A DNA stretch of 55,221 nt, from the NCBI RefSeq assembly GCF_000517025.1, contig NZ_KI912096.1, forward strand, positions 6,931 through 62,151, written 5' to 3'. This stretch comes from Halonatronum saccharophilum DSM 13868 (GTDB taxonomy: Bacteria; Bacillota; Halanaerobiia; Halobacteroidales; Halobacteroidaceae). Within the stretch, counting starts at the first letter, position 1; every line of letters begins with the position of its first letter. The notes below the pieces were generated by a model. The model was not told the DNA's origin. It did not search any database and saw nothing but the letters and a program-made list of their open reading frames with translations. Position numbers and translations under genes: made by a program. Shown in pieces: positions 1 to 55,221 of this stretch.

Positions 1-320
1 GAAGAAAAGTAAATGGAGTTGGCTTATCTTAGGAGGGGTAGATGTGGGTCGTAAAATCTTAGGACGTTAGATGACCGTAAGGTGATAGAAAGAAAGGTAA
101 TAATAGAAGTGTTTTGAATATATTTATAAAATAAATTATTATTTCTTTAAATTGTTTGCCATCAATAAGGATATATTTTAGCCAATAAGGTTGGAATTAG
201 TTGTGTACACTATACAAATATAGAATTGGGAAATAAATATATATCTTTTATGGTTTCAAAAAAATAAAAAGTTCTTTAGAAACTAATGAAGATGAAATTT
301 TTTGATAAAGGCTGTTAGTA
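1..320. other. Left-edge stretch without a recognisable gene
   Basis: No open frame with a plausible ribosome binding site or familiar protein motif is seen on either strand. The sequence is A+T-rich with scattered stops. It runs directly into a decayed dnaC-like fragment, so it is probably remnant mobile-element DNA; that last point is inference. Confidence 0.4.
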
Positions 321-528
321 TTTTGATATCTTTAAATATCAGATTAAGAGTGATGCGGTGACGATCTTTTGTAGTAACTGTAAGATTGAGGAGCTGCCCT
401 ATGATTATAGAATCAAGAGTAGGATTCAAAGAATGGCCGTATTGATTTAAGCACCAGAAGAGAGTGTAAGAGAGGATCTAGCCGAGAGGGAAAATAAGGA
501 GATATTTGATAGCCTAATGACGGGATAA
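321..528 (+). pseudogene. Decayed 3' fragment of a phage dnaC-like helicase-loader gene
   Basis: This segment aligns by eye, nearly base for base, with the last 200 or so bases of the intact dnaC-like gene ending at 7503. Shared blocks include the codons for YRIKS, FSSNCK, PYDYRIKSRIQRM and APEESVR. The copy has no start. Where the intact gene reads CCTATTCAAGCACC it reads TTGATTTAAGCACC, which puts an in-frame TAA in the middle. The shared end GGGATAAG is also kept. It is therefore a dead partial duplicate. It lies outside the recombinase gene, which suggests an earlier related element at the same place or recombination between element ends. Confidence 0.85.
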
Positions 529-615
529 GAGATAAGGTGTATGAGAATGAAAGAGTAAGAGTAAGAGGTGGTGAACAGATAATAAATGAAAGTTTTATAA
601 AGAAAAGGATGTGGT

Positions 616-783
616 ATGTTAATGGGCCAAATAATAACAATATCAATACAGATCTTTAACTTTTTAGTATGGGGAGGCTTAATTGTTGTTGGATTTAAAT
701 TTATTAAAAAGACCTTTGAAGCATTAGATGCTATTGTTGAGATAAAATATATTTTAGAAGAGATAAAGGAGAAGTTAGACTAA
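616..783 (+). CDS. Small membrane protein, 55 aa
   Basis: The ORF starts at an ATG after a GGATGTGG stretch that can serve as a ribosome binding site, and ends in TAA. The product has one hydrophobic segment at about residues 5-28 (containing NFLVWGGLIVVGFKF), followed by an amphipathic, acidic and basic helix ending EEIKEKLD. One membrane helix plus a cytoplasmic helical tail is typical of tiny phage-borne membrane proteins, but no family is recognised. It may belong to the same decayed element as the dnaC-like fragment just upstream. A comparable one-helix small protein sits at 5450-5581 in the intact module. No function is proposed. Confidence 0.5.
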   Translation: MLMGQIITISIQIFNFLVWGGLIVVGFKFIKKTFEALDAIVEIKYILEEIKEKLD

Positions 784-944
784 AAATTAAATATCTTAAT
801 AAGATTATATGAGGAGTATTGGTTATAGATTTTTTAAGTTTGCAATTTCTTTTTTCCTCAATATTACTTTTAAATACAAAAAATTATGTTATAATAATTA
901 CTGATGCATACAATAATATAGTTGATTTTAAGGAGGAAATATAA

Positions 945-1025
945 ATGGTAGAAGATAAAGGTTTATACTTAATTAGAACCTACGGTTGTCCGTTTGCCAT
1001 GGTAAATATGATTAAATCAACATAA
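945..1025 (+). CDS. 26-codon ORF, possible 5' fragment of a host gene cut by integration
   Basis: A strong ribosome binding site (AAGGAGG, 7 bases before ATG) precedes a short frame reading VEDKGLYLIRTYGCPFAMV. The frame stops just before a strong hairpin and the convergent serine recombinase gene. Such a good start on so short a frame is what an interrupted gene looks like next to a serine-integrase attachment site. Alternatively it is a genuine tiny peptide. No matching 3' half was found inside the window, so the attachment-site idea is untested. Confidence 0.4.
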   Translation: MVEDKGLYLIRTYGCPFAMVNMIKST

Positions 1026-1029
1026 ATAA

Positions 1030-1062
1030 AAACCCCTCTAACTCCTTGGATTAGAGGGGTTT
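1030..1062. terminator. Convergent intrinsic terminator
   Basis: A perfect 12-bp stem, AAACCCCTCTAA pairing with TTAGAGGGGTTT, encloses a 9-base loop. On the minus strand the stem is followed by a T-rich run, so it should end the recombinase transcript, whose stop codon lies 4 bases away. It can also stop rightward transcription from the short ORF at 945. Confidence 0.85.
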
Positions 1063-1065
1063 GCT

Positions 1066-2745
1066 TTACATTCTTCCTTTGAGTCCTTTAGCATCTTCTT
1101 CCCAAATAAACTTATGTTTAAGACCATTTATAAATTCTATCTCTGATACCTTCTTATCATCAATTACTACCTTTTTAAGTATAGTTCTCATGAAGTCTTT
1201 GACCAGATCTTTATTTTGAAGTACTAAGGCTTTATAATTCATCCCTTCTTCAAATACCTTCTTAGTTAAAAAATATTGAGGGAATTCACTGATGAAGCTT
1301 AGATCAAATATTGGATTCTGTCTTTCTTTATTTAAAGAGAAGAGTTCTTCATTAATTTCATCTATCTTATCTTTAATCTCTTTCTTCTTGATTAGATAAT
1401 CTTTCTTGCTCATCGAATCATCAGAGTAGAGATATAGATCTTCAAGGCGACCAAAGGCTCTTTCGTATTTCTTCTTTTCTTTCTGTAATATTTCAATTTC
1501 CTTATTCTGAACTTGGTTGTTAGCAGAATCTTCGAAGGCTTTATTAGAGGACTGGGTTAGTATCTTGTAAGTCATAGCAAGGCTATTTGATTCTAGCCCA
1601 ACTACCTCTTTAAAGTACTTGCCATCAATAAGGATATCTTGGAGTTGGCCCTCGGAAGTAATTTCCGTTTGCTTAGCTTTCTCTAAGTTAATAATATAGT
1701 CTAAGATGAAGGGACCTAAGTTGACTTCTCCAATCATATTATAGCATTTTTCATCTGAGCTCTTTGGAAAGTAATTGGCTTTGCAACGATAAGCAGAAGG
1801 TCTGTAGCCATCGCTTCTAGCTCTATCTAGATAGGCAAGGTAACTCTCTCCACAGTCACCGCATTTTAAAAGGCTAGAGAAGACATGGGTGTATTTCACC
1901 TCTGTATGCATACGATTGCGATTCTCATTTAGAATAGTGTTTACATCTTTAAATTGATCTTTAGAGATTATAGCAGGAAAGCAATCTTCAACAACTACCC
2001 ATTCTTCCTCATCCTTTATATCTCCCCGGCCTGATTCTTTATAGTTATAGCGGTATGTACCTTTATAGATAGGGTTTCTTAATATTTGATTGAGTGTCTT
2101 GGTATGCCATTTTGAGTCGTTTTTAGATTTGATACCTTCTTTATTTAATATATCTTGTATTTTGAGTAGTGATTTATGTTGTTGATATAAATTAAAGATA
2201 TATTTAACTCGTTGAGCCTCATCAGAGTTGATTATGAGCTTTTGAGTATCTGAATTATAGTCATAACCTAGTGGAGTAGGAGCTCCGTTCCAAAGACCTT
2301 TTTGAGCTCTATCAATCATAATAGAGGATACTCTTTCTGAAGCTAGCTTTCTTTCTAACTCAGCAAATACCAGGATAATCTTTAACATAGCCTCTCCCAT
2401 AGCAGAACTGGTATCAAACTGTTCATTTTTAGAGATGAAGGCTACACTATATTCTTTTAACTCATCATACATCTTAGCAAAGTCAACCAAGTTTCTTGAG
2501 ATACGATCTATCTTCCAAACGAGTAAGTGGGTAAATTCTCCAGCTTTTATCTTCTGCATCATTTCCTGATAACCAGGCCTATTAGTATTCTTTCCAGAGT
2601 ATCCTGCATCGGTAAAAGTTTCATAGTCATCGATTCCTAAAGCATATTTAGAGTAATTCTCAAGCTCTTCTTTTTGAAATTTAAGTGAGTCTTTATCTAT
2701 TTGATGGTGAGTGGACACCCTTATATAAAGTGCTGCTTTTTTCAC
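1066..2745 (-). CDS. Large serine recombinase (phage-type integrase)
   Basis: This 559-residue protein catalyses site-specific integration or excision through a 5'-phosphoserine intermediate. The N-terminal resolvase domain (residues 1-150) begins AALYIRVSTHHQ, with the nucleophile Ser near residue 11, and contains the conserved run of Arg and Asp residues around WKIDRISRNLVDF. A recombinase domain follows (about 160-280), then a zinc ribbon (CGDCGESY ... CKAN ... KCYN, about 295-345) and a C-terminal coiled coil. This order and length are those of large serine integrases. The start is taken as GTG at 2745 because AAGGAGTGATTATA precedes it; an earlier in-frame GTG overlaps that site. It is divergent from the element's genes and ends against the terminator at 1030, a usual place beside an attachment site. 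Confidence 0.93.
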   Translation of the reverse strand: MKKAALYIRVSTHHQIDKDSLKFQKEELENYSKYALGIDDYETFTDAGYSGKNTNRPGYQEMMQKIKAGEFTHLLVWKIDRISRNLVDFAKMYDELKEYSVAFISKNEQFDTSSAMGEAMLKIILVFAELERKLASERVSSIMIDRAQKGLWNGAPTPLGYDYNSDTQKLIINSDEAQRVKYIFNLYQQHKSLLKIQDILNKEGIKSKNDSKWHTKTLNQILRNPIYKGTYRYNYKESGRGDIKDEEEWVVVEDCFPAIISKDQFKDVNTILNENRNRMHTEVKYTHVFSSLLKCGDCGESYLAYLDRARSDGYRPSAYRCKANYFPKSSDEKCYNMIGEVNLGPFILDYIINLEKAKQTEITSEGQLQDILIDGKYFKEVVGLESNSLAMTYKILTQSSNKAFEDSANNQVQNKEIEILQKEKKKYERAFGRLEDLYLYSDDSMSKKDYLIKKKEIKDKIDEINEELFSLNKERQNPIFDLSFISEFPQYFLTKKVFEEGMNYKALVLQNKDLVKDFMRTILKKVVIDDKKVSEIEFINGLKHKFIWEEDAKGLKGRM

Positions 2746-2963
2746 TATAATCACTCCTTGGTCATAGTATATGGATTAGAAGATGAAGATATAGTATATA
2801 GTTTAAAAATTCAAATTAATATTTCCAGAAAAATATGTCTTAAATTTTCTAAATACTATTAATTATATAGTCAAGATATTATTATAATTAAAGTAATAAG
2901 TAAAAGACATATTTCGTCACTAGACGACATTTACATAAATGTTAAAAATATCTTCAACAGATA

Positions 2964-2985
2964 ATAAAAAAAGACTACTTGTCTT
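2964..2985 (-). terminator. Short intrinsic terminator after the ImmA/Xre pair
   Basis: On the minus strand AAGAC-AAGTA-GTCTT is followed by seven T residues. It lies directly after the stop codon of the ImmA-like gene (2989). The stem is only 5 bp, so confidence is moderate. Confidence 0.55.
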
Positions 2986-2988
2986 AAG

Positions 2989-3312
2989 TTAAACTTGTAT
3001 TGCAGCCATCATTTCAATAGCAAATTGATCTGCTTCCTCTTCAATGATTGTATGTTGCATATTTAAGCCTATAAAATAAGGTTGAGCAGGGGAATGCTTT
3101 AGAACATGGTGAATCTCATGGGCTAAAACCTTTCTTTGAAGCTCCAAAGATAAATTTTTATTGATGAGTATCAGATATGAGTCATAAGATGACTTATAGG
3201 TGTATCCCCATAGCTCTGGGCCAAGCTTAGCCAAGCGAGGATATATATCATAAGAGTTGGCCCAGGAGAGTAGTTCTTGCAAAGTCATATCAGCTTTAAA
3301 CTTACCCTCCAT
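2989..3312 (-). CDS. ImmA/IrrE-family metallopeptidase
   Basis: A 107-residue protein with the zinc-protease motif HEIHH (in LAHEIHHVLKH, near residues 65-69) and downstream acidic residues (EEEADQFA) that would supply the third ligand. In ICEBs1 and many phages, ImmA cleaves the Xre-type immunity repressor to start induction. Its gene overlaps the 3' end of the repressor gene: the ATG at 3312 lies inside the last codons of the Xre frame, in another frame, with AAAGGGA before it. This start is preferred over the upstream in-frame ATG. The overlap implies translational coupling with the repressor. The cleavage of its neighbour is inferred from the family. Confidence 0.85.
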   Translation of the reverse strand: MEGKFKADMTLQELLSWANSYDIYPRLAKLGPELWGYTYKSSYDSYLILINKNLSLELQRKVLAHEIHHVLKHSPAQPYFIGLNMQHTIIEEEADQFAIEMMAAIQV

Positions 3313-3742
3313 AGCGTTCCCTTTCTTCTTCTTCAAAGATTTTTGAGATCTTCATTAATCGTTTAATTGTATTAGGGCTAAGCTGACTACATTGCTTGGC
3401 AAACATCTGTAAATCATCTCGCTTAGTCATCTCATCAAAAAATTCTAATAGTTCTGGCTCATCTGATAGAGCTTGTCTAATATCATCTTCAGGTTTCTTT
3501 TTATTACTATTTATTCCTGCTAAATATCCTGCTGCATCCATTAATTGTTCATATGTCACATTATTTTGGGCAACATTGGCTAAGTTTTTTAAAATTTCAG
3601 GGCTAGGAGGTTTTTCTAGACTTTCATTGATAGCTTGAGAAATGTAAGTTCTACTTACATTAGACTCTCTTGCATATTCTGAATTTGATCTATCTCCTCT
3701 AGCTTGTTCTATCAAACTTCTAAACTTACTAGCGTTAAACAT
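3302..3742 (-). CDS. Xre-family repressor (CI-like)
   Basis: A 146-residue protein with an N-terminal helix-turn-helix of the Cro/CI type: SEYARESNVSRTYISQAIN, about residues 20-40. The C-terminal part is acidic and helical and may be the region cleaved or bound by ImmA. It starts at ATG after AGGAGGTG. Its promoter (TTGAAA-16-TATAAT on the minus strand, 3762-3789) overlaps a palindrome AACAG-N5-CTGTT, so it probably represses itself. Together with the downstream ImmA gene and the divergent Cro-like gene it forms the lysis-lysogeny style switch of the element. Confidence 0.85.
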   Translation of the reverse strand: MFNASKFRSLIEQARGDRSNSEYARESNVSRTYISQAINESLEKPPSPEILKNLANVAQNNVTYEQLMDAAGYLAGINSNKKKPEDDIRQALSDEPELLEFFDEMTKRDDLQMFAKQCSQLSPNTIKRLMKISKIFEEEERERYGG

Positions 3743-3761
3743 TTTAACACCTCCTTATTAA

Positions 3762-3868
3762 ATTATACTATATGTGTTAGTAATTTCAACAGCATAACTG
3801 TTTAATTTTTTTTCATTTTATTGTTTAAAATATTGACAAACATAAAATAATTGTTTATAATATTAACA
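3762..3868. promoter_or_regulatory. Divergent promoter and operator region of the repressor switch
   Basis: Rightward promoter: TTGACA (3833-3838), 17 bases, TATAAT (3856-3861), a perfect sigma-A match. Leftward promoter on the minus strand: TTGAAA (3784-3789), 16 bases, TATAAT (3762-3767). Two near-identical 19-bp direct repeats, ATTGTTTAAAATATTGACA (3820-3838) and ATTGTTTATAATATTAACA (3850-3868), cover the -35 and -10 of the rightward promoter. Each has imperfect TGTT-N9-AACA symmetry. A different palindrome, AACAGCATAACTGTT (3788-3802), overlaps the leftward -35. These are likely operators for the Xre repressor and the Cro-like protein. Confidence 0.8.
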
Positions 3869-3884
3869 GAAGCTGAAAGAGGGG

Positions 3885-4154
3885 GTGAGTAATATTAAAG
3901 CTAATATGAAAAAAATTGATAAGTTATTTAAAGAAAAATTCAATAGCAATGTAACTCAATTTGCTGATTCTATAGGGGTTAGTCGGACTACAGTGTCTCA
4001 AATAATTAATAGAAAACAACTGCCTAAAGATAAGTTCTTCTGTCAATTGATTAATTATTGTGAGAAAAATAATTTAGATTTTAGAGAGTATATTTTTTTA
4101 AAGAAAACCGTCAAAAAAATAAACAGTAATAAGGATAGAAATGTAGTTATATGA
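3885..4154 (+). CDS. Cro-like helix-turn-helix protein
   Basis: A protein of up to 89 residues with a clear HTH: TQFADSIGVSRTTVSQIIN, about residues 25-43. It is the first gene rightward from the switch promoter, so it is the likely Cro counterpart of the Xre repressor on the other strand. The start is uncertain. GTG at 3885 overlaps the ribosome binding site, ATT at 3894 has ideal spacing from GGGGG, and ATG at 3906 is too far away. The tail is basic and lysine-rich. Confidence 0.75.
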   Translation: MSNIKANMKKIDKLFKEKFNSNVTQFADSIGVSRTTVSQIINRKQLPKDKFFCQLINYCEKNNLDFREYIFLKKTVKKINSNKDRNVVI

Positions 4155-4224
4155 TACCCAGAAATATAAATTTAATTTTATAGTTTACTTTAAGCAGAGG
4201 AAATAATTTTTGAGGGGGTTGATA

Positions 4225-5130
4225 GTGTTGAACAATTTAGAATTGCGAGGTACTACCAAAGTTGTTGGTCGAGAGGTTCCAGAGATAGGAGGAGGCTTTG
4301 GTCAAGGTAAAAGGAGTATGTTAGCTAAGGATATTGCCAAGTTTCATGGTAAGGAATTGAGATTTGTTAATCAAAATATCAACAGAAATAGAGAAAGGTT
4401 TAGAGATGAAGTAGATATCATTGATTTAAAGGAGAATAATTTCGTTGTCACTTTGAGCAACAGCGGAATTTTAACCCAAAACTCAATCAATGCTTCAAGC
4501 AATATATACCTACTAAGTGAAAGAGGTTATGCTAAGCTAATTAAAATCTTCAATGATGATCTAAGTTGGGAGATGTATGATAAATTACTTGATGAGTACT
4601 TTGAGATGAAAAATGGATTGAAGGCAGATGATGATATATCTATAGCCTTACAACTGAACAAACAGATTGGACTAGCTCTCCAAGAAATGGCAGCTAGTAA
4701 AGCTGAGATAGCAGAGGTTAAAGAAGATGTAAGGAGGTTATCTGATAAGGTTGAGTTTGAGATTAGGGATGAGGATGTAATAGCCAGTGATTTGGCCCAT
4801 CATTTAGATTTAAGGACGGTAAGTGGTATAGCTCATAATCAATTAATTGGATCTATAGCCAAGAAGTTGGGCTTTAAGATTGGTTATAACCGTAGATATA
4901 GAGATGAGAATATCAAGATAGTTGAACAGGATGGAAATTGGTATCAAGTTTACTACACTCCTATAGGAGCAGATAAGATAGTAAATTGGTTTAATAATCA
5001 TAAGGAAGCAATTTATTATGAAGATAGATATAGAAGAGACGGTAAGTATGGAAATGCTGGAGATTTGAAGGAGAAGGGTTATATTGTTAGAGGAACTAAG
5101 TATAAGGTCTTTGAGGCAAGAGTTAAATAA
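4225..5130 (+). CDS. ORF6N-domain phage antirepressor-like protein
   Basis: About 301 residues. The N-terminal part has the ORF6N pattern: a segment like [20 protein letters not shown], then [10 protein letters not shown], then [15 protein letters not shown]. This family is common among phage antirepressors and DNA-binding regulators. A short coiled coil (about 140-180) links to a C-terminal domain containing [20 protein letters not shown] and [14 protein letters not shown]. The start is taken as GTG at 4225, with GAGGGGG seven bases before it. It follows the Cro-like gene, the usual place for an antirepressor that relieves immunity. That role is inferred; a replication or host-takeover role cannot be excluded. 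Confidence 0.7.
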
Positions 5131-5150
5131 ATTTAGAGGAGGAATAGAGA

Positions 5151-5411
5151 ATGGCCAAAGATTATTCAGACTTTTCAAGGGCGAGAAATTTTGAACCAAG
5201 AGAGTTAGTTGATGAGGATGGTAATGAGATTATTGAGAGGAAGGCAGAGTATGGTATGTATATGCTTTATACTCACTTTGGAATTAAGGATATTGATGAG
5301 TTTCATCAAGAGATGGCTAAGATTCCAACTCTTGAGGAGCTTTCTGCGAGTATATTAGAAAGTGCCCTATTTGTGCATAAGGTCTTAAATGGAGAACTGG
5401 AAGTAAGTTAG
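5151..5411 (+). CDS. Hypothetical early-region protein, 86 aa
   Basis: A good ribosome binding site (GAGGAGG) stands before the ATG. The product is acidic and mostly helical (for example MYMLYTHFGIKDIDEFHQEM and PTLEELSASILESALFVHKV), with no membrane segment and no motif I recognise. It is packed 20 bases after the ORF6N gene in the same direction, so it is part of the early operon. No function is assigned. Confidence 0.6.
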   Translation: MAKDYSDFSRARNFEPRELVDEDGNEIIERKAEYGMYMLYTHFGIKDIDEFHQEMAKIPTLEELSASILESALFVHKVLNGELEVS

Positions 5412-5449
5412 TATATCTAAGATTTAAGATATTAGAGGATGTGATTAAG

Positions 5450-5581
5450 TTGGATCTTGTTCATCAAATTCAATACTTTGTAACTGGCGTGGTAATAACA
5501 GTTCTGGTACAACTGCTATACCACCCAGTCAAAGATATAGTAAAAAATCTCAAGTTCATTATATCAGAAAAGGGAAGGTAG
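5450..5581 (+). CDS. Small single-helix membrane protein, 43 aa
   Basis: A TTG start at 5450 is preferred; a GTG at 5441 in the same frame lies within the GAGGATGTGAT ribosome binding region. The product has one hydrophobic segment (YFVTGVVITVLVQLLY) and then a basic tail (KDIVKNLKF). The stop is five bases before the next start, so the gene fits tightly into the early operon. The layout resembles the 55-residue ORF at 616. No function can be given. Confidence 0.55.
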   Translation: MDLVHQIQYFVTGVVITVLVQLLYHPVKDIVKNLKFIISEKGR

Positions 5582-5585
5582 TACA

Positions 5586-5837
5586 ATGAGTGATTACTTT
5601 GATGCTACAGTAAGAAGAATACAGAAGAACTTTGATATATATAAGCAGACTAAGGTTAAGAAAGATAGAGAGAGTAGAGAGTTAGAAGAGTTGGGAGATT
5701 TAAGGGTTAGAGTAGGAAGAAATAGAGGGAGAAGGTTAAGGGAGTTGCCTTATAAGGATCTAGAGTGGTTAGCTACTAGATCCTTTGATCGTGAGCTTAG
5801 AAGGGCTGCTACCAGTTATTTGGCCCTTATCTATTAG
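5586..5837 (+). CDS. Small basic early protein, 83 aa
   Basis: Very rich in Arg and charged residues (GDLRVRVGRNRGRRLREL). It ends in a helix-like segment, DLEWLATRSFDRELRRAATSY, that could bind nucleic acid. A clear AGGGAAGG ribosome binding site precedes the ATG. It sits directly before the replication initiator gene. The family is not recognised, and a DNA- or RNA-binding role is only a guess from composition. Confidence 0.55.
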   Translation: MSDYFDATVRRIQKNFDIYKQTKVKKDRESRELEELGDLRVRVGRNRGRRLRELPYKDLEWLATRSFDRELRRAATSYLALIY

Positions 5838-5891
5838 TAGCTTTATTTCTATGGTAGTTAGATTCTCAAATCATAAGAGATGGGTGATAAG

Positions 5892-6782
5892 ATGAGTAAT
5901 TTATTATTAAACGAAGCACCTTTGATAATCCAACCTGGTTTGGCTGAGAAGGTGGGGATTAATAAAGCTATAGTCCTACAACAGATACATTACTTCTTAC
6001 AAAGGAGTAAGCATATTCACCAGGGTAGGCCTTGGGTTTATAATACCTACAAAGAGTGGCAGAAGGAGCACTTTAAGTTTTGGAGTACTCGAACAGTAAG
6101 AAGGATAATCAATAGCTTAGAGGAAGATGGGTTACTTCTGTCAGCTAATTTTAATAAGAAGAGGTATGATGAGACTAAGTGGTATACGATTGACTATGAT
6201 AGGTTGGAGGAGAAGGTAAGTGAAGGTTCAGATAAAGACCAAGAAAAAGAGAAAGAGAAACCCGCTGGACAGATTGACCACCACCCCCCTGGACAAAGTG
6301 ACCAAGGGGTGGTGGACAAGTTGACCAACACTGGTGGACAATCTGACCAGACCTATACCATAGACTACACAGAGACTACTTACAAAGATAGTAGTAGTAT
6401 AGGGGAAATTTACGAAAAAATCTTTGGAAGGACTATAACCAAGCATCATTTAGAGATATTAGATACCTTTATTGACGATCTAGGTGAGAAAGTAGTTATC
6501 TTTGGATTGGAGTATGCCAGTTCTCAAAATGCTAAAGCAATGTCTTATGTTCAGAGAGTGCTTAACGATTGGGTGAAGCAGAAGGTGAGTTCAGTAGAGG
6601 AAGCTAAGCATCAAATAAAGCAGTTCCAGAAGAAGAATAGGAAGGAGAGTAGAAGAGATGGAGAAGCTCCAGGAGATAATAACCCAAACAATGGAGAAGG
6701 TGGGCAGGACCAAAGCAGTAGACTTGCCCAAAAAGCAAGAAAGCTCCTTAGAGAAGGAAAGGTGTCCTTACCAGAGATGTAA
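5892..6782 (+). CDS. DnaD-like phage replication initiator
   Basis: About 296 residues. The N-terminal part (to about 105) is a winged-helix replisome-organiser type: NEAPLIIQPGLAEKVGINKA, then WSTRTVRRIINSLEEDGLL, with the recognition helix in the latter. The centre (about 120-165) is low-complexity and encodes the iterons described separately. The C-terminal part (about 175-230) fits the DnaD/DnaB_2 domain (IYEKIFGRTITKHHLEIL ... VQRVLNDW). The protein would open or mark the origin and recruit the helicase loader encoded by the next gene, which overlaps this one by 125 bases. ATG 5892 is chosen because GGGTGAT lies just upstream; ATG 5880 overlaps that site. Confidence 0.85.
   Translation: MSNLLLNEAPLIIQPGLAEKVGINKAIVLQQIHYFLQRSKHIHQGRPWVYNTYKEWQKEHFKFWSTRTVRRIINSLEEDGLLLSANFNKKRYDETKWYTIDYDRLEEKVSEGSDKDQEKEKEKPAGQIDHHPPGQSDQGVVDKLTNTGGQSDQTYTIDYTETTYKDSSSIGEIYEKIFGRTITKHHLEILDTFIDDLGEKVVIFGLEYASSQNAKAMSYVQRVLNDWVKQKVSSVEEAKHQIKQFQKKNRKESRRDGEAPGDNNPNNGEGGQDQSSRLAQKARKLLREGKVSLPEM
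6266..6349 (+). repeat. Four 15-bp iterons inside the initiator gene, probable replication origin
   Basis: The consensus TGGACANNNTGACCA occurs at 6266, 6290, 6313 and 6335, with 24, 23 and 22 bases between starts, about two helical turns. The third copy is read in a different codon frame from the others (VDKLT rather than GQxD), yet its bases are conserved. The conservation is therefore at the DNA level. An origin within the initiator gene is the known arrangement in lambdoid and many Gram-positive phages. Confidence 0.75.
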
Positions 6783-7503
6783 TGGTGATGGCTTTGAGGT
6801 GGTAGAAGAGGGTGGAAGGTTGATAGCTGTTGAATGTGATTGTCGGGAGTTAAGAACAATCAATACAAAGCTGGAGTTTGCTAGGATAGATCAAGAGTTC
6901 TGCGAAGCTACTATTAGCGATTATAGGATTAAAGGCTATTATAAGAAAGAGTCTGCAATCGAGAATGCTATGATCTGCAAGAAGTCGGCGAGTGAGTATG
7001 TGCGAAGATTTGATGAGATGAAGAAGAGAAAGAAGGGGCTTTACTTTCATTCAAAGAGAGCAGGGAGTGGTAAGACCTTGCTAGTATCGGCAATAGGTAA
7101 TGAGCTGATTAGAAGGTATAAAGCCCAAGTTAGATTTGCAACTGCTGGTGAGCTACTTGATGCAATTAGGGCTACCTACAGTAAGGATTCTGAGCTTAAG
7201 ACACACCAGTTGATAGAGGCAGCCAAGAAGGTAGAGGTCTTGATAATTGATGATCTAGGCCAACAGACGGTAAAAGCAGATACAAATGATCATCTCTTTG
7301 ATATCTTCAACTATCGGATTAAAAGTGATGTGGTGACGATCTTTTCTAGTAACTGTAAGGTTGAAAATCTGCCTTATGATTATAGGATCAAGAGCAGGAT
7401 TCAAAGGATGGCCGTACCTATTCAAGCACCAGAAGAGAGCGTAAGGCAGACTTTAGCCGAGAGGGAGAATGAGGAGATACTGGATAGCCTACTGACAGGA
7501 TAA
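6658..7503 (+). CDS. DnaC/DnaI-type helicase loader ATPase
   Basis: A 281-residue AAA+ protein that should load the replicative helicase at the origin. It has a cysteine-bearing N-terminal segment (CPYQRCNGDGFEVV ... CDC, about 36-61) that may bind zinc, as in DnaI-type loaders. It also has a Walker A motif RAGSGKTLL (about 132-140), Walker B VLIIDDLG, a sensor region TIFSSNC and a terminal arginine-rich motif RIKSRIQRM. It starts inside the 3' part of the initiator gene in another frame, with GGAGAG upstream. That makes it translationally coupled. A decayed copy of its 3' end lies at 321-528. Confidence 0.9.
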   Translation: MEKLQEIITQTMEKVGRTKAVDLPKKQESSLEKERCPYQRCNGDGFEVVEEGGRLIAVECDCRELRTINTKLEFARIDQEFCEATISDYRIKGYYKKESAIENAMICKKSASEYVRRFDEMKKRKKGLYFHSKRAGSGKTLLVSAIGNELIRRYKAQVRFATAGELLDAIRATYSKDSELKTHQLIEAAKKVEVLIIDDLGQQTVKADTNDHLFDIFNYRIKSDVVTIFSSNCKVENLPYDYRIKSRIQRMAVPIQAPEESVRQTLAERENEEILDSLLTG

Positions 7504-7596
7504 GGGCGGTGCAAGGAGTATCGAGTTAAAAAAAGAAAGGGTAACTCCGCCCACGGAGAGTTTTTTGGTTTTTAAAAACTCGGAGGGGGATAAGGG
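7501..7596 (+). repeat. About 95-bp intergenic repeat, copy 1
   Basis: Nearly identical to 25861-25953. Both begin at the stop codon of a gene (GGATAAGGG). Both contain AACTCCGCCCACGGAGAGTT-like pairing and then AGTTTTTT...AAAAACT pairing, and end CGGAG-GGATAAGG. The two mutually exclusive hairpins, with a T-run after the first, could work as a terminator or attenuator before the regulator gene at 7633. Confidence 0.8.
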
Positions 7597-7632
7597 ATGG
7601 CGTTTTACATTATTTTCCGAGGGGGTATTATA

Positions 7633-8055
7633 GTGAGTAAGCATAAGAGGTTGATTGGGGTTTTGCTTGAGTATAGGAAGTTGAAGCGGAGGGTGGAGGC
7701 TATTGATATACAGTTAGAGTATAATCAGCAGGCGATTGATTATGAAGTACCTAGAGTGCAAGGTGGAGGAAGTTGTGATCCAGTTTATGATGTGGTGGAG
7801 AGGAGATTGGACAGTAAGTTGGCCCGGGAAAAGGAGGAGAAGGAGAGGATTATTGACTTGATAGAGGTTGGCTTAGGAGTATTAGACAAGGAGGTAGAGC
7901 TACCTCTAATCGAGGCTAAATACCTTCAAGATAGTGTTGAAAGGGATAATATGATCTATAATAGCAGTAGCTTTCCTTATTCGGCTAGCCAGTACTATCG
8001 GGTGAAGAAGAGGGCCTTGGAGAAGTTGGAGGAGAGTATAGGCGATTTGATATAG
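7633..8055 (+). CDS. Phage late-regulator-like protein (ArpU/RinA type)
   Basis: About 140 residues, entirely helical: a central charged coiled coil (KLAREKEEKERIIDLIEV) and a C-terminal segment YSASQYYRVKKRALEKLEES that looks like the recognition end of a sigma-like HTH. Small proteins of this shape at the end of the replication module act as late-transcription activators in Gram-positive phages (RinA/ArpU families). GTG 7633 follows GAGGGGG at good spacing; the longer frame upstream reads through the repeat and is unlikely to be translated. A decayed copy of its middle lies at 8436-8534. The assignment is by position and shape, not by a diagnostic motif. Confidence 0.6.
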   Translation: MSKHKRLIGVLLEYRKLKRRVEAIDIQLEYNQQAIDYEVPRVQGGGSCDPVYDVVERRLDSKLAREKEEKERIIDLIEVGLGVLDKEVELPLIEAKYLQDSVERDNMIYNSSSFPYSASQYYRVKKRALEKLEESIGDLI

Positions 8056-8183
8056 AAGGTTAAGAGATAAAAGTTTATATTGTTAGACAATTATCTATCA
8101 CACTAATACTTGAAATAGATTCCACAAGATTTTACAATAGTCAATGTTGATTTTATAAGTTGATTTTTGAAGAGGGTGGTTTT

Positions 8184-8342
8184 GTGAGAAATAATAACTG
8201 TATTAGAAAAGAGATTGAATTATTGAGAACTAAGATGGTTGAGGAGGTTAGAAATAATGCTTCAGTTAGTGAAGATGCTATTAAAATAAGCCAAGAATTA
8301 GATGAGAAGATCTTAAGTTATATGATAAATAATTTAGATTAA
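8184..8342 (+). CDS. Spo0E-like aspartyl-phosphate phosphatase
   Basis: A 52-residue two-helix protein: IRKEIELLRTKMVEEV, a short linker, then EDAIKISQELDEKIL. This carries the SQELD signature of the Spo0E family. Spo0E proteins dephosphorylate Spo0A~P and so hold back sporulation in Bacilli and Clostridia. The length and two-helix hairpin match the family. GTG 8184 is preceded by GAGGGTGG. It stands alone between the late regulator and a terminator, as cargo. On a mobile element it could keep the host vegetative while the element replicates; that benefit is inference. Confidence 0.8.
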   Translation: MRNNNCIRKEIELLRTKMVEEVRNNASVSEDAIKISQELDEKILSYMINNLD

Positions 8343-8371
8343 ATTTCTAAATAAATATAAATTGTGAAGCT

Positions 8372-8405
8372 AAAGTCAAGGGTCAACGGCCTTTGACTTT
8401 TTTTG
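8372..8405 (+). terminator. Intrinsic terminator, copy 1 of a repeated hairpin
   Basis: AAAGTCAAGG pairs with CCTTTGACTTT (one bulge) around a GTCAACGG loop, followed by a T-run. It ends the spo0E-like transcript. Closely similar hairpins lie at 21688 and 28598. Confidence 0.8.
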
Positions 8406-8435
8406 CTCTTAAAAAGTATTTGGGGAGAAGAAGGG

Positions 8436-8534
8436 GGAGTAAGTTGCCTGGGAGCAGGAGAGAGAATTTAATAAAGGTTGACTTAGAAGTCTTAGATAAA
8501 GAAGTAGAGTTAACTTTATTAGTTTAGAGTAAAG
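8436..8534 (+). pseudogene. Decayed fragment of the late-regulator-like gene
   Basis: By eye this aligns with about 7813-7920 of the regulator gene: GTAAGTTG...GGGA, GGTTGACTTAGAAGTCTTAGATAAAG..., then GTAGAGTTA. The copy has short deletions and an in-frame TAG where the intact gene reads on. It has no start signal, so it is a remnant of a tandem or imported copy. Confidence 0.7.
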
Positions 8535-8647
8535 TTGTATGGCTTATGAATTTAAAAGATTTATTTTCTAGATAGACAACAACTGTCATACCTTAAATGC
8601 TATTATATTAATTAATAGGTTATAGCTAAAAAAATGGGGTGATTTTA

Positions 8648-9220
8648 ATGTTCTACTATCTAATTCTAACAATAATTTTACTAGTAATCATTAATTTTAA
8701 ATCAGCAAAGAAGGTTAATTATTATAAGCAAAGGGCAGAGAGAATGTATCAAAGGGCGATTAAAGATGGAATGACGGGGCTTTATAATTATGAATATTTC
8801 TTATCAGAGTTAGAAAAGAGCAATAGTCCCTACTCTCTGATTATGTTTGACATAGATAACTTTAAGCAAATCAATGACCAATATGGACACCAAGTAGGAG
8901 ATCTGGTGATCAAGGATATAGCTGCTAAAGCAGAAGGGGTTATTCGAAAGACTGATTTACTTGCTAGATATGGAGGAGATGAATTTATAATGGCTCTATT
9001 TGACTGTTCGCCTAGGGAGACAAAAGTAGTATTAAATAAATTACATAGCCATATTAATAGAGCTTCTATTTTAGTGGAAGGAGAAGAGGTAAGTTTTGCA
9101 GTATCTATTGGGGTTTATGATCTAGATGATGGTATAAGAACAAAAGAGGCACTAAAAAGGGTGGATTTGGCCCTTTATAAAGCTAAAAGAGAGGGTAAAA
9201 ATTGCACGGTCTGTTATTAA
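8648..9220 (+). CDS. Membrane-anchored GGDEF diguanylate cyclase
   Basis: A 190-residue protein that should make cyclic di-GMP from two GTP. Residues 1-17 form one membrane helix. A short coiled coil follows (20-38), and then a complete GGDEF domain with MTGLYN, FDIDNFKQINDQYGH and the signature YGGDEF (GGDEF at 109-113). An RxxD product-inhibition site (RKTD, 100-103) stands five residues before it, as in feedback-regulated cyclases. No sensor domain is present, so output may depend on oligomer state or expression. ATG 8648 has GGGGTGAT before it. It is preceded by a terminator and decayed DNA, which marks it as cargo rather than part of the phage modules. Confidence 0.88.
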   Translation: MFYYLILTIILLVIINFKSAKKVNYYKQRAERMYQRAIKDGMTGLYNYEYFLSELEKSNSPYSLIMFDIDNFKQINDQYGHQVGDLVIKDIAAKAEGVIRKTDLLARYGGDEFIMALFDCSPRETKVVLNKLHSHINRASILVEGEEVSFAVSIGVYDLDDGIRTKEALKRVDLALYKAKREGKNCTVCY

Positions 9221-9428
9221 AAAATATCATGGGGGCTTATCTCTAGGGGTGAATGTTCTAGAATGAGAAGGATTTGCTTTGAAATAATTTATAGCCATTT
9301 CAAGGAGAGTATTAATTTAGAGATACAATGTTATTTTTTCAGTTAATTTCATTTAATGTAAAGGAGATTGGAGTTTTATATCGAATTTCTATTAAGATGT
9401 TCAATATTGGCATAAAGGATAAAAGAAG

Positions 9429-10421
9429 GTGGTTTTTATTAATAAAGGTGAACTATCCAAATCATTAAGGATAATCTCTATCTTTGAAAGGTTAAATAAG
9501 GGGAAAATCTTGAATAAGAAAGAGGAAGCGGATCGTTTTGGTGTGGATGAGAGAACTATTCAAAGGGATATAAAGACACTAAGGAACTACTTTGCTGGTT
9601 CTTATAACTATAATGATAAGATTAAGCTCTTTTATGATAGAAAGAAGAAGGGCTATCGATTGAATAGGGGAGATAGCAGTTGGCTAAATCAAGAGGAGAT
9701 ACTGGCTATGACCAAGGTCTTATTGGAGAGTCGTTCCTTTAATGAAAGGGAGATGAATCAACTACTGGATAAGCTGATTCTACAAGCAGAGCCTAAGGAG
9801 AAGAAGCATATCGAAGAGGTAATTGCTAATGAGCGTTTTCATTATAATCCGCTAAGCCATTGTAAGGATCTCTTTGAAATGATTTGGGACTTTAGCAAGG
9901 CTATTAGGGAGAAGAGGATATTGGAGGTAGATTATATTAAAGCTACTTCATCTGAGATCAACAGAAGGTGCTTAAAGCCTGTAGGGATTATCTTCTCTGA
10001 ATTCTATTTCTATCTGATTGCTTATATAGATGGTTCAGATATAGACTTTCCTATAGTATATCGCTTAGATAGGGTTGAAGGCTACCAAGTTAAAGAGGAG
10101 AAGTTTAAAATCCCTTACAGTGAGCGCTTTGAAGAAGGGGAGTTTCGTAAGCGAGTACAATTTATGTATACTGGGAAGCTGATGAGGATTAAATTCAAGT
10201 TCTGGGGGAGGTCGATTGAGGCGATATTGGATAGGCTGCCTACAGCCCAGATAGTAGGTGAAGAAGGTGATAAGTATATTGTGGAAGCTGAGGTCTATGG
10301 TGAAGGGATTAAGATGTGGTTATTGAGTCAAGGGGAGTACTTAGAGGTAATAGAGCCAGCTAGTTTTCGTAATGAGATTAAGGGGACTGTGGAAAAGATG
10401 TTAGGTAATTATAGTCTATAA
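9429..10421 (+). CDS. WYL-domain transcriptional regulator (YafY/DeoR-type HTH)
   Basis: About 330 residues. The N-terminal HTH (about 15-60) contains NKKEEADRFGVDERTIQRDIKTLR. The central WYL domain (about 165-240) has RILEVDYIK and YFYLIAYIDG, and the C-terminal wing ends with AEVYGEGIKMWLLSQG. WYL proteins sense nucleic acid or nucleotide ligands, and many control phage-defence loci. This gene stands directly upstream of the dynamin/HerA locus in the same direction, so it is the obvious candidate regulator of it. The start codon is uncertain: GTG 9429 overlaps AAGGTGG, while an in-frame ATT downstream has better spacing. Confidence 0.87.
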   Translation: MVFINKGELSKSLRIISIFERLNKGKILNKKEEADRFGVDERTIQRDIKTLRNYFAGSYNYNDKIKLFYDRKKKGYRLNRGDSSWLNQEEILAMTKVLLESRSFNEREMNQLLDKLILQAEPKEKKHIEEVIANERFHYNPLSHCKDLFEMIWDFSKAIREKRILEVDYIKATSSEINRRCLKPVGIIFSEFYFYLIAYIDGSDIDFPIVYRLDRVEGYQVKEEKFKIPYSERFEEGEFRKRVQFMYTGKLMRIKFKFWGRSIEAILDRLPTAQIVGEEGDKYIVEAEVYGEGIKMWLLSQGEYLEVIEPASFRNEIKGTVEKMLGNYSL

Positions 10422-10596
10422 TGGTATTGTGTAAGTAGTAAAATTTTAGTGCCAAAATTGAGTTATATAGAAATAATTATTTTTTCATATAGACGATTTA
10501 TGTCCACCCTATTATATTATAATATATATAGTTATAAATAGATAAATAATACATTTAAATTTTTGACAAAAAATAATAAAGATAGGGAGTGGTTCA

Positions 10597-11619
10597 ATGG
10601 AGAATAGTAGTACTATTAGATCTTTACTAAAAGGTAATGATTCGCAAGTAAATTATAATGTCCTAGTTTTAGCTACTATGAGTTCTGGAAAATCTACACT
10701 TATTAATTCAATAATAGGTAAGGATTTACTTCCAAGTGAGAATAGGGCTTGTACTTCTAAATTTATTAGAATAACCGAAGATAACGAAATAGAAAAATTT
10801 GAAGGATATGCATATTATAATGGTAAGAGTATTTTTGAAGATAATGAGATTAAACCAGATAAGGTCAAAGAATGGAATGAGGATAAGTCCATAGATACTA
10901 TTCATTTAAAAGGTCCTTTACCTTTTATAAAAAATTCTTTTAGTAGGGTTAACTTAATTGATAGCCCTGGGCCTAATAATTCTAGAGACAGATTACATAT
11001 GGAAAGAGTTGATGATATTTTGAGTCTTTCTAATCTAAATCTAATAATATATATTATTGATGTAAGTCAATTAGCTACTAGTGATGATAGAGAATTATTA
11101 GACAAATTGAATAACAAGCTAAAAGGTAATAAAAAAACTGATGTTTTATTTGTATTAAATAAAACAGACAAACTTGATATAGAAACAGGAGAAGATATAA
11201 AGGATATTGTATTAAAAGTAAAAAAATATCTAGCAGAATCAGGTTTTGAAGAACCTAATTTAATAGTTTTATCTGCTTATGCAGCTAATTTATTTAGGAA
11301 AGTTCTAAATGATGAAAGTTTATCAAGCAAAGAGAATATAGATTATCGTTTCTTTTATGATATATTTTCTGATCAGAGATATAATTTAAATAAATTTTCA
11401 ATTCTAAATAATTTATTTGATAAAAAGATAAGAGAGGAGGCTCAAAACAAAAAATTAAAGGTTGGTTTTCTTTTCAATTTATTCAATAGCTTCCTGTCAT
11501 CATTGGTAGCTAAGATAAGAGGAGAAAAGAACAGGAAAGAAATTATTTTTCGTCTAGAGAATACAGGAATATTTCAACTTGAAGGGTTTATAAATCAAAG
11601 TATAAAATTAAAAGAATAA
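10597..11619 (+). CDS. Dynamin-like GTPase A (short)
   Basis: A 340-residue GTPase: G1 TMSSGKSTL (near residues 28-36), a Thr in the switch region (ENRACTSKF), G3 IDSPGP, G4 LNKTD. The spacing and the wide G1-G3 gap are those of bacterial dynamin-like proteins, and it is a clear paralogue of the larger GTPase at 11927. It ends where that protein enters its helical stalk (LEGFINQS versus IEAAINEY), so it is a GTPase head with little stalk. The frame continues after its TAA for 75 more sense codons, including the small ORF at 11671. Pairs of dynamin-like proteins occur in LeoA/LeoBC (Eleos) defence loci. A role in membrane remodelling or defence is inferred. Confidence 0.8.
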   Translation: MENSSTIRSLLKGNDSQVNYNVLVLATMSSGKSTLINSIIGKDLLPSENRACTSKFIRITEDNEIEKFEGYAYYNGKSIFEDNEIKPDKVKEWNEDKSIDTIHLKGPLPFIKNSFSRVNLIDSPGPNNSRDRLHMERVDDILSLSNLNLIIYIIDVSQLATSDDRELLDKLNNKLKGNKKTDVLFVLNKTDKLDIETGEDIKDIVLKVKKYLAESGFEEPNLIVLSAYAANLFRKVLNDESLSSKENIDYRFFYDIFSDQRYNLNKFSILNNLFDKKIREEAQNKKLKVGFLFNLFNSFLSSLVAKIRGEKNRKEIIFRLENTGIFQLEGFINQSIKLKE

Positions 11620-11670
11620 AATTTCAAAATAGACTTTGAAAGTATAGAAACAAAAGAGGATAGAAGAGAG

Positions 11671-11847
11671 ATGGGGAATATATATGTGGCAAAGCATTCT
11701 ATAGAAGTGAATATGAAATATATTCTAGATCTTTTTAAGAAGGTCTTAGAAAAGCGGGAGACAATTGAGTATTGGCAAGGTGAGATGAATAAAAATAGTC
11801 AAAAAGATAAGAAGTTAATAGTCTCTGTCAAATGCTTTGGAAAATAA
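11671..11847 (+). CDS. Small ORF in frame with GTPase A, 58 aa
   Basis: It starts at an ATG preceded by GAAGAGAG and encodes a helical and beta mixture (NMKYILDLFKKVLEKRETI ... LIVSVKCFGK). It lies in the same frame as the GTPase gene upstream, separated only by one TAA (11617-11619) and 17 sense codons. It is either an independent small protein or the tail of a longer GTPase A cut by a nonsense codon. No family is recognised. Confidence 0.45.
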   Translation: MGNIYVAKHSIEVNMKYILDLFKKVLEKRETIEYWQGEMNKNSQKDKKLIVSVKCFGK

Positions 11848-11926
11848 CAATGCTTAAAATAATTAAATCTAAATTAGTTTAAAATCTGTTCTAAGTTAGA
11901 TAATAATATAAAGGAGGAAATGAGTT

Positions 11927-14188
11927 ATGGAAGTATTTATAAAGCATAATCCATTTACAATTGAGACTGAATTTAGAGTTGGTGGGAATGAAATTGCAAG
12001 TAATAGTAAGTTGTTTTCTTTTAAGAAAGAAAGACTGCAGTTTTGGATATCTGACTTAATTTCTATATTACATGAGGAATTAAATGAAGATTCTTTTAAA
12101 ATTAAATTTCAAGGGAGAAGACTTGATTTTGAGGATGTAAGAGAAGAAGTAGAGTTTTATAATAAAGAGAAAAATTTCGAGATAAGTCTTGAATATATAG
12201 AAGGTGAGGGGAGTAGTGACAAGGAGAATGATCTGAGGGACTTATTTGAAGATATGCAAAATGGGCCATTTGAGGAGTTAAAATCTAAAGAGATTAAGAA
12301 TAAATTTGAAAAGGCTCTAAGCTCAGAGTTTGCAATCAGTGTTATAGCAACAATGAGTTCAGGAAAATCTACCTTAATTAATGCCTTATTGGGTAGCGAG
12401 TTAATGCCTTCAAAGAATGAAGCTTGTACTGCAACTATAGTATCAATAAAGGATAATGGTCAAGGTCAATTTAAGGGTAAAGTTTATGACAAAGAGAATA
12501 GGTTGATAGAAGAGGTTGATGATGTTGATTATGAGAAGATGGAAGAGCTAAATTCTAATCCAGAGGTAAGTCTGATTGAATTAAAAGGTAACCTACCCTT
12601 TGTCTCTTCTGATAAAATAAATCTGGTATTGGTAGACACACCTGGCCCTAATAATGCAAGAAATTCTTCTCATAGAGACCATACTTATAGAATAATAAAA
12701 GAAGAGAGTAAGCCGATGGTCTTATATGTATTGAATGTTGCTCAATTTGCAACTAATGACGATTCAACATTATTAGAAGAGGTGGCTGAGCAGATGAAGG
12801 TAGGTGGAAAGCAATCGAAGGATCGTTTTATATTTGCAGTTAATAAGGTTGATTTGCTTGATCCAGAAAGAGGAGAAAGCATTGAAGAATCTTTAAATGA
12901 AGTCAGAAAATATCTGCAAGAAAAAGGAATAAAAAATCCCAATATATTCCCAGTCTCTGCGGAACTAGCAAAGGTTATTAGGCTCAATCAGCAAGGGAAA
13001 AATTTAAGCAGAAATCAGAAAAGAACTTTATATGGGATTGATTTATTTAATGATGAAGAAGAGATGCACCTTCTAAAATATGTTCCTTTAATCAATAGTT
13101 TAAAGAATGATTTATACGGGGAGATAGCAGCTGCTAGGGAAAGTAATGATGAAGAGTTAGAGGCTTTGCAACATTGTGGGATTACTGCTATCGAAGCAGC
13201 TATCAATGAATATATAGAGAAGTATGCTATAGCAGTTAAAATCAAACATGCTGTAGATTCTTTCAAGAAGGTGGTAGAACAGAAGAGAATGATGCAGAAT
13301 CTACAGGATAAGATGAAGAAGGATAGTCAAAAAAGAGAAGAGATTCATAGAAGAATGAATATAATAGGTGAGGAGTTAGCTAAGGGAGAGCAGGCCAAAG
13401 AGTTTAAAGAGAAGATAATGAACCTTAATATTGATAAACAAGATAAAATCGCTCCTATTAGAGATAAAATTGAAAGAAAGATATATAATTTAAGTGAGAA
13501 ATTTAAAAATAACAAAGTCACTATACCAGAAGCTAAGGCTTTGACAGATGCGGCAAGGGTAGAGATAAAGAGTTTGCAGAGTAATATCTTAACTGACTTA
13601 GAAAAGTTGGTACCAGAGGTGTTAAGAGTCCAGGCAACTGAATTATTAGCAGAGTATAAGGGGTATGTTGAAGGTCTAATCGATGTAGAGGATGAAGATA
13701 TCAATTTAGGTGAGGAGGTTGAGCTATTCACAAAGAATCTACCCAATCCTAGCCAACTAGTAGAGAAGTATCAATATAGTCAAAAAAAGTGGGTGGGTGA
13801 TAAGTGGGTTAAAAATCCTGATAGAAAGTGGTATAAGCCTTGGACATTCTTTACTGAGAATAAAGGGTGGAATAAAGGTGTATTTGAAGATCGCACATAT
13901 GTCAATACAACTAAGTTAGCAGAAGAGTTTATTAAACCTGTAAAAAAGAACTTATATCAGAATATAGAAAATGCTAAAAATCATATCGATTATGAGGCAG
14001 AGAGCTTAAAAGATTATTTTTTAAATGAGATAGACAAATTAGATCAAGTATTAAAAGATAAGGTAAGTGAATTAAAGGAGTTATCATCGAATAAATCTAA
14101 TTTGGAGGAGCGGTTAGCTGAAACTGAAGAGAAGAGAGAGTGGCTAGATAGATTTATATTAAAATTAGATAAGATATTAGAGGTTTAA
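11927..14188 (+). CDS. Dynamin-like GTPase B (long)
   Basis: A 753-residue protein. Residues 1-95 form a beta-rich domain. The GTPase domain follows, with G1 TMSSGKSTL (about 143-151), G3 VDTPGPNN and G4 VNKVD. A long helical stalk (about 420-550) comes next, then a tryptophan-rich insertion (KKWVGDKWVKNPDRKWYKPW, about 625-645) that could insert into membranes like a dynamin paddle. A terminal coiled coil (about 680-750) ends it. AAAGGAGG precedes the ATG. With GTPase A it forms a tandem pair, and the next gene follows after 17 bases. Bacterial dynamin-like proteins remodel or seal membranes and some protect against phage. The exact role here is inferred. Confidence 0.85.
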   Translation: MEVFIKHNPFTIETEFRVGGNEIASNSKLFSFKKERLQFWISDLISILHEELNEDSFKIKFQGRRLDFEDVREEVEFYNKEKNFEISLEYIEGEGSSDKENDLRDLFEDMQNGPFEELKSKEIKNKFEKALSSEFAISVIATMSSGKSTLINALLGSELMPSKNEACTATIVSIKDNGQGQFKGKVYDKENRLIEEVDDVDYEKMEELNSNPEVSLIELKGNLPFVSSDKINLVLVDTPGPNNARNSSHRDHTYRIIKEESKPMVLYVLNVAQFATNDDSTLLEEVAEQMKVGGKQSKDRFIFAVNKVDLLDPERGESIEESLNEVRKYLQEKGIKNPNIFPVSAELAKVIRLNQQGKNLSRNQKRTLYGIDLFNDEEEMHLLKYVPLINSLKNDLYGEIAAARESNDEELEALQHCGITAIEAAINEYIEKYAIAVKIKHAVDSFKKVVEQKRMMQNLQDKMKKDSQKREEIHRRMNIIGEELAKGEQAKEFKEKIMNLNIDKQDKIAPIRDKIERKIYNLSEKFKNNKVTIPEAKALTDAARVEIKSLQSNILTDLEKLVPEVLRVQATELLAEYKGYVEGLIDVEDEDINLGEEVELFTKNLPNPSQLVEKYQYSQKKWVGDKWVKNPDRKWYKPWTFFTENKGWNKGVFEDRTYVNTTKLAEEFIKPVKKNLYQNIENAKNHIDYEAESLKDYFLNEIDKLDQVLKDKVSELKELSSNKSNLEERLAETEEKREWLDRFILKLDKILEV

Positions 14189-14205
14189 TTAAAGGAGGGA
14201 TTATA

Positions 14206-14784
14206 GTGTGGAGACCAGATAGTTACTTAGAAGAAGCGGTGAATGAAGGTGATATGTTAAGCATAAAGGTAGCTTTAACGACTTATATGCAGAAGGATCC
14301 TGCAGCTAGAGATGATATAAGGAGGGCTTTGCAGTATATTAGGGATAATGTAGAAGGATTTAAGATGGACGAGCATGATGGGAGAAGTTTTAGAGCTAAA
14401 GAGGATTGGGATAAGGATTATATAGCGAAGTTAATTGGTCAATTTATGGATAACTTTTCACAAGAGCGTTTTGAACATCTGTTAGATGTGGGAGAGACTT
14501 TATACTCTAAACCCAAGGCAATTTCTAAAGGAAGTGTAAGTAATAGTAAGAGACATAACACTAGAAATAATAATAGAGTAACTATCAGCAAGAAAGAGGA
14601 AGGTGGTATAAAAAAGCTGATAAATCTTCTCTTGATAGGAGTAGGGATAATAGGGGGAGGAGTTCTTCTGTTAAAACTGGCAAGACCTCTAATCAATCTT
14701 ATAAGGAACAACCCATTATTGATAGTTCTAGGGATGGGAATAATAATGCTAGTTATTTACCTGATTCAAAACCGGAGAAGATAG
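14206..14784 (+). CDS. Small protein with two C-terminal membrane helices; predicted -1 frameshift site
   Basis: 192 residues in the main frame. A soluble helical N-terminal domain (1-105) contains MWRPDSYLEEAVNEGDM and KEDWDKDYIAKLIGQFMD. A basic, Asn/Ser-rich linker follows, then two hydrophobic helices (about 143-160 and 168-188) ending QNRRR. It starts at GTG 14206 after AAAGGAGGG. At 14610-14616 the classic -1 slippery heptamer A AAA AAG stands in the correct phase, with the Shine-Dalgarno-like GAGGAAGGTGG just upstream. The -1 frame is open to 14930. The cell may therefore make a membrane form and a soluble form from one gene. It is in the dynamin-HerA operon; the family is unknown. Confidence 0.7.
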   Translation: MWRPDSYLEEAVNEGDMLSIKVALTTYMQKDPAARDDIRRALQYIRDNVEGFKMDEHDGRSFRAKEDWDKDYIAKLIGQFMDNFSQERFEHLLDVGETLYSKPKAISKGSVSNSKRHNTRNNNRVTISKKEEGGIKKLINLLLIGVGIIGGGVLLLKLARPLINLIRNNPLLIVLGMGIIMLVIYLIQNRRR

Positions 14785-14930
14785 ATGAGCTAAAATCTTT
14801 TAGTAGTAAGAAAAAATCGTCTTTAGATTCTGAAAATAAGAAACGAGAAGATGAAAAAATAGATTTAAATAGAGGACATGAAGAATTTTTTGAAAATCAA
14901 CAAAAATTGCATGAAAATAAGAAAAGGTAG
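14616..14930 (+). other. Predicted -1 frameshift extension (104 codons) of the 14206 gene
   Basis: After slippage at A AAA AAG the -1 frame encodes a hydrophilic tail rich in Lys, Ser, Glu and Asn (for example SKPEKIDELKSFSSKKK and HEEFFENQQKLHENKKR). This would replace the two membrane helices. The frame is open from 14577 to the TAG at 14928-14930 and contains no ATG or GTG, so it cannot be an independent gene except from a late TTG. Its stop lies nine bases before the TTG of the HerA gene, as expected for an operon neighbour. The full product would be about 241 residues. A plain frameshift mutation is the main alternative. Confidence 0.5.
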
Positions 14931-14939
14931 GTGACTAGA

Positions 14940-17900
14940 TTGGAAAATCAAGTGTTAGAAGAAGGTAAGAACAGTTTGGATGTTAGAAAAGCTGAGGAAC
15001 TTTTCTCAGCTTATAATCTGGTAGATAACTTTGTCAAAAAGAACTATTTAATTAACCTTGCTAGTAATGATATAGTCCCAGTTTCTGATAAGATTAAAAA
15101 TTTGAAGGTTTCAGATTCTATTAGAATTTTTAAATTAAATAAGGTTGTCTATGATAGTAAAGAAGATAATTTAGATAAGTTGCTTAGTGTATATAATACT
15201 ATTGAAACGATTGGAGGTTCTTTAATATTAATAATAGATAGTGATGGTAAGAAAACTGATTTTTATATAGGTATTAAGGTAGCTTCTAAAGATAGTGCCC
15301 CTTCTTCAGCACAAAATGCTCTAAAGAAGAGCTTGAGTGGAAACTTTGCTGGGACTGAAGTAGATAATTTAACTAACTCTAGGATAGAGGAGCTGACAGA
15401 AAGTCTGCTAAAAACTCCTTATAGAGAGAGTAATAGGGTAGTCTCATCAGTCTCTGGGATTCCCTCTTTGAAGGACCAAGATAAGGAGAAGTTTGTGCAA
15501 GGGATTGAGAAGTTAATCGATTCAATGAGTGGCGAGAAATTTTCAGCAATCTTTATAGCTGACCCCGTTGAAGATCAAAAGATTGAAGAAATTAGAAGGG
15601 GTTATGAAAATTTATATTCTCAGCTAATTCCTTTTGCTAAAACAGATTTAAACTTTTCTGAGAACGAGAGCAAAGCTATTACAGAAGGAGTTACTGAAGG
15701 ATTTACCAAAACGGTTAACCATAGCTTAAGTCAGACCCAAAGTCATGCAGAAGGTACTTCAACTTCTGTTAATGAAAGTAGCAGCAAGGGAAAGACTAGA
15801 AATGCAGGAGGAGTTATAGGAGCAGCAGGAGCTGGAATTGGGTTTGCTTTTGGAGGCCCTCTTGGAGCTATAGCTGGAGGAGCAGTAGGTGGTGTTATAG
15901 GAGGTATGGTTGGAAGTTCAACTGATACGGAGACTACAGGACATACCCAGACTGCTAATACTTCTGATAGTAGTAGCAAAACTTTGCAAAGAGGGGAATC
16001 AACCTCCGATTCTGTGCAAAAGAATAACTCTGAAACTAATACTTTGGGAGGTTCAAGATCATTACAGATAAATTTAGAGAATAAGGTGGTTATGAACCTA
16101 CTGGATGAGATTGAAGGGCAACTAGATAGGGTGAAAGAAGGGAAAGATTTTGGCATGTGGAATTCGGCATTCTATTTTATTGCTGATGATAGACAGACAT
16201 CAGAAATAGCTGCTAGTACCTTTAAAGCAATAATCAGAGGAGAAAACTCTGCAATAGAGAGTTCATTTATAAATACTTGGGACAACAGTAATGACATAAA
16301 TTTAATTGAAATGCAAAATTACTTAAGGAAGTTTCATCACCCTTTGATAGATTTAGATGTAGATAATAACTTTAATATTCCTTATGTTACTCCAGGGTCA
16401 TTGTTGAGCGGTAGGGAATTGACTATTCCCTTTGGATTCCCAAAGAAATCGGTTAATGGACTATCGGTCATAGAGATGGCTGAGTTTGGTAGAAATATAA
16501 TAAGCCATAATAACAGAGAGGGAAGAGCTAAAGTTGATATAGGCAATATATTTCATATGGGGAAAGCAGAAGATACTAGAGTGGAGATTGATGTGAATAG
16601 CTTAGCTATGCATACCTTTATAACCGGTTCTACGGGTTCAGGAAAGTCAAATACAATCTGTAATCTATTAGACAATCTTGATAAGAAGGGGATAAATTTC
16701 TTAGCTATTGAGCCTGCTAAAGGAGAGTATAAGAGTATCTTGGGTGGTCGAAATGATGTAAATGTATATGGTACAAATCCTAAATTTACTCCAATGCTCA
16801 AAATTAATCCCTTTAAATTTAGAGATTCGATACATGTATTAGAGCATATTGATAGATTAATAGAGATATTTAATGCTTGTTGGCCAATGTATGCTGCTAT
16901 GCCTGCTGTTTTAAAAGAGGGTATTGAAAGGGTTTATGAGATGAAAGGATGGGATCTTGAATATTCACGCAGTTTTTCTGGTGTTGTAGAGTATCCTAGC
17001 TTTGAAGATTTGGCAAAGGTTTTACCGATGGTTATTCAAGAGTCAGGTTATTCTCAAGAACTTAAGAGCAATTATACAGGTGCATTAGTCACTAGGGTCA
17101 ACTCTTTGACCAATGGTCTTGTTGGAAGGGTTTTTAGCAGTGATGAGATAGAAAACGAAAAATTATTTAAAGAGAATTGTATTGTAGATTTGAGTAGAAT
17201 AGGGTCTGTTGAGACAAAATCCTTAATCATGGGAATATTATTTTTAAGATTACAAGAGGATAGGTATGCTGATTTTAGTGGAGAAAGTTCCGATTTGAAG
17301 CATGTTACTGTACTAGAAGAAGCTCATAATCTGCTTAGAAAGACCTCTTTAGACCAGAGTCAAGAAGGGGCCAACTTACAAGGAAAATCTGTTGAAATGA
17401 TTTCTAATTCCATTGCGGAGATGAGAAGTTATGGAGAAGGGTTTATAATTGCCGATCAATCACCAAATTTATTAGACCAATCAGTTATTAAGAATACCAA
17501 TACCAAGATTATATTGAGGCTACCAGATGAAGAAGATAGGCAACTAGTTGGAAGAGCGGCAGGATTAAACGAAGATCAAATTAGAGAATTGGCCAAGCTT
17601 AGAACAGGGGTAGCAGCAATTTATCAAAATGATTGGTTAGAGCCAATATTGGCAAAGATAGATAGGTATGAAGTAAAAGTTCCTTTTAGTCATATTAGCA
17701 ACATTGAAGAGAAGGTTGCAGATGACAAAGAGATGCGTAGTCAGTTGATAAAGTTATTATTAAGATTTAATTTAGAAGAGGAGATAGATTTGAGTTATAT
17801 AGATATAGAGAAACTAAAGAACTGGCTAACAGGAGAAAAGATTAAGAAGAAGATTAAAGAGGAGTTACTTGTTAATTTAGATAATTATAAGAGGTATGAA

Positions 17901-18188
17901 AATATGGAATTATGGGATAAGAGTAAGTTTGAAGAGGTATCTGAAATGATTTCAGAGTTCTTTGATACTAAGAGATTAGTAAGGTTTGCTTTTGATTCTA
18001 ATGATTTTATAGATTGGACAGATAACTTTAAATTTGGGCTTAAGAATTATGTAGAAATTAATAATGTTGAATTAGAAAATATTTTAGTAAAACACCTATT
18101 AAATAATAAGGCTAAAGATGATGAAGGTTTTAAAGATTTTTATTTCAATTGGGTTGAAAGAGTAGAAAGAAAAGGGGGGATAATATGA
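14940..18188 (+). CDS. HerA/DUF87-type ATPase with glycine-zipper segment
   Basis: About 1082 residues. The N-terminal half holds an unfamiliar domain. It is followed by a Ser/Thr-rich stretch and a long glycine zipper (VIGAAGAGIGFAFGGPLGAI and on, about residues 290-326) flanked by more Ser/Thr-rich sequence, able to insert into membranes. The C-terminal half is a HerA/FtsK-like motor: Walker A TGSTGSGKSN (near 562), the AKGEYKS region, Walker B VTVLEEAH (near 790), and sensor segments IIADQSP and IILRLPDEEDRQL. TTG 14940 has AGGTAGGTGA before it. The stop overlaps the ATG of the nuclease gene by ATGA. HerA motors pump DNA or assemble with nucleases; here it may energise or translocate the nuclease that follows. 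Confidence 0.85.
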   Translation: MENQVLEEGKNSLDVRKAEELFSAYNLVDNFVKKNYLINLASNDIVPVSDKIKNLKVSDSIRIFKLNKVVYDSKEDNLDKLLSVYNTIETIGGSLILIIDSDGKKTDFYIGIKVASKDSAPSSAQNALKKSLSGNFAGTEVDNLTNSRIEELTESLLKTPYRESNRVVSSVSGIPSLKDQDKEKFVQGIEKLIDSMSGEKFSAIFIADPVEDQKIEEIRRGYENLYSQLIPFAKTDLNFSENESKAITEGVTEGFTKTVNHSLSQTQSHAEGTSTSVNESSSKGKTRNAGGVIGAAGAGIGFAFGGPLGAIAGGAVGGVIGGMVGSSTDTETTGHTQTANTSDSSSKTLQRGESTSDSVQKNNSETNTLGGSRSLQINLENKVVMNLLDEIEGQLDRVKEGKDFGMWNSAFYFIADDRQTSEIAASTFKAIIRGENSAIESSFINTWDNSNDINLIEMQNYLRKFHHPLIDLDVDNNFNIPYVTPGSLLSGRELTIPFGFPKKSVNGLSVIEMAEFGRNIISHNNREGRAKVDIGNIFHMGKAEDTRVEIDVNSLAMHTFITGSTGSGKSNTICNLLDNLDKKGINFLAIEPAKGEYKSILGGRNDVNVYGTNPKFTPMLKINPFKFRDSIHVLEHIDRLIEIFNACWPMYAAMPAVLKEGIERVYEMKGWDLEYSRSFSGVVEYPSFEDLAKVLPMVIQESGYSQELKSNYTGALVTRVNSLTNGLVGRVFSSDEIENEKLFKENCIVDLSRIGSVETKSLIMGILFLRLQEDRYADFSGESSDLKHVTVLEEAHNLLRKTSLDQSQEGANLQGKSVEMISNSIAEMRSYGEGFIIADQSPNLLDQSVIKNTNTKIILRLPDEEDRQLVGRAAGLNEDQIRELAKLRTGVAAIYQNDWLEPILAKIDRYEVKVPFSHISNIEEKVADDKEMRSQLIKLLLRFNLEEEIDLSYIDIEKLKNWLTGEKIKKKIKEELLVNLDNYKRYENMELWDKSKFEEVSEMISEFFDTKRLVRFAFDSNDFIDWTDNFKFGLKNYVEINNVELENILVKHLLNNKAKDDEGFKDFYFNWVERVERKGGII

Positions 18189-18730
18189 TAGAGTCCTTTA
18201 TTTTAAAAGAAGTTGGAAAAGAGTTGGTTAAGGAGTCGTCGGAGATACCTAAATTTGCCAAAGGACTAAAACCTAAGGAGATTACTAGCTTTGAAGAAGC
18301 GAATAAAGATTATGAAAAAATAAAAACTCGTAATGAAGGTCTTGAAGGACTGAGGCATTCTGAAACAGGTGTTTCGTTTCAAAAGAAAGAGATTGATTTA
18401 GGTGAAAAAATTATAGAAGGTGTATTCCCTGAGTTTACAGCAGAATTTGAAATGGAATTAGACGAATCCTTACACTTAGAAAGTGATAGGAAGCAATTTC
18501 AAGCAGCTAATTCTGAATTATTAAAAGAGGTAGTTGAAAATCCAGAATTAAAAGAGAAGTTTAATTCAGAACAGCTAGAACAGATAATGGAAGGTGAAAC
18601 GCCAGATGGTTATACATGGCATCATAGTGAACAGCCAGGAGTAATGCAATTAGTTGATGAAAAAACACACGCTCAAACTGGTCATACTGGCGGAAAAGCA
18701 ATTTGGGGTGGAGGTCAAGGTAATAGATAA
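18185..18730 (+). CDS. WHH/HNH-superfamily nuclease (toxin-type)
   Basis: 181 residues. The last 80 or so contain DGYTWHHSEQPGVMQLVD followed by HAQTGHTGGKAIWGGG. This is the pattern of the WHH branch of the HNH/endonuclease VII superfamily, usually the toxic tip of polymorphic bacterial toxins. The catalytic candidates are the two His in WHH and the later His residues. The N-terminal 90 residues are charged and helical, with no signal peptide. The gene overlaps the HerA gene by four bases (ATGA) and is followed by an SMI1/KNR4 immunity-like gene. That placement makes it a toxin or effector whose activity is kept in check locally. DNA as substrate is inferred from the family. Confidence 0.82.
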   Translation: MIESFILKEVGKELVKESSEIPKFAKGLKPKEITSFEEANKDYEKIKTRNEGLEGLRHSETGVSFQKKEIDLGEKIIEGVFPEFTAEFEMELDESLHLESDRKQFQAANSELLKEVVENPELKEKFNSEQLEQIMEGETPDGYTWHHSEQPGVMQLVDEKTHAQTGHTGGKAIWGGGQGNR

Positions 18731-18749
18731 TTATAGAGGAGGGAATTAA

Positions 18750-19181
18750 ATGTCTAATCAAGTAATTTGGAAGTTTGCTAAAGAAGATGTAAAAGAGGAT
18801 AGGGTTAATCAAATCGAGGAGAAATTGAATATTAAGTTTCCTAAAGATTATATTGAGTGCATTATGAATAATAATGGAGCTAGACCTAGACCTAATGCAT
18901 TTGATATTAAAGAAAGAAGTGAGATTACAATTAAATCATTATTAAGAGTAGATGAAGAAGAAGGTAACTTATTAGATACTTATGAGTGGATAAAGGGTAG
19001 ATTACCAGAAAATATATATCCATTTGCTAGTGATAACTTTGGAAATTATATCTGCTTTGATTATCGTGAAAATAAAGTGCCCAACGTTGTTTTTTGGGAT
19101 CATGAAGAACCAGATAGTAATAATTCTATTAAATATATAGCTGAAAGTTTTAGTGATTTATTATTGAAATTATATAAATAA
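18750..19181 (+). CDS. SMI1/KNR4-family immunity-like protein
   Basis: 143 residues with the family features: an N-terminal IEEKLNIKFPKDYIECIMNNNGA block, a central beta-rich part, and DNFGNYICFDYRENKVPNVVFWDHE with the conserved acidic residues. SMI1/KNR4 proteins are frequent immunity proteins for nuclease toxins. It directly follows the WHH nuclease, with its own GAGGAGGG ribosome binding site, and a terminator closes the operon after it. The likely role is to bind and neutralise the nuclease in the producing cell. Confidence 0.87.
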   Translation: MSNQVIWKFAKEDVKEDRVNQIEEKLNIKFPKDYIECIMNNNGARPRPNAFDIKERSEITIKSLLRVDEEEGNLLDTYEWIKGRLPENIYPFASDNFGNYICFDYRENKVPNVVFWDHEEPDSNNSIKYIAESFSDLLLKLYK

Positions 19182-19185
19182 ATCT

Positions 19186-19216
19186 AAAAAACCACTAGCA
19201 TTTGCTGGTGGTTTTT
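19186..19216 (+). terminator. Intrinsic terminator closing the dynamin-HerA-nuclease operon
   Basis: ACCACTAGCA pairs with TGCTGGTGGT (one G-U) around a two-base spacer. A-runs before and T-runs after extend the stem and give the U-tract. It begins a few bases past the SMI1-like stop codon. Confidence 0.9.
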
Positions 19217-19306
19217 GTCCTCTTATGAACTTTTTTGCAGGAAAACAATAGGATGCTGATGAAATAATTAATAGAAATAACTACTTACCAAAGGAGGGTG
19301 AAGAGA

Positions 19307-21388
19307 GTGGATAAAGCTATAGTTCTATCAGACTCTTATATAGATAGTTTTGATAGTTTAGATAAGCAATCAAGAAAGTTAATTAAAAAAAGCCTTAAGA
19401 AGTTTGCATTACAGGAGAAGGGAAATGGGTTCCAACTCCATGACCTACATAGAACAGATTGTGATTCAAGCTTTAAGAGTATCAGGATAAATAGAGATCT
19501 AAGGGCCATCCTCTCTCAAAAAGGGGACAAGTATATATTCTTATATGTGGACCACCATGATGATGCCTATGACTGGGCCAAAAATAAGTACCTCGACAAG
19601 AGTAGTTTCGGATCGGTATTTCTCTATGATGACTATAAGTTAAAGACCTATCAGGCTGAAGAGATGAGTGATGAGGAGATAAACCAATTCTTCGATAATA
19701 GACCTTCATTGTTAGAAGATCAAGGTGTTACTATCAAAGATTTACTCAAACTAGATATCAACCAGGTTCATGGTGAGTATCTGATGCAGATCAAAGATGA
19801 AGGTAAGTTCTTAGAGTTCATCTCCTTTATGCCTGAGGAGATACAGGAGGGACTAATAGATATCATTGCAGGTGAGAAGAGTGTTGCTCAGGTCTATAAT
19901 ATACTCATCGATAATCTCTTAGAAGAGGCCGACTCCATAGAAGAAGGGTTAGAGCATAAGGACTCTAAGAGGAGGTTCTATACTGTAGAGGATATAGAGG
20001 AGCTTGACCATATACTCGATGAGGGTATGGACCGATGGAAATTATTTCTCCACCCCAAACAGCAGGAGTATGTTAAGAAGGACTATAACGGGCCAACGCT
20101 GATAGAGGGTGGTCCAGGAACAGGGAAGACAGTGGTAGGTATGCACCGAGCTGTACACCTTGCTAAGAATATCTTTACCCAAGAGGATGAGAAGATACTC
20201 TTTTGTACCTTCAGCAAGAAGTTGGCTACCTATATTAAGGGTAATATGGAGGAGTTGGCAGAGCAGAAGGGAGTGAAAGGAAGGATAGAGGTCTGGGGTG
20301 TAGATAGCTTAATCTATCACCTTATGAAGGATTATAATCTGCCACGTCCTATCTTTGATTATAAGAAGCTTGAAGAGCTAATGGAGGAAATCTATCTGAA
20401 GATGGAGTTGCCAAGATCATTTTACTTCTATAAGAGTGAGTATAAGGAAGTAATACAGCGTAATAATATCAAAAGTTTAGTGGAGTATCTTAATGTAGAT
20501 AGGATTGGCAGAGGAGAGCCTTTATATAAGAAGGAGCGAAGAAATGTGTGGACCTTCATGGAGAAGATTCTAGAGGAGAAGAGAATTAGGGGCTTAATAG
20601 ATTATGAGGATCGAGCCGCTTTATTGGTAGAGGCTATGGAGAAAGGAGATGTTGGCCCGAGGTATAACTCGATTATAGTCGATGAGGCCCAGGATCTATC
20701 CCCAATGAAACTCAAGGTTTTGGGAGGTTTGGTCAAAGCAGGTAAGAATAATCTAATGTTACTTTCAGACCGCAACCAGAGAATATTCCAATTAAGTAGT
20801 TGGAAGAGGGATGCGGGAATAGATATAGTAGGTAGGGCCTATTATCTGACCTTAAATTATCGAACCACCGAGCAGATTAGAAGATATGCCGATAGTCAGC
20901 TTATAAGCTCTCAAGTAGATGCAGATTATATTAGAGAGTATAAGAGCCTATTTAGAGGACCAGAGCCTAGGGTGAGATCCTTTGATAACCATAAGGAACA
21001 GTATCGTTACATCGTATCACAGGTTAGAGAACTTCTTGACTCTGGAATTGAGGGTTATCAGATAGCAATTTTAACTCCTACCTCTGGCGACTTTAAGAAG
21101 ATAGAAGGTATCTTAGAGTATGAAGGGATACCTCATACAATTTTAAAGAAGAGCAGATATCCAAAGGCGGGAGATGGGGTATCAGTCACCACATTACATG
21201 GTAGTAAGGGGCTAGAGTTTAGGGCAGTAATTATAGCCAACTATTCAGAGGTTGCTCAACGAGTAAGAAGGGAGATCCCTAAAGAGTTCTATGGTCAAAA
21301 TGACTTAAAACAGATTGAATGTGTTAAGTATGTAGCCTGTACTCGAGCCAGAGAGGAGTTGTTTATAAATTACGTTAGCAAGAGTTAA
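19307..21388 (+). CDS. UvrD-like SF1 helicase with RelE/ParE-like N-terminus
   Basis: About 693 residues. Residues 1-95 resemble the RelE/ParE fold (FQLHDLHRTDCDSSFKSIRI, AILSQKGDKYIFLYVDHHDD). A linker of about 140 residues leads to an SF1 helicase: Walker A GGPGTGKTVVG, Walker B IVDEAQDLSP, motif III LLSDRNQRIF, motif IV LNYRTTEQI, motif V TTLHGSKGLEF and motif VI VACTRAREEL. The fold should unwind DNA 3' to 5' using ATP. GTG 19307 follows AGGAGGGTG. The gene comes 125 bases after the terminator of the nuclease operon, so it is a separate unit. Proteins joining a toxin-like N-terminus to such a helicase are often hypothetical; a defence role is inferred from the neighbourhood. Confidence 0.82.
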   Translation: MDKAIVLSDSYIDSFDSLDKQSRKLIKKSLKKFALQEKGNGFQLHDLHRTDCDSSFKSIRINRDLRAILSQKGDKYIFLYVDHHDDAYDWAKNKYLDKSSFGSVFLYDDYKLKTYQAEEMSDEEINQFFDNRPSLLEDQGVTIKDLLKLDINQVHGEYLMQIKDEGKFLEFISFMPEEIQEGLIDIIAGEKSVAQVYNILIDNLLEEADSIEEGLEHKDSKRRFYTVEDIEELDHILDEGMDRWKLFLHPKQQEYVKKDYNGPTLIEGGPGTGKTVVGMHRAVHLAKNIFTQEDEKILFCTFSKKLATYIKGNMEELAEQKGVKGRIEVWGVDSLIYHLMKDYNLPRPIFDYKKLEELMEEIYLKMELPRSFYFYKSEYKEVIQRNNIKSLVEYLNVDRIGRGEPLYKKERRNVWTFMEKILEEKRIRGLIDYEDRAALLVEAMEKGDVGPRYNSIIVDEAQDLSPMKLKVLGGLVKAGKNNLMLLSDRNQRIFQLSSWKRDAGIDIVGRAYYLTLNYRTTEQIRRYADSQLISSQVDADYIREYKSLFRGPEPRVRSFDNHKEQYRYIVSQVRELLDSGIEGYQIAILTPTSGDFKKIEGILEYEGIPHTILKKSRYPKAGDGVSVTTLHGSKGLEFRAVIIANYSEVAQRVRREIPKEFYGQNDLKQIECVKYVACTRAREELFINYVSKS

Positions 21389-21753
21389 GGGGAGCAAGAG
21401 ATTAATGATAAAGATTATTTTTCTAAAATTTTATAAGAATAATGAAATATATTTTTAATGTCTTGTTAGGCAAGATACTTATTGATAAGATAATAACTTC
21501 TGAGAGGTAAGTAAAAGTGTGTCATCTAAACCATCTAAGTAGTAGGTATGAGTAAGTTGGTATAAATTTGGAAGATATAAGAGTTAAATTATTGATATAA
21601 TATAAGGTGAAGAACTAACTTAAATTAGTTAAGAGTGCAAAGTAAGAGTTGGTTCAAAACATAAAAGAGTAATCAATAACCACAAAGAAGTCAAGGGCCA
21701 ACGCCTTTGACTTTTTTAGTTACAAATTAAAAATAAGGGGGTGTTGTCAGTAA
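21389..21753 (+). other. Intergenic region before the packaging module
   Basis: No gene is seen in these 365 bases. They hold a GATATAATATAAGGTGAAGA segment (near 21593) that is also found at 28486, and then a terminator (21688-21717) 37 bases before the terminase start. The pair could mark a short RNA of about 110 bases or simply a duplicated spacer. Confidence 0.5.
21688..21717 (+). terminator. Intrinsic terminator, copy 2 of a repeated hairpin
   Basis: AAGTCAAGG pairs with CCTTTGACTT around GCCAACG, followed by a T-run. The sequence is almost that of the hairpins at 8372 and 28598. Confidence 0.85.
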
Positions 21754-22332
21754 ATGAATGATGAAGAGACCAAGATCATTAAATGTAGTGGAAAGAAAGG
21801 TGATGGTAGCAGGTGTAGTAGAAAGAATGAGGTCAACTCAGACTTTAAAGGTAATTGGTACTGCTGGCAACACAAAAAGAAGTCACAGAATGTCACAGAT
21901 GTGGAGAGTAAGGAGTTAGACCAGAATCAGCTTAAGGCTATAGAACTTCTTATCTCAGGAGAGTTTACTAAAACCGAGATAGCCAAGAAGTGTGACATCA
22001 GTAGAAGGCAGTTGTATAGGTGGCTGGAGGATGAATTCTTTAAAGAGGTTTACTACCAAAGGCTAGATGAGATCAAGGATAAGTTCAATCCTAAGTTGCT
22101 GAATATGATTAATGGTATTATGGATTCTACTAAGGTGGAGGAGATAGAGGAAGAACTTGATAAGATTGATGCTTTGGAGAAGTTATTTAAGCTGTATCAG
22201 TTATTGAATGGTGAGGCAACTGATATTATTAAGGGGGATTTTAAGCATAAGGGAGATATGAACTATAGGATTGATTTATCTTATATGAGTGACGAGGAGT
22301 TAGAAAAAGAGCTGGAAAAGATTAAGGGATAA
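21754..22332 (+). CDS. Terminase small subunit
   Basis: 192 residues. The N-terminus has a Cys/His cluster (CSGKKGDGSRCSRKN ... WYCWQH, about 10-40) likely to bind zinc. A helix-turn-helix, FTKTEIAKKCDISRRQLYRWL, follows near 70-90, and then a helical oligomerisation region. Small terminase subunits bind the pac or cos site and load the motor. It stands directly before the large subunit, starts at ATG with GGGGGTG upstream, and is the first gene of the head module. Confidence 0.82.
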   Translation: MNDEETKIIKCSGKKGDGSRCSRKNEVNSDFKGNWYCWQHKKKSQNVTDVESKELDQNQLKAIELLISGEFTKTEIAKKCDISRRQLYRWLEDEFFKEVYYQRLDEIKDKFNPKLLNMINGIMDSTKVEEIEEELDKIDALEKLFKLYQLLNGEATDIIKGDFKHKGDMNYRIDLSYMSDEELEKELEKIKG

Positions 22333-22439
22333 TAAAGAACAGTTGATAATTGATAATTGAAAATTGAGAGTTAGAAAGCAATTAAGGATTAAGAATTGAA
22401 AGTCAAGAGCAAAGAAAAGAATAAAATTAATCATAGGTG

Positions 22440-23879
22440 ATGGATATGGATAGAAGGGATAGGGAGCGATTGTTGGTTTTTGAGCGGGAGAGGAGGATTA
22501 GGAGGGCCAAGAAAAGCTTGTGGGAGTTTTGTAAGATGTTGGCCCCGGACTTTTATAGAGAGGGAAGGTGGCATTTAAAGTTGTTGTGCGATACCTTGCA
22601 AGCTCTTTATGAGGGTAGGTTGGTCAAGGAGGATGGGAGCCCTTATAAGAAGTTGATGATGAATATGCCACCACGCCATGGTAAGTCTAGGACTTTGATT
22701 AATTTCTGTATGTGGGCATTGGGTAGGGATAAGAGCAATAAGGTGATCACTTGTAGCTATAATGATGATGCAGCAAGTGATTTTTCTCGTTATACCAGAG
22801 ATGGAATAGCCCAGGAGAAGACTTATCCTCATGAGATTGTTTATGGAGATATCTTCCCAGAGAGTAGGATCAAGAAGGGGAATGGTTCTTATCAGCAGTG
22901 GGCTTTGGAGGGTGAGTTCTTTAACTATAAGGGTGCTGGAATTGGAGGTAGTATTACCGGAAAGGGTTGTAATATCTCTATAGTTGATGATCCAGTAAAG
23001 GATGCAGAGACGGCTCTTAATGCTAGGGCCTTGGATAAGATATGGACCTGGTATAGTGGGACCTTTCTTTCTCGTAAGGAGGAAGGGGCAATTGAGATTA
23101 TTAATATGACTAGGTGGGCCAAGAAGGATATCTGTGGTCGGATATTGGTTGGCCCGGAGGCAGATGATTGGTATCTATTGAAGTTAGAGGCTAAAGACCA
23201 GGAAGGGAAGATGCTATGTTCTGGCCTCCTCTCAGAGAAAAGTTATCAGAGTTTGAAGGTTAATATGGTGCCAGAGATATTTAAGGCCAACTATCACCAG
23301 GAGCCGATAGATCAGAAGGGTAAGCTTTATAGCCATTTTAGTACTTATAACTGTTTACCAGCTAATCAAGAAGGAAAAATGATTATCTCCTATATTGATA
23401 CTGCTGATCAAGGAGATGATTACCTCTGTGCTATAGCAGGTTTAGAGTATGAAGGAGAAATTTATATAGTTGATGTTCTTTATACCAAAGCAGGAATGGA
23501 GGTTACTGAACCCCAGACAGCAGAGTTTTTGGTTAGAAATGGGGTTAATAAGGTTAAGATTGAGAGTAATAATGGTGGTAGAAGCTTTGCTAGGAATGTA
23601 GAGAGGATATTATGGGAGGAGTATAAGACAAGAAGGATTGACCTGCAATGGTTTCATCAGAGCAAGAATAAGAAGGCAAGGATTATATCTAATAGTAGCT
23701 TTGTGATGAATCATATTTATTATTCTGAGGATTGGAAGAATCGTTGGCCTAATTATTATGAGGCTATGAACTCTTATCAGAAATCAGGCAAAAATAGGAA
23801 TGATGATGGGCCAGATGCTACGACAGGGTTGGCTGAGATGGTGAGTGAAGGGTTTGAGTTGATGATCGGACGGGTTTAA
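22440..23879 (+). CDS. Terminase large subunit (packaging motor and nuclease)
   Basis: About 479 residues. The ATPase domain has a Walker A-like MPPRHGKSRT (near 75), Walker B NISIVDD (near 180) and a following MTRWAKKD coupling segment. The C-terminal RNase H-like nuclease has YIDTADQGDD (near 316) and the terminal acidic site NDDGPDAT (near 456). This is the standard two-domain TerL that cuts concatemers and drives DNA into the prohead. ATG 22440 is chosen; the upstream GTG overlaps the AGGTGA site. Length is normal and no lesion is seen. Confidence 0.93.
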   Translation: MDMDRRDRERLLVFERERRIRRAKKSLWEFCKMLAPDFYREGRWHLKLLCDTLQALYEGRLVKEDGSPYKKLMMNMPPRHGKSRTLINFCMWALGRDKSNKVITCSYNDDAASDFSRYTRDGIAQEKTYPHEIVYGDIFPESRIKKGNGSYQQWALEGEFFNYKGAGIGGSITGKGCNISIVDDPVKDAETALNARALDKIWTWYSGTFLSRKEEGAIEIINMTRWAKKDICGRILVGPEADDWYLLKLEAKDQEGKMLCSGLLSEKSYQSLKVNMVPEIFKANYHQEPIDQKGKLYSHFSTYNCLPANQEGKMIISYIDTADQGDDYLCAIAGLEYEGEIYIVDVLYTKAGMEVTEPQTAEFLVRNGVNKVKIESNNGGRSFARNVERILWEEYKTRRIDLQWFHQSKNKKARIISNSSFVMNHIYYSEDWKNRWPNYYEAMNSYQKSGKNRNDDGPDATTGLAEMVSEGFELMIGRV

Positions 23880-23882
23880 AAT

Positions 23883-23937
23883 TAAGGGATAAGGGATAAG
23901 GGATAAGGGATAAGGGATAAGGGATAAGGGATAAGGA
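23883..23937. repeat. Heptamer array (TAAGGGA), seven copies plus a partial unit
   Basis: Seven perfect tandem TAAGGGA units followed by TAAGGA, starting four bases after the TerL stop codon and reaching the start of the next gene. The same unit recurs at many gene ends between here and 34133. Confidence 0.95.
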
Positions 23938-24183
23938 GTGATAATTATTCTTAAGTATTTTAGAGAAGTTTTGTTATGTTTGGCTTGGATGCTTGGGTGG
24001 GGGCTGGTTACTTGGGCTTTGGTTGATTTGTTTGGGAGTTGGGTAGTTAAGTTTAGTGTTGGAGTTTTGTTATTAGGATTGGTGGGGTATGGGTTTATTT
24101 TGAAGGTTTTTAGTTATGGGATTTATGCACTATTAATTGATGAGGAAAAGGCTATTGAAAATAAAGTTAATAATATTAACTAA
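23938..24183 (+). CDS. Small membrane protein, about 81 aa
   Basis: Two strongly hydrophobic helices, at about residues 8-30 (LLCLAWMLGWGLVTWALVDL) and 36-60, then a short acidic tail. No family is recognised. The nominal GTG start touches the AAGGAG site, so the true start may be an ATT a few codons later. It stands between terminase and portal, where phages often carry small accessory genes. The tail (LLIDEEKAIENKVNN) would be cytoplasmic. Confidence 0.5.
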   Translation: MIIILKYFREVLLCLAWMLGWGLVTWALVDLFGSWVVKFSVGVLLLGLVGYGFILKVFSYGIYALLIDEEKAIENKVNNIN

Positions 24184-24251
24184 AAAGGTATTAATTAACA
24201 TTAAGTCAAGTATAATTAATTATATCAAATTAAAAATTAGGAGGAGATATA

Positions 24252-24614
24252 ATGGATTCAAAAGAAATTAGAAATAGAGTTATGGAGTTTATGAATTCAC
24301 AAAAAGAAGATATTAAAGAAGGAGCCTATCAAGAAGCAAAAGAAAAAATAGAGGAAGAGTTTTATGAGATACACTTAGATAAGACACTTTTTGAACTTTA
24401 TATGGCTAAAAAATTTCATAATATAGAGCCAACTATTGAAGCTGTAGAAAATAGGCTTGAGCTTGATAAAGAATTTATTATGGATTTTATGAGTTATGCT
24501 GAAAGAAAAGGTTACATAAGTAAAAGGAAAGGTAATTTTGAAGGAGAGCCACTTCTTTTAACAGGGAAAGGAATAAAACATATTCAAATGATTATTGATA
24601 AGTCATTTGAATAG
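24252..24614 (+). CDS. Winged-helix-like hypothetical protein, 120 aa
   Basis: A strong AGGAGG site precedes the ATG. The C-terminal half has a winged-helix look: a helix EFIMDFMSYAERKGYISKR followed by a beta wing with GEPLLLTGKGIKHI, as in many small regulators. The N-terminal half is a charged helix. It is followed by a strong terminator, so it may be an independently expressed accessory (moron-like) gene set in the head module. Its target is unknown. Confidence 0.6.
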   Translation: MDSKEIRNRVMEFMNSQKEDIKEGAYQEAKEKIEEEFYEIHLDKTLFELYMAKKFHNIEPTIEAVENRLELDKEFIMDFMSYAERKGYISKRKGNFEGEPLLLTGKGIKHIQMIIDKSFE

Positions 24615-24630
24615 TATGTTAAATCTTTTA

Positions 24631-24680
24631 AAAGCGCCTAGACTCTATATTTATGATAGAGGTAGGTGCTTTTTATTTTA
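24631..24680 (+). terminator. Strong intrinsic terminator
   Basis: AAAGCGCCTA pairs with TAGGTGCTTT (one G-U). An inner CTCTAT/ATAGAG stem and a T-run follow. It ends the transcript of the 24252 gene just before the portal gene. Confidence 0.88.
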
Positions 24681-24700
24681 ATATATCTTTATAAATTGGG

Positions 24701-25864
24701 GTGGTTATAATTAATATTTTTAAGAAGGTGGCTAAGGGGTTGAGGGTGGAGGCTAATGCAAATAGGCCGAGGCTGATACCTAGTTATAGAGGGGGTAAGC
24801 CGGAGTTTAAGGACTGGGATACTGGGAGGGCGATTAGGGAGGGGTTTAAGGCATCGAGTTATGTTTACGCTTGTGTTTATCGGATTATGAAGACGGTGGC
24901 AAGTGTACCCCTGAAGGTTTATGAGGATGGAGAGTATAGTCCAGAGCATCCATTACAGATTTTATTGGATGATCCTCATCCTTTTTATAGTATGCAGGAT
25001 ATTATGGAGAGGATGGCTGCTCATCTTTATTTGGGTGGGAATTCGATTATTAAAATTGTGAGATTGGAATCGAAGGGAGGACTACCAGTAGAGTTATTTC
25101 CTCTCGATCCAGATAAGGTTGGTCCAGTAGCAGACCAGGAGAGGTTTATTAGCCATTATGAGTATAATGTTGGAGATAGGGTGGAGAGGTTAGAGTTTGA
25201 GGATGTAATTCATGGGATGTTTACTGATCCTGCTAATCCATACTGGGGGATGAGTCCACTCCAAGCAGCAGCGGCTATTGTTGATACTGATGTAGAGGCG
25301 ATTAAGTGGAATAAGGTTACTATGCAGAATCGAGCTATTACAGATGGGGTATTTGCTTTTAAACATGATTTGACTGGTCCTCAGTATAAGGAAGCTAAGG
25401 AGCATGTAAGGGAACAATATAGTGCTAAGGGGCGTGGTCCTTGGGTCTTGGGCAATCAGGTTGATTATATTCCAATGAGCTTATCTCCGACAGAGATGGA
25501 CTTTATACAATCAAGGAAGATGACTAGAGAGGATATCTGTTCTATCTTTCAAGTACCACCTCCAATGGTTGGCCTTTATGAGAAGGCTACTCTTTCTAAT
25601 ATTGAGACTGCAAGGAAGATATTCTGGCTTGATGGGATTATACCTTATCTGAAGGATGTCTTGGATACCTTTAATAAGAGCTTATCGAAAGAGTTTGGTG
25701 AGAATGTAGAGATTAAGGCTGATACGAGTATGGTTAAGGCATTACAGGAGAACTTAAATGAGAAGGTGGAAGCAGCTTATAAGTTTAAGCAGATGGGTTG
25801 GTCTTTAGATGAGATTAATGAGCGATTGGATTTAGGGTTTAGCAATTCAAGGGATAAGGGATAA
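24701..25864 (+). CDS. Portal protein (HK97 type)
   Basis: About 387 residues, with the family landmarks YVYACVYRIMKTVASVPLKV, HPLQILLDDPHP, RMAAHLYLGGNSIIKI, WGMSPLQAA and MGLYEKATLSN-like text (VPPPMVGLYEKATLSNIE). Twelve copies would form the ring through which DNA enters the prohead. The last residues, SRDKG, are encoded by inserted GGGATAA heptamers that also supply the stop codon. The start is uncertain: GTG 24701 overlaps GGGGTGG, and an in-frame ATT follows at better spacing. Confidence 0.92.
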   Translation: MVIINIFKKVAKGLRVEANANRPRLIPSYRGGKPEFKDWDTGRAIREGFKASSYVYACVYRIMKTVASVPLKVYEDGEYSPEHPLQILLDDPHPFYSMQDIMERMAAHLYLGGNSIIKIVRLESKGGLPVELFPLDPDKVGPVADQERFISHYEYNVGDRVERLEFEDVIHGMFTDPANPYWGMSPLQAAAAIVDTDVEAIKWNKVTMQNRAITDGVFAFKHDLTGPQYKEAKEHVREQYSAKGRGPWVLGNQVDYIPMSLSPTEMDFIQSRKMTREDICSIFQVPPPMVGLYEKATLSNIETARKIFWLDGIIPYLKDVLDTFNKSLSKEFGENVEIKADTSMVKALQENLNEKVEAAYKFKQMGWSLDEINERLDLGFSNSRDKG

Positions 25865-25953
25865 GGGCAGTGCAAGAAATATCGAGTTAAAAAAGAAAGG
25901 GTAACTCTGCCCACGGAGAGTTTTTTGGTTTTTAAAAACTCGGAGAGGGATAA
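25861..25953 (+). repeat. About 95-bp intergenic repeat, copy 2
   Basis: About 90 percent identical by eye to 7501-7596, including both hairpins and the flanking GGGATAAGG. It again begins at the stop codon of a gene, here the portal gene. Confidence 0.8.
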
Positions 25954-25993
25954 GGCGTTGGTGAAAATTAGAAGAGGGTGTTTGCATCTGGGA

Positions 25994-26200
25994 TTAGATG
26001 TAAATACCCTCTTTTTCTATTCGTTGTTTGATTTTGAGGAGTCTTCGCTTTTCAAAGTAGAGAGGAATTGTTTTTAGTGATCCTGCGGGATGTTGTCTGA
26101 TCTCTTTATCTACTTCTTTCATCATTCTGTTAATCTTGTTTATGTAGTCTTCTGCTGTGGGTAGGTCAGAGGTTAAGGATAACTGTTGATGTTCTTTCAT
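25994..26200 (-). CDS. Small helical protein on the minus strand, 68 aa
   Basis: The start ATG at 26200 has GGGAG seven to ten bases before it. The product is basic and helical (YINKINRMMKEVDKEIRQH ... FEKRRLLKIKQRIEKEG). It is the only minus-strand gene in the head module and lies beside the large RNA candidate. A DNA- or RNA-binding role is possible from composition only. Confidence 0.6.
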   Translation of the reverse strand: MKEHQQLSLTSDLPTAEDYINKINRMMKEVDKEIRQHPAGSLKTIPLYFEKRRLLKIKQRIEKEGIYI

Positions 26201-26344
26201 ATTATTACAACTCCCTTAATTAAGTTATTGTCTTATATTTATATTTTTCCACTTTCATACTCAAAATATACAAAAAATTAACAGATAAGATAAAAAGATG
26301 GTAGAGTTTGAAGATGTGTATAACATAAGTTGGTTCTCAAAACA

Positions 26345-27070
26345 TTCTCTCCCCACCCATAATCTTTTGTTGCTGGAAGGAGAAAAAGTCAAGGAGGAAC
26401 GCAAGGATGAGTAGTCCTTTACTTTTTGGACTGGGAGCATAGAATGGGCAGTGGTGGTGGAGAGGGGTTTAAGTTTTTTAGTGATACCTAGGCATGATGG
26501 GGAGCTGGGCGTTGAGTGGTTTATGAACAGATTAGATTATATTTTGCGATACAATGTGATGTTAGAAATAATTTAAGCGAGCCATGATGCCTCTAACCCC
26601 CTACCTTGGTTTATTTAGATTGGAAGGGGGGCTGCTAGATAGTTCGGAGGGAAACGGAGAACTATTTTGCAGCATTAGCATATAGTATCGAGCTATAGCA
26701 GATAGGGTTTTATCTCCCGGAAGCAAGCTGAGGACAGATGAGAAACTGATGCGTCATTTCTCATCGCCTCAAATCGTTTCCCTCAATCTTCCCTCTCCCC
26801 CATTTTAGATGCAACCTTTTTGGCGAAGTGGTTTGTCGAGCCTGACCGGGAAGGGAGTTAAAGGGAGAGGGGGTTTGGGGGAGAGGGAATGAGGGAGACA
26901 ATGGGGTTGCTGTAGGGAGATGCTCTTAGCCTGTCTGAAGGAGTGGAAGAGCTCAAAGATACCAGGTCCTACGCTAGTAGGTTGTAGCTTTGAGCTCAGG
27001 AAGGAGTGAAGAGAGGCGTTAGGATAGGGATTGTGATAGCAGGTGGTTGTGCTGCTATGACAATCCCTTA
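26345..27070 (+). ncRNA. Large, highly structured non-coding RNA candidate (GOLLD/ROOL-like class)
   Basis: About 730 bases that are clearly richer in G+C than their surroundings and carry no sustained open frame. Many long helices can be read directly: 26347-26357 with 26453-26464; 26383-26395 with 26415-26427; 26597-26602 with 26625-26630; 26631-26645 with 26659-26673; 26737-26745 with 26757-26765; 26791-26801 with 26877-26887 (11 bp); 26949-26958 with 26988-26997 (10 bp, with an inner 5-bp hairpin); 27027-27042 with 27052-27067. Size, phage location and ornate pairing match the known giant phage RNAs GOLLD and ROOL. Which family it is, if either, cannot be told without a covariance search. 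The strand is set by the surrounding genes and is an assumption. Confidence 0.72.
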
Positions 27071-27251
27071 CAGTAGTGTGTGGTTGTTTTTATAGTTAAG
27101 AACTTTATGTTTATGGATAATGTTGGAGGAATATATTTTTTTATCTAGAAAGAGAAAAGGTGTAATTATTAATATGTCTATGAATCATTTAATTAAGATT
27201 AGGTTATTCAACATAATATTGTACACTATCTACTTAAAAAAAGGAGAAAAA

Positions 27252-27782
27252 ATGAAAGCAATTTTAGAAAACATAAAAAATATTTTCATTGGTTTGATAA
27301 TATTAGTTGGTATAAGTATTATTCCAATGTTATTTATTGTGGGGCAAGCATGGGTAAGTGCAAGGATATTTCCATGGATTGTTAGTATTAATACTATAAC
27401 TTTATTATGTACATATATAATTTTATTACCACTTTGTATATTTAAAAGAGCAAGGAAAATAGCAGGTTCAACTATGGTTTTAGCTTCTTATGTTTTTGGA
27501 TTAATGATTTTGGTATGGAGTTTTTTAATAGTCTATTCTATGTGGGGATTAATAGGAATTATAATAGGAGCTTCAATTATAGGCGTTGGGACAATACCTA
27601 TTGCTATAATTGTTTTAGTTATCGAAGGAGCCTGGGGAGCATTAGCGTATTTATTATTTCTTATAATTACTTTTATTGGTACCAGATTATTTGGGGGTTA
27701 TTTAATTTCTGTTGAAGAAGAGAAAAGTAATACTATTTCTAAGCAATCTAAAGAGTTATTAGAAGAAGCACAAAAAAGTTAA
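27252..27782 (+). CDS. Polytopic membrane protein, 176 aa
   Basis: Start ATG 27252 with AAGGAG six bases upstream; the longer in-frame frame has no good site. Four to five hydrophobic helices are seen (starting near residues 10, 40, 75, 100 and 125), followed by a charged tail SKQSKELLEEAQKS. No family is recognised. It lies just downstream of the large RNA candidate and is more A+T-rich than the phage genes around it, so it is probably inserted cargo. A possible overlapping reading frame follows at its end. Confidence 0.6.
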   Translation: MKAILENIKNIFIGLIILVGISIIPMLFIVGQAWVSARIFPWIVSINTITLLCTYIILLPLCIFKRARKIAGSTMVLASYVFGLMILVWSFLIVYSMWGLIGIIIGASIIGVGTIPIAIIVLVIEGAWGALAYLLFLIITFIGTRLFGGYLISVEEEKSNTISKQSKELLEEAQKS

Positions 27783-27805
27783 ACATAGTATTCGATAGAT
27801 TATAT

Positions 27806-27928
27806 TTGTTGATTGAAGAAGGCATAATTATAGAGAAAGATTTATCAAAAGAATCAGTTTTATTGAATGGGAAAAGAGTCCTTAAAAAAGAAGGATCAAA
27901 TAAGAAAAGATATTTAAGGGGTAATTAA
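27806..27928 (+). CDS. Short ORF after the membrane protein, 40 aa, doubtful
   Basis: A TTG-started frame with protein-like text (LIEEGIIIEKDLSKESVLL, then KRVLKKEGSNKKRYLRGN). There is no good ribosome binding site, and the frame is open upstream into the end of the 27252 gene. It may be a broken gene remnant or the tail of a frame-shifted product. Confidence 0.25.
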   Translation: MLIEEGIIIEKDLSKESVLLNGKRVLKKEGSNKKRYLRGN

Positions 27929-27958
27929 ATCGTACTATTTATTAGGAAGGTGATAAGA

Positions 27959-28414
27959 ATGGCAGGTTTAGATCTCTTTTTATTAGTTTTTGTAGTTTAT
28001 TATACAATAAAATTTTTGAGACATTATTATAAGTTTAAGAAATATGGAGGAGAAAAATTAGACTCTTTTAGTAATAAGTTTGGTTCTAATATTTTTATGA
28101 TAGGTTTCTTTGTGGTTTTTTCACTTCTGAATCTTTCTTGGAGTTCTAATTCTAGTAGAATACATCCGATATTATTTCAATTATTATTAATAGCTGAACT
28201 TATTGAGCATGTTGGCAGGGTACGTATATATAGTAATGGGATCTTTTATGGTGGAAAGTTTATTACATGGAGTGAGATTGATATCGTTAGAAAGTTGGAT
28301 AGTAGGGTTCAGATTCAAATTAAGAATCGTTGGCTTGGTTTAATTGATTTTGGCAAGATGAAAAGGGAGAAGGAGCTATTAGATTTAATAGAAAGTAAGC
28401 TTGAAAAGGGTTAA
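27959..28414 (+). CDS. Membrane protein with PH-like C-terminal domain, 151 aa
   Basis: ATG 27959 follows GGAAGGTGATAAG. Residues 1-20 and about 40-85 contain membrane helices (LDLFLLVFVVYYTIKFL; FMIGFFVVFSLLNLS). The C-terminal 65 residues (IYSNGIFYGGKFITWSEIDI ... VQIQIKNRWLG) look like the PH-like domain of DUF5673-type proteins. It may pair with the membrane protein upstream. Function unknown. Confidence 0.6.
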   Translation: MAGLDLFLLVFVVYYTIKFLRHYYKFKKYGGEKLDSFSNKFGSNIFMIGFFVVFSLLNLSWSSNSSRIHPILFQLLLIAELIEHVGRVRIYSNGIFYGGKFITWSEIDIVRKLDSRVQIQIKNRWLGLIDFGKMKREKELLDLIESKLEKG

Positions 28415-28597
28415 GAAATTAGGAATTAAGGATAAGTTGAATTAATCTTGAGATGAAAATGATAGTTAAATAGTCAATATAGGTGATATAATTTAAGGTG
28501 AAGAGAAAATTCAATTAAGAGTTAAAAATTAAGAATTAAGAATGAAGGGCAAAAATAAAGAGATTAGAAGCAAAACAAAATTAATAGTTAAGAAGTG

Positions 28598-28628
28598 AAG
28601 TCACGGGCCAACGCCTTTGGCTTTTTTC
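28598..28628 (+). terminator. Intrinsic terminator, copy 3 of a repeated hairpin
   Basis: AAGTCACGGGCCAACGCCTTTGGCTTTTTT. It is the same hairpin as at 8372 and 21688 with two paired changes (CA to GG side) that keep pairing. It is preceded at 28486 by the same GATATAAT-TAAGGTGAAGA block as copy 2. Confidence 0.8.
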
Positions 28629-28734
28629 TTTGCCATTATAAAAAGGAGGCGGTGGAAGAGCAAGGGATAGAGGATAAGGGATAAGGGATAAGAAACCTAA
28701 AAATCAAGATCATTAAAGATAAGAGGTGGTTTGT

Positions 28735-29331
28735 GTGCAATATAAGACTAAAAGAGTTCCCTTTGAGCTTAAAGATTTTGATCAGGAAACAGGTATCTTT
28801 ACTGGTTATGCTGCTGTCTTTGGTAATGTGGATGCTGGTGGAGATTTGATTCAAGCTGGTGCCTTTAGCAAAACCTTAAAGGATGAAAAAGATAGAATCA
28901 AGATCTGTTGGCAGCATGATCCTTATAGTCCAATTGGGAAGCCAATTGAGATGAGTGAGGATAAGAAGGGGCTATTTGTCAAAGGCCAAATCAGTGATAC
29001 TTCTTTGGGTAAGGATGTAAAGATACTGATGAAGGATGGGGTGATCAATGAGTTAAGCATTGGCTATGATACTGTTCAGAAGGAGTGGAAGGATGGTGTT
29101 AGGCATTTAAAGGAGGTTAAGCTATATGAGTTTAGCCCTGTTACTTGGGCCATGAATGATGAGGCTTTGATTACTTCTGTGAAGGGTAGTTGTGGGGTGA
29201 AGGATGTGCTTAATAGGGTTGTAGATGTTTTAGATAGATTATCAGAGAAGAGTGAGGTTAAGGAAGAAGATGAGGTTGCAAAGATGATGGAATCGATGGA
29301 AAGGTTGGAAAGAGCAGTTGATAAGGGATAG
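28735..29331 (+). CDS. Prohead protease (HK97 type)
   Basis: About 198 residues with FTGYAAVFGNVDAGGDLIQ, the catalytic His region CWQHDPYSPIG and the catalytic Ser region ELSIGYDT, as in the HK97 S78-type prohead proteases. It trims the capsid protein delta domain during maturation. GTG 28735 follows AGAGGTGG. The last residues (VDKG) come from the heptamer repeat, which also supplies the stop codon. It is separated from the portal by about 2.9 kb of inserted material, where these genes are normally adjacent. Confidence 0.9.
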   Translation: MQYKTKRVPFELKDFDQETGIFTGYAAVFGNVDAGGDLIQAGAFSKTLKDEKDRIKICWQHDPYSPIGKPIEMSEDKKGLFVKGQISDTSLGKDVKILMKDGVINELSIGYDTVQKEWKDGVRHLKEVKLYEFSPVTWAMNDEALITSVKGSCGVKDVLNRVVDVLDRLSEKSEVKEEDEVAKMMESMERLERAVDKG

Positions 29332-29687
29332 AGGATAAGGGATAAGGGACAGTTAAGAGCAGTTGAGAGTTGAAAATTGAGAATTGATAGTTAAAAATCA
29401 AGAACTTTTTAGCCACGAATTAACACGAATTAAGAGCAATTAAAAATTAAGGATTACGAAGAAAGATCAAAGAATAGAGAATAAGGGACAAAGAGAGATC
29501 AAAGTCAAAATCATATACGCAGACTAAGATCTGATAAGAGCCGACTAAGATCAGACAAGGTCATTAAGAAATTAATCTTTTAAAGGTTTATTGTTTTAGA
29601 TTGGTGTGGATTCGAGAGATTTGTTGCAAAAAATTGTTTTGAATTAGTTTATAAAAATACAGTTGAATTTATAGGGGGTAATTTATT
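29332..29687. other. Repeat-rich spacer between protease and capsid genes
   Basis: No gene is seen. It contains GGGATAA heptamers (29323-29350), low-complexity TTAAGAATT-type runs, and an AGCCACGAATTAACACGAATT element (29408) of a repeat also found near 31002, 31137 and 33521. Confidence 0.7.
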
Positions 29688-30896
29688 ATGGAACTTAAGG
29701 ATTTGAGTAGTAAGTTTGATAAGGTGACTGGGGATTTGCAGAGGTTGTTGGAGAAGCAGGAGGGGGAGATTAGGGAGTTTGGTGAGACTACTACTAAGAC
29801 AGCCGGTTCTATAGCCAAGGTGGAGGGCCAAATTAAGGAGATCGGTGGTGAGATGAAGGAGTTGGAGTCTCGGGCCAACGAATTGGAGAAGAAGATGAGC
29901 CGACCAAACTTGGGCTTTGCTAGTCAAGGAGAGGTTAAGAGTTTTGGTCAGGCCTTTGTTGATTCGGAGTCTTATCAGAGGATGAGAAAGTCTAACTTAG
30001 ATAGCTCTGATCCAGTTCATTTTAAAGGTCTCTTCTCTATGGGAAGGAAGGGATTAACTGGTGAAGGTGATATCCCAATACCGACTAGGGTACCAAATAT
30101 TATTATGCCACCAGAGCAGGAGTTGAGTATTAGAGATCTGTTAAATGTACAGACGACAGATAGTAACTCGATTGAGTATGTTAGGGAGGTTGGCTATACC
30201 AATAATGCTAGTGCTATAGGTGTAGGTAGTCCTGCGCCAGAATCGAGTATTGAGTTTACTAAGGAATCGGTTAATGTAAGGGATATTTCTCACTATATAC
30301 CTGTTCCTAATCAGGCTTTGGATGATGCTAAGCAGTTGAGGGGCTATATTGATAACCGTTTGATCTATGGTTTGAAGCAGGAGGATGAGCGACAGATTTT
30401 ATATGGTGATGGTACCAGTCCTAACCTACAAGGGATTTTGACTGATCCAGATCGTCAGCAGTATAAGTGGTCTGAGGGGCAGAGTGGAGATACTAAGATA
30501 GATGCTTTAAGAAGGGCTATTACCATTGCCCGAATGACTGGGTTTCCTGTAACGGGAGTTGTGGTCAATCCGAGCGACTGGGAGGAGATAGAGTTACTTA
30601 AGGGCTCTGATGGCCATTATATCTGGGTGCAGGTGACTGAGGGAGGTCAGAAAAGAACTTGGTCTGTTCCTGTGGTAGAGACGATTCAGATTAATCCAGG
30701 AGAGGTTGCCCTTGGTGCTTGGGGAATGGGTGCTATCTTATGGGATAGGCAAGATGCTTTTATTAAGGTGCTAGACCAACATGCTGACTTTGGGATTAGG
30801 AATATGTCGGCTTTGATGGCTAATGAGAGGGTGGCGTTGACTACTATGTTGCCAGAGAGTTTTGTTCATGTGCTATTAGATCAAAAACCAGAGTAA
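29688..30896 (+). CDS. Major capsid protein (HK97 fold)
   Basis: 402 residues. The N-terminal 75 residues form a coiled coil (ELKDLSSKFDKVTGDLQRLL ... KELESRANELEKKMS), the delta domain that acts as internal scaffold and is removed by the protease. The body begins near FGQAFVDSESYQRM. It has the usual HK97-family marks: a P-domain IEYVREVGYTNNAS, SHYIPVPNQALDDAKQL, and a C-terminal VVNPSDWEEIELLK block. ATG 29688 is clear. Length is normal for the family, so particles could still be formed. Confidence 0.93.
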   Translation: MELKDLSSKFDKVTGDLQRLLEKQEGEIREFGETTTKTAGSIAKVEGQIKEIGGEMKELESRANELEKKMSRPNLGFASQGEVKSFGQAFVDSESYQRMRKSNLDSSDPVHFKGLFSMGRKGLTGEGDIPIPTRVPNIIMPPEQELSIRDLLNVQTTDSNSIEYVREVGYTNNASAIGVGSPAPESSIEFTKESVNVRDISHYIPVPNQALDDAKQLRGYIDNRLIYGLKQEDERQILYGDGTSPNLQGILTDPDRQQYKWSEGQSGDTKIDALRRAITIARMTGFPVTGVVVNPSDWEEIELLKGSDGHYIWVQVTEGGQKRTWSVPVVETIQINPGEVALGAWGMGAILWDRQDAFIKVLDQHADFGIRNMSALMANERVALTTMLPESFVHVLLDQKPE

Positions 30897-31276
30897 AGAT
30901 AAGGGGTAAGGGATAAGGGATAAGGGGTAAGGGATAAGGGATAAGGGATAAGGGATAAGGGATAAGGGATAAGGGATAGTTAAGGTCAAGGGATTTGAAA
31001 CCACGAATGAACACGAATAGACACTAATCAAGGTCAAAATAATTAAAGATTAAGAATTAAAGATTTAAGAGTTAAGAATTAAAGATTAAGAGTTAAGAAT
31101 TAAAGGTCAAAGTCGTTAAAGATCAAGGGCGTTGGAACCACGAATGGATACGAATGAACACTAATTAAGGTCAAAATAATTAAAGATTAAAAAATAAGAA
31201 TTAAGAGTTAAAGGTCAAGAGCAAGAATAGAGTAATTAAAGAGCTAAAGATTTATGAAAGTAGAGGTGATGTTATT
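30897..31276. repeat. Spacer with about eleven heptamer units and CCACGAAT repeats
   Basis: From 30899 to 30977 the GGGATAA/GGGGTAA heptamer is repeated about eleven times, starting just after the capsid stop codon. Then come two copies of a CCACGAATGNACACGAAT...ACTAAT element (31002, 31137) and AATTAAAGATTAAGA low-complexity runs. No gene is seen. Confidence 0.9.
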
Positions 31277-31675
31277 ATGATTAGGATGAGGGCCCTTAGC
31301 ACTTTTAAAGGTGCTGAGGGTTTTGTAGTTAGAGGGAGTGAGTTTGAGACTAGTGAGAGAAGGGCCAAGGTTTTAAAGAGGAGGAAATTGGCTGAGGAGG
31401 TTGTTGGCCCAGAAGAAGATAAGAGTGTTGGCCCAGGTGAGATGAAGGGAGATAATGAGGAAGTTGATGATTCTAAGGAGTTATTGGATGGGAAGAAGTT
31501 TAAGGTGGCTGATTTAGAAGAGGTAGCCAAGTTGTTGGAGATGAGTGGTGTTAGTGGATTGAATAAGGATGAGCTTATTAAACTGGTAAGTGAAGAGTTA
31601 TCTGATATGGGGTTTGATAATTTGGGGCAGGTGACAAAGGAAGAGGTTGTTGAAGGGATAAGGGACAGGGGATAA
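31277..31675 (+). CDS. Hypothetical head-region protein with SAP/HeH-like C-terminus, 132 aa
   Basis: The N-terminus (RALSTFKGAEGFVVRGSEFE ... RAKVLKRRKLAEEVV) is typical of small phage proteins found just after the capsid gene. The C-terminal part EVAKLLEMSGVSGLNKDELI resembles a SAP/HeH two-helix DNA-binding motif. The last residues (GIRDRG) and the stop codon come from a heptamer repeat, so the natural C-terminus may have been replaced. A head-completion or DNA-contact role is a guess. Confidence 0.6.
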   Translation: MIRMRALSTFKGAEGFVVRGSEFETSERRAKVLKRRKLAEEVVGPEEDKSVGPGEMKGDNEEVDDSKELLDGKKFKVADLEEVAKLLEMSGVSGLNKDELIKLVSEELSDMGFDNLGQVTKEEVVEGIRDRG

Positions 31676-31799
31676 GGGGTAAGGGGTAAGGGATAGTTAA
31701 GTTCAAAAGCATTAGAATCATAAAAAGTTAAGTAGGTTTATGTTTTTGGTTTTAAGGTTTTCTTATCCCTTCTCCCTCATAGTTTATAAAAAGAATAAA

Positions 31800-31890
31800 G
31801 CATTCGTGGAATTTTAATTTCAAAGGTCCCTTAAGAGTTTTTAAAGAGCAAAAACTCTCCGTGGAATTTTAATTTCAAAAGTCCCTCTAT
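31800..31890 (-). repeat. Inverted relatives of the 95-bp repeat hairpin
   Basis: GAGTTTTTAAAGAGCAAAAACTCTCCGTGG (31834-31863) is close to the reverse complement of the hairpin in 7501-7596. A GTGGAATTTTAATTTCAAA block flanks it on both sides (31806 and 31851). A weaker copy, GGGTTTTAAAGAACAAAAACCCCTCG, lies at 33025-33050. Confidence 0.6.
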
Positions 31891-31922
31891 ACCTTATACC
31901 TTAAAATAAAGGGGGTGATTGT

Positions 31923-32438
31923 GTGGTTTTGGAGTTGTTGGAGGCATCGGAGGTTACTGCGGTAAGTGTGGCTGAGGTTAAGGAGCATTTGGGGATTGAT
32001 AATAATAGTGAAGATTCGTTGCTACATTCTTATATTAAGGCTGCTAGTAGTGCTGTGGAGAATATGACTGGGAGGGTGTTGCTTACTCAGAGGTGGAGGC
32101 AGTTGTTTGTTGGCCCTAAGCTACCTTTGATTTTGCTTAAGCGTCCTGTAGTGGAGGTTGTTGAAGTTAAGTACTTGGAAGATGGTCAAGAGGTTATTTG
32201 GGAGCCAGAGGAATATGGATTGTTAGGTTTTAAGATTGAGGGAGAAAGTTTACCTAGTAGGTATATCTATGTAGATTATAAGGCTGGCTTTGGTGTTGGC
32301 CCGGATGATGTGCCCGAGGATATTAAGCAGGTGATTAAGTTATTGGTTGCTTATTGGTACAATAATAGAAGTGAGGTTACTAAGGTTCCAGAAGGGTTTA
32401 AGGAGTTGCTTAGTAGTTATAGAACAATTTCTTTTTAA
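31923..32438 (+). CDS. Head-tail connector (gp6-like)
   Basis: 171 residues with VAEVKEHLGIDNNSEDSLL, YIKAASSAVENMTGR and a later VPEDIKQVIKLLVAYWYNNR. This is the usual pattern of gp6-like head-tail connectors that plug the portal and receive the tail. GTG 31923 follows GGGGGTGATT. Its TAA is the first three bases of a nine-unit heptamer array, so the original end may have been altered. It is the last structural gene seen; the genes for stopper, tail terminator, tail tube and tape measure do not follow. Confidence 0.85.
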   Translation: MVLELLEASEVTAVSVAEVKEHLGIDNNSEDSLLHSYIKAASSAVENMTGRVLLTQRWRQLFVGPKLPLILLKRPVVEVVEVKYLEDGQEVIWEPEEYGLLGFKIEGESLPSRYIYVDYKAGFGVGPDDVPEDIKQVIKLLVAYWYNNRSEVTKVPEGFKELLSSYRTISF

Positions 32439-32499
32439 GGGATAAGGGATAAGGGATAAGGGATAAGGGATAAGGGATAAGGGATAAGGGATAAGGGAT
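32436..32499. repeat. Heptamer array (TAAGGGA), nine copies
   Basis: Nine tandem units begin exactly at the stop codon of the connector gene. Read on the minus strand the array is stop-free and would encode repeated SLIPYPL. Confidence 0.95.
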
Positions 32500-32560
32500 A
32501 GTATAAAATTTTCCATTCTGGGAATTGATAATTGTACTATCAATTCGTGAGGTGGAGGTT

Positions 32561-32926
32561 ATGAGAAAAGATAAGAGCGCAGCTTACCAGAAGTCTTTTA
32601 AGTTTGCTGTTAGGGTGGTTAATCTTTATAAGTATTTGTGTGATGAGAAGAAGGAGTATGTATTAAGTAAGCAGGTATTGAGATCTGGAACTAGTATTGG
32701 GGCCAACATTAGAGAAGGGTTGGAGGGTCAGAGTGATAGGGATTTTATCTCTAAGTTTTCTATCTCTTTAAAAGAGGCTGTAGAGACAGAGTACTGGATT
32801 GAGTTGTTGTGTGCTACAGATTATTTGAATGTGAAGATGAAGGAGTCATTATTAAATGAGTTAGAAGAGATAATTAAAATACTGACCGCTTCAATAAAAA
32901 CTGTAAAACAAAGAATGAGCAATTAG
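32561..32926 (+). CDS. Four-helix bundle protein (23S rRNA intervening-sequence family)
   Basis: 121 residues, all helical: AAYQKSFKFAVRVVNLYKYL, SKQVLRSGTSIGANIREGLE, FISKFSISLKEAVETEYWIE, then a C-terminal helix. The RSGTSIGANIREG and KEAxETxYWIELL blocks are the family signature. Such proteins were first seen in insertions of 23S rRNA and later as free-standing genes on mobile DNA; their function is unknown. Start ATG 32561 after GGTGGAGG; the longer frame lacks support. Finding it where tail genes should start suggests insertion associated with replacement or loss of that region. Confidence 0.85.
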   Translation: MRKDKSAAYQKSFKFAVRVVNLYKYLCDEKKEYVLSKQVLRSGTSIGANIREGLEGQSDRDFISKFSISLKEAVETEYWIELLCATDYLNVKMKESLLNELEEIIKILTASIKTVKQRMSN

Positions 32927-33095
32927 TTAAGTAATTAATATAAGTTTGTATTTTCATTAAGAAGACTTAGGTCTTCTTTTTTATTTGATTGTAGGTTTTC
33001 TTATCCCTTACCCCTTAGCCCTCAGGGTTTTAAAGAACAAAAACCCCTCGTGCGATTCCAAATCCAAAGGTGCCTCTATTCTCTGCTCTCAAGAG

Positions 33096-33500
33096 GTGAT
33101 TAAATTAGATAAGTTAGTAGATTGTTTTCATTATAGTGTGGGTGTGTTGGGGGCTTTTGTAAGTTATGGGTTGGGTGGTTATGATGGGGCTTTGGAGGTT
33201 TTGCTGTGGATGGTGGTTCTTGATTATATTACGGGACTGCTGTCTGCTTTTGTTTTGAAGGAGTTGGATAGTAATGTTGGTCGGGGTGGTATTGCTAGGA
33301 AGGTGGGATTGTTCTTTACTGTAGCGATTGCTCATTTGGTAGATGGAGCCTTAGGAAGTGGTGGAATGGTAAGGCAGATGGCGATATGGTTTTATATCTC
33401 TAAGGAGGGGATTAGTGCTTTGGAGAATCTGGGCCAAGCTGGGGTGCCGATTCCTGAGTCTCTTAAGAAGTCACTTAAGCAAATAGAAAAACAAAAATAG
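33096..33500 (+). CDS. Phage holin (toxin-secretion/lysis holin family)
   Basis: About 134 residues with three membrane segments and the family blocks VLDYITGLLSAFVLKELDS and GGIARKVGLFFTVAIAHLVD. Holins open the membrane for the amidase encoded next. The frame extends upstream to 32985, but that part reads through an inverted heptamer repeat (FLIPYPLA) and a hairpin repeat. The start is therefore placed at or near GTG 33096, within AAGAGGTGATT. Confidence 0.88.
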   Translation: MIKLDKLVDCFHYSVGVLGAFVSYGLGGYDGALEVLLWMVVLDYITGLLSAFVLKELDSNVGRGGIARKVGLFFTVAIAHLVDGALGSGGMVRQMAIWFYISKEGISALENLGQAGVPIPESLKKSLKQIEKQK

Positions 33501-33606
33501 GTCAAAGTCAAAAGATTAATTAACCACGAATGGACACTAATTTACACTAATAAAAGAATTAAAAAAGAGATCAAATAAAGAAATCTTTAAAGGTGGTGAG
33601 CAGTTA

Positions 33607-34125
33607 ATGAAAATCATCATAGATGCTGGGCATGGGGGTAGTGATAGTGGTGCTGTCGGTGAGTTTTCTTGTGAGAAGGATATTACTTTGAAGTTGGCTA
33701 AGGTGGTTGGATTTTTGTTGGAGCATTTGGGTTATGAGGTGAGGTTGACTAGGGATGGGGATTATCTTCCTACTTGGGCTGAGAGGGTGGAGTCTAAGAA
33801 GGAGGATATTTTTATTTCTATTCATTGTAATGGAGCACCTAATCCTTCGGCGCAGGGGATTGAGACTTTTTATTATAAGGGGAGTGAGAAGGGTGAGGCG
33901 TTGGCCCGGTCTATTCAGGGTAGTTTGATTGAGGCTACTAAGGGGGTGGATAGGTTTGTTAAAGAGAACGATAATATGTATGTATTGAGGAGGACCAGGT
34001 GTCCTGCTGTGTTGGTGGAGGTTGGGTTTATCACTAACGAGTATGAGGAGAAGTTACTTAATTCGGCTGATTATCAGTTGAAGTTAGCGCTGGCAGTAGT
34101 GCAAGGGATAAGGGATAAGGGATAA
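33607..34125 (+). CDS. N-acetylmuramoyl-L-alanine amidase (Amidase_3 endolysin)
   Basis: 172 residues, all catalytic domain: IIIDAGHGGSDSGAVG (first zinc His), an acidic Glu in the EKDITLK region, SIHCNGAPNPSAQGIETFYY (third His) and PAVLVEVGFITNEYE (catalytic Glu). It cleaves the bond between muramic acid and the stem peptide. There is no cell-wall binding domain. The last residues, QGIRDKG, and the stop codon come from a heptamer repeat, so a former C-terminal binding domain may have been cut off. The holin lies just upstream, so the two form the lysis cassette. Confidence 0.93.
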   Translation: MKIIIDAGHGGSDSGAVGEFSCEKDITLKLAKVVGFLLEHLGYEVRLTRDGDYLPTWAERVESKKEDIFISIHCNGAPNPSAQGIETFYYKGSEKGEALARSIQGSLIEATKGVDRFVKENDNMYVLRRTRCPAVLVEVGFITNEYEEKLLNSADYQLKLALAVVQGIRDKG

Positions 34126-34169
34126 GGGATAAGGCGGGAAATTTTGTTATTAGAAATTGGGGGGATAGG

Positions 34170-34544
34170 ATGTTAGAAATGGTTATTGATTTGGTAGGGA
34201 GTTTGGTTGAGTGGTTGTCTCTGTTGAGTTTGGTGATTATGGTGTTGGTTAGGTGGAAGCCTGGGTTGGATCCTTATTTTAGGAAGGGTGCTGTGATCTT
34301 GGCTGAGGTTGATGATGTGATTGATGGTATTCTGTTGGAGTTCCCTGAGAACAAGTCACTTATGACTATTAATGACTTGGTGAGTGGAGTGTTGGAGAAA
34401 TTAGAGAAGGCTGGTTATAAGGTTGATGATGAGGATAGGCAGAAGGTTGAGAATAGGTTGAAGGCTAAGGTTAAGAGGGAGGAAGGTTTGAGGTTGGAGA
34501 GGGGTGGTGGGGAGTATAGGTTAAGATATAGTGGGGAGTTTTAA
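34170..34544 (+). CDS. Hypothetical lysis-region protein with N-terminal membrane helix, 124 aa
   Basis: An N-terminal hydrophobic helix (VIDLVGSLVEWLSLLSLVIM) is followed by a charged helical region (GVLEKLEKAGYKVDDEDRQK) and a basic C-terminus with Gly-Gly. GGGGGGATAGG precedes the ATG. It follows the amidase, so an accessory lysis role such as a spanin-free antiholin is conceivable, but no family is recognised. A terminator follows. Confidence 0.6.
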   Translation: MLEMVIDLVGSLVEWLSLLSLVIMVLVRWKPGLDPYFRKGAVILAEVDDVIDGILLEFPENKSLMTINDLVSGVLEKLEKAGYKVDDEDRQKVENRLKAKVKREEGLRLERGGGEYRLRYSGEF

Positions 34545-34609
34545 TTACAAGGGATAAGGTGTAGGAAAGCAATAGTTAAGAGCCAACTTTAATATTATAG
34601 TAGGATAAA

Positions 34610-34648
34610 AATAGGGTGCAGACTTAAGTTGCACCTTATTTTTTATTT
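34610..34648 (+). terminator. Intrinsic terminator ending the phage-type module
   Basis: AATAGGGTGCA pairs with TGCACCTTATT (one G-U) around GACTTAAGT, followed by a T-rich run. It marks the right end of the head/lysis transcription unit. Confidence 0.88.
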
Positions 34649-34951
34649 TTTGGACAGTAAAAGATTATAAGATGAAGCATAAGTTGATTTTAGTTGTTTA
34701 GTATCAAATACCTTTAGAATTTTATATAGATGGATTGTCAAATTGAAGAGCATATATGATATTTATTTTTTAGTATTAAATGGCATCAAATGAAGGATTA
34801 TTAAAATCTAACACGAAATTAAGAAGTGTATGGTATTAAATTAGGTTATCTAAAACACATACCGGTACTACCATTAATTTATTTTACATAATTATTATTC
34901 TAAAAATGGGTAATATAAACAAAGAGTCATTTTAATATCAGGAGGGGTTAA
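34649..34951. other. Upstream region of the ssp defence island
   Basis: No gene is seen. A nonamer GTATYAAAT (or one-base variant) occurs at 34701, 34773, 34783 and 34833, and a short ACCGGT palindrome lies near 34861. These may be operator sites, but no good -35/-10 pair at standard spacing was found by eye. The sspF ribosome binding site AGGAGGGG is at 34941. Confidence 0.45.
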
Positions 34952-36832
34952 ATGGATACTATAAGTTCAATCGATAATATTAGTAGGTTATTTTCCTTGC
35001 AAGCTTCATCAAAAAACTCTGTTGTATCAGAAGAAAAGTTATCAAGTCTACAAAGTAAGATGTATATTGAATCAAAATTAGATGCTTTTTTAAAGGAATA
35101 TTGTATAAATGGCTTAGAAGATAACGAGACTAAGTTAGTTATTTTATCTGGAAATGCTGGAGATGGAAAATCGATGGCCTTAAGAAAGTTAAAAGATAAT
35201 TTAAAAGGTGAAGGAATTAATAAGGAAAAAATATATGCTAATGCTGATGCTACTCAAACTGATTCTCCTAACCAGAATTTAAATGAAAAGTTAATAAGTT
35301 TTTTTAATAACTTCCTTAGAGATCATAAAAAAAACAACCCAAAGATTTATATCATAGCTATGAATGTTGGAATAGCTATAAAATTTTTTAATTCAATAAA
35401 GTTTAGAAAAGTTTGCGAGGAAGATAAGAGGTTTTGTTTTATAAAGAATTTTATATTCAATGAATTAAATATAAGAAAACTAGATGGATATTTAAAAGAT
35501 AACTATGAGGAACTTCATAGTAATATACTAGTAGTTAATTTTGATTTAAGATGTTTAGTAAACCCTAATATTAATGGTGTAGGAAAGAATCAATTATCAT
35601 TTTTTAGACAAATGATAGAAAGAATATATGAATTAGTAGATATGAATAAATGTAATAATTGTAAAAGCAATTCATGTCCTATTTATTTTAACTTAGTAGC
35701 GTTTCAATCATCTAAAATATTAGATAAAATAGAGAATATTTTGTTTAAAGTTTTTCTTTATAATAAAGTACACTTGACTCCCAGAAATGTTTGGGATTTT
35801 ATATATATCGTTTTAACAGGTGGAGAACCTAAATATATAAATGCTACTTCAAGAATAAAAGAAGATTATAATAATCCATGTGATTTTTTCAACAAAAATA
35901 ATAAGGATGATTATTTTAACTTTTTATTTTATAATAATATTTTTGATAATAATTCAGAGAATGCTATCTTTAAATTTATTAGGAGTTCTATTGAGAAGTT
36001 TGACCCTACATATATAGGTAATAAAGAACTAGAATTATTAAAAATATTAGCTAATTCTAACTCAGAACATTTTTTAGAGGTATTAAAGGAAAAAGCAAGT
36101 GATTTTAATATTAAAGGTTTAAATAGCAAAGAAAATTTAGAACTAATCTTTAAACCAATTATAAGAAGTCAAGATAACTTCAAATCTAAATTAATGAAGA
36201 ATATTTGCAGATATATATACTTTTTCAATGATAATGATGAAAGTAAAATTCAAGATATATTAGTTACTGATTTTTCTCAAATATTAGATTCTAATTATTT
36301 TAATTCTTTTTATAAGTGTTTAAAAGCTGAAAGAGAAATGATGCTTAATAAAAGTAGAAGTAGTTTCGATACAAATGTTTTAAAGATGATAAGGAGTGTA
36401 TTAGTAAGTACCTTTGGAAGTAAATTATCAGATCAAAGAATTATTCAGTTAGAGACTGTTACTACAAGAAGTAAAGGAAGACTATTAGGGAAAGTAAAAA
36501 TTAAAATGGATACAAAACCCCATGTGCAATCTTATTGGCAGGATAGTAGTGTAGTAGAAGCGTTAGACTTTTTTCCTAATCAATTTACAGTAATGATTAA
36601 TGAAAATTATTATTTAGAAGTAACTTTAGATTTATTTGAATTAATTGTCTTGGCTAATAGTGGATATAATATCTCAAGTATTGACTTAGAGAGGTTTAAT
36701 CAGCTTGAAGTTTTAAGTAAAAAGCTTATGTCACAAGAAATATATAAAGATACTTCAATTTTTTATGAAATCAATCATGAGTATTATAAATTAGAGAAAG
36801 ATATAGGTGTAGAATTTAGGAAGATAAAGTAA
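34952..36832 (+). CDS. sspF: SspF/DptF-like PT-dependent restriction ATPase
   Basis: 626 residues. Walker A SGNAGDGKSM lies near 66-75, as in the DptF (DndF) family of phosphorothioate-dependent restriction proteins. A cysteine cluster CNNCKSNSCP lies near 234-243. The remainder is helical and A+T-rich in codon use. It is the first gene of the operon and ends 12 bases before sspG. SspFGH has been reported to damage DNA lacking phosphorothioate and to block phage replication. The family call rests on size, the Walker motif and gene order F-G-H. Confidence 0.82.
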   Translation: MDTISSIDNISRLFSLQASSKNSVVSEEKLSSLQSKMYIESKLDAFLKEYCINGLEDNETKLVILSGNAGDGKSMALRKLKDNLKGEGINKEKIYANADATQTDSPNQNLNEKLISFFNNFLRDHKKNNPKIYIIAMNVGIAIKFFNSIKFRKVCEEDKRFCFIKNFIFNELNIRKLDGYLKDNYEELHSNILVVNFDLRCLVNPNINGVGKNQLSFFRQMIERIYELVDMNKCNNCKSNSCPIYFNLVAFQSSKILDKIENILFKVFLYNKVHLTPRNVWDFIYIVLTGGEPKYINATSRIKEDYNNPCDFFNKNNKDDYFNFLFYNNIFDNNSENAIFKFIRSSIEKFDPTYIGNKELELLKILANSNSEHFLEVLKEKASDFNIKGLNSKENLELIFKPIIRSQDNFKSKLMKNICRYIYFFNDNDESKIQDILVTDFSQILDSNYFNSFYKCLKAEREMMLNKSRSSFDTNVLKMIRSVLVSTFGSKLSDQRIIQLETVTTRSKGRLLGKVKIKMDTKPHVQSYWQDSSVVEALDFFPNQFTVMINENYYLEVTLDLFELIVLANSGYNISSIDLERFNQLEVLSKKLMSQEIYKDTSIFYEINHEYYKLEKDIGVEFRKIK

Positions 36833-36844
36833 AGGAGGACAAGT

Positions 36845-38332
36845 ATGGCTAGGTGGAATAAGTATATTAATGATTTTTACTATCCAGAGAATACTTCAGC
36901 AGACGCACCAGAAAAAATATTATATTTCTTTATTCGTAAAGGGTTATGTAGTAATATTGAAGATGTTGGGATAGCTAGAGGTAAAGAAGATGAATGGAGA
37001 AAGATTTTTGAAGAAATAGAATTTGAATCTAATATAAAAGGTTTAAAGAATGATTTTATAGATCATTATTTAATTCGTTTACAACAAGGCCGTAAAGGAG
37101 TTTTCCCTGTTCCTTTTCATGTAGATATTCCTTCTACTTTTAGACCATATAGTAGCAAGAGTGGTCGAAATATGACAAATAAAGGTTTTAGCAGTAAGTT
37201 TCTACTCACCTTTTTTTATAATGGCCAAGGAATTAATTATGAATTAATTCAAAAGTTATGGGATGTATTAGCTAATGAAGAAGGATTAAATTACTATGAA
37301 CGTTTTTTATTAGAAGGGGTAAGAAAGTTAAAAAATGGAACTGAAATGTATAAGTTAAAATCTAAAGAGACAATAGAAAAAGAACTTAATAAAAAAATAG
37401 ATAAGTTTAAATGTAAATATCAAACTAAACAATTTCAAAGAGATTTAAAGTATATACTGGATTTATCATTGCCTCGTGTAGAAAAGATTAATTGGATTCA
37501 AAACTTAATGTATTTTCATTTATCTACCTATATGTTAAGGATATTTTATATTATCAAAAAAGAAGAAGAAGATTTTTTAAATGCTGATATGGATTATTGT
37601 TCTAGGTGCAAAGGCTTAAATGAATGTCCATTTAAAAGTAGAGTTATTACAAAGTCTTCTCTTACAGGCAATAATAGAGAATTTAAATTCATTAAGCAAG
37701 AATATAAAATGTTAATGAATGATGTATTAATTAAAGGATATTATAGGTTTATTGCTTTTAATCAATTGATAGAGACCTATAAAAATTTAAATAATGGTAA
37801 AGAACCTGAAAATTCAAGAGATATTTCTAAATTATATAAAGAAAGACAAAAAGAGTTTATTGCAGTTACATATAGAAGGTTATCTAGTTATGATAAATTG
37901 ATAGAACTAGTTGATCTTGAAGATTTTTCATTAGATTCAGTAGATAATAATATCTTTAATATTATTTATGAAATATATAAAAGGTACTATGAGGTTAAAG
38001 GATCTCGTAGTGCTAATAATGCTACTATTCAAGTTTATAACAAGTTAGCTGGAGATAAGATGGGTTGTAACTATCTTAGGTCTGGGGGGAGAGGAGATAA
38101 TTATTATAGGTTAGATACAGAATTTTTATCTTTTATAACAAATATAATTATTGGTTCTGAGCACCAACAGATGTTATTAGAAGATTTTTGGAATGAACTT
38201 CAAATTAGAGGTTTTACGTATTCTTCTAAAAGAGAGAAAGAAAGTATAGAGAAGCAACTTTCTTTATTAGGACATTTAGATAGAAAATCAGATGCTGGTG
38301 AGAGTCAGTATGTTAAGAAGACAATAGGTTAA
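36845..38332 (+). CDS. sspG: SspG/DptG-like PT-dependent restriction protein
   Basis: 495 residues with no P-loop. It starts MARWNKYINDFYYPEN, has a cysteine cluster CSRCKGLNECPFKS near 252-265, and is otherwise basic and helical. Size and position between the F and H genes are those of DptG in the phosphorothioate-dependent restriction complex. The cysteine cluster resembles that of the F protein, so a zinc or iron-sulphur site in both is possible. GGAGGAC precedes the ATG. Its catalytic role is not established by anything visible. Confidence 0.78.
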   Translation: MARWNKYINDFYYPENTSADAPEKILYFFIRKGLCSNIEDVGIARGKEDEWRKIFEEIEFESNIKGLKNDFIDHYLIRLQQGRKGVFPVPFHVDIPSTFRPYSSKSGRNMTNKGFSSKFLLTFFYNGQGINYELIQKLWDVLANEEGLNYYERFLLEGVRKLKNGTEMYKLKSKETIEKELNKKIDKFKCKYQTKQFQRDLKYILDLSLPRVEKINWIQNLMYFHLSTYMLRIFYIIKKEEEDFLNADMDYCSRCKGLNECPFKSRVITKSSLTGNNREFKFIKQEYKMLMNDVLIKGYYRFIAFNQLIETYKNLNNGKEPENSRDISKLYKERQKEFIAVTYRRLSSYDKLIELVDLEDFSLDSVDNNIFNIIYEIYKRYYEVKGSRSANNATIQVYNKLAGDKMGCNYLRSGGRGDNYYRLDTEFLSFITNIIIGSEHQQMLLEDFWNELQIRGFTYSSKREKESIEKQLSLLGHLDRKSDAGESQYVKKTIG

Positions 38333-38345
38333 GGAGGGAAGTTTT

Positions 38346-41300
38346 GTGGTAGAGGTTAGCCCATTAGATGATTTTTTAGCAAGTAAAATCAAGAATAGAT
38401 GTTTAGATTTATTATCTAAAGAACAAGATAAAGAGTATTTTCTGGTCTTTTCAGGTTTGTTAGAAACTTTAAGGTTTGAATATAATAAGGGCTTTATGAG
38501 TGAAGATGAAAATAGGGTTATTTCTTATGATCTTGATCAATTAGAGAGTAAAATTTATAATTCAATCTTTATTAAATTATTTGAAGATAATAATGCTCGT
38601 GAAAAGAAAGTGAAGGATGGAATAAATGCATTAACATATAATCACGAAGGGGAAGAATTAAGATTAATTCCTTATTTAGTTGATAACAAAACAGAAAATA
38701 TAAACAATATTGGAAACAGAGGTTTTGCTGGTAAATTAAGAGATGACCAAGAACTTCGTAGTGATAATACTTGTATTATAATATTTGATATTAATCCTAT
38801 TGAAACTTTACAAACGGCTTCTGATGGTAATATTTTAAAAGAGATTTTTAGCAAAGATAAATTAAAAGGAGATTTAAGAGATGAGAATTCTCCTAAATGG
38901 TACAACGAATTAGTTAAAACTTTCTTTAACGATAATTTTTTGCACAGCTTAAATATTATTGAAAGGTTAAATAAGCTATATGAGATAAAAAACAGTGGTT
39001 ATAAAAAGTCACTTAATAATTATATTAAAGAATATAGGTTACCATTATTTTCAATAAAGAACGAAAAAGAATCAGAGAATGATATTATAAAAGATAACTA
39101 TAAATTATATTGTAAAGTTAATAGTGAAATGATTGAGCCAGTAACTATGAACTTCAAGAAGAAAGTGTTAGACAAATTAAATTTTGCTTCTTTGCCAGAA
39201 GAAATTGATGAAAATTTAATTGAAGAAATTTTACGTAATGAGAGTTTGCATTTGTCACCTTTATATGAAATAGAAGAAATAAATTATAGCGTAGCGAAGA
39301 ACCTTTTTGAGAATAAAGGTCCTTCAAAGGTAAAGGGAATTGAGGTTGAACCTAATAATAAAATTTATGAAGAAATTAAAAGTAACAAAAACAAAGTAGA
39401 GGGGTTTATAAATAAAGGTAATTTGAGGAGTTTAAAAGTAAAACTCAAAGGTGAGATTAATGATCAAGATAAGTTTTTTGTTCATTATTATTTTAATAAT
39501 CAAAAGAAGGATCAAGTAAAAACAAAGAAAATAATTAGTGGAAAATGTGAAATAGAATTAGATGATATTAATAAATTTCAAACATTAAATATAGTAGTTA
39601 ATCAAAATAAGAAAAAAATTACTAAAGCATTAATTAAAGGTAAGTTCATCTTACAAGAGGAAGCTAGTGAAATTATCATTCCAGAGATTGAGGGAAAGGT
39701 TGAGTTAGAAGAAGGAGAATTATATCCGACTTTAGTTATGAAAAATGCTGAAGAGATAAAAAACATCAGTTGTACGGTAGTTGGAGAATTAGGATCTAGA
39801 AGTAAAGAAAACTGTAAACTAACTAGAGATGAAGAACTAGAAGATGATAAAATTAAATACAATTTACTTTATAATGGCAAGGAAATTACAAAGGTAATAA
39901 TTAGAGAAGAAGAAGATGAACCTTCTAGTTATAAGCATTTACTATCTTTTATAGCTGAAAAAGGAATAGAAACCATTACAGATATTAAATTTAAATCTGA
40001 TGAATATACTACATTTACTTATAAAAACAAATTATACAACTGTGAAGTAGATGAAAAATTTAATGAATTATTGAAAAGATATGATTTAAGTAGCCTTAAT
40101 GAGCTATATAGATTATTATTAAACAATCCTAATGAATATTATTTAGTTATTAATGAAGGGTTTAAAGAGTGTATTAGTTCACAAGCAGATGATGTATTAA
40201 AGATGCGAAGTGAAGTTTTAAAATCTTTCAAGTCTATTTATGATAGACGAGAAATTGACTTAAAAGAAGCTTTGGATGAACTTCATTATAAAATTAATTC
40301 TTATTTAAAACTTTTTAAGAAAAAAGTTAGAGAAATACCTGAGTTGGTTAAAGTAGATATTATAGAGATTGGAGATAAGCGTGTATTATCACCCTTTGCA
40401 CCAATTAATCTGTCTTTTTACTTACTATGTTGGCATAATATATATGATGGAGCAAATATTGAATTATTAAAGAATGCTGACAACTCGGAAGTTTTTAAGT
40501 ATATACAAGGTGAGGATAGTTGGTATGTGGCTCAAAGTAGTCCTGCATTTTTATGGCTATATTATACTCCAGAGAGTGCAGTTAACAGCTTTGGAGTTGA
40601 AAAATATTTAAGTTCAGTTATAAAGAATAAGATTAAGCATCTATCAGATATTTATCCTTATTTATTTAGTACAAATAACCAGACAATACATATTGGTTTT
40701 TTAAATCCAGGGGACTCTAGGTTTATTTTAGAGGGGATAGAGAGTTATTTAAAACACTTTAAAAGTAAAAGAGGGAATTTAGATGAAATCCCTCGATTTC
40801 ATATTAGTTTGATATATGATGAATGTAAAAGAGATAACTATTGTACTTTAGATGATTTGTTTGAAAGAGGAGCTAATACATTCGTTGAAGAATTTTTTAT
40901 TAATAAGATATCATATTCTAAAACTAATTTTAAAGATATAGATATGAATAAAAGTCATTTTTATCATTTGTTTTTTATTAAGGACCTTTTTGAAGTAGAT
41001 AATAATTCTGTGAATATGTTTAATCAGGAAGAAAAATACCTCAATACTTATTTTGCTAATGGAGTTAATTGTTATCCATTAACTAAATCTGAGTATAAAG
41101 CAAATCATGTTACTTATACTGCATATTCTAATTATAAGTCATCATTAGAAAATAAAGATAAAAGTATTTTTGCAAACTTATTAGAAGTTACTAATGCTTT
41201 TTATCCACAAGCATTCATTGCTAATATAGCAACTAACAATCATAGATTGAGAACAGTTAATGTAACTCCGGAAAATATTCCTGATAACTTGATAAATCAA

Positions 41301-43739
41301 TCTTTTATGGTTACTTTTTTAGATAGAGAAATAGATATTGATATTTTTAATAGTGAGAAGATGAAGAAGGTAGAAAGACCTTTCTTAGTTGATTACTCTA
41401 ATTATTCTTCTGTTAAGAAAGGCGGGAATGAAGATGTTAAATTTCTTACTATTACTAATCAAAAAAAGCCCTTTGTTGAATTATTTAAACATGTATTGAA
41501 GGAGTATAATGCAATTGAAGATCTTGAGGGTGCTCTAGAAGGGTTATTTAACGATTTAAACTTATTAAATGGATTTTGGGTTTTAGATTTATTAGGTAAC
41601 AGCAATAATCTTAATAAAATAAAAGGTATATTAGGAACTCTTGCTGCATTTAGAGTTTTAAAAAAATCACTCCAAGAGGACGAAGATAATTGGCATATAA
41701 TTATAGGAATTGAAGAATTAATGGGCGTAGTCCCAGGTTATTCTAAACATATTGCGATGAGATTTGATGATGAAGCAGAAAATAATCGTTATTGCGATGA
41801 TTTAGCTGTTATATCATTTCCTAAGAGTCTAAATAATAATATAGATTCTTCAGTACAAATTAGATTGGTTGAAGTTAAGAACTCTAAGACTTTAGGATAT
41901 ATTTGTAAGGGGTTTGAGCAATTAGAGCAAACAGAACGAAGATTAGAAAAATATTTTATAACTGAAGATGATAAATTAAATTCTTTTAGAAATAAAGAAA
42001 TTGTAAATTGGATAGTTTATAATTTGAATAAATATAAGGTATTTGATAACGGAGGCAGATTTTTAAATGATAATTTAGACAGTGAATTTTCTAAGAGTCT
42101 TAAGTTATTAGTAGACGGATTAAATCATGGTAAAATAAATATCGAAATTGAAGAAGGGATTCTGATTAATGTTAATTCTACAAACGAAGTATTAGATGGA
42201 GTAGAGTTAAGAGCAACAAGGGATTACTTATTATTAAGTGAAGAGGATTTTATTGAGATAGTAAATGATGAAACAGATATCAGGTTTGACAAATTATTAG
42301 TTATGTTTAAAGGTGATAAAAATAGTCAAAGCAATAAAAATGCTAAATCAAATAAGAATAACCAAGAAATAGAGTCCAATCTTAAAACTAAATATAAAGA
42401 TATCAATTCTGAAACAGAATTTAAAGAATTAGATGGAGGTGAATTAGTTTTAGATTCTAAATCAAATTATATTGACAAGAATTTCAAAACTTTTATAGGG
42501 CGTAAAAGCACTGCTTCGCAAGAACTAGTATTTTATGATCCAAAACGCCAAGGTGATAATTTGTCTAATATGAATGTAATGATCACAGGAAGTCCAGGAA
42601 GGGGAAAAACTCAGTTACTAAAGTCTATGATTTTACAGCAAAGAAAGCAAGGAGTTAACCTCCTAATATTTGATTTTAAAAATGATTTTGGTGATGAAGA
42701 GTTTTTAAAACAATCTGATTTAGAACATATAAGTTTAGAATTTGAAGGTTTACCATATAATCCATTAATTCCACCATGTAAAAAATCTAAAGGGAAAAGT
42801 TATCTGAATGGAGCATCCCACAGTATAGCCATAAGTGGTGTACTTAAATCAGTATATGGATTGGGAACCCAGCAAGAGGCAACATTGAAAGAGATAATAA
42901 GAGATGTCTATAATAAATATGGTATTAATGCTTATGGAGGTTCAATGGAGTATAATAATAGCTTAAAATTTCCAGTATTAAATGAAGTTGCAGCTACTTT
43001 ACGAGAAGAAAACAAGAAAGCTTATGCTAGATTAGATACTATATTTAGTTATGGAATGTTTAAAGAAGAATTTAGAGATGTTTCTCTAGCTGATTTACTA
43101 GATGGATCTTATGTTTTTAATTTAAGTTCTATAGCTAATGATGAGGTTAAAAATGCAATAGCAAAAATATTGGTTGTAAGTGCACATCAATATCTAAATA
43201 CATTACCTCATTCTCAAAATATAAATAATATATTTGTATTTGATGAAGCTCATAGATTTTTAGATGAACCAAAGTTAACATCACTAGTAAGAGAGTGTAG
43301 AGCTTATGGGTTAGCTGTTTGGTTATCTTCTCAGTTCCCGGATGATTATCCAAGTGAAATTTCTGGTGCTTTAGAAACTAAAATTATTCATGGCAATGGC
43401 ACAGATGAGAAGAGAGTTAAAACTATTAAGAAACTAACTGGATTTGAGGGGCGAACAGATATTATTAAGGATTTAGGTCTTTTTGAAGCTATATTTGTTA
43501 ATAAACATTATAGTCAAGCCTTAATCAATAACTTGACCTATCCACACGCTCTTATTTTGATTGAAGTATTCAAAAACAAATCAATGAGAGAAGATTCTAA
43601 AGTTCCTGGAGTACAGAGTGTTAGACAGAAAGAACTATTAAGTCATTTACTTGGTATGGGGCTTTTAGAGCTAGGTAATAAAGGTTATACTCTTACTGAC
43701 GATGGAAAAATGATAGCTCAATACTTTTATGAAAACTAA
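38346..43739 (+). CDS. sspH: SspH/DptH-like HerA-type motor protein
   Basis: A 1797-residue protein, the usual giant size of DptH. Most of the N-terminal 1300 residues show no motif I recognise. The C-terminal part is a HerA/FtsK-like motor: Walker A TGSPGRGKTQ (near 1413), a FDFKNDFGDEEF segment, Walker B IFVFDEAHRF (near 1630), SSQFPDDYP and an ending helix-turn-helix-like LLGMGLLELGNKGYTLTDDG. GTG 38346 follows AAGGAGGG. As the DNA-translocating part of the SspFGH complex it would act on unmodified DNA; this is known for the family, and the assignment here is by homology. Confidence 0.87.
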   Translation: MVEVSPLDDFLASKIKNRCLDLLSKEQDKEYFLVFSGLLETLRFEYNKGFMSEDENRVISYDLDQLESKIYNSIFIKLFEDNNAREKKVKDGINALTYNHEGEELRLIPYLVDNKTENINNIGNRGFAGKLRDDQELRSDNTCIIIFDINPIETLQTASDGNILKEIFSKDKLKGDLRDENSPKWYNELVKTFFNDNFLHSLNIIERLNKLYEIKNSGYKKSLNNYIKEYRLPLFSIKNEKESENDIIKDNYKLYCKVNSEMIEPVTMNFKKKVLDKLNFASLPEEIDENLIEEILRNESLHLSPLYEIEEINYSVAKNLFENKGPSKVKGIEVEPNNKIYEEIKSNKNKVEGFINKGNLRSLKVKLKGEINDQDKFFVHYYFNNQKKDQVKTKKIISGKCEIELDDINKFQTLNIVVNQNKKKITKALIKGKFILQEEASEIIIPEIEGKVELEEGELYPTLVMKNAEEIKNISCTVVGELGSRSKENCKLTRDEELEDDKIKYNLLYNGKEITKVIIREEEDEPSSYKHLLSFIAEKGIETITDIKFKSDEYTTFTYKNKLYNCEVDEKFNELLKRYDLSSLNELYRLLLNNPNEYYLVINEGFKECISSQADDVLKMRSEVLKSFKSIYDRREIDLKEALDELHYKINSYLKLFKKKVREIPELVKVDIIEIGDKRVLSPFAPINLSFYLLCWHNIYDGANIELLKNADNSEVFKYIQGEDSWYVAQSSPAFLWLYYTPESAVNSFGVEKYLSSVIKNKIKHLSDIYPYLFSTNNQTIHIGFLNPGDSRFILEGIESYLKHFKSKRGNLDEIPRFHISLIYDECKRDNYCTLDDLFERGANTFVEEFFINKISYSKTNFKDIDMNKSHFYHLFFIKDLFEVDNNSVNMFNQEEKYLNTYFANGVNCYPLTKSEYKANHVTYTAYSNYKSSLENKDKSIFANLLEVTNAFYPQAFIANIATNNHRLRTVNVTPENIPDNLINQSFMVTFLDREIDIDIFNSEKMKKVERPFLVDYSNYSSVKKGGNEDVKFLTITNQKKPFVELFKHVLKEYNAIEDLEGALEGLFNDLNLLNGFWVLDLLGNSNNLNKIKGILGTLAAFRVLKKSLQEDEDNWHIIIGIEELMGVVPGYSKHIAMRFDDEAENNRYCDDLAVISFPKSLNNNIDSSVQIRLVEVKNSKTLGYICKGFEQLEQTERRLEKYFITEDDKLNSFRNKEIVNWIVYNLNKYKVFDNGGRFLNDNLDSEFSKSLKLLVDGLNHGKINIEIEEGILINVNSTNEVLDGVELRATRDYLLLSEEDFIEIVNDETDIRFDKLLVMFKGDKNSQSNKNAKSNKNNQEIESNLKTKYKDINSETEFKELDGGELVLDSKSNYIDKNFKTFIGRKSTASQELVFYDPKRQGDNLSNMNVMITGSPGRGKTQLLKSMILQQRKQGVNLLIFDFKNDFGDEEFLKQSDLEHISLEFEGLPYNPLIPPCKKSKGKSYLNGASHSIAISGVLKSVYGLGTQQEATLKEIIRDVYNKYGINAYGGSMEYNNSLKFPVLNEVAATLREENKKAYARLDTIFSYGMFKEEFRDVSLADLLDGSYVFNLSSIANDEVKNAIAKILVVSAHQYLNTLPHSQNINNIFVFDEAHRFLDEPKLTSLVRECRAYGLAVWLSSQFPDDYPSEISGALETKIIHGNGTDEKRVKTIKKLTGFEGRTDIIKDLGLFEAIFVNKHYSQALINNLTYPHALILIEVFKNKSMREDSKVPGVQSVRQKELLSHLLGMGLLELGNKGYTLTDDGKMIAQYFYEN

Positions 43740-43804
43740 AGATATGATAGAATGAATTAAAGGATAATTGTTTTTTATGTTGAATAATGAAATAGGTGAT
43801 TATT

Positions 43805-45712
43805 ATGCAAATATTTTGGTGTAAGGAATGTGAAACCCCAGTATTATTACAAGAATACAAGTCAAAGTCAGGTAATTATACTGAGAGGGCAGAGGGAAAT
43901 TCATATTTAGATATTGAAGATGAAGTTGTGGAGTGGGTTTTCGATCATAATGGTAATGAAGGTAAATATAATAAATTTATGTTTTTAAAAGAAGATATAA
44001 AGAAGATGCTAGACAACAAGAACTCAAGTAAAAAGATTGAGGAAAAGATAGAAAGTGAATACAAAGAGTATCCAGAAGAAATTAAAGATTATGTTATTAG
44101 ATATTTGAATATGAAGTTAGATAATCAAGATAAAAAGAATTTAAAGCACTATAGGTGTCCAAAATGTGATTCTAAAGTGAACTATATGAGTAGTGATCTT
44201 AGACCTGTATTTATGGAAGAGAGAATTCTTCTTAGTGTGCTCTTGGAGGAAGATTATACTGAAAAGAATATTTGGAATGGATCTGGGAATCGCTATATTA
44301 TTGATGGTAAAAGCAGTAATATCGCAATAAGTGATATCTATAAAGTAGATAATTTAGATGAGAAAATAGAAATGATAAAAGAAAGAATAGAAGGAAATAA
44401 TAAAAAAGTTGATTTTACTAATTTTATAGAAGTTAATAGAGAACACTTTAGTTACATAGATAATAATGCTAATGATTTTATTGAAAAAGTATCTAAAATA
44501 TTTGACCAAAGAATGAGAGTAGTGTCCTTTAGTGGAGGAAAAGATTCTACAGTAGTTTCTGATCTTGTTAGGAGATCTTTGGGGACTCAAAATATTTTAC
44601 ATGTCTTTGGAGATACAACACTAGAGTTTCCTTTTACTTATGAATATATAGAGAGGATAAAAGAGGAGGTTAATAGACCTCCTTTTCTTCCTGTAGATAA
44701 GCCAAATCAATCCTTTAATGAGCTAGCAGAGCAGTTTGGCCCACCGAGTCGGGTTATGAGTTGGTGTTGTTCGATTTATAAGACAGGCCCTATTGGGTCT
44801 TTGTTTAGAGATATAGCTAAGCAACAAAAAATTCTTACTTTTTATGGAGTTAGAAGATCTGAGTCATCATCTAGGAGTAAGTATGATAAAATCTCTAATA
44901 GTCCTAAAATATCTCAACAACTAGTAGTATCTCCTATTGTTGATTGGCATGATGTAGATGTGTGGCTTTACTTATTAACACGAGGAATCGACTTTAATCA
45001 AGCATACAGACTAGGCTTTACTAGAGTGGGTTGTTGGTGTTGTCCAAATAATTCTGATTGGTCTGAGTTTTTATGTAAGATATTTATGTCTAATCGCTCA
45101 GAAGAATGGAGAGATTTTTTAGTTAATTTTGCTAAAAAAATAGGAAAGCCAGATGCTGAAGTTTATATTGATACTGGAAAATGGAAGGCTAGACAAGGTG
45201 GACAAGGTTTAAATACTAAAGATACTATTCTAGAAGCAAGTCCATGTGGGTTGGGAGATAATGCGAAGAGTTATGACTTAAATCGCCCAATTGATGATAG
45301 TTTATATGAATTTTTTAAACCCTTTGGAGAACTTAACAAAGATATAGGGGACCCTTTATTAGGAGAAGTCTATATATTAAATTATAAAACGGGTGCTATT
45401 GAATTTAGACTTCAAGGGATTAAAGGCAATAAAGAACTTAAGGTGATAGTAGATGATGAAGCTAAAAATATTCCGTTGTTATTCCAGCGTATTGAATGCC
45501 AACTGAGAAAATATCAATCATGTGTAGAATGTTCAGCTTGTATTAATGTTTGTCCTTATGATGCTATTACTGTAAAGAGTGAATATAAAATTGATAGATC
45601 TAAAAATGAATTTAAATATCAGATTGATGAAGAAAAATGTGTTCATTGTATGAAATGTATAGCACATTTCCATAGAGGTTGTCTTGTTACTAAAGCAATG
45701 ATTGATTATTAG
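43805..45712 (+). CDS. sspD: SspD: PAPS-reductase-like sulphur transfer enzyme with Fe-S domain
   Basis: About 635 residues. A CxxC (CKEC) at the N-terminus and CPKC near 118 may bind zinc. The ATP-pyrophosphatase domain has the PP-loop FSGGKDSTVV (near 242). A C-terminal ferredoxin-like domain (about 572-625) holds CVECSACINVCP and CVHCMKC, for 4Fe-4S clusters. This is the DndC/SspD family, which adenylates the DNA backbone and passes sulphur to it. ATG 43805 is used; the upstream GTG lies in the AGGTGATT site. The central CCSIYK and GCWCCP cysteines are also conserved-looking. Confidence 0.9.
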   Translation: MQIFWCKECETPVLLQEYKSKSGNYTERAEGNSYLDIEDEVVEWVFDHNGNEGKYNKFMFLKEDIKKMLDNKNSSKKIEEKIESEYKEYPEEIKDYVIRYLNMKLDNQDKKNLKHYRCPKCDSKVNYMSSDLRPVFMEERILLSVLLEEDYTEKNIWNGSGNRYIIDGKSSNIAISDIYKVDNLDEKIEMIKERIEGNNKKVDFTNFIEVNREHFSYIDNNANDFIEKVSKIFDQRMRVVSFSGGKDSTVVSDLVRRSLGTQNILHVFGDTTLEFPFTYEYIERIKEEVNRPPFLPVDKPNQSFNELAEQFGPPSRVMSWCCSIYKTGPIGSLFRDIAKQQKILTFYGVRRSESSSRSKYDKISNSPKISQQLVVSPIVDWHDVDVWLYLLTRGIDFNQAYRLGFTRVGCWCCPNNSDWSEFLCKIFMSNRSEEWRDFLVNFAKKIGKPDAEVYIDTGKWKARQGGQGLNTKDTILEASPCGLGDNAKSYDLNRPIDDSLYEFFKPFGELNKDIGDPLLGEVYILNYKTGAIEFRLQGIKGNKELKVIVDDEAKNIPLLFQRIECQLRKYQSCVECSACINVCPYDAITVKSEYKIDRSKNEFKYQIDEEKCVHCMKCIAHFHRGCLVTKAMIDY

Positions 45713-45732
45713 AAATGAGGTAGGTGTTAAAG

Positions 45733-46602
45733 TTGAGTTATAGTTTTGCTAAGCATGAGACTTTTCATATTAGAACTGGATGGCTGAGAAAAGGTTTAGA
45801 TGCAATTGATGAAAACGGTCATATATTTCTTGAAAGAATAGCAGCAATGGATGAATTAGGGATTGGTAGTAATATGATTAAATCATTAAGATACTGGTTA
45901 CAGGTTACCGGTTTGACTATAGAAGAATATAGTGGTGGGCAAAAAGTACAGGTTAAAGAAGAGTTAGCTAAAATCATCTTAGAGAACGACGAGTTTTTTG
46001 AAGATGTAGCTACTTTTTGGCTATTGCATTTTAATTTGAGTAAGAATAAAGAGGAAGCAACAACTTGGTATTGGTTCTTTAATCACTTTAATTATTTAGA
46101 GTTTGATAAGGACTTATTTATTGATCGACTAATTAATTATATTGAACGTAATGGAGAAGAACCTCCTGCTATTTCATCATTAGAAAAAGATTTTAATACA
46201 TTAATTAGAATGTACTTATATGATCCAAAAGAAAATAATTCTCCAGAAGATTCTTTAGAATCTCCTTTTAAGGAATTGAAGTTAATTACTAAGACTGATA
46301 AAAACACTTATAAATTAAATAGACCTAATCTAGATAATTTACCTGTAAAAATATTTTTGTATTGTCTGTTAGATTCCTTAGAAGGAACTAAGTCTATTAA
46401 TGTGGAAGAACTTTTAAATAAAGAAAATTCTATAGGTAGAATATTTAAGCTTAATATGAACTTATTATATGATTATATTGAAAGGTTAGAGGAACTAGAT
46501 TATTTAAGGTTAGATAAGCATGCTGGACTAAATTCTATTCAGTTAAAGGTAGAATCTAAAGCAGGTATTTTAGAAAATTACTATAAATCTAAAACAATAT
46601 AG
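45733..46602 (+). CDS. sspB: SspB: DUF4007-family phosphorothioation protein
   Basis: About 289 residues beginning LSYSFAKHETFHIRTGWLRK, the characteristic start of DUF4007. AMDELGIGSNMIKSLRYWLQ follows, then a helical C-terminal region. SspB nicks DNA for single-strand phosphorothioate insertion in the SspABCD systems. TTG 45733 is preferred, with GAGGTAGG upstream; GTG 45724 is nearer to that site than usual. It is packed between sspD and sspC. Confidence 0.88.
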   Translation: MSYSFAKHETFHIRTGWLRKGLDAIDENGHIFLERIAAMDELGIGSNMIKSLRYWLQVTGLTIEEYSGGQKVQVKEELAKIILENDEFFEDVATFWLLHFNLSKNKEEATTWYWFFNHFNYLEFDKDLFIDRLINYIERNGEEPPAISSLEKDFNTLIRMYLYDPKENNSPEDSLESPFKELKLITKTDKNTYKLNRPNLDNLPVKIFLYCLLDSLEGTKSINVEELLNKENSIGRIFKLNMNLLYDYIERLEELDYLRLDKHAGLNSIQLKVESKAGILENYYKSKTI

Positions 46603-46616
46603 GGAAAGTGATAATT

Positions 46617-49600
46617 ATGAGTAAAAGAGATTTATCTTTTATAAAAACAGAAGATAGTTTTAAATATTCTGTTAATATAAGATTTGATATCGGGGATTTT
46701 AGCAAACTAGATACTTATGTGCCAACAGCTAAGAATATAAAGTTGTTTATGGAGCTATTTGAATCTTTTAGTAATAATGCGGTTAGTAGAGCACACCTTT
46801 TAACAGGATCTTATGGAACAGGTAAATCATTATTTGGAACAATATTAGGAACTTTATTATCTAACAAAGGTGAAATCCAAAGGTATAATAAATTCATTAA
46901 AAAGATAAAAAGGTTTAATAGTAATTTAGCAAATAAATTAAAAGAAGAGGTAGAAAACAAAGACCCTTATCTGCTTGTATTACCTTCAACAGGTAATGAT
47001 AGTTTTAAGCAGAGTATGTTATTAGCATTACAACAATCTCTTGAAGAAAATGGGTTAGAAGATATTTTTCCTGCAACATATTTTAAAGCGATTATAGAGA
47101 AATTAGAGCAATGGGAGAAAGATTATAAAGATACTTATAAAGAATTTTCAAATTTATTGTTAAAAGAACGAGGAGAAAGAATAAAAGAATTTAGAGTAAA
47201 GGTGGAAAAGTTTGATCAAGAAAGTTATAACTTTTTTGTTAACAATTATCCTAAGTTAACTTCTGGGGGAAGCTTTAATCCTTTTTATGGTTGTAGCTTG
47301 ACAGATGTTTATATCGGAGTTAATCGTGAAATTCGTAGTAAAGGATATCAAGGGATTTATATTATCTTTGATGAGTTTAATAAATTACTAGAAGATAATA
47401 TAGATTCTTTTGATGGTAAGGAGCTGCAAGATTTTGCTGAATTAGCAACTCGAAGTGAAGAGAATGAAATTCATCTTTTACTAATTTCTCATAAGAATTT
47501 ATTGCAATATACAAAGGACCTACCTCAAGAACAGATCAATGAGTGGAAAAAAGTCGAAGGTAGGTTTAAAAGCTTAGATGCCAGTCAATACTCTAGTCAG
47601 ATTTATGAATTAATGTCGAATGTAATTCTTAAAGATAATGTTCAATGGGATAGATTTAAAATTGAGAATGAAGATATTTTTGAGTCTTATAAGGATAAAT
47701 TAAGTGATTTAGATTTATGTCCAGACTATAATCAAAAAGAAAAAGAGAAATATTTATTAAAAGGCTGCTATCCTCTTCACCCATTATCGGCAGTATTGTT
47801 GCCTAAGTTATCTCAAAAAGTTGCCCAAAATGAGAGGACTATCTTTACTTTCTTATCAACTAAAGAAGATAATACTCTGGGTGACTTTATTAATGGAGAA
47901 CATAGAAAAGAATTTCCTTTAATTCGTTTATCAATTATTTATGATTATTTTGAAGATTTAATGCAACAGGAATTGGATTATAGCCAAATGCATCAAGCTT
48001 GGTCAGACTCTCAACGTGCTTTGCAGAAGATTAGAGGGGTTGAAAGTTCTAAACTTGAGTTTATTAAGAGTCTAGGTGTTATTAACGCAGTTAATAACTT
48101 CACTGAGATTCCACCTTCTAAGCAGATACTAAGGTTTGCATTAGATTATTTAAGTGATGAAGAATTTGATGGTTTAATTGATGAGCTAATTAATGATAAG
48201 ATTATTATTTATAGAAAGAGCTTGGGGCAGTTTAAGTTTTTTGAAGGTAGTGATCTTGATTTTAATACTAAGATTAATGAAAAAAAAGAAGAGCGAGAAG
48301 GCAGTTTTTCTGCTAGATACTTGTTAAAAGAGTATTTTACTCCACCTTTTGTATACCCTAAGGGTTACAATTATAAATATAAGATTAAAAGATATTTCGC
48401 TGGAGAATATTTAACAATACAAGAGGTTAAAGGAATTAAAGATTGGGATAAATTTTTAATAAAAAGCAATAAGAAAAAAAGGTATAACTCTAAAATTTAT
48501 CAAGATGGAGTTATAGTCTATCTATTAGCAGAAAATAAAAGGCAAATTGAAGAGGCTAAAAAAATAGTAAAAGATATATTGCATAGGAGAATAATATTTG
48601 TAATACCTAAAAAGCCTCTGAAGATAGAAGGACTATTAAGAGAGTTAGATGCTCAAGATATATTAAAAAAAGATAAGTTATTTTTAGAACAAGATTCTTT
48701 AGCAGAAAAAGAATTGAATGCTTATATGGAAGAGACTAAACAGCTATTAGATAATAAGTTAACTAGGTTTATTGAACCATATTATAACAAGTCCTATTAT
48801 TATAATTCTGGAAATCTTAAATCTAATATTAAATCTAGAAAGGACTTATCTAAAACTGTTACAGAGATTTGTATGGATTGTTTTAATAAAACACCTATAA
48901 TTAATAATGAATTAATTGTTAGAGATAAAATTACTGGACAACAAAGAAAGGCTAGAAAAGAGATAGTTAATAGCATGATATTTGGAGAGTTAAAAGAGAG
49001 GTTAGGAATTGAAGGTTATGGTCCAGAGTTCTTGTTATATAGAACAATGTTTATTAAATCTAATCTTTTGGTAGAAGTAGATAACTCAGAACAGATGAAA
49101 TTTAATCTAGAATTGGAAGATGATTCTAAAAGGGTTGATAGAAGATTAAAAGAAGTTCTTGAATTGATAGAAAAAGAAGTCTATTCTTCTGAAAAAGAAG
49201 TTAATCTTTCTCAGGTGTATAATAAGCTAAGAAAACCTCCTTATGGTTTAAGGTTGGGGATAATACCTATCTTATTAGTAGTAACTGGAAGATTAAATAA
49301 TACTTTAAAGAATATTGTTATTAGGCATAATGGTGAAGAAAGAGAGATTAATGTGAAATTATTTGAAGATATAAATAGGTACCCATCTCGCTTCACTATT
49401 GAATTAACTAAATGGGATCAGGTTAAGGAAAATTATATATCATTTTTAGAAGAGCTATATATTGATAGGTTAGAAGGTAATAGTTCTAATGAAGTAAATC
49501 GATTAAAGAAGCTATATACTGCTATTAAAGGGTGGTATCAAGCTTTACCTAAGTATTCACGAGAGACAGGAGAAATTTCTAAGGAATCAATGATGTTAAG

Positions 49601-50303
49601 GAGAATTATCAGTCGAAGAAATAATGAGGCAAAGAAGCTACTGTTAGATATTATTCCTAAGAAGATATTAAAGTCAGAGCTTAATGGAGATAATATAGAT
49701 AATTTAAGGAGTATTATACTTAATTTTGTTAAAGAGCATAACCAATCTTATAATTATCTATTAAATGATTTACAGATAAATATTATTGATTTATTTTCTA
49801 ATACTAAATCAGCAACTTTCATGGACAGTCTTGTCTTATGGTATAATAATTTAGCTGATAAGGCTAAAAATTATACTTATGATAGGGAAGTTAATGCATT
49901 TTTGAATATATTAAGAAAGTTAAAAAATAGTGAAGTTTCTGATGGTAAATTATTAGAAGAGATAGGGATGATATTAACAGGTTTTGATATTAGAGATTGG
50001 AACGATAATACTACTAAGCAGTTTTTAGATCAACTTGAAAAGATTAAAGGAAAAGTAGAAGGACAGGAATTAGTAGAAGAGGTAGAGTCAGAAGATAGTT
50101 ATGAATTTGTTCTAGTAGATAAGAGCGGTCAAAAGTATCAGAGAAACTTTGAAGAAGTTGAATTAGAAGGTTTAGCAAAGGTTTTAGAAAATAAGGTAAG
50201 TAGTAGCTTTAAAGATATGGGTAGTGTAGTATCTGATAAAGAGAAGCAACAGATTTTAATTAAGTTATTAAAGGATATGTTTAAGGAAGAGGGTATAGCA
50301 TGA
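46617..50303 (+). CDS. sspC: SspC: large P-loop ATPase of the phosphorothioation complex
   Basis: About 1228 residues. The N-terminal ATPase has Walker A GSYGTGKSLFG (near 64-74) and a Walker B-like IIFDEFNKLL. Further on there are long charged helical regions and a second half with no clear motif. The length, the P-loop and the place directly after the DUF4007 gene fit SspC, the ATPase partner that couples SspB nicking to SspD sulphuration. ATG 46617 follows AAAGTGATAATT. The stop overlaps the sspA start (ATGA). Confidence 0.85.
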   Translation: MSKRDLSFIKTEDSFKYSVNIRFDIGDFSKLDTYVPTAKNIKLFMELFESFSNNAVSRAHLLTGSYGTGKSLFGTILGTLLSNKGEIQRYNKFIKKIKRFNSNLANKLKEEVENKDPYLLVLPSTGNDSFKQSMLLALQQSLEENGLEDIFPATYFKAIIEKLEQWEKDYKDTYKEFSNLLLKERGERIKEFRVKVEKFDQESYNFFVNNYPKLTSGGSFNPFYGCSLTDVYIGVNREIRSKGYQGIYIIFDEFNKLLEDNIDSFDGKELQDFAELATRSEENEIHLLLISHKNLLQYTKDLPQEQINEWKKVEGRFKSLDASQYSSQIYELMSNVILKDNVQWDRFKIENEDIFESYKDKLSDLDLCPDYNQKEKEKYLLKGCYPLHPLSAVLLPKLSQKVAQNERTIFTFLSTKEDNTLGDFINGEHRKEFPLIRLSIIYDYFEDLMQQELDYSQMHQAWSDSQRALQKIRGVESSKLEFIKSLGVINAVNNFTEIPPSKQILRFALDYLSDEEFDGLIDELINDKIIIYRKSLGQFKFFEGSDLDFNTKINEKKEEREGSFSARYLLKEYFTPPFVYPKGYNYKYKIKRYFAGEYLTIQEVKGIKDWDKFLIKSNKKKRYNSKIYQDGVIVYLLAENKRQIEEAKKIVKDILHRRIIFVIPKKPLKIEGLLRELDAQDILKKDKLFLEQDSLAEKELNAYMEETKQLLDNKLTRFIEPYYNKSYYYNSGNLKSNIKSRKDLSKTVTEICMDCFNKTPIINNELIVRDKITGQQRKARKEIVNSMIFGELKERLGIEGYGPEFLLYRTMFIKSNLLVEVDNSEQMKFNLELEDDSKRVDRRLKEVLELIEKEVYSSEKEVNLSQVYNKLRKPPYGLRLGIIPILLVVTGRLNNTLKNIVIRHNGEEREINVKLFEDINRYPSRFTIELTKWDQVKENYISFLEELYIDRLEGNSSNEVNRLKKLYTAIKGWYQALPKYSRETGEISKESMMLRRIISRRNNEAKKLLLDIIPKKILKSELNGDNIDNLRSIILNFVKEHNQSYNYLLNDLQINIIDLFSNTKSATFMDSLVLWYNNLADKAKNYTYDREVNAFLNILRKLKNSEVSDGKLLEEIGMILTGFDIRDWNDNTTKQFLDQLEKIKGKVEGQELVEEVESEDSYEFVLVDKSGQKYQRNFEEVELEGLAKVLENKVSSSFKDMGSVVSDKEKQQILIKLLKDMFKEEGIA

Positions 50304-51445
50304 TATACTTTGATAATGCTGCGACAACTTACCCTAAACCAGAGGCTGTCTATAATAAGATGGATCAGTTTTATAGGGAGTTTGGGGTTAATGCTGGAAG
50401 AGGGGCATATGAAAGGGCAAAAAAAGGAGCTAAGTTAATTGAAGATACAAGAAGTAAGGTAGCTTCTATTTTTAAAGCTGGAGGAGATAAGGAGGTTATC
50501 TTTACTCCTTCAGCAACTATAGCTATAAATTTAATTTTGCAAGGGTTAGATTGGAAAGATGGCGATGTTATCTATTATTCCCCCTTTGAGCATAATGCAG
50601 TTTTAAGAACTTTATATAAATTAGAAGAGAATTATAATTTAGTATTAAAAGAGATTCCAGTAAATAATCTTACTCTAGAATTTAATTTAGTAGATTTAGA
50701 GCAGATGTTTGCTAGTGAAAAGCCAAGATTAGTAGCTCTTTCTCATGTAAGTAATGTATGTGGGGTAATAGCTCCTGTAGAAGAAGTTGTTAAGTTGGCC
50801 CGTAAATATGGGGGCAGTATTCTTGTTGATGGTGCTCAAGGTGCTGGTTTAGTCCCAATTGATTTATCAGAGGTTGATTATTATGTTTGGACTGGCCATA
50901 AGACATTATATGGACCTTTTGGTATTGCCGGTGTTGTAGTTGATAAAAAAGCTACTAATCTAACACCATTAATCTATGGCGGAACGGGTAGTGCTTCTGA
51001 GGAAAGAGAAATGCCTATAGAAACACCAATTAGGTATGAGGCAGGCAGTAGTAACATTCAAGCTATAGCAGGCTTAAATGTTGCTCTTGATTGGTTAGAA
51101 GAGGTTGGTAGTAAAGAAGTATTTGAGCATGAAAAAAAGCTAACATTAAAGCTAATAGATATATTAGCTGAATTTATGGATATTAATTTATTCATACCTA
51201 AAGATTTAGATACTCATTTTAATGTGGTTGCTGCTAACTTTTCGGGTTATAAGCCACATGAAGTAGGAAAGATATTAGATGAGAAATTTGATATAGCAGT
51301 AAGAGCAGGGTTGCATTGCTCCCCCAGGGTTCATGAATTCTTAGGAACTATGCCTAATGGGTTGGTGAGGTTTAGTTTGGGATGTTTTAATACTGAAGAA
51401 GAGGTTGATAAGTTAAAAGGTGTATTAGATAGTTTTTTAATATAA
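50300..51445 (+). CDS. sspA: SspA: cysteine desulfurase
   Basis: 381 residues of the class V aminotransferase fold. It begins IYFDNAATTYPKP. Other landmarks are the PLP Lys in YVWTGHKTLYGPFG (near 201), the catalytic Cys in RAGLHCSP (near 339), and VRFSLGCFNTEEE at the end. It frees sulphur from cysteine as an enzyme-bound persulphide, here for SspD. It overlaps sspC by ATGA, so the two are coupled. A housekeeping role in Fe-S or tRNA thiolation is possible for lone genes of this type, but the operon places it in phosphorothioation. Confidence 0.92.
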   Translation: MIYFDNAATTYPKPEAVYNKMDQFYREFGVNAGRGAYERAKKGAKLIEDTRSKVASIFKAGGDKEVIFTPSATIAINLILQGLDWKDGDVIYYSPFEHNAVLRTLYKLEENYNLVLKEIPVNNLTLEFNLVDLEQMFASEKPRLVALSHVSNVCGVIAPVEEVVKLARKYGGSILVDGAQGAGLVPIDLSEVDYYVWTGHKTLYGPFGIAGVVVDKKATNLTPLIYGGTGSASEEREMPIETPIRYEAGSSNIQAIAGLNVALDWLEEVGSKEVFEHEKKLTLKLIDILAEFMDINLFIPKDLDTHFNVVAANFSGYKPHEVGKILDEKFDIAVRAGLHCSPRVHEFLGTMPNGLVRFSLGCFNTEEEVDKLKGVLDSFLI

Positions 51446-51474
51446 AATTCGAAGACAAGATAAATATTATTTTT

Positions 51475-51515
51475 AAGGTAAATTCATGCATTTATGCAGG
51501 GGTTTACCTTTTTTT
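51475..51515 (+). terminator. Intrinsic terminator between sspA and sspE
   Basis: AAGGTAAA pairs with TTTACCTT, with an inner TGCAT/ATGCA stem, followed by seven T residues. It lies 30 bases before sspE, so sspE expression must come from read-through or its own promoter. Confidence 0.88.
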
Positions 51516-51545
51516 ATATAATTACATAATAAAAGGAGGGGTTTG

Positions 51546-53834
51546 ATGAAAGAGTATTTGAAAGAAGGATATAGTTTGGAAAATATATTAGAAAAGATTG
51601 TTGGTGAAAAAAATGATAGTGCAATATTAAATAACAATTTAGAAGCTGTTTTACCTAATTTTCAAAGAGAATATAAATGGGATCAAAAGCAGCAAAAGAA
51701 GTTATTAGCTTCATTTTTAGTTAATATTCCGATAGGAAGTTTTTTGTTTTTAAAAGGAAGAAAGGACACTTTTTCTGCTAAAGAAATTGGATATAGACAA
51801 TTAGCTATAGATTCAGAAAGAATTGGAAATGATCATAATGAATGTTTGTATTTGTTAGATGGTCAACAAAGATTAACAGCTTTGTATACTATGTTTTTCG
51901 ATTTTATAGGCTATCATATTAATTTAAAGAATAGTAAATCCTATATAACATATGAATCAGTTCCTAAATCTTTAAGAAACAGGTGGTTTTTGAATTTGAA
52001 TCCAGATATAGATGGTGAAAAGAATGTTTTTGGATATGAATATTTAAAGTTCGATGAAACAATTTTCGAAGAAAAAGAACCGGAAGATATTTTGGATTAT
52101 ATCGTTTATAAGAATATAGTATTAAGTAAGGAAAAAGGTGAATGGTATCACCCTTCAAGTGAAGAAAAGAAATTTGATGATTTAAATTTTCATTCAGGTA
52201 ATTTAATCATACCGATATATTATTTATATGAAAAAATAATAAAAGAACAAGAACCAAATACACTTATGCATAAAATGATTAGAAAAGTAGGTGAGGCTAG
52301 AAAAGAAGTTATAATAGATGAGATTATTAGATGCTGCAGAGAGGATGATGAAGAAAAACTAGAGGAAATATATATAAAAGTGTTGAAACCTTATGATATA
52401 GAAATAGAAGAAGTAAGAGAGTTTTATTTAAATAGTAAGAATGAAAATAAAATAGAAGATAGAATCAGAGATGCATTTAGTTTGCATATTAATAATTGGG
52501 TTAAAGATATTATTAGTTTTTTAAAAGCAAGGCTTAGGAATGATTTATCAGCATTTATATTGCCCGAAAAGGAAATCGGAAGAGCGATAACAATATTTGA
52601 AAATATGAATAGAGGTGGTGTAGAATTAGATACGTATGACTTAATCGTTGCTAAAGCTGCTAGAAAGCTAGATGAATCATTAACAAAATTAATAGAAGAT
52701 AGAATAAATTTAAAAGTTCAAATACCTAAAGAAATTATTAAGATAGATAAGTCAAATATAAGTTCAAAGATTGAGGATAAAGTTAATATATATAATGATA
52801 GTAAATTAGAATTTAATTTTAATAATTTTGAAAAGGTTTATGACCATTCAGAACTTAACAATTCTCGAATAAAAAAACAGTTTTTAAATTTGTTATCTAT
52901 TTTTAATTATGTAGATAAGAAAAAAGAATTATTAAAAACGGAACATTTAAGAAGAAAGAAGAAATTATCTTTAAATGCTTCTGATATTTCATTAAATTAT
53001 GAAGAAGCAATAGATTCACTTATTAAAGGATATAGCTTTATGCATTATAGATTAGGAATCACTAAAGTTACTGATGTAAATTATAGGTTAATGGTTTTGC
53101 CTATTTCATATTGCTTTAGAAATGGTTGGTTTGAAAGTGATAAGGCCAAAGAAAAATATGATAAAATAGAATATTGGTACTGGGTATCACTATTTAGTGG
53201 TAGGTATGCAAATAGGCAGTCCCAGAGATGTGTAAGTGATATTATTGAATTAGAAAATTGGATACAAGGTAAAAGTGATGGAAGTTTCATAATAGATTTT
53301 GAAGAAAAAGTATTTAATTTTGAAGGCTATTCAGATGAAAGTTTACTAACTAGAAAGGATAATAAAATAGATATATCAACTGCAATTATAGATGGTATTA
53401 ATCAATATATAATTTCTAATAGTCCAAAAGACTTATATAAACCAGATCAAAGAATATCCGCTTGGGATATTGCTAATAAAGAAATTGAAAAAGAAAATCA
53501 TCATATAATACCTAAAAAGTCTCTTCCTGAAACATTAAGGGAGGATTCTGATATAAAAGAAAAGATAGAATCTCCTCTAAATAAAACTCCTATTTTAGGT
53601 AATACAAATAATAAGATTAGCAATTCTAAATTAGAGGAATATATTAAACCAATAGTAGAAAATGAAAATGCAGAAGGTCATATATTACGAGGACACTGTA
53701 TTCCAGGCTATATAAATAATTTGATTGATGTAGATAACTTAGATGATTATGAAAATGTTATTGATACACTATTAGAAGAAAGATTTAAGGATTTAAGAAA
53801 AGGAGTTATATCTGAATTAAAAGAGCTTAGATAA
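51546..53834 (+). CDS. sspE: SspE-like DUF262/DUF1524 restriction effector
   Basis: About 762 residues. The N-terminal DUF262 (ParB-like nucleotide-hydrolysing) domain has LPNFQREYKWDQKQQ and the DGQQRLTAL signature (near 105-113), with MNRGGVELDTYDLIVAKA further on. The C-terminal DUF1524 HNH nuclease has ENHHIIPKKSL (near 650) and NKTPILGNTNNKISN. SspE senses phosphorothioate in its own DNA and nicks incoming phage DNA. ATG 51546 follows AAGGAGGGG. A terminator precedes it, unlike the rest of the operon. Other DUF262/DUF1524 proteins (GmrSD-type) share these domains, but position and size favour SspE. Confidence 0.87.
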   Translation: MKEYLKEGYSLENILEKIVGEKNDSAILNNNLEAVLPNFQREYKWDQKQQKKLLASFLVNIPIGSFLFLKGRKDTFSAKEIGYRQLAIDSERIGNDHNECLYLLDGQQRLTALYTMFFDFIGYHINLKNSKSYITYESVPKSLRNRWFLNLNPDIDGEKNVFGYEYLKFDETIFEEKEPEDILDYIVYKNIVLSKEKGEWYHPSSEEKKFDDLNFHSGNLIIPIYYLYEKIIKEQEPNTLMHKMIRKVGEARKEVIIDEIIRCCREDDEEKLEEIYIKVLKPYDIEIEEVREFYLNSKNENKIEDRIRDAFSLHINNWVKDIISFLKARLRNDLSAFILPEKEIGRAITIFENMNRGGVELDTYDLIVAKAARKLDESLTKLIEDRINLKVQIPKEIIKIDKSNISSKIEDKVNIYNDSKLEFNFNNFEKVYDHSELNNSRIKKQFLNLLSIFNYVDKKKELLKTEHLRRKKKLSLNASDISLNYEEAIDSLIKGYSFMHYRLGITKVTDVNYRLMVLPISYCFRNGWFESDKAKEKYDKIEYWYWVSLFSGRYANRQSQRCVSDIIELENWIQGKSDGSFIIDFEEKVFNFEGYSDESLLTRKDNKIDISTAIIDGINQYIISNSPKDLYKPDQRISAWDIANKEIEKENHHIIPKKSLPETLREDSDIKEKIESPLNKTPILGNTNNKISNSKLEEYIKPIVENENAEGHILRGHCIPGYINNLIDVDNLDDYENVIDTLLEERFKDLRKGVISELKELR

Positions 53835-53867
53835 TAATTATTTTTTTCTTGATATAATCAATAAAAT

Positions 53868-53917
53868 TACCAGGTTAGGCTAACCACTTTGTTAGAGAAT
53901 GTTGGCCCGACCTGGTA
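53868..53917. repeat. Long imperfect palindrome (hairpin)
   Basis: TACCAGGT/ACCTGGTA (8 bp, perfect) and an inner GGCTAAC/GTTGGCC (one G-U), with 2-base spacers on each side and a 16-base loop. It lies between two convergent genes. It could be a bidirectional terminator, but neither side has a long T-run, or a mobile palindromic element. Confidence 0.7.
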
Positions 53918-53928
53918 CTTATTACGAT

Positions 53929-54543
53929 TTAGAGAAATTCCATTATCCCTTCTAATCTCTCCTTCATTACAGCTGAGCCTAAAAAGTTATCGTCTTTTAC
54001 TTCCTTTTGGTTATAAAAGTTAAAGACCATCTCCTCTGGCCAACTCATACTTATCCCATCAATATCTTTACTATAGATATCCCAATTCTTCAACTTCCAG
54101 GTATCCCTTGGTGTATTCCTTTTAGTTAACCTTCTTTTTTCAGCTTCCCTACCGGCCAGTACATGTACTACCTTGATATCAATATCCTTCAAGTCCCGCT
54201 TACTTCTAACTTCCTCCTCAAGCCAGTTCTCATCCTGTATCTCCTTTAAGAAGGGTGCTGATAGGATCACATCATTACCAAGCTTTAGATTCTCTTCGGC
54301 TACATCCATAAGTATCTGATATTCGTAGGGCCTGATATTAGCTAGATAAAACTCCGACTCTCGATCCCAGGTTGGGAGGCCATTGACCTCCAGTAGCTTC
54401 TCGGTAAAGACCCGTGTCAGAGCATTCTTGTCAAGGTATGTATAATTTAATTTCTCTGCTAATACCTCACCAACTGTACTCTTACCTGATCCTGCAACCC
54501 CAACCATAAAGATTAGGGATGGATTATTATTTGCTTTATTCAT
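53929..54543 (-). CDS. P-loop kinase-like ATPase (AAA_33 type)
   Basis: About 204 residues with Walker A MVGVAGSGKSTVGE near 12-25, an Asp in YLDKNAL, a DVILSAPFLKE segment and an Arg-rich lid (REAEKRRLTKRN), as in small zeta-toxin/kinase-like AAA_33 proteins. The substrate is unknown. GAGGGAGTGAGAAG precedes ATG 54543, which is preferred over the upstream in-frame ATG. The base usage is more G+C-balanced than that of the ssp genes, so it is probably host DNA or from another source. It converges on sspE. Confidence 0.8.
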   Translation of the reverse strand: MNKANNNPSLIFMVGVAGSGKSTVGEVLAEKLNYTYLDKNALTRVFTEKLLEVNGLPTWDRESEFYLANIRPYEYQILMDVAEENLKLGNDVILSAPFLKEIQDENWLEEEVRSKRDLKDIDIKVVHVLAGREAEKRRLTKRNTPRDTWKLKNWDIYSKDIDGISMSWPEEMVFNFYNQKEVKDDNFLGSAVMKERLEGIMEFL

Positions 54544-54972
54544 CTTCTCACTCCCTCTATAAATTAAATTTATCTCACTCATGCTCACTTATTCTTAGAA
54601 ATTTATTTTCTTATAAAAAAGTAATATGGATTTAATTATTAAAACCAATTAATATTTGGAATTGCAAGGATAAAGTAATCTAAAAACTTAACTATTATTT
54701 TTAAAAAATATGGTCGCTTATTGGAACTCCACATTTCCATGGTAGTTTAACCTCCCATATCTCTCAGGATCTATGTCCCTACATTCCTTCGTTCTACCTA
54801 TCCATGGGTGGAGGCTGGATATGCTCCTCGACAGGGTCTATGCCCATATTGAAATAATTAATTCCAGCTCTTCCAGTCTTCCTTTTTCAAAGTACTTAAT
54901 CTAAGAAAAACAAACATAAATAATTGATCTATATTATAAAATTTACATTCCAATAATTCATTTTAAATATCT
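54544..54972 (-). other. Gene-free region with a GC-richer, possibly structured stretch
   Basis: No intact gene is seen. Bases 54715-54860 are richer in G+C than their flanks and carry matched CCATGG-containing blocks (CCATGGTAG... near 54738 and CCATGGGTGG near 54811). The stretch lies about 110 bases beyond the end of an IS110-family transposase remnant on the same (minus) strand. It may be part of that element's end; see findings. The rest is A+T-rich and featureless. Confidence 0.4.
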
Positions 54973-55221
54973 TTAAGCAGCTCCCTGTAAATTTGAACGT
55001 TTGATATTTCTAAATAATTTTTCACCATCATACTTTTCTTTTTCTTCCATAAAGCAAACAATATTCTAATCAATTTGCAACATAGAGCTACTAGGGATTG
55101 TTTTTCTTAAGGGGTTTTTAGAGCGTGTTGTGTAGTATTGATGTAGCTCTTTAAATTCATTATTCTTTGCTACCAGAGGCAGCATCACCCTATACAATAA
55201 AGATCTCAATTTCGCTCTTCC
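54973..55221 (-). pseudogene. Decayed C-terminal end of an IS110-family transposase, runs off the window
   Basis: Read on the minus strand from the window end, one frame gives GRAKLRSLLYRVMLPLVAKN then EFKELHQYYTTRSKNPL. A shift is then needed to read QSLVALCCKLIRILFALW, and another to read EKEKYDGEKLFRNIKR and the stop. These blocks are the conserved C-terminal part of IS110/IS116/IS902 transposases. At least two frameshifts show it is dead. Confidence 0.75.

Follow-up and report, generated by a model that had tools for sequence, protein, structure and literature searches.

The large RNAs GOLLD and ROOL belong to prophages, are frequently found near tRNA islands and have no known function (PMC12286853). 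The locus described here lies in a window of 55,221 nucleotides from Halonatronum saccharophilum DSM 13868, the whole stretch of DNA that was analysed, which is a prophage carrying genes for an integrase (1066-2754), an anti-repressor, a helicase loader, a terminase, a portal, a prohead protease and a capsid. The portal gene (24701-25864) and the protease gene (28726-29331) are set apart, as the first-pass annotation had pointed out, and the gap of 2.86 kb between them is taken up by a 68-aa gene in divergent orientation, by the RNA and by two accessory ORFs. The region almost certainly encodes a conserved structured RNA (26345-27070, plus strand), which is of the kind of the large phage-borne structured non-coding RNAs: its structure covaries, it has no conserved frame and it is carried by phages and mobile elements.

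The first-pass annotation had assigned the RNA to GOLLD or ROOL, or to a new relative of them. The covariance models of GOLLD (RF02032, curated threshold 150 bits) and ROOL (RF03087, curated threshold 99.1 bits), run at E 10 on the eight whole genomes with copies, gave no match at the RNA, so that membership of either family is not borne out. The best GOLLD scores in these genomes, at most 14.8 bits, lay elsewhere, and control genomes gave matches as well; the sole match to the ROOL model (E 0.4) was also elsewhere, in genome G002. At gathering score, no Rfam 15 family hit the RNA, either in the window or in eight loci, and a relaxed cmscan of the region (E 5) returned only chance-level families, ROOL not being among them; group I and II introns, HEARO, OLE and riboswitches had no match at the RNA at either setting. 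BLAST against phages and plasmids found nothing, or only 4% chance pieces, and a search confined to open-licence papers found no published description of this RNA.

As for a new relative, the comparison as an analogue is fair and no evidence of homology was obtained: the RNA is best read as comparable to ROOL and GOLLD and unrelated to them by sequence. All three are large and phage-borne. Two further traits mark the known families, a homo-oligomeric cage in ROOL and a rise during phage lysis in GOLLD. The likeness to GOLLD, a conserved 3' region joined to a variable 5' region, is one of architecture and not of homology, since this RNA differs in sequence and is found in Halobacteroidaceae. 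ROOL is of similar size, prophage-borne and often near tRNA islands (PMC12286853), but the present RNA does not match its model; tRNA genes lie near two of the copies (L034, L037) and are absent from the window. Among other described RNAs, OLE and HEARO are similar in kind. Both are large structured bacterial RNAs, OLE being found in extremophiles, and the present RNA differs in that no Rfam model of such RNAs hits it even at E 5.

The early impression of about 730 bases without a long frame, richer in G+C than the flanks, proved accurate: no ORF of at least 60 aa was found within 26345-27070 in an ORF scan of the stretch, and the G+C content is 0.42-0.52 along the RNA vs 0.27-0.29 just upstream and 0.22-0.28 just downstream. 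The plus strand has a minimum free energy of -283.8 kcal/mol, or z -7.9 relative to 20 dinucleotide shuffles, and the minus strand one of -223.6 kcal/mol (z -7.5). At least eight long helices had been claimed, correctly, and the longest perfect stem is of 14 bp (26789-26802 with 26876-26889). Perfect Watson-Crick stems of at least 8 bp number seven (14, 10, 10, 9, 9, 9 and 8 bp), where 60 shuffles had 1.5 on average and never more than 5. The ends at 26345 and 27070 are set by the outermost conserved helices and not by mapping; the unit conserved in relatives is wider, extending upstream to about 25990, so as to take in the divergent gene, and downstream to about 27168.

Three domains can be distinguished on the plus strand. 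The conserved core (26711-26924, model R1) comprises the helices P1 (26711-26718/26915-26922), P2 (26722-26729/26904-26911), P3 (26730-26770), P4 (26776-26802/26876-26899) and P5 (26811-26858). In an alignment of nine sequences (A1), 97.8% of the cells of its 60 pairs are paired, and 21 pairs show two-sided change, in 52 cells vs 18 in shuffles, a value as high being reached in 0 of 500. The conserved 3' domain (26911-27072, model R2) includes the hairpin P7 (26949-26997), enclosed by short helices, and the end hairpin P10 (27026-27068). Here 22 of 35 pairs change on both sides among 11 sequences (A2), in 53 cells vs 15.5 in shuffles (0/500), and in both alignments the signal is lost when the partners are shifted by one to three columns. 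Over all 26 hits of the 3' model in the loci, two-sided change extends to 32 of the 35 pairs, though in an alignment made to fit the model and with stand-alone hairpins among its members. The compensatory changes called for in the first-pass annotation were thus found, and its large, ornate structured RNA within the head module is supported by strong covariation in the core and the 3' domain.

The 5' domain (26345-26710) occurs in portal-type relatives only. It includes a closing stem (26345-26357/26453-26466), a hairpin with a near-invariant loop containing AAGGAGG and ATGAGTAG (26383-26427) and two further hairpins (26597-26630 and 26631-26673). Only 7 of its 69 pairs show two-sided change in alignment A3; this scant covariation is due to its six copies being close relatives, and the helices predicted for this domain are for that reason plausible rather than proved. 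Within 26390-26412, the near-invariant AAGGAGG resembles a Shine-Dalgarno sequence and precedes ATGAGTAGTCC by about nine bases; it might conceivably bind ribosomes or serve a tiny peptide.

Furthermore, an open frame conserved among relatives can be ruled out, because their large inserts have lengths not divisible by three. In strand-neutral folds with G-U pairs forbidden, G-U cells exceed A-C cells 26 to 9 on the plus strand (the cells not being independent), which argues that it is the RNA of this strand that is conserved and that the plus strand is likely the one producing RNA.

The core also carries a conserved G-tract array, GGGAAGGGAGTTAAAGGGAGAGGGGGTTTGGGGG (26846-26880, plus strand), mirror-symmetric with the P4-forming strand. 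Its pattern, GGG..GGG..GGGGG-TTT-GGGGG, is nearly invariant, and its first half is a mirror image of the strand pairing with the C-rich one. Of 1000 letter shuffles, no more than 30 equalled the mirror score in five copies, and no more than 3 in three of these, the simple letter shuffle being the sole control; a triplex or a quadruplex is conceivable from this arrangement.

The RNA is present in eight of the 59 genomes of the class, as shown by searching 151 genomes at the DNA level and those 59 with a model. Seven of the carriers, Natroniella acetigena and N. sulfidigena among them, belong to the family of the window, Halobacteroidaceae, which has eight genomes, and one belongs to another family. 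Models R1 and R2 gave no credible match beyond the class in 398 genomes of the phylum; a match in genome G215 was a low-complexity one, GTGGTAGTGG. Pattern scans of IMG/VR found the RNA in a single contig of 6 kb, with a portal 88% identical, a divergent ORF of 68 aa in the corresponding position and the RNA as far as mid-core, where the contig ends. The sample is small, about ten intact copies in eight genomes. The RNA constitutes a new family of large structured RNAs, carried by phages and mobile elements of the salt-loving Halobacteroidaceae.

By comparison of its copies, the family is modular: a conserved core and 3' domain (together about 360 nt) are joined to a replaceable 5' domain, and the 3' domain and its end hairpin also occur alone. 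In the Natroniella copies, of about 0.43 kb, a short lead precedes the core and the 3' domain. The copy of genome G025 differs in its 5' part, which is rich in G+C, and lacks a recognisable 3' domain, and that of G002 has no recognisable 5' domain. Extra hairpins are found at fixed points in relatives, with a 34-nt core insert in L033 and L034 and a longer insert in L034 and L035. The 3' domain stands without a core in G004 (contig C29, near 35418) and in G002 (near 2151162). Natroniella copies finish with the hairpin followed by GTTTGTTTTTGG, and this last hairpin is also solitary there, followed by a T-run, like an intrinsic terminator. Several of the stand-alone end hairpins in Natroniella adjoin an intergenic repeat, AGTCAGATCTTAAACAGATCTGGCTTTTTTCTTTTCGGGCCAAC (L105, around an R2 hit at 4476-4571; L106, around 1077-1172; L040, near 2700). 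In the window, an R2 match at 25847-26018 spans the terminator-like hairpin that follows the portal gene, and was taken as chance.

In the prophage lineage of the window the gene order is portal, divergent 68-aa gene, RNA, one or more variable accessory genes and protease, the latter coming after the accessory gene in the portal-type prophages where it is preserved. The divergent gene (25994-26200, minus strand), whose end is overlapped by the hairpin behind the portal (25970-26015, plus strand), encodes 67-68 aa, with about 70% identity between the window and relatives by tblastn. Its dN/dS of 0.08-0.21 among three relatives indicates that it is a real gene; it accompanies the portal-type RNA only, and its small protein has no match among phages. 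Behind the RNA, on the plus strand, come a short stretch conserved also in L033, L044 and L087 (27111-27168), an accessory gene with a good ribosome-binding site at its start and no family match (27252-27782) and an accessory ORF of 154 aa of no clear family (27950-28414). Two kinds of repeats were also seen in the prophage. A 7-bp unit (TAAGGGA and rotations) forms tandem arrays, with copies up to 100% identical, at five junctions of structural genes (23883-23936, 30898-30978, 31653-31695, 32436-32500 and 34103-34134), and a 98-bp intergenic repeat, 94% identical, lies behind two unrelated genes (7498-7595 and 25859-25955).

Away from the portal, the RNA is found near an integrase and tRNA genes (L034), upstream of holin and endolysin genes (L036), among the replication genes of a prophage that also has an integrase, tRNA and tmRNA (L037), beside a PHP/SMC-like gene (L039) and beside a HaeIII-type restriction enzyme and methyltransferase (L040). 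A role as the RNA of a defence system was considered and dropped, because restriction or PHP/SMC-like genes occur only beside Natroniella copies and are absent from portal-type prophages.

The best explanation, held at a probability of about 0.6, is that of a discrete phage-borne RNA acting in trans. The plus strand would yield a multidomain RNA of about 0.7 kb, on prophages and other mobile elements of Halobacteroidaceae, in which the conserved core and 3' domain would fold with a replaceable 5' domain attached. Most likely this would be a trans-acting structural RNA during the life of the phage in the cell, as proposed for ROOL and GOLLD, perhaps forming an oligomer or an RNA-protein particle, and the small divergent protein, which travels with the RNA in portal-type prophages, could be its partner. 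Gene contexts differ between copies, and an RNA that has no fixed partner gene is more readily explained by action in trans; the covariation, the G-U bias of the plus strand, the terminator-like ends in Natroniella and a remnant prophage without the RNA also speak for it. Against it count the weak promoter matches in the window and an end hairpin there with no directly following T-run, together with the small sample, the low covariation of the 5' domain and the position of the neighbouring genes.

These neighbours bring in the chief rival, a real possibility although clearly the less probable one: a long cis-acting leader would regulate the downstream accessory genes through attenuation, antitermination or translation control, the RNA being kept while the gene is exchanged. 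The next gene is on the same strand in 10 of 12 copies, as is usual within phage operons, and is convergent in the other two (L035 and L038). In portal-type prophages it differs each time (the 176-aa predicted membrane protein in the window, Big_2 repeats in L031, an LRR protein in L033, DUF6414 in L044), as such an exchange would predict, and the stretch conserved behind the RNA in three relatives could also belong to a leader. The holin of L036 starts only about 30 nt past the last hairpin, but spacer lengths vary from there to more than 500 nt. Moreover, a terminator-like hairpin closes the Natroniella copies, and the size and complexity of the RNA are well above those of known leaders.

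A bolder proposal, which must be regarded as rather unlikely for the present, is that of an independently evolved new class of particle- or cage-forming phage RNA, with interchangeable domains, a core whose G-tract array might form a triplex or quadruplex and, in some phages, a dedicated small protein partner.

Two sites keep the flanks and not the RNA. In contig C8 of the same genome (L087, 3964-8748), the remnant of a second prophage related to that of the window matches it at 89.7% as far as 26170 and at 84.6% from 27069 onward, directly behind the end hairpin. It lacks 26171-27068, which comprises the RNA together with the opening codons of the small gene; host and remnant prophage do without the RNA. 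Its pieces correspond to 21684-22112, 25942-26170, 27069-27184, 27926-28575 and 31186-31617 of the window. It was rejected as an empty insertion site, since the small gene has lost its start as well. The second case is in Natroniella (genome G006, L043, 1598-1726), beside a transposase gene, where the sequence of window 26284-26314, upstream of the RNA, is joined almost directly to that from the very end of the RNA (about 27060) onward.

Such sites, together with decayed copies and the several copies per genome at different places, might suggest that the RNA is part of a selfish element spreading between sites, as a self-splicing intron or a guide or transposon RNA. This is improbable: intron, HEARO and other mobile-RNA families are all without a match, no protein gene is common to all copies and no gene is interrupted in the loci read, while the portal flank is shared by the window, L031, L032, L035 and the IMG/VR contig, as expected if the RNA is inherited with the phage. 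Finally, a role in packaging DNA into the phage head, like that of the pRNA of phi29, would suit the window and its closest relatives, in which the RNA comes right after the portal gene. This is very improbable: the RNA is about four times larger than pRNA, most other copies are not near a portal gene, copies are found in lysis or replication modules and next to restriction genes, the phage carries an ordinary large terminase and pRNA is not known outside phi29-like phages.

Only a handful of families of large structured phage RNAs are known, and their function is unsolved. The modular copies, of about 0.4 to 0.7 kb, point to a minimal core and 3' domain suited to in vitro synthesis and imaging, the divergent small gene provides a candidate partner, and the RNA-less remnant in the same genome offers a natural comparison. 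One more family that is unrelated yet alike in overall architecture would point to repeated evolution of such RNAs by phages, in answer to a common need.
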